Part shown: positions 1 to 25,800 of the stretch, piece after piece
Numbering within the stretch: the first letter of the stretch is position 1
Layout of the letters: the number at the start of each line of letters is the position of its first letter
Source of the DNA: a virus
IMG/VR virus record: IMGVR_UViG_3300031692_000036
Location: 1 to 25,800 of that record
Length of the DNA stretch: 25,800 nt
Direction: 5' to 3' (one strand)
Program-made: the position numbers and the translations under genes
Notes under the pieces: model-generated
The model's database searches: none
Seen by the model: only the letters and a program-made list of their open reading frames with translations
What the model was told of the DNA's origin: nothing

Positions 1-1
1 G

Positions 2-241
2 TACTTCGAGGAGGTCTCGACCGAGAAGAGGAGCGGGTGGCGGCCGGTGAGAGTCCCTCCCGGGCTGCTGAAGACGCTGGCGCGCGGCGGGAGGCGGCTG
101 ACGGCGCGCGAAGCCGACGAAGTGCCGAGAGTCAAGTGCGACGCGCACGGAGAGATGCGCCCGCGCAGCATACGAGGGCGAGTGGTGAGGTACGCCTGCG
201 ACGCCAACCCGGCGCACGAGGCGAGAGTGATGCTTCCGTAG
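2..241 (+). CDS. C-terminal end of an unknown protein (5' partial)
   Basis: The frame is open from the first base of the window and ends at the TAG at 239-241, giving 79 visible residues. A GTG at 47 could be a start, but the purine-rich stretch before it (27-33) is rather far away, so I favour the tail of a longer gene entering from upstream. The C-terminal half has a C-x2-H and later a C-x5-H group (VKCDAHG, YACDANPAH) separated by a basic stretch. This could be a small zinc-binding knuckle, but it does not match a family I know. It sits directly upstream of the prohead protease, where portal or head-morphogenesis genes usually end. Function unknown; the coding call itself is reasonably safe. 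Confidence 0.5.
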   Translation, partial: YFEEVSTEKRSGWRPVRVPPGLLKTLARGGRRLTAREADEVPRVKCDAHGEMRPRSIRGRVVRYACDANPAHEARVMLP

Positions 242-253
242 AGGAGATCAGGC

Positions 254-1291
254 ATGCCGACGCCGACCCCGGGGTCTAACGAGAGCATGGACGACTTCGT
301 GCGCCGGTTCATGGCGGACCCGGCGATGACGCGCGAGTTTCCGGACGCCGCGCAGAGACGCGCCGCCGCGCAGAAGGCATGGGATAGCGAGGGGGTGCGC
401 GAGGAAAAGATACGCGAGGTGACGGCCCTTGGGGGGACGGTGGACGAGGAGGGGAGGGCGCTGCTCGACGTGGCGGTGCTGGGGGCGAAGTCGAGAAACG
501 GCCGGACGTACTCCGAGGGCGCGCTGTCGTCGGCCGCGGCTGTGTTCGAGGGTGCGAAAGTGTTTTTGAACCACAGGCCGCGCGGCTCGCGCGAGCCGCA
601 CAAGGTGCAGGACTTCGTGGGGCGCCTCTCTGGGCTCCACCGGGCTGAGGGCGGCCAGGTGCGCGCCCGCAGGCTCAACGTTGTTGTCGAGGCGCATTGG
701 CCGCTGGTGCGCGACCTCGCTACGAAAGACCCGACGGCCGCGGGGCTGTCGATAGTCGCTGACGGAGAGACGCGCGGCAAGACGGTGACGCGCATCACTG
801 CCAGCGAGTCGGTAGACCTAGTTTCGGACCCAGCCGCCACGAGCGGGCTGTTCGAAGAAAAGGAGAACGAGGTGAACAGAGACGAGGTTATCGCCTCGCT
901 TACGTTGGACGAGCTCCGCAAGCTGCGAGAGGACCTTGTGTCCGACGTGGAGGCTGTCGTCGCGAAGGCGAAAGACGAGAAGCTCTCGGCGCTCGAGAAA
1001 GAGGTGGCGCAGCTCAAGGCCGGCAAGAAGAAGGCGGATGACGACGCCGCGGTGAGCGGGAAGTCAAAGACCGTGGAGGGCCGCCTCCGCAAGATCGTAG
1101 CGTCTGGGGTCAGGCTGAGCGAGGTGCAGCTGAAGGCGGCCGAGGCTCTCGACGACGAGGACGACCTCGACGCGTTTCTCAAAGAGGCGAAGGACTCGGC
1201 GGCGGGGCGGCGGGGTGGCCCGATCAGCCGCGGGAAGGGGGACGGCGCGGACCTGAAGACTGGCGACCTGCGAGAGGCGGTCATAAGCTAG
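254..1291 (+). CDS. Prohead (head maturation) protease with C-terminal scaffold-like region
   Basis: 345 residues. The core has the pattern of the phage prohead proteases: a His in FLNHRPRG (H107), then VGRLSG (about 122-127), then GLSIVADG with Ser166, then ESVDLVSDPAA (185-195). H107, S166 and an acidic residue near 188 are the likely catalytic set. In this family the enzyme cleaves the scaffold and capsid N-termini during head maturation. From about residue 205 the protein becomes a charged helical segment rich in Lys, Glu and Ala (205-265), followed by a second helical part, as expected for an internal scaffold domain. No separate scaffold gene lies before the capsid gene. The N-terminus (FVRRFMADP, EFPDAAQRRAAA) is an adaptor-like helix also seen in such proteins. 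The start ATG has GAGGAG at 241-246 before it. Confidence 0.82.
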   Translation: MPTPTPGSNESMDDFVRRFMADPAMTREFPDAAQRRAAAQKAWDSEGVREEKIREVTALGGTVDEEGRALLDVAVLGAKSRNGRTYSEGALSSAAAVFEGAKVFLNHRPRGSREPHKVQDFVGRLSGLHRAEGGQVRARRLNVVVEAHWPLVRDLATKDPTAAGLSIVADGETRGKTVTRITASESVDLVSDPAATSGLFEEKENEVNRDEVIASLTLDELRKLREDLVSDVEAVVAKAKDEKLSALEKEVAQLKAGKKKADDDAAVSGKSKTVEGRLRKIVASGVRLSEVQLKAAEALDDEDDLDAFLKEAKDSAAGRRGGPISRGKGDGADLKTGDLREAVIS

Positions 1292-1296
1292 AGGCT

Positions 1297-1315
1297 TCGC
1301 TCCGAGAGGGAGCGA
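1297..1315 (+). terminator. 7-bp hairpin between protease and decoration genes
   Basis: TCGCTCC (1297-1303) and GGAGCGA (1309-1315) are perfectly complementary around a GAGAG loop. It fills the 42-base gap between the protease stop and the next start. There is no run of T after it, so it is not a classical Rho-independent terminator. An mRNA-stabilising or processing hairpin that helps raise expression of the capsid genes is equally possible. Confidence 0.35.
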
Positions 1316-1333
1316 GCAGAAACGGAGAAGCAA

Positions 1334-2185
1334 ATGTCTAAGACCTACCCGCACAAGTTGCCGCTCGACGCGCCGCGGGAGTTCAACGTGACCGCGGGGA
1401 CCGTGATAACCCCCGGCGACTTCACGTGGTGGAACGGGACGACGCTCAAGTCGGTCGGAGGGGCCACGGGGCTAGTGGGCGCGTGGTCGAGCGAGGCGAC
1501 GGCTCGGAGAGACGCGACGGCGCGGTTCGCCGGGATCGCCGACTTCGAAGCGCTGTCGACCGACAAGTTCGACCGTACTTTCGCGGTCAAGCCGTGCACG
1601 ATCGCAGACCTGGCCTGCACGTCGTTCACCCCGAAGGTCGGGGACCTCGTCGGGTTCGAGAAGGACGCGGCGGGAAACTACCTGTACGGGCAGAAGGTGC
1701 AGAAGGTGCTGCACCCGTACGACGCGATCGGGTACGCGGTGAGAGACTACTCTTCCGCCGTGACGACCGTGCGCTGCGCCGTACTCAGCGGGTACGCGCT
1801 GCACCAGCAGATCAGGTCGCTCGTGAAGCGGTTCGGCGTGCACGTCGACGCGACCGGATACGCGGCCGCGACGAGCCACCTCGTGGACTACAATTTCAAC
1901 GAGTACGTGCGCATCTTGGCGGCCGAGTTTGTCGTCATGACGCTCACCGCCGGGGCGGCGACGTTCACGCTGACTAAGGGGACCGACGACCTCGACGACA
2001 CGCTGACCGTCGCGGACGCCCAAGCGGTCGGGTCGGTACACAGGCAGGAGATGGTCGGGGCGACCAACCCGGACCGGCTGGAGCTGGAGCACGACGACGA
2101 CTTCGACGTCGCGTCCGACGCGACCCCGACCGGGGGAGCTGGGACGCTCATCATCGAGTACATGTCGCAGATGCTCGTGGCGTAG
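1334..2185 (+). CDS. Probable head decoration or head fibre protein
   Basis: 283 residues, placed between the prohead protease and the major capsid protein, the usual place for a capsid decoration protein. The start ATG is preceded by CGGAGAAG at 1322-1329. The N-terminal part (about 1-170) is rich in Gly, Thr, Val and aromatic residues and reads like a beta-rich fold (GTVITPGDFTWWNG; later FTPKVGDLVGFE). A second domain from about residue 185 (EYVRILAAEFVVMTLTAG) ends in LIIEYMSQMLVA and looks like a separate beta-sandwich. Decoration proteins bind the outside of the mature capsid and stabilise it. The call rests on position and general character, not on a diagnostic motif. It could also be a second capsid component. 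Confidence 0.5.
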   Translation: MSKTYPHKLPLDAPREFNVTAGTVITPGDFTWWNGTTLKSVGGATGLVGAWSSEATARRDATARFAGIADFEALSTDKFDRTFAVKPCTIADLACTSFTPKVGDLVGFEKDAAGNYLYGQKVQKVLHPYDAIGYAVRDYSSAVTTVRCAVLSGYALHQQIRSLVKRFGVHVDATGYAAATSHLVDYNFNEYVRILAAEFVVMTLTAGAATFTLTKGTDDLDDTLTVADAQAVGSVHRQEMVGATNPDRLELEHDDDFDVASDATPTGGAGTLIIEYMSQMLVA

Positions 2186-2225
2186 GCACGCGGCAGGAGC
2201 GCAGCGAACCAAAGGAGAACGAACG

Positions 2226-3416
2226 ATGAACGGTGTCGCACTCAAGAAACTAGTCGAAAGCCACGGGCACGAGGAGGTCGCGAGCCGGCTCGTGCGCATG
2301 CTGTGGACTGACGACGCGGCCGAGAGGGTGAGCCCCGACGACTTCTCGGTCAGGGAGCTGTGGGAGGCTTTCGTCGGGCCAGTCGAGACCACGCTGACCA
2401 CGCACAAGGCGCTGGCGCGGAGGGGGTTCCACCAGGCCCCGCTGATCGAGGCGCAGCAGTCGTCGGCGTTCTCGGTGGTTACCGGTAACGTCATCGCGGC
2501 CAAGGTGCAGGCCGCGTTCGACGAGCACCCGATGGTGCTCGACCAGCTAGTGGAGAAGCAGGGGTCGAAGACGCGCACCGAGAGGTTCTCCGGGTTTCAG
2601 GCGTTCGGAGGGATCAACGACGTCCCGGAGGGGCAGCAGTACCCGGAGACTGGGTTCTTTGACAGGGCGACCGAGGGCCCCGAGCCGCCGAAGCGCGGGG
2701 CGATGATCCAGCTGACCGAAGAGACCGTGTTCTTCGACCAGACCGGGACCGTGCTCGGAAGGGCGCGAGACATCGGGAAGGCGATGCGTCGAGACCGCGA
2801 GGCGTACGGCATCCACGCGGTTGAAGACCTCTCCGCGACGTACTACTGCTACTACCCGCTCGTCGCCGGGTCTCCGACGCGGACCGCGCTCTACAGGGCC
2901 GCTGCCGCGGGGTCAGAGTGGTACAACAAGAACGTCAACTCGGCCGTCATCGTCCTCCAGGACTGGACCGACATCGACGAGGCCGGAGCGCTGTTCGGGG
3001 CGATGAAGGACGAGGCGAACGAGCCCGTGTACATCGAGGGCAACGTGCTCCTGGTCCCGCGGGCGCTCACCGCGACCGCGCTCCGCATCGTCGGGGCCAC
3101 GCGGCTCGAGACGACTCCAGCGTTCACCGCCGGCACCGACACGCAGTTCACCACTGTGACACCGAACATCGTGCAGGCGCTGGAGAACGTAGGCGGGATG
3201 CCGAGGCCGGTGACGTCGCCGTACCTCTCGTCCGCGACCACGTGGTACTACGGCGACCCGAAGTCGCAGTTCGTCGAGCAGGAGATCTTTCCTGTTCAGG
3301 TCGTCGAGCTCCCGCCGGACCAGAGGTCTGACCTCGTGGCCGGGTTCAGGGCTCGCCGCAAGAGCAGGGTGTTCGCGCGTCACGACGCGTTCTTCTTGAA
3401 GCTCACCGCGACGTAG
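2226..3416 (+). CDS. Major capsid protein (HK97-fold type)
   Basis: 396 residues with a very good ribosome site (AAAGGAGA at 2212-2219), as expected for the most abundant virion protein. It follows protease and decoration genes and precedes the head-tail connectors, the standard position. The first about 100 residues are helical and charged, typical of a segment removed by the prohead protease. The body alternates strands and helices, with a segment GAMIQLTEETVFFDQTG, where capsid spine regions are usually found, and a basic C-terminus (FRARRKSRVFARHDAFFLKL) that fits the P-domain and A-domain end. I did not see a family-defining motif, so the call depends on length, order and expression signal. 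Confidence 0.75.
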   Translation: MNGVALKKLVESHGHEEVASRLVRMLWTDDAAERVSPDDFSVRELWEAFVGPVETTLTTHKALARRGFHQAPLIEAQQSSAFSVVTGNVIAAKVQAAFDEHPMVLDQLVEKQGSKTRTERFSGFQAFGGINDVPEGQQYPETGFFDRATEGPEPPKRGAMIQLTEETVFFDQTGTVLGRARDIGKAMRRDREAYGIHAVEDLSATYYCYYPLVAGSPTRTALYRAAAAGSEWYNKNVNSAVIVLQDWTDIDEAGALFGAMKDEANEPVYIEGNVLLVPRALTATALRIVGATRLETTPAFTAGTDTQFTTVTPNIVQALENVGGMPRPVTSPYLSSATTWYYGDPKSQFVEQEIFPVQVVELPPDQRSDLVAGFRARRKSRVFARHDAFFLKLTAT

Positions 3417-3425
3417 GAGCAGCGA

Positions 3426-3650
3426 ATGTCGACGGCGCAGGACATAGTCGACAAGATCGACGCGCTGATACTCGCGAAGCTGTCCGGCGCGAAGGGCGCC
3501 GCGGACGTGGCGGACAGGGCGCTAGAGGGCTTGAGCATCACGTGGAGCACCTCGCTCGCCGCGCTAAAAGACCTCAGGGACTTTTACGCGCGGCGAGCAG
3601 ACTATGAGGAGGGGCTCGGCGGCGAGGCGGAGATGATAGTCGTTGAGTGA
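3426..3650 (+). CDS. Small head-tail joining protein, gpW-like
   Basis: 74 residues. The pattern is an N-terminal helix (AQDIVDKIDALILAKLSG), a short turn containing GLSITWSTS, and a second helix (LAALKDLRDFYARR). This helix-hairpin-helix layout and its size match the lambda gpW group, which sits on the portal and helps attach the tail. The gene starts 9 bases after the capsid stop with TAGGAG as ribosome site. Its stop overlaps the next start (TTGAGTGA). The call is by layout and position; primary sequence similarity in this group is always weak. Confidence 0.55.
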   Translation: MSTAQDIVDKIDALILAKLSGAKGAADVADRALEGLSITWSTSLAALKDLRDFYARRADYEEGLGGEAEMIVVE

Positions 3651-3972
3651 CTGGAGCTCAACATATAACGCGACTATGTGCGTGTACCGCACGTCGTCGA
3701 AGCAGGACCAGCTTGGGGTCAGCAAGAAGGGCCGCGAGCTCCTGTACGAGGGAGTGGAGTGCAGGTTGATGCCTGTTGACCACGCGGACGAGCGCAGGGA
3801 GGAGCAGTCGCGCGTGGTCGAGGCGCACGACGTGTTCTTCGACACGGCAGACGCCTCGGGGGTGGAGCCCGGAGACGAGCTGGTGTCGGGCGGCAAGACG
3901 TATGTCGTGACGTACGTGCACGACTTGTGCTCGTCTGGAGAGGTCACCAAGTGCAGGACGGAGTCAAAGTAG
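3643..3972 (+). CDS. Head closure (stopper) protein of the connector
   Basis: 109 residues. It starts with TTG at 3643, overlapping the previous stop by 8 bases. The C-terminal half has the usual head-closure pattern: a short strand, then GVEPGDELVSGGKTYVVTYV, where 'GD.l...gk.Y.V' is a recurring signature in SPP1 gp16/FII-like head-tail adaptors, then a final strand. Such proteins plug the portal after packaging and form the surface the tail docks to. The rare TTG start together with stop-start overlap suggests translational coupling that keeps it in proportion to the upstream joining protein. Confidence 0.6.
   Translation: MSDWSSTYNATMCVYRTSSKQDQLGVSKKGRELLYEGVECRLMPVDHADERREEQSRVVEAHDVFFDTADASGVEPGDELVSGGKTYVVTYVHDLCSSGEVTKCRTESK
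3937..3944 (+). promoter_or_regulatory. Ribosome binding site that fixes the start of the gp10-like gene
   Basis: GGAGAGGT lies six bases before the GTG at 3951, inside the end of the head-closure gene. The in-frame ATG at 3927 lies upstream of it and has no comparable purine stretch, so translation most likely begins at 3951. Confidence 0.6.
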
Positions 3973-4373
3973 CGTGGTACGGCAGGCAAGTAGAGAGCGC
4001 CGTCGGCGACCTCGCGGGCGAGAAGCTGCGCTTGATCGCCCTGCTGGTCCAGCAAAAAATGGTTACGTCCTTCACGGGGCGACCATCCGGGGGTGGCGGC
4101 GCCCGCCATGTCCCGTCGGCCCCTGGAGAGCCTCCGGCTGTGGACACTGGGAACCTACGTTCCTCCGTGCTCTGGGAGCTGGACAACGGGACGTCGAGCT
4201 TAAGCCCGGGGACGGGGGCCGGGGCGACGACGGCGCGGATCGGAGTCCCGGAGCACGCCATATACGGGCTGTACCTGGAGGTCGGGTCGGAGAAGACCAA
4301 CCTGGAGGCGCGGCCATGGATGGTACCCGCGGTCGACGCGGTGATGCTTGAGCTAGGGAGAGTGTTCGGATGA
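3951..4373 (+). CDS. Tail completion protein, HK97 gp10-like
   Basis: 140 residues from the GTG at 3951 (147 if an ATG at 3927 is used). The sequence shows an N-terminal helix (LAGEKLRLIALLVQQKMV), a Ser/Gly/Pro-rich linker, then VDTGNLRSSV, GVPEHAIYGLYLEVG and RPWMVPAVDAVM. The set 'tG.Lr.Si', 'YA.ylE.G' and 'aRPfl.pa' is the hallmark of the HK97 gp10-like tail completion family, needed to finish the head-proximal end of the tail. It overlaps the upstream gene by 22 bases and the downstream gene by 4. Confidence 0.75.
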   Translation: MQDGVKVAWYGRQVESAVGDLAGEKLRLIALLVQQKMVTSFTGRPSGGGGARHVPSAPGEPPAVDTGNLRSSVLWELDNGTSSLSPGTGAGATTARIGVPEHAIYGLYLEVGSEKTNLEARPWMVPAVDAVMLELGRVFG

Positions 4374-4858
4374 GAGGACCGGTCGAGCTGCGAGGGGACG
4401 CGCTGTACGCGCTGTACCCCGCGTTGCGAAAGTACATACTCGACGAAATGCGGTCTGTGGGAGGGGACGACGACGAAAAGAAGTCGGTGTGGACGCGCAT
4501 GGCCGAGAGGGTGTACACTGAAATAGGCCCGGACTTGTCGTCTGATGATGACGCGCGCGACGAACCGTACGTGTTCATCCGGCAGATAGGGGGCAGCCCG
4601 CAGCATACTATGGGGCCGACGTCTACGCTCGAGGTCGTGAGGGTGCAAGTGCAGATAGTGGTGCAGGAGGACGACTTATCTGGCGGGTTCTTCGCGAGAG
4701 GGCTGCTGTGGACGATACTGGACGGGGCCGACGTGGAGGTCGAGTGTCCCGGGTACGTGGGGAAGGCCTCGGTGATGCGCAAAGAGTGGGTCAACGTCCG
4801 CGTCGACAGGTGGTGGAAGCTTGCGACCGACTTCGAGATAATGATCGACACGAGCTAG
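4370..4858 (+). CDS. Tail terminator protein
   Basis: 162 residues, starting at an ATG that overlaps the previous stop (ATGA). The centre holds the strand RVQVQIVVQED, followed by a helix (GGFFARGLLWTILDGADVEV) and a last strand pair. This is the usual layout of small tail terminator proteins (lambda gpU-like and DUF3168-like), which cap the tail tube as a hexameric ring. Its place between the gp10-like protein and the tube protein supports this. Primary sequence conservation is low, so the identity is by order and predicted fold. Confidence 0.6.
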   Translation: MRGPVELRGDALYALYPALRKYILDEMRSVGGDDDEKKSVWTRMAERVYTEIGPDLSSDDDARDEPYVFIRQIGGSPQHTMGPTSTLEVVRVQVQIVVQEDDLSGGFFARGLLWTILDGADVEVECPGYVGKASVMRKEWVNVRVDRWWKLATDFEIMIDTS

Positions 4859-4867
4859 GAGCCTAAC

Positions 4868-5242
4868 ATGGCCGCAGTACACGGAAAAGACGGAAGCGTG
4901 ACGTTCGCCACCGGGCACACTGACAACGTGCACGAGTGGTCGCTGGACAGGGAGCTAGAGACGGCGGACATAATGCCTCTCGGGGCAGAAAATCGGATCG
5001 CGCTGGCGGGCCCTAAGAACGCGACCGGCCAGTATAGCTGTTACGTTGACGACACGAGTCCGCAGCATGACGTCGGAGACGCCGGGTCCGCGACTTTTAC
5101 GATGACCACTGGTCGGACGTTTACCGCTGACATCTTGATCACCGGCGTCAGCGTGAGCGTCAACACTAGCGGGGCCCAGGTTGCTACGTATAAGTGGGCT
5201 CTCAGCGGAGACGGTACTTCATCTGACTTCGCGGTGGCGTGA
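4868..5242 (+). CDS. Major tail tube protein
   Basis: 124 residues, with AGGAG at 4857-4861 upstream. It begins with HGKDGSVTF and continues NVHEWSLDRELETAD, the recurrent start of a group of short tube proteins ('G..g.v......v..W.l......d.t'). Alternating Thr/Ser/Val strands then fill the protein (SATFTMTTGRTFTADILITG), compatible with the tail tube beta-sandwich that stacks in hexameric rings. The single small tube gene and the absence of a sheath gene next to it make the tail a non-contractile one. Its stop overlaps the next ATG. Confidence 0.7.
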   Translation: MAAVHGKDGSVTFATGHTDNVHEWSLDRELETADIMPLGAENRIALAGPKNATGQYSCYVDDTSPQHDVGDAGSATFTMTTGRTFTADILITGVSVSVNTSGAQVATYKWALSGDGTSSDFAVA

Positions 5243-5763
5243 TGGCCGACAGGATACTCGGGTTAGACGCGTCGTTTCGAGTAGCGGGCAAGTACGGCCC
5301 GCTCGACCCGACGTATGGAGACGTCTTGAAAAGCGTCTTGTTGTCGTTTAAGACGTCGTTCACGGGAGACGGAACCGCTCAGTGGGCGGATCGGGTGTAT
5401 GCCGCCACAGGCACGTGCGGAGAGAGCACGCACCGAGCCACGGTGTCGCTGTATGGGGTCTTAGAGGACGACTTCGGGGGCGCGATTGATCTTGACGAGC
5501 TGGTGGGTCTATTCGTCGAGAACACGTCAACAGAGGACGGGTACGACATATGGCTGCGGGCGGGGGTGACGAACCCGGTAGAGAGCGTGTTCATGACGAC
5601 CGACGACAGGGTACTCATCAAGAAAGGCGGAGCGATCGGGATGCTCACCCCGGTCGACGGGTTCTCGATAAACTCCGGCGCGTATAACCTGTCGTTAGAG
5701 GCGGCGGGAGACTATAACGCGTCGTGGAAGCTTATGCTCATAGGAAGAAACCAGAGGGCATGA
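5242..5763 (+). CDS. Probable tail-associated beta-sandwich protein, family unknown
   Basis: 173 residues from the ATG at 5242, which overlaps the tube stop as GTGATG. The C-terminal two thirds resemble an uncharacterised phage virion family: a variable N-terminus, then 'LVGLFVENTS' (a strand with 'vkN.s'), then VLIKKGGAIGMLTP, then a last strand ending in KLMLIGRN. The 'v..GG...l.sp.....' and terminal 'iiG' pattern looks like a jelly-roll or similar sandwich domain. Its place between tube and chaperone suggests a tail component, perhaps decorating the tube or present at its tip. Codon use here is slightly richer in AT than in the neighbours. Confidence 0.5.
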   Translation: MADRILGLDASFRVAGKYGPLDPTYGDVLKSVLLSFKTSFTGDGTAQWADRVYAATGTCGESTHRATVSLYGVLEDDFGGAIDLDELVGLFVENTSTEDGYDIWLRAGVTNPVESVFMTTDDRVLIKKGGAIGMLTPVDGFSINSGAYNLSLEAAGDYNASWKLMLIGRNQRA

Positions 5764-6230
5764 TGGACGGAATAGCGCCTACTAGCAAAACGGCTGAGCA
5801 CGCGTTCAGCGCGCCGATCAAGGTTCCGATAAACGGTGAGCAGGTGCCGCTCGACCTCATCCGCGTTCAAGACCTCGTAGACTTCACGCGCGAGGTGCAC
5901 GACGAGCAGGTGAGACTCGTCATGGAGAACCTCGACAAGATCGCCGGTGACGACCCAAAGGCGAGGTTCTTCGCCGTGTCGACCGTGGCGGGAGGAGACG
6001 CGGCTCAGGCAACGTCGCAGCTAAAGACCCCAACCGCCATGGCGTGGATGCTCAATCGCTGCTACTCGAGGACGCACCCAGACGAGAAGCGCCAGCTCTC
6101 GCAGATGCTGACGATCAGGCAGCTGATCGACGTGTTCGACGCCTTGTCGACGTCTTCAGGGCTCACAGACCCGGACCCTACCTCAGGAGGGGCGAAGACG
6201 GAGGAGAAGGAGGAGGCTGGCCAGACATAG
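5760..6230 (+). CDS. Tail assembly chaperone, gpG-like short form
   Basis: 156 residues from the ATG at 5760, which overlaps the preceding stop; AGAGG lies just upstream. It is mainly helical, highly charged, and ends in a disordered-looking tail GGAKTEEKEEAGQT. It lies directly before the tape measure gene, where siphophages encode two chaperone forms (lambda G and GT) that coat the tape measure while the tail is built. A second reading frame continues immediately where this one stops (see next entries). No catalytic motif is visible. The function is assigned by position, size and the overlapping frame. Confidence 0.65.
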   Translation: MMDGIAPTSKTAEHAFSAPIKVPINGEQVPLDLIRVQDLVDFTREVHDEQVRLVMENLDKIAGDDPKARFFAVSTVAGGDAAQATSQLKTPTAMAWMLNRCYSRTHPDEKRQLSQMLTIRQLIDVFDALSTSSGLTDPDPTSGGAKTEEKEEAGQT

Positions 6231-6358
6231 ACTGGGGGTGCGTCTTCGCCGACGTGGCGCACTTTTATCCAGGGGTCGAGACGAAGAGGCTGTCGCTGAA
6301 GCAGATGGGGATGCTGCTCACGCGCATTGACAGGTACGTAGGAGCGACGATGCGATGA
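6044..6358 (+). CDS. Tail assembly chaperone extension (T part), probably reached by -1 frameshift
   Basis: This -1 frame is open from about 6044, but only the part after about 6210 looks like protein: WPDIDWGCVFADVAHFYPG, then TKRLSLKQMGMLLTRIDRYVG, stopping at 6358. The earlier part is an Arg/Asp-rich mirror of the upstream gene. There is no good ribosome site and ATG at the point where the protein-like part begins; a GTG at 6254 would cut the conserved-looking WPDIDW part away. The simplest reading is that ribosomes slip from the G frame and make a G-T fusion of roughly 190-200 residues, as in lambda and many siphophages. The last codons overlap the tape measure start at 6355. Confidence 0.55.
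   Translation: MDAQSLLLEDAPRREAPALADADDQAADRRVRRLVDVFRAHRPGPYLRRGEDGGEGGGWPDIDWGCVFADVAHFYPGVETKRLSLKQMGMLLTRIDRYVGATMR
6183..6228 (+). other. Probable programmed frameshift region
   Basis: The last 15 codons of the short chaperone form contain an almost pure purine stretch (GGAGGGGCGAAG, then GGAGGAGAAGGAGGAGG at 6200-6216) in which both the 0 and -1 frames are open. The purine run contains strong Shine-Dalgarno-like hexamers, a known stimulator of -1 slipping in bacteria. I did not find a canonical X XXY YYZ heptamer in the right phase, so the exact slip site is undetermined. Confidence 0.4.
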
Positions 6359-8349
6359 GCTTCAGGCTGGCGGACGCGTACGTCGAGATCGGCACCAGGA
6401 TGGGCGGGCTCACCAAGGGGCTAGCCACGGCCAAGGGGAGGCTCATAAGCGGGCTGTCCGGCATCTCGCGCAGCATCGGGGCGTCACTCGGGCAGTTGTC
6501 GGGGGCTGGGGGGCTCCTGTTCGGGGCCGGGATAGGGGCCGGGCTCACCGCCGCGGTCAAGGCCAGCGCGTCGTTCGAGGACGAAATTCGCCGGCTGAGC
6601 GTGGCGATGGAGGACAACGACGCGCTGGTGCGCAAGTCGACGGAGGGGGTTCGCAAACTGTCGAGAGAGACGGGGGTGACGGCGAACAGTCTCGCCGCCT
6701 CGCTGACCAACATAGTAGACGCGGGGCTCGACGCCGAAGGAGCCATGGGCGTGCTGAACGCTACCGCGAAGGCTAGCGTCGGGACGCTGTCCGACGTCCA
6801 AAGAGTGACCGCCGGGGTGGTGCCGGTGATGCTCGCGTACGGGCTGGAAGCGAAGAGCGCGGCCGGGCTGATGGACTCCATGGTGGCGACGGCGAACAAG
6901 ACTAACGCGTCGCTAGAGGGGACCGCGAGGGCCATGGCAGCCCTCACTCCGAGGGCGGCACAGCTTGGCATCGGGGTGAACGACGTGCAGGCGGCTCTCG
7001 CCACGCTTACACAGTCTGGGTTCGAGCTCCCGAAGGCGATGGAGGGGCTGGCGGGGGTCTTGCGCGAGCTCCACCTCAAGGGGGAGGCCGCCAGGAAGGG
7101 GACGCTAAAGCTCGGGGTGGACCTCAGCAAGGCAAAGCTGCAGAGCGAGGGGCTCATGGGGGTGGTGCGGCAGCTGGCGAATGCGAGGTCAGACGAGACC
7201 GCGAAGGTGGCCAACTCGTTCATGACCTGGAGGTTCCTGGCGGCGCTCGTCAAGAACCAGACGAAGCTCGAAGACAACTACAGGTACGTCACTCAGTCTG
7301 GAGGGCGGGCGCAGGAGGCGTTTGGGCGGAGTCTCGAGACGACGAGCTCGCGACTCGCCAGGCTGAAGGCGGTATTCTCTGACTGGCTCGTCACGCTCGG
7401 AGAGGCCACGGTCAAGGCGTGGACCGCCGTGGTTCGCCCGTTCGCAGCGGCGACGCGAGTGCTGTACGACGCGGTGGTGTCTGCGTGGGAGGGGATGCTG
7501 TCGTCGTTCGGGTCGTTCGGGGGGCAGCTGAGCGGGGTGGGGGAGACGCTCTACAAGTGGTGGGTCGACTTTTGGAAGGACTTCGCGTCGATCGACATAT
7601 ATCTCACCGAGCTGTGGATAGTCATAGAGCAGGGGTTCAGGACGATAGGAGACTGGCTGATGCGCTGGGGGGACTGGCTGCTCAAAGGCATGAGGTCCGT
7701 GTGGGCCCAGCTGGGGTCCGACTTCGAGAGTGCCTGGACGATCATCTGGGCTAAGTTGCAAGAGATATACCACGTGATGGCGCAGGGGGCCGAGTCGCAA
7801 CTAGAGGACCTCGGCGTGCTGTCGAAGGACACCATGCACGAGCTCGGGGCGGAGCACATAGAGAAGATCATCGAGTCGCAGGAGGACGCGCAGAAGAACC
7901 TCGAGCGGATAGGCCGCGAGACCGAAGAGCGCCTCAAGAAGATATGGTCCGAGCCCCCACCCGAAAAGTTGAGGTGGGACGACGACACGTTTGACGCCAT
8001 GATCGAGCAGCTCGCGCAAGACCTAGCGGAGAGGTGGCAGAAGTTCGAAGACAAGGTGAAAGATAGGCAAATCAAGCGCGCCGACCTCGGGAGCGTCTTG
8101 GACCAGCTAAACGCGAAGTTCGCCGAGTTTAAGAACCTGGTCAATGGGCCGGCCGTGTCGTCGGCTATCAGCGCGGTGTCGCAGATAGCGACGACCCCAA
8201 TGACCATCTCTGGTATAGGGCGACTCGCCCCGGCGACCGGGGTGGGGCTCGTGGACGCGGCCTATAGGCAGCGCAAGAGCCTGCTGCAGGAGCTCAGGAG
8301 GCAGACGCGGATCATGGAGAAGCGGCAAGGGCTCTTCAAGAGGAAGTGA
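6355..8349 (+). CDS. Tape measure protein
   Basis: 664 residues, the largest gene of the tail block. The N-terminus (LADAYVEIGTRMGGLTKGLATAKGRL) and the Gly/Ala-rich hydrophobic segment at about 50-70 are typical. Residues 75-300 carry the conserved phage tape-measure core (ASFEDEIRRLS, VRKLSRETG, GVVPVMLAYGLEAKSAAGLMDSMV, ALATLTQSGFE). Further on come Trp-rich amphipathic helices (about 380-480) and a charged coiled-coil region (about 490-590). Tape measures span the tail lumen and set tail length. At about 1.5 angstrom per residue, 664 residues would fit a tail of roughly 100 nm, rather short for a siphovirus. GGAG at 6341-6344 is the likely ribosome site. Confidence 0.88.
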   Translation: MSFRLADAYVEIGTRMGGLTKGLATAKGRLISGLSGISRSIGASLGQLSGAGGLLFGAGIGAGLTAAVKASASFEDEIRRLSVAMEDNDALVRKSTEGVRKLSRETGVTANSLAASLTNIVDAGLDAEGAMGVLNATAKASVGTLSDVQRVTAGVVPVMLAYGLEAKSAAGLMDSMVATANKTNASLEGTARAMAALTPRAAQLGIGVNDVQAALATLTQSGFELPKAMEGLAGVLRELHLKGEAARKGTLKLGVDLSKAKLQSEGLMGVVRQLANARSDETAKVANSFMTWRFLAALVKNQTKLEDNYRYVTQSGGRAQEAFGRSLETTSSRLARLKAVFSDWLVTLGEATVKAWTAVVRPFAAATRVLYDAVVSAWEGMLSSFGSFGGQLSGVGETLYKWWVDFWKDFASIDIYLTELWIVIEQGFRTIGDWLMRWGDWLLKGMRSVWAQLGSDFESAWTIIWAKLQEIYHVMAQGAESQLEDLGVLSKDTMHELGAEHIEKIIESQEDAQKNLERIGRETEERLKKIWSEPPPEKLRWDDDTFDAMIEQLAQDLAERWQKFEDKVKDRQIKRADLGSVLDQLNAKFAEFKNLVNGPAVSSAISAVSQIATTPMTISGIGRLAPATGVGLVDAAYRQRKSLLQELRRQTRIMEKRQGLFKRK

Positions 8350-8350
8350 C

Positions 8351-9271
8351 ATGCCCGGCTGGAGCGTAAAGAAGGCGACGCCTGTAAATATCGTGGCGTC
8401 TAACGCCATGCCAGACTGGCAGAAGGTGACGGACGTGCGCGCCGACCCGAACGTCGTGTCGTGGTACGAGCCAGGGTTGGTGGTGATAGAGCTCGCGCAC
8501 GGGCGCAGGATCGACCAGTCGGCCACTAGCGACACGCGGACGCGGTCGTTTCTTGTCAAGAACGCGCTTAGCATCGACACGATCCCGGGCACACCTGGGT
8601 TGCCGGAGGTCGGGCAGGAGCACCCGTTCAACCCGTTCCTGATGGTCACGAACAGGGTTATCGAGCCGGTCGAAGAGGCCCCTCTGCACTTTCGGGTGGT
8701 GGTGACTTACGACTACCCGCGCCTGACCGAGATACTTGTCACGGACCCGAGGGTAAACTGGAACGTCGGGCAGACGCAGCAGCGGTGGGAGGTAGACCTC
8801 GACGGGCTCCTGATCGGGACGCGAAAGCTGACGTCGACCGACGAGGACGACGGGAATTTAGTGGACGAGGACGCGACGATCGGGGTGGACGTCATGGTGG
8901 CTGACGTGCAGTTCGACGTGGCCATGCCGGTACCGACGAAGTACCACCCGTCCTTTGACGAGCCGTACTGGATGTGCGTGAACAGCGCCCCGTTCTTCGG
9001 GTTGTCTCCCGGCTACTGCCAGTATATCGGGTCGGACGCGCGCTGGGTGGGGCCGGAGGCGGACGACTACGACATAGTCAGGAGGTTCAGGGCGGGGAGA
9101 GTTAAGGTGCCGGCCGGGTTCGCGGCCGACGTCGGCGGCGACTGGGTGAGTCTGGAATACGCCACGTGGTTTGAGTTCAAGAAGCAGGAAGGCTCTAGGG
9201 TGCCCGTAAAGCTGCGCAAGTCTCGCATCTACGAGCGCAAGAATCTTGACTATTTGCTACAGGTGGCGTGA
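8351..9271 (+). CDS. Probable distal tail protein, family unknown
   Basis: 306 residues, ATG two bases after the tape-measure stop, GGAAG before it. The gene directly downstream of a tape measure usually encodes the distal tail (Dit-like) or another tail-tip component, which is the only basis for the role. The protein is rich in beta-type residues (FRVVVTYDYPRLTEILV; GVDVMVADVQFDVAMPV) with several Trp and Tyr and a basic C-terminus (VPVKLRKSRIYERKNLDYLLQVA). I see no membrane segment, signal peptide or catalytic motif. It ends overlapping the next gene as GTGATG. Confidence 0.5.
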   Translation: MPGWSVKKATPVNIVASNAMPDWQKVTDVRADPNVVSWYEPGLVVIELAHGRRIDQSATSDTRTRSFLVKNALSIDTIPGTPGLPEVGQEHPFNPFLMVTNRVIEPVEEAPLHFRVVVTYDYPRLTEILVTDPRVNWNVGQTQQRWEVDLDGLLIGTRKLTSTDEDDGNLVDEDATIGVDVMVADVQFDVAMPVPTKYHPSFDEPYWMCVNSAPFFGLSPGYCQYIGSDARWVGPEADDYDIVRRFRAGRVKVPAGFAADVGGDWVSLEYATWFEFKKQEGSRVPVKLRKSRIYERKNLDYLLQVA

Positions 9272-9753
9272 TGGGAGACCCGCTAGGAAGGCTGCCGTCT
9301 GACGTGTCCGAGTCGACGATGACGGTCGACCCGACAGAGTTCAACAACCTGTTCGCGCTCGCGCGGGCGCTGCAGAAGACGCGAGGCGCGAACGGGATAC
9401 GAGTGTCTATCGGTGCCGGCGGAGTCGCGATATCTAATGACAGTCCGGTAAGACCCGCAGGGGTCGCGGCCCCGCTAAACGTCGTACAGGTAAGACTCAG
9501 ACCGGGTACCGTGTCGCCGGGCCCGAGCGGCAAGCCGACATACGACGCCTATAAGAGGGCTACGACGACGTTTGAAGAGGAAGACCTGCTGGCTACGAGT
9601 CTCAGTCCGGAGTATCGGCCGCTTGACGACGGCAACTACATCGCGGCCCCTGCAGAGAGCATGGGCGAGGCGTATAAGCTTGAGGGAACTTGGCACTTGA
9701 TCGCGGCGTACGGCGAGAAACTAGGCACTTTCCGGTGTAACCCGGCAGGGTAA
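9271..9753 (+). CDS. Hypothetical tail-region protein
   Basis: 160 residues from the ATG at 9271; a GTG one codon earlier is possible. The N-terminal third has a helix (EFNNLFALARALQKTRG) followed by a beta hairpin-like stretch (IRVSIGAGGVAISND). The rest is rich in Pro, Gly and Tyr (LSPEYRPLDDGNYIAAP). I do not recognise a family. It is translationally coupled to the gene before it and is followed after two bases by a Cys-rich protein, so it probably belongs to the tail tip or fibre module. Confidence 0.55.
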   Translation: MGDPLGRLPSDVSESTMTVDPTEFNNLFALARALQKTRGANGIRVSIGAGGVAISNDSPVRPAGVAAPLNVVQVRLRPGTVSPGPSGKPTYDAYKRATTTFEEEDLLATSLSPEYRPLDDGNYIAAPAESMGEAYKLEGTWHLIAAYGEKLGTFRCNPAG

Positions 9754-9755
9754 CC

Positions 9756-10328
9756 ATGCTCGATGGGGACGTGATACTGGGACCTGACGGGGACGTCTTG
9801 CTGGACGCGGACGGCAACGTGGCGTTGGCGCACGAAAACGCCGACCCGTGCTGCTGCACGGGTTACGCCACCCCGTGTCTGGAGGCGTATTGTACTGGGG
9901 TAACGCCGAAGTGCTTGCGCGCGACGCTCGCGCTACGCATAAAACCATGCGGCGTTGACGGACGGTGGCTTACTTTTGCGGACGTAAGCGGCCCATACAT
10001 CTGCAAGCGGCGGCTTCCGTATTGTCAGTGGCGGTCCCGCCTGTTCCCGACAGGCGTGGTGTCGTATGAATACGGACAATGCGAGATAGAAACCCCTACG
10101 TACCCGGGCCTCGAATACGGGTACGTCGAAATCGCGTATAATTGGAACCACGCAAGAGTAAGCTATTGCGCGTCAGACGGAACTGAAATGGCTACTTTTA
10201 TCCTAGAACTCGAGGAAGGTTACCCCTGTGTACCGGTCTCGTCCTATGTCTGTCCGCACCACGGACCTATACCACCGGGTCTTAGTCTCTGTTATGGCGA
10301 CAGCATCGCAGTAGTCACGGGAGTGTAG
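9756..10328 (+). CDS. Cysteine-rich protein with N-terminal octapeptide repeats
   Basis: 190 residues with 14 cysteines spread over the whole length, beginning with a CCC triplet (ADPCCCTGYATPC) and continuing as single or paired Cys to YVCPHHG and SLCYGDS. The first 25 residues are three diverged 'DGDV.L.' octapeptides. No signal peptide is visible. The spacing does not fit a standard zinc finger. In a virion protein the cysteines could bind metal or form disulphides after release, giving a tough tail-tip or fibre component. Base composition is somewhat richer in A and T than in the neighbouring tail genes, hinting at a different origin. Function unknown; coding status is well supported by tight packing between neighbours. 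Confidence 0.6.
   Translation: MLDGDVILGPDGDVLLDADGNVALAHENADPCCCTGYATPCLEAYCTGVTPKCLRATLALRIKPCGVDGRWLTFADVSGPYICKRRLPYCQWRSRLFPTGVVSYEYGQCEIETPTYPGLEYGYVEIAYNWNHARVSYCASDGTEMATFILELEEGYPCVPVSSYVCPHHGPIPPGLSLCYGDSIAVVTGV
9759..9830 (+). repeat. Three diverged 24-base tandem repeats coding an octapeptide
   Basis: Codons 2-25 of the Cys-rich gene read LDGDVILG, PDGDVLLD and ADGNVALA, that is three in-frame copies of x-D-G-[DN]-V-x-L-x, each 24 bases long (9759-9782, 9783-9806, 9807-9830). The DNA copies have diverged, so they are kept by selection on the protein or are old. Confidence 0.6.
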
Positions 10329-10330
10329 TC

Positions 10331-10648
10331 ATGCGGCCGGAATGTTCTTGCGAGGCGCTGTGCGCCTTGTGTCGCGACGTTAAAAGAGGCGCCGCGTTCC
10401 GCGCTCGGTTCGCGAAGGTCTTAGGCGTCGAGGGGGGCTCGTGGCCCTGCCCGCACGGCAAGCAGTGGGGCTGGAAGCTGGTCTGGTGGCGGCGCTTGTT
10501 GCGGCATCTGCGTCAAGTGTGGTGTAAGCCGAGTCGCGGGTTCGGCGACACCGTCGCGAAGGTGACGAAGACGCTCGGCGTGGAACCTTGTTCGGCGTGC
10601 GCCGAGAGGCAAGAAAACTGGAACGAACGTTTTTCGTATGGGAGATAG
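10331..10648 (+). CDS. Small Cys-rich protein with possible zinc knuckles
   Basis: 105 residues, starting two bases after the preceding stop. Eight cysteines: C5, C7, C11 and C14 in a cluster at the N-terminus, C40 in WPCPHGKQWGW, C65, and C87/C90 in GVEPCSACAERQENWN. The segments around 24-45 (FAKVLGV then CP) and 70-92 (VTKTLGVEPCSAC) resemble each other, suggesting an internal duplication of a short helix followed by a metal-binding turn. The middle is very basic and Trp-rich (KLVWWRRLLRHLRQVW). It might bind nucleic acid or metal, or act in tail assembly; I do not assign a function. Confidence 0.6.
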   Translation: MRPECSCEALCALCRDVKRGAAFRARFAKVLGVEGGSWPCPHGKQWGWKLVWWRRLLRHLRQVWCKPSRGFGDTVAKVTKTLGVEPCSACAERQENWNERFSYGR

Positions 10649-10650
10649 CC

Positions 10651-11511
10651 ATGGCGATACGCGAGTGGCTCGACGTGAGCGGAGACTTCAACAGCATATC
10701 CAACTGGACTGGCGCGACAGTGCCGGTGGCTGGGGACGACATAAGGATACTCAAGGGGTCGAAGGACGTCGTCACTAATGTCGACAAGAGCGGCGTGGCG
10801 TTTGACAACGTAACGGTGGGGCCGGAGTTCGCCGGCACGTGGGGCACGCCGTCGAACCCGTTCAAGACTGGCGCGATCGACAGGCTCAACTTCAACGGGC
10901 GAAATTGCCGCTCGTTTAACTTCGAGCCGGACGGGTGTACCGACCTCGTCTTGCAGTCCACCAACCCGAACCCCATGTCGTTCTACATGCCGGACGGGGC
11001 GGCGACTAACGTCATACTCAAGCAGGGGCGCGGGATCAGACTCGGGGCTGGGGTCGTAATAACGACTCTTATGCAGGCTCTTGACGCCGGGGTCAACGCG
11101 TCTGACCTGCTGACGATCGTCGAGGCAGGGGCGACTCTCTCTACGGTCATCGTAGACGGCGGGACGTTTCTGTGTAAGGCCGGGGTGACGGCGGGGTACG
11201 TGAAGCGAGGAGAGTGGCGGCACGAGGCGGAGAGCGGAGACATCACGTCGCTGTACATGGACGGCGGGACGTTCAGGCACCTCGGCGACGACTCTGACAT
11301 CCCGACGCTCGAGGTGTTCGCCGGGACGTTCGATGCGTCGGAGGACTCGCGCCCTAAGTCGATCGGCGGCACGTCGCTGAAGCTGTGGCCGAGGGCGGTA
11401 TTCAACGTCAACAACGGCTCGTTCACGATCACCCTCGGAACGATCCAAGTGATCGGCTCCCCGACGATCGTGACGGAGCCGGGTCGCGACCTGACGGTGG
11501 AGACCCTGTGA
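10651..11511 (+). CDS. Beta-repeat tail fibre or spike-like protein
   Basis: 286 residues from the ATG at 10651, which has GGAGATA right before it; a longer in-frame version would start inside the previous gene and is less likely. The N-terminus (SNWTGATVPVAGDDIRIL) is the recurring 'W..g.vP..gDdv.i' opening of parallel beta-helix virion proteins. After it come repeated short strand-turn units (FNGRNCRSFNFEPDGCTDLVL, VIVDGGTFLCKAG, LYMDGGTFRHLG, LEVFAGTFDAS), with 'GGTF'-type turns recurring every 20-45 residues. This is consistent with a beta-solenoid fibre or spike that contacts the host surface. No enzymatic motif was recognised. Confidence 0.6.
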   Translation: MAIREWLDVSGDFNSISNWTGATVPVAGDDIRILKGSKDVVTNVDKSGVAFDNVTVGPEFAGTWGTPSNPFKTGAIDRLNFNGRNCRSFNFEPDGCTDLVLQSTNPNPMSFYMPDGAATNVILKQGRGIRLGAGVVITTLMQALDAGVNASDLLTIVEAGATLSTVIVDGGTFLCKAGVTAGYVKRGEWRHEAESGDITSLYMDGGTFRHLGDDSDIPTLEVFAGTFDASEDSRPKSIGGTSLKLWPRAVFNVNNGSFTITLGTIQVIGSPTIVTEPGRDLTVETL

Positions 11512-11915
11512 TGCCCGCGACGCGGCTGGGGACTGCCGACTCTGGGCGGCGAGGCACCGTCATCGAGGTGAGCTGGTACGCCGACTCCGACGGGCTGGCT
11601 AGCGCATACCTCGGCGACCTGGACACCGTGATCGAGAGGGTGGTGCACGAGAAGACCACCCTCTCGGGGGCGACCGACCAGCACGGCGTCGCGATATACG
11701 ACGACTACGGGGCCGTAATGCACGAGGACGCGTCTATCGACGACAACGACGAGCTCTCCTCTCCTGCGGCCGTAGCGATGGGCCAGGCCATGTCCGCCCC
11801 GCTCGTGGCGTGCGGGCCGTGCTACGCTAGGGTGACGTGCGAGACGGCGGGCGACTCTGGGACGTTCTACTTGCACTGCCGCGACGAGCTATCGTGGCCG
11901 GGGAGGACCGAGTAG
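11511..11915 (+). CDS. Hypothetical tail fibre-associated protein
   Basis: 134 residues. The ATG at 11511 overlaps the preceding TGA as TGATG, which fixes the start. Residues 15-45 (GTVIEVSWYADSDGLASAYL) look like a first pair of strands, followed by VAIYDDYGAVMHEDASI and a C-terminal strand set with four cysteines (VACGPCYARVTCE, FYLHCRDE). The compact beta character and position between two fibre-like genes suggest a fibre subunit or fibre chaperone. The family is not named to my knowledge. Confidence 0.55.
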   Translation: MPATRLGTADSGRRGTVIEVSWYADSDGLASAYLGDLDTVIERVVHEKTTLSGATDQHGVAIYDDYGAVMHEDASIDDNDELSSPAAVAMGQAMSAPLVACGPCYARVTCETAGDSGTFYLHCRDELSWPGRTE

Positions 11916-13420
11916 TGGCCAGGCTGAACGTCGTGAGCTTCGCAAGCAGGCGCACCGGAGGCTGGGGGGAGTTCCTCGAGACCGGGGGCTCTCCGGAGTT
12001 CGGGTCGGCGTACGGGCGGAGGGGAGGTGAGGGGGCGCGGGTCAACGTGTCGGCATCTCTTGAGTACGTGACGATTGGAGGGGTAAACGGTGAAGGCGAG
12101 TCCGCGCAGCTGTCAGAGACGGACCTGTACGCGCGATGGTACATGAAGGTCGCGTCGCTCCCGGCGGTCGAGGAGCCGATTTGCGTCCCGTATAGCTCCA
12201 CCTTGTACGCCGCGTTCGTGACGATCAAGTCGGACGGCACGCTGCAGCTGTATGACTTTGGCGCCCTGATCGGGGCTTCGAGCACCGACGTAGGAGACGG
12301 CAAGTGGCACATGGTGGAGTTGCGCGCGACGGCCGGGACTGCGGGGAGCCAGACGCTGGAGCTTAGGGTAGACGGAACGATCGAGGTGACGACGTCCACC
12401 GCTACTACCACCACGTCTTCGTACGCGGAGGTGCAGCTCGGTCTCGGGGTGGCGTGGAGCGGAGGGGGCTACGACATATACTTCGCCGACGTCTCGCTTG
12501 ACGACTCTGAGTACCCTGGCCGCGGGCAGGTTAAGCGCGTGTACGCTACCGGGCCTGGGGCGTACGACGAGTGGGACGGAGACTGGCAAGACGTCGACGA
12601 GTGGCCCGCGACCGGCTACATGGACCTGCAGTTGGTGGGGGGGTACAGGCAGTCAGTAGAGTTTCCCGCCGTCGCGCAGGTCGTCGCCGACCCGCTGATA
12701 AGCATGAAGTGCGTGTTCGACGCCGCGTACTACAACACCACGCCGGCTCCTACCGATGTGCTCCAGCTCATCGTGTACGCGGGGGGAGCGGCGCAGGCGA
12801 CGTCCCCGACTTGGGACCCGAGGTCGACGGCGCTCGAGTACAGGCACGGGTTCTTGATGCTTCAGACGCACCCTACGACGTCGCTCCCGTACACAGTCGC
12901 TCAGGTGCGCCATATGGACGTGCAGCTGCTGTCGTACACGTCGGGGACGACGTACCTGAGGTGCCAGCTGATGGCGCTGGACGTCGAGTTCGACCCGGAG
13001 CCTGACGCGTGCGGCTGCTTCTCGATCGACGACACGAGAAAGCTGTGCGCGCGAGTGATCGTGGACTGGCACTCTGACGCGGACGGGAACGCGACTGTCG
13101 ACGGCATCCTAGCGCGCGGGATACTAGACAGAGTAGTGACCTCGCCTTCAAAGGCCGCCGCCCCGTCTGCCAACTACGACGTCGAGCTCGTCATGGAGGG
13201 GTACGACGAGGACGTACTGCAGGGGCTGCTCGCGAACAGGTCGTCGACGAGCGTCGAGTCAGTCTACCCGTACATGGCGGTGTCACTGAAGCAGTACAGG
13301 TCGACGCTAGACGGGAAGTACTCCGTGAGGGTGTCCAACGCCGGCGCGCGAAAGGCAGGGACGGTCGTGCTGTACGTCCTGAAAGAAAAAACTGGCTTCG
13401 GCAGTCGACTCGGGGTATAA
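11915..13420 (+). CDS. LamG-like (concanavalin A-fold) tail fibre / receptor-binding protein
   Basis: 501 residues from the GTG at 11915, which overlaps the previous TAG and has GGGGAGGA at 11900-11907. Residues about 15-205 match a LamG-like jelly roll: DLYARWYMKV, IKSDGTLQLYD, GDGKWHMVELRA, TLELRVDGTIEV, YAEVQLGLG and GGYDIYFADVSLDDSEYPG. Such domains bind glycans. A second beta region follows (about 205-360). The last 127 residues (from RKLCARVIVDWHSDADG) resemble a C-terminal sandwich seen at the ends of phage fibre proteins, including LLANRSSTSVESVYP and VSNAGARKAGTVVLYV. Together this is a good candidate for the host-recognition protein. It is the last gene of the structural block. Confidence 0.7.
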   Translation: MARLNVVSFASRRTGGWGEFLETGGSPEFGSAYGRRGGEGARVNVSASLEYVTIGGVNGEGESAQLSETDLYARWYMKVASLPAVEEPICVPYSSTLYAAFVTIKSDGTLQLYDFGALIGASSTDVGDGKWHMVELRATAGTAGSQTLELRVDGTIEVTTSTATTTTSSYAEVQLGLGVAWSGGGYDIYFADVSLDDSEYPGRGQVKRVYATGPGAYDEWDGDWQDVDEWPATGYMDLQLVGGYRQSVEFPAVAQVVADPLISMKCVFDAAYYNTTPAPTDVLQLIVYAGGAAQATSPTWDPRSTALEYRHGFLMLQTHPTTSLPYTVAQVRHMDVQLLSYTSGTTYLRCQLMALDVEFDPEPDACGCFSIDDTRKLCARVIVDWHSDADGNATVDGILARGILDRVVTSPSKAAAPSANYDVELVMEGYDEDVLQGLLANRSSTSVESVYPYMAVSLKQYRSTLDGKYSVRVSNAGARKAGTVVLYVLKEKTGFGSRLGV

Positions 13421-13421
13421 T
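13393..13421 (+). promoter_or_regulatory. Candidate promoter for the replication block
   Basis: A perfect TATAAT sits at 13416-13421, overlapping the stop codon of the fibre gene, in a very GC-rich setting. A weak -35-like TGGCTT lies 17 bases upstream (13393-13398); it matches TTGACA poorly. The position, at the only boundary between structural and DNA-metabolism genes and 33 bases before the helicase start, fits a middle or early promoter. Confidence 0.45.
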
Positions 13422-13442
13422 AACCTAGAGAAGACAGTAGAC

Positions 13443-13448
13443 AGGAGA
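13443..13448 (+). promoter_or_regulatory. Ribosome binding site supporting a TTG start of the helicase
   Basis: AGGAGA is placed five bases before the TTG at 13454. No ATG or GTG in the same frame lies closer to it, so the TTG is the most likely start. Confidence 0.5.
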
Positions 13449-13453
13449 CAGTT

Positions 13454-15406
13454 TTGCTCGCAGAATTCATCTCCAGGGCGTGCCCGGCGACCGCCGAGCT
13501 CATCAAGCCCATCAAGCCCCCAAGCGACGACTTCCTCAAGATAGGTCTCGACGACACGGGCAAGAGGTTCGTGGCTTCGTTCGAGGTCGGAAACGGGGAG
13601 GTCCGCGCGTACGACTCGCAAATGGCACTCAGGCACGGGATGCGCAAAGAGCTGATGCGCCGCGTGCCCGAGCGTAAGCACATGGCGGCCTATGAGAGGT
13701 GGGCGCTAGCTGCGACCGACACGACTGCAGTGGTGCTGGCGGCGTCGTGGCCGCTGAAGCAGACGCGGTTCGCGACAGAGTCGGCGAGGACGACGTTTAG
13801 CTACCTGCTTGGGCTGCTGGTACGACAGGCCGAGGGGGTGCGGCTGCAAGACGCTTGGAACGCCCGCAAGGAGGTGCGAGACGTCGAGGGGTACGTGCGG
13901 CACCCTGACAACCCGCTCGCCGACTACCAGAGAATGGCGCTGGCCGCAGCGGCGGACGAGGAGGGGTTCGGGCTGTTTATGGAGCAGGGCACCGGCAAGT
14001 CCGCGGTGGCGGTGGCGCTCGCTAGCATCTTGAGCTCGCGGGCCGAGGACGGGAAGCTGTTCTCCGTGCTGGTGGTCTGCCCGAAGAACGTGCGCAGCAA
14101 CTGGGCCGCGGAGTTCGCGAAGTTCGCCACGCAGCCCGGACAGCTCACGATCATGCGCGGAGACGCGATAGAGCGGATGAAGCGACTCACGGACGTGTTC
14201 AGAGCGTCGTCCGGGGACGTCAGGCGGTGGGCGGCGGTCATCGCGTCGTACGAGATAGTAGGGAGGAGCTGGGAGGCGTTCAAGAACGTGCGCTGGGGGC
14301 TGACAGTGCTCGACGAGTCGCACGCGATAAAGTCTCCGACCGCCAAGCGGTCGAAGTCGATAACGCGGCTGAGAGACAGGTCCGACAGGCGGCTGATACT
14401 GACCGGCACCCCGGTGACGAACAGCGTGATGGACCTGTGGACGCAGCTAGAGTTCTTGCGGGAGGGCGGAAGCGGGTTCGTGTCGTACAAAAACTTCAAG
14501 GCGTTCTACGGGAAGTTCATCGAGGTCGGGGGAGACGGAAGGAGGATCGAGAAGTACGTGGGGGCTAAGAACCTGCCGGTGCTGCAGGAGCGGCTGGCGA
14601 GAGTGACGTTTCGGGTGACGAAGAAGCAGGCGCTCCCGGACCTCCCAGAGAAGACGTACTGCGTGGAGGAGGTCGCGATGACCAAGCAGCAGGCGCGCGT
14701 GTACGACAGGCTGCGGAAAGCGCTCATAGTCGAGCTCGAAGAAGACATGCGGGCGGCGGAGAGCGCTGGGCGCGTGGTGACCGCCACCCACGTGTTCACT
14801 AAGCTGATGCGGCTCGCCCAGATAACTAGTGGGTTCGTGAAGGCCGACGACGGGACGGTAACCGCGTTCTCTCCGAACCCCAAGCTAGAGGCCGTGGTGG
14901 CCAAGATAGCCGCGTTGCCGAGCGACGAGAAGGCGGTCGTGTGGGCGACGTTCGTGGGGGACATCCAGCGAATGTCGTCGAGACTGACCGCAGAGGGGGT
15001 CAGAAACGTGGTGTACTACGGCCAGATAAAAGACGACGCGAGAGACGCGGCAGTCGCCGCCTTCAACAAGGACAGGGACTGCCGAGTGTTCTTAGGAAAC
15101 CCAGCCGCCGGAGGGGTCGGAATCAACCTCTGGGGCTACGACGAGCGCCTGTGCCCAAACACGAACTGCACGCTGGTAGGGTACTACTCGCAGAACTGGA
15201 GCATGACCGAGCGCTCGCAAAGCGAGGATAGGTCTCACAGGAGGGGAACGAGGGCCGGCGTCAACGTGGTGGACTTCGTCGTGCCAGGCACGATAGACGA
15301 GGAGATACGGGTGAGGGTGATCAAGAAGAGAACGAGCGCGGAGGAGGTGCAGAACCTCCGCGAGATCATCAGCCGCATAGCGGCTTCCTCCCCGGAGGTA
15401 GAGTGA
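13454..15406 (+). CDS. SNF2-family DEAD/H-box-type helicase (ATPase)
   Basis: 650 residues, TTG start. After an N-terminal extension of about 150 residues the helicase motifs follow in order: DYQRMAL (Q-like motif, 157-163), Walker A EQGTGKS (177-183), LVVCPKNVRSNW (motif Ia), LDESHAIKSPTAKRSK (motif II, DESH 287-290), LILTGTPVTN (motif III, 314-323). In the second RecA-like domain come VVWATF, FLGNPAAGGVGINL and SEDRSHRRGTRAGVNVVDFV (motif VI). The 'DEsH.iK....' and 'LTGTP..N' wording is typical of SNF2-type ATPases, which translocate on double-stranded DNA. Many siphophages carry one in their replication block. It may help displace proteins or assist recombination and replication. It opens this block and its stop overlaps the next start. 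Confidence 0.88.
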   Translation: MLAEFISRACPATAELIKPIKPPSDDFLKIGLDDTGKRFVASFEVGNGEVRAYDSQMALRHGMRKELMRRVPERKHMAAYERWALAATDTTAVVLAASWPLKQTRFATESARTTFSYLLGLLVRQAEGVRLQDAWNARKEVRDVEGYVRHPDNPLADYQRMALAAAADEEGFGLFMEQGTGKSAVAVALASILSSRAEDGKLFSVLVVCPKNVRSNWAAEFAKFATQPGQLTIMRGDAIERMKRLTDVFRASSGDVRRWAAVIASYEIVGRSWEAFKNVRWGLTVLDESHAIKSPTAKRSKSITRLRDRSDRRLILTGTPVTNSVMDLWTQLEFLREGGSGFVSYKNFKAFYGKFIEVGGDGRRIEKYVGAKNLPVLQERLARVTFRVTKKQALPDLPEKTYCVEEVAMTKQQARVYDRLRKALIVELEEDMRAAESAGRVVTATHVFTKLMRLAQITSGFVKADDGTVTAFSPNPKLEAVVAKIAALPSDEKAVVWATFVGDIQRMSSRLTAEGVRNVVYYGQIKDDARDAAVAAFNKDRDCRVFLGNPAAGGVGINLWGYDERLCPNTNCTLVGYYSQNWSMTERSQSEDRSHRRGTRAGVNVVDFVVPGTIDEEIRVRVIKKRTSAEEVQNLREIISRIAASSPEVE

Positions 15407-15813
15407 TGAGTCAGAGAGTGATCTTCGTAGAAGAGCCGCGGAGCGGGTTCAACTTGGACAGCGCGACGAGGCTAGGGGAGATGGTGGTGCTGCTCAAGAA
15501 CGGAGTCGACCGCCCGTCGGTGTTCAAGGTGCGCGACTTCGTCAGAGCCGTGCTAGACGAGCTGACGAGGATCGGGTACGACCCGAGAGCCGACATACTG
15601 GTTAACTGCGGGGCGCTCGCGCCAGTCACGGTGGCCACCGCGGCGATGGTGGAGCGGTACGGGGCGCTGAGAACGCTGCTGTTTCACGCCCCGTCTGGAG
15701 AGTACGTAGAGTGCAAGATAGGAGAGAGTCATGGCGGAGCAAGACGCGGTGAGCCTGTACGGCTGCGTGAAGCGGACGCACATCACGGCGTACAAGATGA
15801 TGGGGGACATTAG
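15406..15813 (+). CDS. Conserved-looking hypothetical protein downstream of the helicase
   Basis: 135 residues from the ATG at 15406, with GGAGGT at 15394-15399. Residues 1-105 look like a compact alpha/beta fold: RVIFVEEPRSGFNLDSATRLGEMV, VFKVRDFVRAVLDELTRIGYDPRADILVNCG, YGALRTLLFHAPSGEYVECKIG. The segment 'fDP..D.iv..G' resembles a small protein I have seen near phage SNF2 helicases, but I cannot name its family. The last about 27 residues (Arg- and His-rich) are translated out of phase from the start of the next gene (83-base overlap) and are probably unimportant. Confidence 0.6.
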   Translation: MSQRVIFVEEPRSGFNLDSATRLGEMVVLLKNGVDRPSVFKVRDFVRAVLDELTRIGYDPRADILVNCGALAPVTVATAAMVERYGALRTLLFHAPSGEYVECKIGESHGGARRGEPVRLREADAHHGVQDDGGH

Positions 15814-16372
15814 GGACTCGGTGCGGAAGTCTCCGCGGCTGGCGGACCTTGCCGACGTCGCCGGTATCGGGAAGAAGGCGGCGGAGCTGCTCGACGACCT
15901 GCGCAAGGAGGCGACTAAGCTGTCGGAGTTCGCGCAGAAAGTGGCGTGCGCGATAGTCGTCCAGCGGCAAGACGCGGACACGATACGCGGGGAGTACGCC
16001 ACGGCGACTCCGGACGTGCGGATGGTGCCGAGGCTCCCTAGCCGCACGCGCGAGCCGGAGAAGTACTCCGCGCTTCTGAGGTCGCTCGGGCTGCCGGAGA
16101 GCCCGATGGTGCGGCTCCACTGGCCGTCGATCGCAGACGAGATGAACGCCAGGCTGCGAGAGGGCGGAAGTCTACCGGCCGGCATCGACCCGGACGACAC
16201 GTACCCAGAGTACAGACTAACGACTCGAATGAACATGGCGGCGCTGGAGGCAGCCGCAGAAGAGAGAGGAGGCGACGAGCAAACAAAGACAGCGGGAGTG
16301 AAAAAGAGGAAACTCGTAAACGAGAAGACCAGAAAGGTGCTAGCATGGCTCAAGACGCAGTCCAAAAAATAG
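15731..16372 (+). CDS. Unknown replication-block protein with possible helix-hairpin-helix
   Basis: 213 residues; AGGAGAG at 15719-15725 supports the ATG at 15731. Residues 36-62 (RLADLADVAGIGKKAAELLDDL) contain a G-I-G-K-K turn between two helices, like the DNA-binding helix-hairpin-helix. A second part (EKYSALLRSLGLP, VRLHWPSIADEMNARLREGGSLPAGIDPDDTYPEYRLTTRMN) looks conserved in style, with a Trp-Pro and a 'lP.Gidp..tyP' turn. The C-terminus is strongly basic and Lys-rich. DNA binding is plausible but unproven. It overlaps the next gene by 28 bases. Confidence 0.6.
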   Translation: MAEQDAVSLYGCVKRTHITAYKMMGDIRDSVRKSPRLADLADVAGIGKKAAELLDDLRKEATKLSEFAQKVACAIVVQRQDADTIRGEYATATPDVRMVPRLPSRTREPEKYSALLRSLGLPESPMVRLHWPSIADEMNARLREGGSLPAGIDPDDTYPEYRLTTRMNMAALEAAAEERGGDEQTKTAGVKKRKLVNEKTRKVLAWLKTQSKK

Positions 16373-17175
16373 ACCCGCAGCTCCCCGCCGTCCAGACCAA
16401 GCCGCCGGACTACATGGCGGAAGACGGCAAGCTGGGGACGGAGGAGCTGGCCGCGCAGGTTGTAGTCCCGAGGATCAAGATCATTCAGAAGCAGGCCTCG
16501 ACTGAGCTCCTGGCGGAGTTCGGGGTAGGCGACGTCATCGTGGCCCCGCTCAACCAGCCGGTGTGCGAGTGCCCGCGCGGAGACAGAGGGCAGCCCAGCG
16601 TGAACTCCTACAGGGCGTTCACGTTCACGCCGCTGTTCTACTATACCGAGTGGTGCACGTGGAACGACATTCGAATGCGCGGCTCGCTGCCGGCGATCGC
16701 GTACAGGACGATGGACCCGAACGACCCGATAGTGGTCAAGTCGAGGTCGGCGTCGCTGCGAGAAGAGAGCGACCCCGAGAACGGGGACAACGTCCTGCGG
16801 CATGTCGAGCACCTCACGTACATCATACTGATACACGGCCACCAGACGCTGGGGGCTCAGCCCGTGGCTTTGTCGTTCCAGCGGGCCGAGCACTTCCATG
16901 GGCGGAAGTTCGCCACGCTCACGAGGCTGCGAGCCGCCCCGCTGTTCGGCTGCAACTACGTCGCGTCGGTGGCCCACCGCGCCGGCACCGGGAAGGGCGA
17001 CTGGTGGGGGATCGACGTCGCCAACGACTCGGAGCGGCCGTGGGTATCAAAAGACGACTACCAGAAGATGAAGGAGCTCTACGAGACGTTCAAGGGGCTG
17101 CACGAGTCGTCGAGCCTTAAGGCGTCGTACGACGACCCGGCGGAAGACGAACCGCCCGACTCTGGAGAATTCTAG
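16345..17175 (+). CDS. Possible single-stranded DNA-binding protein with acidic C-terminal tail
   Basis: 276 residues, with AAAGGTG at 16331-16337 before the ATG. The centre (about 38-230) is a beta-rich domain with many aromatic residues: VVVPRIKIIQKQAS, FTFTPLFYYTEWCTWND, HVEHLTYIILIHG, WWGIDVANDSERPWV. The last 14 residues are Asp/Glu/Pro-rich and end in an aromatic residue (DDPAEDEPPDSGEF). This resembles the partner-recruiting acidic tail of bacterial SSB and T7 gp2.5. Position between helicase and primase-helicase also fits an SSB. I believe it belongs to a phage family often placed next to primases or DNA polymerases, but I cannot prove the fold from sequence. Alternatives are a recombination mediator or another replisome accessory factor. 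Confidence 0.5.
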   Translation: MAQDAVQKIDPQLPAVQTKPPDYMAEDGKLGTEELAAQVVVPRIKIIQKQASTELLAEFGVGDVIVAPLNQPVCECPRGDRGQPSVNSYRAFTFTPLFYYTEWCTWNDIRMRGSLPAIAYRTMDPNDPIVVKSRSASLREESDPENGDNVLRHVEHLTYIILIHGHQTLGAQPVALSFQRAEHFHGRKFATLTRLRAAPLFGCNYVASVAHRAGTGKGDWWGIDVANDSERPWVSKDDYQKMKELYETFKGLHESSSLKASYDDPAEDEPPDSGEF

Positions 17176-17186
17176 GCGCGCGACGA

Positions 17187-17230
17187 CACGAGGGGCGGCC
17201 CTCCGCGGGCCGCCCCGCAGCCCCCTCGTG
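17187..17230 (+). terminator. Strong nested hairpin between the SSB-like and primase genes
   Basis: GGGGCGGCCC (17192-17201) pairs perfectly with GGGCCGCCCC (17207-17216) around a TCCGC loop, a 10-bp GC stem. An alternative or outer pairing joins CACGAGGGG (17187-17195) with CCCCTCGTG (17222-17230), nine bases each. The two share GGGG, so they are partly exclusive. There is no T-run after it, so a classical Rho-independent terminator is doubtful. It ends four bases before the next start codon. Control of primase translation, partial termination or mRNA processing are all possible. Confidence 0.5.
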
Positions 17231-17234
17231 ACAA

Positions 17235-20096
17235 GTGCGGAGCACCCTCATAGAGCGGATATCGGTGGTCGCCGAGCTCGAGCGCCTGAAGTGGGACTTC
17301 AGGCTGCAGCAGGACGACCAGATCAAGTGCAGGTGTCCGTTCCACGACGACTCGCACGCCTCGTGCTCGATAGGGGCGCAGTCGCGGAAGTTCAAGTGCC
17401 ACGCCGCCGGGTGCTCGGCGGAGGGGGACTTCGTTTCGTTCGTGGCTCGGGCGCTGGCCACCGACAGGAAGACGGTGCTGTTCGACCTGCAGAGCAGGTA
17501 CGGGGTGTCGCGCCGCAGGACGATCTCTTCTCAGCACATAGAGAAGTGCCACGCGGCGCTGTGGACCGCCGGGCCGCTGCTGGAGGAGCTCAGGAAGAGG
17601 GGGGTCACCGACGAAGCGATACGGAAGAGACGCATAGGGTACAAGGACGGCCGCGTCACGATTCCGGTGTACGACGAGTCTGGGGCGTGCGTGAACGTCC
17701 GCCGGTACAGCCCGGGGGCACCGCCGCAGGACAAGATGCGCAACACCCCCGGGTGCGGGGCCATAAGGCTGTACCCGCTGGACCAGCTGGAGTACGACAG
17801 GGTGGTCCTGTGCGGGGGAGAGATAAAGGCGGTTGCCATCGCCGACGCGATCAACCGGCTGGGGTGGGGGGCCGTCTCCACCACGGGCGGGGAGGGGTCG
17901 TGGAGCCGCGGGTTCAACGACCTCATCCGCGGCAAGAGCGTGTGGGTCATGATGGACGTCGACGACGCGGGGAGGACGGCGTCAGAGCGGCTGTGCAGGC
18001 TGGTAAAGGGGGCGGCGAAGACAGTGCACGACGTGCTGCTCCCTCTCGACCGAGGGCTGTACCCTACTGGTGACGTCAACGACTGGATCGGCGGAGAGGG
18101 GGCGACGGGGGAGGACATCGTCAAGCTGCTGTCGGCGACGAGCGAGTGGGAGCCGGCGGGGAGGGCCGAGAACGACGATGCGCCGCCGGTCCGCGTGCCG
18201 TTCTCGGCTGTCACCAAGGCGGAGCACGCCGGCAGGCGCGTGGTGACGACCGCGACGGTGGCCGCTCTCGACGTGACGCCGTACACCGTCCCGCTGACGG
18301 TGAGGTGCGAGTGCGACAGAAGCCAAGAGGGGTGCGGGTCATGCCCAGTATACCCGATGCAGGCTGACGGAGACGGCGGGACGGCGGTGACGATAGGGCC
18401 TCGGTCGCCGGCGCTGCTGGAGATGGTGAACGCGTCCGTGAAGGCGATGCCGGAGGCGATCAAGAAGGCGGCGGGGATACCTCGGTGCAAGTCGGCCTCG
18501 CTGACAGTGCTAGACTACCGGAACATGGAGGACTGCCGGCTGGGGCCCAGGCTCGAGGTCACGGAGAGAACCACGGAGAGGACGGCAGTGCCGGCCGTGT
18601 TCGTGGGGCACGGGCTGGAGAGCAACGCGGCATACGAGGTCGAGGGGGTCATGCTCCCGCACCCGCGCGACCAGCACGCCGTCTTGCTGCTGAGCAGGGC
18701 CTCTCCGATAGAGGACAGCCTGTCTACGTACAGGCCGACTGACGACGAGATGCGCGAGCTGCGCGCGTTCCAGCCTGGCAGGTGGACGACAGAGTCTATA
18801 CGCGAGCGGCTAGACGCGCTGTACGCCGACCTGTCGGCCAACGTGACGCGGATATACGGGCGGCCGGACATGCACATGGCGGTGGACCTGGCGTACCACT
18901 CGCCGCTCGTGCTGCGGTTCGACGGAAAGCGCGTGAAGGGCTGGGTGGAGGTGCTGATCATAGGGGACTCGTCTCAGGGCAAGACTGACGTCACGGCGCA
19001 GATGCTCGACCACTACGGGCTGGGGGCGGTGGTCGACTGCAAGAACGCCAGCGTGGCCGGGCTGGTCGGGGGCCTGCAGCAGATAGGAACCAGGTGGTTC
19101 GTCACGTGGGGGGCCCTACCGGCCCACGACTCCGGGCTGGTCGTGCTCGAAGAGCTCAAGGGGGCGTCGACAGAGGTCATATCGCGCATGACCGACATGC
19201 GCTCGAGCGGGGTGGCCAGGATAGAAAAGATCGAGAAGCGGAGGGCGCACGCGCGAACAAGGATAGTCGCGGTTAGCAACCCGCGTGACGACGCCGCGAT
19301 GGCGTCGTTCACGTTCGGGGTGGAGGCGGTAAAGCACCTCGTCGGGGGGCTAGAAGACGTCAGGCGGTTCGACCTCGCGATGGCGGTGACCGCAGACGAG
19401 ATAGACCCGGCGGAACTCAACAGGCTCAGGAAGCACCGGCCGGAGGTGAGGCACGACGCCACCGCCGTGCTGAGCAACAGGCTCGTGCTGTGGGCGTGGT
19501 CTAGGACCGAAGACCAGGTGTCGTTCGACGACGACGCGACGGAAGAGGCGCTGCGGGTCGCAGGGGAGCTGTGCGGGGACTTCGACGAGTCCATCCCGCT
19601 CCTCGACTCCGGCTCGACGAGGTACAAGGTGGCCAGGCTGGCGGCGGCGGCGGCCTGCAGGACGTTCAGCCACGGGGACGGGTGGTCGGCTCGTGTCCGC
19701 CGCTGCCACGTAGAGTTCGTCGGGGAGACGCTGCGGCGCCTGTACTCCTCTCCAGGCATGGGGTTCGACGAGTACTCGCGCGGAAGGAAGCGGAGGGCGG
19801 CGCTGCTAGAGCCAGAGACCATACGGACCGCGGTGCTGCAGACCCCGTACCCGAGAGACTTCATCCAGCAGATGCTCACAACAGTAGACATAGAGCTGCG
19901 GGACATAAACGACTGGTGCGGGTGGGAGAAGGACGATTCGCTTCAGCTCGTGTCTACGTTGGTGCGCAAGCACGCGCTGACGCGCGTGCGCAACTCGTAC
20001 AGAAAGACGCCGCTGTTCACGAGACTACTGAAAGAGCTTGAGACGTCTGACGCCTTGAAAGGCGTAGACAGGCCGGGCCACGTGGAGAGATTCTGA
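17235..20096 (+). CDS. Primase-helicase: DnaG-type zinc/TOPRIM primase fused to an MCM-like AAA+ ATPase
   Basis: 953 residues from the GTG at 17235; no clear ribosome site precedes it. Zinc finger of the CHC2 type: C34-x2-H37, then C55-x4-C60 (CPFHDD, KFKCHAAGC). TOPRIM core: E196 in LCGGEIKAV and D241-V-D243 in VWVMMDVDDAGR. From about 315 a second part starts that resembles an MCM N-domain: VTTATVAALDVTPYTVPL followed by a C-x-C-x6-C-x2-C cluster (C358, C360, C367, C370). The ATPase follows: Walker A GDSSQGKT (577-584), Walker B LVVLEE (635-640), the MCM-style stretch MRSSGVARIEKIEKRRAH, sensor-1 AVSNP (N682) and an arginine-finger-like RRFDL (711). The protein would prime and unwind the phage DNA at the fork. 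The primase part is secure; the MCM assignment is a careful reading of motifs. Confidence 0.85.
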   Translation: MRSTLIERISVVAELERLKWDFRLQQDDQIKCRCPFHDDSHASCSIGAQSRKFKCHAAGCSAEGDFVSFVARALATDRKTVLFDLQSRYGVSRRRTISSQHIEKCHAALWTAGPLLEELRKRGVTDEAIRKRRIGYKDGRVTIPVYDESGACVNVRRYSPGAPPQDKMRNTPGCGAIRLYPLDQLEYDRVVLCGGEIKAVAIADAINRLGWGAVSTTGGEGSWSRGFNDLIRGKSVWVMMDVDDAGRTASERLCRLVKGAAKTVHDVLLPLDRGLYPTGDVNDWIGGEGATGEDIVKLLSATSEWEPAGRAENDDAPPVRVPFSAVTKAEHAGRRVVTTATVAALDVTPYTVPLTVRCECDRSQEGCGSCPVYPMQADGDGGTAVTIGPRSPALLEMVNASVKAMPEAIKKAAGIPRCKSASLTVLDYRNMEDCRLGPRLEVTERTTERTAVPAVFVGHGLESNAAYEVEGVMLPHPRDQHAVLLLSRASPIEDSLSTYRPTDDEMRELRAFQPGRWTTESIRERLDALYADLSANVTRIYGRPDMHMAVDLAYHSPLVLRFDGKRVKGWVEVLIIGDSSQGKTDVTAQMLDHYGLGAVVDCKNASVAGLVGGLQQIGTRWFVTWGALPAHDSGLVVLEELKGASTEVISRMTDMRSSGVARIEKIEKRRAHARTRIVAVSNPRDDAAMASFTFGVEAVKHLVGGLEDVRRFDLAMAVTADEIDPAELNRLRKHRPEVRHDATAVLSNRLVLWAWSRTEDQVSFDDDATEEALRVAGELCGDFDESIPLLDSGSTRYKVARLAAAAACRTFSHGDGWSARVRRCHVEFVGETLRRLYSSPGMGFDEYSRGRKRRAALLEPETIRTAVLQTPYPRDFIQQMLTTVDIELRDINDWCGWEKDDSLQLVSTLVRKHALTRVRNSYRKTPLFTRLLKELETSDALKGVDRPGHVERF

Positions 20097-20479
20097 TGAC
20101 TAAAAGATACGACGAGAACAGCCCAGGGTACCTCGCAGGGTACAACGCCGCCCTGGAGCGCGCGAGGGCGAGGATCGAGCACATGCGCGGGGAGGTACGC
20201 GGGCTCTCCAACATACTGATGACGATGCTGCATGCGTGCCACGGGGTGGCGGTGACGGCGCCGCAGCGCGGGTTCGTCGAAGACGTGGACTGGCTGCGCA
20301 GAAACAGAGACGCGATACGAGACATGGCGAAGATAATGCTGGACGGGCTGCGAGAGGCGGGCGCGACAAGAGATTGGGGCGTCGTAGACGCGACGCTGAC
20401 GACTATAGAAGCGTACATACAGGAGCACGGCGATGACAGACGCGGAGGCAATGGTCAGGGACTTTCACAGGAAGCATGA
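20096..20479 (+). CDS. Hypothetical helical protein
   Basis: 127 residues. The ATG at 20096 overlaps the stop of the primase gene (TGATG). It begins with KRYDENSPGYLAGYNAALERARARIEHM and continues as mostly helical segments (WLRRNRDAIRDMAKIMLDGLREAG). No motif is recognised. Its last 47 bases overlap the next gene, and the tail they encode (DDRRGGNGQGLSQEA) looks unstructured. The stop-start coupling suggests a replisome accessory role, but this is only context. Confidence 0.5.
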   Translation: MTKRYDENSPGYLAGYNAALERARARIEHMRGEVRGLSNILMTMLHACHGVAVTAPQRGFVEDVDWLRRNRDAIRDMAKIMLDGLREAGATRDWGVVDATLTTIEAYIQEHGDDRRGGNGQGLSQEA

Positions 20480-20927
20480 CTTCCCGACGGGCGAGCCGTT
20501 TCCGAACCCGGCAGAGACGGCGAAGATGCGAGAAGGGACGAGGTTCTTGTCCACCGCGGCGAGAATGCTGACCGACCTTTCTCGACAGGCGCTAGGAATG
20601 GTCGGGGTGAACAAGGAGACGACGCGGCTGATTCGCGCGCACCTCATGCTCGAAGAGCTGGCGGAGACGCTAGAGGCGATGGCGGAGGGAGACGAAGTGG
20701 AGTTCGCGGACGGGCTGGCAGACCTGCTCTACGTGGTGATAGGGGCTGGAGTGGCGTACGACCTGCCGGTGGCGAAGCTGTTCGCGGAGGTGCACTGGTC
20801 GAACATGACGAAGGACGTCCGCGCACCGGACGACGTCAGGCTCTCGCGCAAGGGGCAAAACTTCGTTCCCCCGGCCATAGCGGGGGTCATCGCGCTTCAC
20901 AAGAGGGCGAGGGAGGCGCAGCGATGA
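20433..20927 (+). CDS. MazG-like all-alpha NTP pyrophosphohydrolase (possible dCTPase/dUTPase)
   Basis: 164 residues, AGGAG at 20421-20425 before the ATG. The metal-binding pattern is E75-x2-E78 in LMLEELAETLEAM and E90-x2-D93, D97 in EVEFADGLADLLYVVIGAG, i.e. the ExxE...ExxD arrangement of the MazG/HisE/dimeric dUTPase superfamily. A later WSNMTKD matches the usual 'sNm.K' near the end of the domain. These enzymes hydrolyse (d)NTP to (d)NMP and pyrophosphate. Next to a ThyA-family enzyme, a dNMP kinase and a dCMP deaminase, a role in trimming dCTP or dUTP is the most interesting option. The substrate cannot be read from the sequence. Confidence 0.75.
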   Translation: MTDAEAMVRDFHRKHDFPTGEPFPNPAETAKMREGTRFLSTAARMLTDLSRQALGMVGVNKETTRLIRAHLMLEELAETLEAMAEGDEVEFADGLADLLYVVIGAGVAYDLPVAKLFAEVHWSNMTKDVRAPDDVRLSRKGQNFVPPAIAGVIALHKRAREAQR

Positions 20928-22090
20928 CGACGCTCAAGGCCGTCGGGTGCCACGTGTTCGCGGGTGGGTTCACCGACGGGGTGGCCGAGGTGTTCGACGT
21001 GGACGGCCAGCTAGAGACGTGCGGACTCGGGGAGGAGACGGTTCGCGCAGCTGGGCGCGAGTTCTTTAGGGCTGACGACTGGCGAGACTGGCTGTGCGTG
21101 GATCTGTGGCGCGGGGCGTCCTTCATGTCCGGCAACCCGCGGTGCTCCGGGTTCTCGTGCACGACGGCCGGGTTCGGGGACAGCGGGCGCGGGCCGAACG
21201 CCACCGCCACCAAAGACGCGGTAGAGTTCTGCAGGTTCGGGGCGAAGATCGCGGTCCCGATCATGGCGTGGGAGAGCGTGCAGCAGGCGTACACCACGGC
21301 CGGCCGGCCGCTGTTGCGCAGATTCGCGGACGACTTGATCGCGCGCGGGTACAGGGTAGCGCACGTGCTCACCACGGCAGGGACGTTCGGCAACGCCCAG
21401 AGGAGGGCGCGGTACTTCTTCGTGGCATACAGGGGCGTACGCACCTTCAACGTCTGGGAGCCGGTCCGCTTGACGCGTCAGACGACGGTGCGAGACGTCA
21501 TAGAGCAGATGGAGGCGCTTCAAACAAAGCCGGACAACTTGTGCGCCGGGGGAGACCACGACCCAGACGCGCACCACCACTTTCGCTCAGACGAGGGCAA
21601 AGTAGTCTGGATGCTGCGGGAAGGCGAGAGCCTCAACGACCTCGGCCGGAGGGACCCCAGCGGGCTGCGGGCCGCGAGTGACGAGTACGGAGTGCGGCGG
21701 GACTTTCGCGTGTCGGAAGTCCCTTTCGGCATCCTGAACATGCGGAGGCTCAGGTACGACGCCCCGTGCCCCGTGATATGCAGCGGAAGCGAAAACTTCG
21801 TGCATCCGGCGCTAAATAGAAAGCTGACAGTCAGGGAGCTGGCGCGCCTGATGGGGTGGTCGAGGCTCCCCGTCGGGATGAAGCCAGTCCACCAGCTAGG
21901 CAAGGGGGTGGTGCCGTGTGTCGGGCGGTGGCTCGCGGACTGCGCGGAGACGAGCCTGCGCGACGGGTGGGGAGGCGACGACGTGGGATACGACAGGGAC
22001 GGGTCGAAGAGGGACACGAAGGGGGAGACGGAGAAGGTGATAGACCTGCGCGCCTGGGCGCCGCCGGTCAAGGAGACGAGAGATGACTGA
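20924..22090 (+). CDS. Cytosine-C5 DNA methyltransferase homologue (Dcm-like)
   Basis: 388 residues. C5-methyltransferase motifs appear in order: motif I as HVFAGGFTDGV (10-20), motif IV GNPRCSGFS with the catalytic Cys74, motif VI as AWESVQ (E117, standing in for ENV), motif VIII as FGNAQRRARYFFVA (155-168), and motifs IX-X as HPALNRKLTVRELARLMGW (294-312). A clear C-terminal target-recognition region is hard to define between 175 and 290. Motif IV reads P-R-C instead of P-P-C, and motif I is one residue shorter than FAGxGGF. The enzyme would transfer a methyl group to cytosine in DNA, protecting against host restriction. It overlaps the ThyA-family gene by 8 bases, so both are made together. 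Confidence 0.72.
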   Translation: MTTLKAVGCHVFAGGFTDGVAEVFDVDGQLETCGLGEETVRAAGREFFRADDWRDWLCVDLWRGASFMSGNPRCSGFSCTTAGFGDSGRGPNATATKDAVEFCRFGAKIAVPIMAWESVQQAYTTAGRPLLRRFADDLIARGYRVAHVLTTAGTFGNAQRRARYFFVAYRGVRTFNVWEPVRLTRQTTVRDVIEQMEALQTKPDNLCAGGDHDPDAHHHFRSDEGKVVWMLREGESLNDLGRRDPSGLRAASDEYGVRRDFRVSEVPFGILNMRRLRYDAPCPVICSGSENFVHPALNRKLTVRELARLMGWSRLPVGMKPVHQLGKGVVPCVGRWLADCAETSLRDGWGGDDVGYDRDGSKRDTKGETEKVIDLRAWAPPVKETRDD

Positions 22091-23060
22091 GCTCTTGACC
22101 ACTAGCAACGTGGACGAGACGTGGCACGCCGCGCTGTCGGCGCTGCGAGGAGGACTGCGGACGCGGTTCGTAGCGAGCAGAGCCGGGGCGACCACGGAGG
22201 TGCTGGCGGCCAGCCTTCACATCTCTGCCGGGGAGAACACCTTCCTGGCCAACGAGCGGAGGGCGGCGAGCGCGCAATACGCGGCGGCAGAGCTGCTGTG
22301 GTACCTGAGCGGGACGGCCAACACTCACATGATCAGGCAGTACGCCCCGCAGTACGCCAACTTCACAGAGTCTGACGGTACCGCCCACGGGGCGTACGGG
22401 GCCAGGTGGCGCATGTCCGCGGCCGACAACCAGCTCGAGCGGGCGCTCAAGGAGCTGCGAACGAGCCCAGAGAGTCGCCGGGCGGTCGTCACGGCGTGGG
22501 ACGAGAGCCGAGACCTCGGGACAAACGCTAAGGACATCCCGTGCACGCTATCGATACAGTTCATCCTTCGCGACATGACGCTCCACGCCGTCGCGACGAT
22601 GCGCTCAAACGACGTCTGGCTCGGCACCCCCTACGACATGTTCTGCTTCACGGCGATACAGAGGCTGCTGGCCGACTCGCTAGGGGCTGACGTCGGGCAC
22701 TACTACCACAACGTGGGCAGCCTGCATCTCTACAATAAGAACGCGGTGGCGGCGCTCGAGGCGTGGAGGCAGATAGACTTCGCTTCGCCGCACGAGTGGG
22801 CCAAGACCGCGCTTCCGCTAGACGTCGCCCGCAAGACTGCGGTGAACATCGAGCGGACACTGAGAGAGAGCTCCTCGCAGAGAGCTAAGCTTACTCCCGG
22901 GGAGATCGTCAGCTGCCTCGGGGGTGGTACTTTACTAGCGGACTGCGCGCTGTGCTGCGCGACGAAGTGGGTCAAGCAACCGGTGGCCTACGTCGAGTCC
23001 GTGTCGCACCCGGTCATGAAGAGGAGTCTGAGATGCTTGTTGTCGAAGGGACAGACCTAG
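22083..23060 (+). CDS. ThyA-family pyrimidine (hydroxy)methyltransferase, predicted dCMP-specific
   Basis: 325 residues. ThyA landmarks: AAELLWYLSG with the general-acid/base Glu70, HGAYGARWR, catalytic Cys154 in DIPCTLSIQF, the phosphate-binding RSND (174-177), LGTPYD (180-185) and the H-x-Y of SLHLY (215-217). Thymidylate synthases have Asn at the last position of 'LGxPFN' (E. coli N177, 31 residues after the Cys), which reads the uracil edge. Here it is Asp185, again 31 residues after Cys154, as in T4 dCMP hydroxymethylase (C148/D179). This predicts dCMP as substrate, making 5-methyl- or 5-hydroxymethyl-dCMP with methylene-tetrahydrofolate. Ordinary thymidylate synthase remains the fall-back, especially since a dCMP deaminase gene is nearby. 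Confidence 0.8.
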   Translation: MTELLTTSNVDETWHAALSALRGGLRTRFVASRAGATTEVLAASLHISAGENTFLANERRAASAQYAAAELLWYLSGTANTHMIRQYAPQYANFTESDGTAHGAYGARWRMSAADNQLERALKELRTSPESRRAVVTAWDESRDLGTNAKDIPCTLSIQFILRDMTLHAVATMRSNDVWLGTPYDMFCFTAIQRLLADSLGADVGHYYHNVGSLHLYNKNAVAALEAWRQIDFASPHEWAKTALPLDVARKTAVNIERTLRESSSQRAKLTPGEIVSCLGGGTLLADCALCCATKWVKQPVAYVESVSHPVMKRSLRCLLSKGQT

Positions 23061-23620
23061 TCGGAAAGACGACGCTGTGTCGAGCGCTGCTGGAGCGACT
23101 CAACACGGGGAAGGTCGGCGGAGGACGACCGTGGTCCTACGCGCACCTCGGTGCGCTACCGCGCGAGTGGGACTACGTGACGGACTACGTGCAGAGAACG
23201 AATCCGCGCGTGGTGCAGGACAGGTGGTTTCACAGCGAGCTCGCGTACGGCCCGGTCGTCAGGTCTGGGTCCAAGCTGGGCGCCAGGGAGTGGCGGCTGG
23301 CGGACGCGTGGTTCAGGCTGATGGGAGGTTTCACGATCGTCGTTACCGCCAGTGACGACGCGCTCAGGAGACGGTACGAAAGGTGCGCGCGATCGCAACT
23401 CTTCACGGCGGATCAGATCGTCGCGGTCAACGAGCGCTTCAGAGCTCTGTGCGAGAACAACGCCGGCTCGTTCGCCGACGTAGTGCTCAACTGTGGAGAC
23501 GGCTTTCCTACTGACGACGACCACATAGACTCGGCGGTCGACGCCCTCGGGGCGTATATAACGAGAGTCGCGACCGCGGAGCGGTACGGAAAGGAAAACA
23601 AATGGTGGCCGACGGCATAG
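23033..23620 (+). CDS. Deoxynucleoside monophosphate kinase
   Basis: 195 residues from the ATG at 23033, with GAGGAG at 23021-23026. P-loop EGTDLVGKTT at 5-14, a DRW (63-65, VQDRWFHSELAYG) as in the thymidylate-kinase-like DR[YFW] motif, and a basic lid (LRRRYERCARSQLF). It phosphorylates a dNMP to the diphosphate. The position directly after the ThyA-family gene suggests its preferred substrate is that enzyme's product, either dTMP or a 5-modified dCMP, like T4 gene 1 kinase. It overlaps the genes on both sides by 28 and 19 bases. Confidence 0.8.
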   Translation: MLVVEGTDLVGKTTLCRALLERLNTGKVGGGRPWSYAHLGALPREWDYVTDYVQRTNPRVVQDRWFHSELAYGPVVRSGSKLGAREWRLADAWFRLMGGFTIVVTASDDALRRRYERCARSQLFTADQIVAVNERFRALCENNAGSFADVVLNCGDGFPTDDDHIDSAVDALGAYITRVATAERYGKENKWWPTA

Positions 23621-24129
23621 ACTACACGCGCGTGGACCGGAAGCTGCGCACGTTCATACGGTTCGCTAGGGAGCTCGCAGGGCTCAGCGCGTGCCGACGC
23701 GACAAGGTGGGGTGCGTCGTGTTCCCTAAAGACTTCTCGCGAGTCGTGGCAATAGGGTATAACGGCCCCCCGCGCGGATGCGACAACGGGTCGTGCTCGG
23801 GCGAGGAGGGTCTGTGCGGGTGCGCGCACGCAGAGACTAACGCCATGGTAAGCGGACTAGTCGGGGAGGGGCTGGTGCTGTTCAGCACAAGGAGCCCGTG
23901 CATACACTGCGGGTGCGCGATAGCAAACTGTCAGGCCGTGACGGCAGTCATATACGACCAGCCGTACAAGAACGACTTCGGCGTCGGCGTCCTGCTCAGA
24001 GCCGGCAAGCCGTGCGTGAAGACAGAGGACGTGACGCATGATACGCTTGAGCGACTCTTCGTTCATGGTGGAGCGGCCGAGCGAGCTCCCGAACCTGGCG
24101 CGGAGCCGGAGGCTGTTCCTCGACCTTGA
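23602..24129 (+). CDS. Deoxycytidylate (dCMP) deaminase
   Basis: 175 residues, AAAGGAAA before the ATG at 23602. Zinc-deaminase signature: HAE at 76-78 (CAHAETNAM) and PCIHC at 99-103. Around them is the dCMP-deaminase context RDKVGCVV, VVAIGYNGPPRGC and a Cys-rich loop before HAE. It converts dCMP to dUMP, feeding dTMP synthesis; some family members also accept 5-substituted dCMP. The last about 30 residues (GGAAERAPEPGAEPEAVPRP) lie in a 92-base overlap with the polymerase gene and are Pro/Glu/Ala-rich, so probably a dispensable tail. Confidence 0.85.
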   Translation: MVADGIDYTRVDRKLRTFIRFARELAGLSACRRDKVGCVVFPKDFSRVVAIGYNGPPRGCDNGSCSGEEGLCGCAHAETNAMVSGLVGEGLVLFSTRSPCIHCGCAIANCQAVTAVIYDQPYKNDFGVGVLLRAGKPCVKTEDVTHDTLERLFVHGGAAERAPEPGAEPEAVPRP

Positions 24130-25800
24130 GACGACGTCGTTTGACCCGGCCGTCAAGGCGCTCAACCCGTGGAAGGGGCACAGGACGGCCGGGGTCTGCG
24201 TCTGCGGCGACTCCGGGCCGGCGTGGTACGTCCCTGTCAGGCACACAGGCGACAAGCGAAACCTGCCGCTCGGCCCGGCCATGGAGTGGCTGGGCGACCT
24301 GCTGCGCGCTGATCGCGACTGGGTGAACCACAGCATCAAGTTCGACGCCCACATGGCCGCGGCGGACGGGTGCGAGTTCGGCGGCCGGCTCGTGGACACC
24401 CTGACCATGGCGAAGGTGGTCGACTCAGACCGGTTCAGCTACGGGCTCGGGGAGCTCGGAGACGCTTGGCTCGGCCGCGGCAAGCGCAGAGACAGGGTGG
24501 ACGAGTGGCTGCGCAACTCGTCCCCGAAGACGGTAAACTTCGGAGACGTCCCAGCTGACATCGTCGGGGAGTACGGCTGCGAGGACGTCTTGCTGAACCG
24601 AGAGCTCTTCTTCCGCATGTCCGAGAAGATGCCGGCGCGGTGCTCCGGCGTGTGGGAGACGGAGATAAGGCTCACGTCGGTGCTGTACGACATGGAGAAG
24701 GCCGGCATGCGCGTCGACCCGCGCGCGCTGAAAGTCGCCGAGGCGGTCGCCCTCGGGAAGATGTGCCGAATAGAGGAGCGGCTCAATGAGGCGGTCGGGG
24801 GGATAGTGAACCCGGCGTCGAACGACGATTGCTTCCACGTGCTGTGCTCGTCTGAGGGGCTGCCGGTGCTGGGTCGTACGGATGGGGGAGACCCGTCGTT
24901 CGACGCCGACACGTTGAAACAGTACCTGCAGCACCCGGACGTGCACGACGACCAGAGGCTGACCGGAGTGATACGGGCGATGCTCGCCCACAGGAAGCTC
25001 ACGACGCTGCTCGGGCTGTTCGTGCGGCCGTACCAAGAGCTGCAGGTCGACGGGCTGCTCCACCCCGACTACAACCAGAGCGTCAAGAGCGGCCGCATGT
25101 CGTGCAGGAGGCCGAACATGCAGCAGCTGAGCAAGGAGGCCAAGGCGCTGATCGTGCCGGACCACGGGGCGTGGTTCGCGTCGTACGACTACGCGCAGGT
25201 GGAGTTCCGCGTGATAGTGCACTACATCGAGGACCCGGAGGCGATCGCCGCCTACGCGGCCGACCCGTGCACTGACTTCCACGTGTGGGTCGCGAAGATG
25301 TGCGGCATCCCGCGCGGCCCGGCCAAGAACATCAACTTCGCGATTGGCTACGGTGGGGGGCGGGACAAGATCGTGCAGATGCTGTCCGCAAACATGGAGC
25401 TGATGGCCGACGTCGACGCGATAGTCTCGGCGGAGATAGAGGGGGGCTTGTGCCAGCCGAACGACAGGTCGGCTAGGTTCAGGGCCCACTGCCGGGCCAG
25501 GGGACGGGAGGTCTACGAGCTGTACCACAGAAGGCTCCCAGGGCTCAAGAGGACCTCCAGGCAGGCCCAGAGGGCCCTAGAGAGGAGAGGGTACGTGTAC
25601 AACGCCTACGGGCGGCACCTGAGGCTCCCCGCGAAGCTGAGCTGGAAGGCCTTCAACCGGATCGCCCAGTCGACCGCGGCCGACATCACCAAGGAGCGGC
25701 TGGTGGCCACCAGCCCGAGGTTCAACCCTAGGGTGCGGGCGGCTGGGATCGAGCAGCGGGCGGTCGTGCACGACGAGGTGCTGTTCCACGGGCCCCCCGA
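24038..25800 (+). CDS. Family-A DNA polymerase with 3'-5' exonuclease (3' partial)
   Basis: 587 residues are visible and the gene continues past the window. The ATG at 24038 has AGAGGA at 24024-24029. Exonuclease motifs: FLDLETTSF (D29, E31), NHSIKFD (97-103), YGCEDVLLN (Y179, D183). Polymerase motif A DYAQVEFRV with D384, motif B R426-G-P-A-K430-N-I-N-F434-A-I-G-Y438, and motif C VVHDEVLF (H578, D579, E580). No 5'-nuclease domain is at the N-terminus. It is the phage replicative polymerase. F434 corresponds to E. coli Pol I Phe762, which in phages has been linked to discrimination against ddNTPs and often to virulent lifestyles. It would incorporate any modified dNTP made by the upstream genes. 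Confidence 0.92.
   Translation, partial: MIRLSDSSFMVERPSELPNLARSRRLFLDLETTSFDPAVKALNPWKGHRTAGVCVCGDSGPAWYVPVRHTGDKRNLPLGPAMEWLGDLLRADRDWVNHSIKFDAHMAAADGCEFGGRLVDTLTMAKVVDSDRFSYGLGELGDAWLGRGKRRDRVDEWLRNSSPKTVNFGDVPADIVGEYGCEDVLLNRELFFRMSEKMPARCSGVWETEIRLTSVLYDMEKAGMRVDPRALKVAEAVALGKMCRIEERLNEAVGGIVNPASNDDCFHVLCSSEGLPVLGRTDGGDPSFDADTLKQYLQHPDVHDDQRLTGVIRAMLAHRKLTTLLGLFVRPYQELQVDGLLHPDYNQSVKSGRMSCRRPNMQQLSKEAKALIVPDHGAWFASYDYAQVEFRVIVHYIEDPEAIAAYAADPCTDFHVWVAKMCGIPRGPAKNINFAIGYGGGRDKIVQMLSANMELMADVDAIVSAEIEGGLCQPNDRSARFRAHCRARGREVYELYHRRLPGLKRTSRQAQRALERRGYVYNAYGRHLRLPAKLSWKAFNRIAQSTAADITKERLVATSPRFNPRVRAAGIEQRAVVHDEVLFHGPP

Follow-up and report, generated by a model that had tools for sequence, protein, structure and literature searches.

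What does a DNA cytosine-5 methyltransferase homologue do in a gene set that is predicted to hydroxymethylate cytosine? The question is raised by a 25.8-kb stretch of viral DNA (the window), which is an entire IMG/VR record but covers only part of a virus genome; therefore, the genome goes on past it, in agreement with the earlier note on this DNA. That note had read six consecutive overlapping genes at 20433–25800 as a MazG-type pyrophosphohydrolase, a C5-methyltransferase homologue, a ThyA-family enzyme, a dNMP kinase, a dCMP deaminase and a DNA polymerase. The ORF ends place six overlapping + strand genes there, and the identities, originally taken from motifs, were backed by Pfam, PHROGs and PDB matches. 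The cassette, its upstream neighbour and the residues discussed are listed here.

17235–20096, + strand: primase (DnaG zinc ribbon, Toprim-like) fused to an MCM-like helicase domain (PF01807, 4e-7; PF00493, 2e-9; Toprim_2 under the cut-off; MCM chains in the PDB search)
20433–20927, + strand: MazG/PRA-PH-type nucleotide pyrophosphohydrolase (PF01503, 3.4e-13; phrog_671, 1e-20; PDB match to the MazG-like DR2231)
20924–22090, + strand: Lys-type C5-methyltransferase homologue (PF00145, 1e-11; motifs NPRCSGFS, ESV, QRRARYF and GKGVVP)
21143–21145, + strand: catalytic Cys74 of the homologue, motif IV (invariant in 41 members; aligned with SpCmoX Cys98)
21272–21274, + strand: Glu117, motif VI, with ESV replacing ENV (invariant in 41 members)
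21902–21904, + strand: Lys327, motif X (column of HhaI Asn304 and SpCmoX Arg350; invariant in 41 members)
22083–23060, + strand: ThyA-family enzyme, predicted dCMP hydroxymethylase (PF00303, 1e-29; best PDB matches to the CMP hydroxymethylase MilA; residue map against T4 gp42)
22533–22547, + strand: Asp151-Ile-Pro-Cys154-Thr155, that is, the hydroxymethylase Asp, the nucleophile and the dCMP-type Thr (T4 Asp145, Cys148 and Thr149)
22635–22637, + strand: Asp185, cytosine-selecting residue (E. coli ThyA position 177, T4 Asp179)
23030–23620, + strand: P-loop nucleoside monophosphate kinase, thymidylate-kinase (TMK)-like (phrog_761, 7e-9; AAA_18, 5e-6)
23602–24129, + strand: dCMP deaminase (PF00383, 1e-11; phrog_174, 5e-25)
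24038–25800, + strand: family-A DNA polymerase, truncated at the contig end (PF00476, 3e-31; phrog_17, 4e-81)

The ThyA-like protein was aligned residue by residue with T4 gp42. Twelve functional positions were compared, and 11 agreed (Glu60, Tyr96, Arg123, Arg124, Asp145, Cys148, Arg168, Ser169, Asp171, Asp179 and Tyr218 in T4 numbering), and Thr149 and His216 were likewise kept. The catalytic Cys154 and Glu70 correspond to T4 Cys148 and Glu60, and Asp151, three residues before the catalytic Cys, to the hydration residue Asp145. The Ser/Thr two before Tyr96 (T4 Ser94), which has been named as a further signature, is absent from the ThyA-like protein, with Gly103 in its place. This position looks T4-specific rather than defining because M6 has Gly and SPO1 has Ala there. 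Ser175 and Arg132 are of the deoxyribose type, as opposed to Ala176 and Lys133 in MilA. The published roles of T4 Asp145 and Asp179 support this reading of the residues (PMC6400193). As Asp185 equals T4 Asp179 and Asp151 equals T4 Asp145, we predict a dCMP hydroxymethylase rather than a methylase. Judged from these residues, it would add a hydroxymethyl group to dCMP, and this part of the explanation is very probably correct.

A row of MazG, a TMK-like kinase, a D-type ThyA and a deaminase is likewise present in the isolated Stenotrophomonas phage AXL3 and in ct3Et533, a phage from Manatee Spring; both have an unrelated SAM methyltransferase where the window has the C5-methyltransferase homologue. 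AXL3 DNA was cut by two of 37 enzymes, both with A/T-only sites, and resisted the other 35 (PMC7504290). Since AXL3 does without the Lys-type homologue, this gene is not required for modification as such. In MetaGPA, contigs enriched for modified cytosine carry PF00303, PF01503 and PF00383 together, and Asp177 goes with modified cytosine (PMC8670742). The dCMP-type active site claimed in the earlier note was borne out by the gp42 comparison. Its T4-like route to modified cytosine, with the ThyA-family enzyme working on dCMP, is well supported by the gp42 residues, AXL3 DNA and MetaGPA, and can be narrowed to hydroxymethylation; the interpretation as a whole is partly supported.

The 20433–20927 protein is under the cut-off of the MazG Pfam model and matches the PRA-PH model PF01503; its metal-binding motifs EELAE and DGLAD were read directly. 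The TMK-like assignment of the kinase came via phrog_761, with a Pfam match only under the cut-off, and the motifs GTDLVGKT and QDRWFHSELAYG were read directly. The top PDB matches of the deaminase were dCMP deaminases (1e-11), and T4 Cd was among its PDB matches. T4 fills the same roles with gp56 (dCTPase), gp42 (hydroxymethylase, with its active site matched except for Ser94), gp1 (kinase) and the Cd deaminase. Compared with T4, the window has a pyrophosphohydrolase of the MazG/PRA-PH type, a TMK-like kinase, a family-A polymerase and the extra Lys-type homologue. No glucosyltransferase, as in a T4-type system, was seen within the 25.8-kb fragment; the relative L027 carries a TAGT glycosyltransferase. 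A protein of ~400 aa after the polymerase in L008, L131 and two relatives was considered as a possible glycosyltransferase and set aside: it had no Pfam or PHROGs match, AlphaFold from three sequences gave a pLDDT of 42.5 and a search recovered only known loci.

Scans with the window's single ThyA protein and single C5-methyltransferase protein gave one and zero loci, respectively; family alignments were required. The order primase/helicase, MazG, C5-methyltransferase, ThyA-like enzyme, kinase, deaminase, polymerase was seen in many other IMG/VR contigs. As it is repeated at only ~30–45% protein identity, the order is not due to chance. The primase/MCM-like helicase gene is the constant upstream neighbour of the cassette and is present in most relatives. 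The closest GenBank relative, ctIqW946 (MW202657, Manatee Spring; 43% identity in the ThyA-like protein and 40% in the polymerase), also has a Lys-type homologue, but after the polymerase, and extra hypothetical genes lie in its cassette. Lys-type homologues are present in phages Kurnik and DSL-LC01 as well.

The C5-methyltransferase homologue is the most unusual member of the cassette. The earlier note had assigned it no role. Its predicted structure (AlphaFold, pLDDT 92.8) matched HaeIII (Z 28.8) and CmoX (8YF3, Z 24.8). The hallmarks of the DNA cytosine-5 methyltransferases (PF00145) were kept in fold, catalytic Cys, Glu and Arg-x-Arg, but the ENV of motif VI and the Asn of motif X were absent from the homologue, which has ESV and Lys instead. 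The same holds for its relatives: E[SC]V replaces ENV, Lys replaces the motif-X Asn, and the Cys, Glu and Arg-x-Arg are kept. These Lys-type homologues form a deep phage-only clade (support 100/99). In a sequence alignment that is uncertain at motif III, the Phe contacting the SAM adenine appears as His or Gln in 35 of the 41 members; the adenine-contact Asp, placed by the same uncertain alignment, has a counterpart in the window's homologue and is not conserved across the clade.

The link between the Lys-type homologue and the dCMP hydroxymethylase is reciprocal. All 64 readable ThyA-family genes in Lys-type loci or records were of the hydroxymethylase type. Rows in which an automatic read-out had matched a wrong Cys (L030, L038, L057; position 177 of L017) were not used. 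In 50 hydroxymethylase records, the PF00145 genes were Lys-type throughout (18/18). Motif X was Asn or Arg, and never Lys, in 80 ordinary viral C5-methyltransferases serving as controls, a set whose query was partly selected for EN and in which only the motif-X and ThyA counts are informative. This larger scan superseded a single-query control scan of two loci only. The association does not amount to many independent events because the Lys-type clade has one origin and some of the contigs are near-copies. We found the family in no phages other than these, which may mean that it modifies the base further.

We propose that cytosine is replaced by 5-hydroxymethylcytosine via the T4 strategy. The MazG-like enzyme, with dCTP as its proposed substrate, would drain dCTP to dCMP. 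The ThyA-like enzyme, which has the residues for it, would then hydroxymethylate dCMP through a Cys adduct, an exocyclic methylene and the uptake of water. With hm-dCMP as its proposed substrate, the TMK-like kinase would begin phosphorylation to hm-dCTP, which the family-A polymerase would insert, and surplus dCMP would be turned into dUMP by the deaminase, for thymine. The C5-methyltransferase homologue would act later, on DNA with cytosines already hydroxymethylated. It retains the machinery for flipping cytosine and attacking C6 (Cys, Glu, Arg-x-Arg and the complete fold), whereas its contacts to the SAM adenine appear altered and Lys occupies the motif-X place near the group to be transferred. 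Most likely, it would attack C6 of hydroxymethylcytosine, the hydroxyl would leave and another group would join the exocyclic methylene.

The full explanation, a T4-strategy hydroxymethylcytosine cassette plus a tailoring Lys-type homologue, is probable. That the homologue acts on hydroxymethylcytosine in DNA is our best guess, and tailoring of 5hmC DNA by it is put forward tentatively. A shade more tentative is the proposal that the Lys-type homologues are a phage-only family with a 5hmC chemistry, undescribed so far, other than SAM methylation (a C6-Cys adduct, loss of the hydroxyl and coupling of another group).

The homologue might instead be a sequence-specific 5-methylcytosine methyltransferase marking host DNA or rare plain cytosines. 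The whole C5-methyltransferase fold with its catalytic residues would suit such an enzyme, as would the ribose-binding Glu for SAM, which was retained in 40 of the 41 members. We consider this unlikely: no member keeps ENV or the motif-X Asn, and the PF00145 genes of the hydroxymethylase phages examined included no ordinary Asn-type enzyme.

Rather less likely is a CmoX-like DNA carboxymethyltransferase, in which the Lys would bind the carboxylate of Cx-SAM and a carboxymethyl group would be put on cytosines missed by hydroxymethylation. CmoX, the DNA C5-carboxymethyltransferase of phage S-B43, likewise has the C5-methyltransferase fold and a basic residue where HhaI has Asn304. Lys327 falls in the column of CmoX Arg350, the position changed in the engineered M.MpeI N374K, which uses Cx-SAM (PMC12783734). 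However, CmoX has Arg and not Lys, keeps SPPC and ENV, has a CmoA partner and no known tie to a dCMP hydroxymethylase; its hallmarks SPPC and Arg350 are absent from the window's homologue, which has NPRC and Lys327. Moreover, CmoX keeps adenine contacts that appear altered in the Lys-type homologue, and plain cytosine would be scarce. CmoA was found in none of 22 records, with a positive S-B43 control, although the window and some of the records are fragments and a host CmoA could serve. Because of this and the separate clades formed by Lys-type and Arg-type enzymes, the carboxymethyl route was kept only as a rival.

An eraser, which would take off the hydroxymethyl group at selected sites in the form of formaldehyde and leave plain cytosine as a signal, is improbable. 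C5-methyltransferases can dehydroxymethylate hmC in vitro without a cofactor, and this counts in favour of an eraser, as does the apparently altered SAM site. For a TET/JBP route (5mC, then oxidation), a PF12851 search gave no match, nor any in the control.

As for the ThyA-like enzyme, it is very improbable that it is an Xp12-style dCMP methylase leading to 5-methylcytosine DNA. The 5-methylcytosine phages Xp12 and DLP4 likewise have MazG, a ThyA-like enzyme with the dCMP-selecting Asp at 177 and a dCMP deaminase, and the MazG and deaminase genes adjoin ThyA in that group too. But the Asp before the Cys is shared with three hydroxymethylases, whereas DLP4, used as the Xp12 representative, has Asn at Cys-3, Pro after the Cys and a dihydrofolate reductase (DHFR), a gene absent from the window and 23 like records. 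Least plausible of all is a conventional operon for thymidylate supply (deaminase, thymidylate synthase and thymidylate kinase), the way in which such phage genes are commonly annotated (e.g. in AXL3), as Asn177 is replaced by Asp (Asp185), His147 by Thr (Thr155) and Leu143 by Asp, DHFR is missing from these 24 records and ThyX is also present in nine of them.

The residues three before and one after the Cys, together with position 177, form a code that tells apart dCMP hydroxymethylases, dUMP hydroxymethylases, dCMP methylases and thymidylate synthases. Judged by it, annotations such as 'thymidylate synthase' (AXL3) and 'deoxyuridylate hydroxymethyltransferase' (PW916) appear to be mistaken. 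Many restriction enzymes are ineffective against hydroxymethylcytosine phages, and the way in which the hydroxymethyl group is tailored determines which host defences remain effective. The Lys-type family is deep, confined to phages and found only with a dCMP hydroxymethylase; with its cytosine attack intact and its cofactor side apparently altered, it offers a concrete lead to new DNA base chemistry. If the family does act on 5hmC by a chemistry other than SAM methylation, this would mean a new branch of hypermodification common to many hydroxymethylcytosine phages.

The window (G+C ~64%) is the entire 25.8-kb IMG/VR record, a piece of a larger tailed-phage genome, with structural genes at the start and replication genes at the end. 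The six-gene set reported earlier at 20433-25800 (MazG, C5-methyltransferase homologue, ThyA-family enzyme, thymidylate-kinase-like protein, dCMP deaminase and family-A polymerase) was confirmed by overlapping reading frames and family matches. The genome also continues as expected: the record is a fragment that breaks off within the polymerase gene, which leaves tailoring genes of its own out of view. One gene adjoins the cassette upstream and is a constant neighbour in relatives too:

17235-20096, primase fused to an MCM-like helicase in a single protein of 953 aa (DnaG-type zinc ribbon, Toprim-like region, MCM-like AAA+ domain)

The MCM-like domain matched PF00493 above cut-off, and a PDB search returned archaeal and eukaryotic MCM chains. 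Such a fusion is unusual in a bacteriophage. Directly upstream of the replication genes, a small protein (15731-16372) with a helix-hairpin-helix-like stretch (LADVAGIGKKAAELL) had no match in Pfam or PHROGs. An SNF2-type helicase (PF00176, 13454-15406) also lies upstream of the cassette; it is shared by the closest GenBank relative, ctIqW946, and named there 'chromatin remodeling complex ATPase-like'.

The published residue code was checked by aligning the ThyA-like protein with T4 gp42, SPO1 gp29, M6 and relatives. Asp185 aligned with the cytosine-selecting T4 Asp179, confirming the dCMP-type active site claimed in the earlier note. Asp151, three positions before the catalytic Cys (Cys-3), aligned with T4 Asp145; the D145N mutant of gp42 makes no hydroxymethyl-dCMP (PMC6400193). 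Thr155 aligned with T4 Thr149, where thymidylate synthases carry His147, and in MetaGPA position 147 was the second residue to distinguish contigs with modification from those without (PMC8670742). Ser175 and Arg132 were the deoxyribose forms (cf. PMC5175136). One T4 residue is not shared: at Ser94, the alignment showed Gly in the window enzyme and likewise in M6. The enzymes of SPO1 and M6, phages whose DNA is hydroxymethyl-dU-derived, share the Asp before the Cys but have Asn after it and Asn at position 177 (E. coli ThyA numbering). In DLP4, a relative of the 5-methylcytosine phage Xp12, Asn precedes the Cys and Pro follows it, with Asp at 177. DLP4 also has a DHFR, which was found in 0 of 24 records of the window's kind. 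The best reading of the window enzyme is a predicted dCMP hydroxymethylase. The modified-cytosine pathway proposed for the cassette is likely to be correct and belongs to a known type; its product is given more precisely as hydroxymethyl-dCMP. Two ThyA-family genes (L204, L213), from records with a Lys-type C5-methyltransferase homologue (see below), carried Asp at Cys-3 and at 177, yet Asn after the Cys; in these residues they combine features of dCMP and dUMP hydroxymethylases.

Similar gene sets in relatives support the modified-cytosine reading. AXL3, an isolated phage of Stenotrophomonas, carries MazG, a thymidylate-kinase-like gene, a D-type ThyA and dCMP deaminase consecutively. Its DNA resisted all but two of 37 enzymes, and those two recognise A/T-only sites (PMC7504290). 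Its authors call the ThyA gene a thymidylate synthase, and AXL3 also has ThyX (PMC7504290), a puzzle that the residue code settles. Among 24 records of the window's kind, nine contain ThyX. The order in the Manatee Spring phage ct3Et533 is MazG, kinase, hydroxymethylase, deaminase, polymerase. The same Pfam domains co-occur on contigs enriched for modified cytosine in MetaGPA (PMC8670742).

Twelve relatives have a common gene ~3 kb past the polymerase, the representative of which carries a DNA-ligase OB domain. A ~400-aa gene after the polymerase, without any family match, is common to three Lys-type genomes (L131 19355-20617, L113 16103-17344, L137 16725-17867). In one relative (L027, 10986-13205), a TAGT glycosyltransferase (PF20691) and a 5-hmdU-DNA-kinase-like gene (PF18723) follow the polymerase and adjoin a D-type ThyA. 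The PF18723 family, known from hydroxymethyluracil, may therefore also serve a hydroxymethylcytosine phage.

The C5-methyltransferase homologue has Lys327 in place of the motif-X Asn (Lys-type). A profile search of IMG/VR, with patterns selected for motifs I and IV only, yielded 79 more loci; ESV replaced ENV in all 79, and wherever motif X could be read, it had Lys for Asn. Across 41 diverse members, Lys327 was invariant, like Cys74, Glu117, Arg161 and Arg163. The predicted fold was a whole C5-methyltransferase (pLDDT 92.8), matching HaeIII (Z 28.8, rmsd 2.6 over 287 residues) and CmoX 8YF3 (Z 24.8, rmsd 3.1 over 286 residues).

One rival reading is a CmoX-like carboxymethylation. Lys327 shares an alignment column with SpCmoX Arg350, and the alignment independently recovered the published Cys98 and Arg350 (PMC12783734). 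Of the SAM contacts of CmoX, compared by sequence alignment and not by structure, the ribose Glu was retained in 40 of 41 members, the adenine-stacking Phe was replaced by His or Gln in 35, and the adenine Asp aligned in just 16. In a maximum-likelihood tree, a branch with 100/99 support set all 53 Lys-type sequences apart, and the Arg-type CmoX group was nested within ordinary enzymes. For this reason, Lys and Arg most likely arose separately.

A readable ThyA-family gene was found for 64 Lys-type loci or their records (30 + 9 in loci, 25 more when the other records were searched with PF00303, a neutral query), and all 64 had Asp at Cys-3 and at 177. In the reverse direction, a PF00145 search found a gene in 18 of 50 hydroxymethylase-first records, all 18 Lys-type with E[SC]V. 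Among 80 viral C5-methyltransferases from an ordinary query, which partly selected for EN, all had ENV, with Asn in 69, Arg in 11 and Lys in none. Any ThyA-family gene occurred in 4 of 47 control records vs 25 of 38 Lys-type records (Fisher p 3e-8). None of the three readable control genes was of the hydroxymethylase type. For all of these counts, the 64 and the 18 included, the records are fragments, some contigs are near-copies and the clade seems to go back to a single origin, which means that they are not independent events. One record (L315) combined an ordinary C5-methyltransferase with a dCMP-methylase-type ThyA (NIPCP, Asp at 177), like the Xp12 group. A search of 84,980 species genomes of bacteria and archaea with a single pattern found no relative of the Lys-type homologue. 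Even with one apparent origin, the Lys-type sub-clades are deep and unlike in gene order: MazG, C5-methyltransferase and ThyA are adjacent in the window's clade; in the other, the first two are paired, ThyA lies kilobases off, and sugar-nucleotide and glycosyltransferase genes lie near the pair.

Draining dCTP while supplying hm-dCTP would make plain cytosine scarce and leave little substrate for a normal C5-methyltransferase; plain methylation is a second rival reading. Most simply, the Lys-type homologue would act on hydroxymethylcytosine, since it was found only in such phages, keeps the cytosine-attacking residues and has altered cofactor residues. C5-methyltransferases couple thiols and selenols onto hydroxymethylcytosine in vitro. 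Once the Cys had attacked C6, the exocyclic hydroxyl would become a leaving group, and its loss would give a methylene intermediate of the hydroxymethylase's kind, open to a second nucleophile. A third rival is that the homologue strips the hydroxymethyl group. The Lys-type homologue is the new element of an otherwise known kind of system, and it is what makes the cassette merit a bench test.
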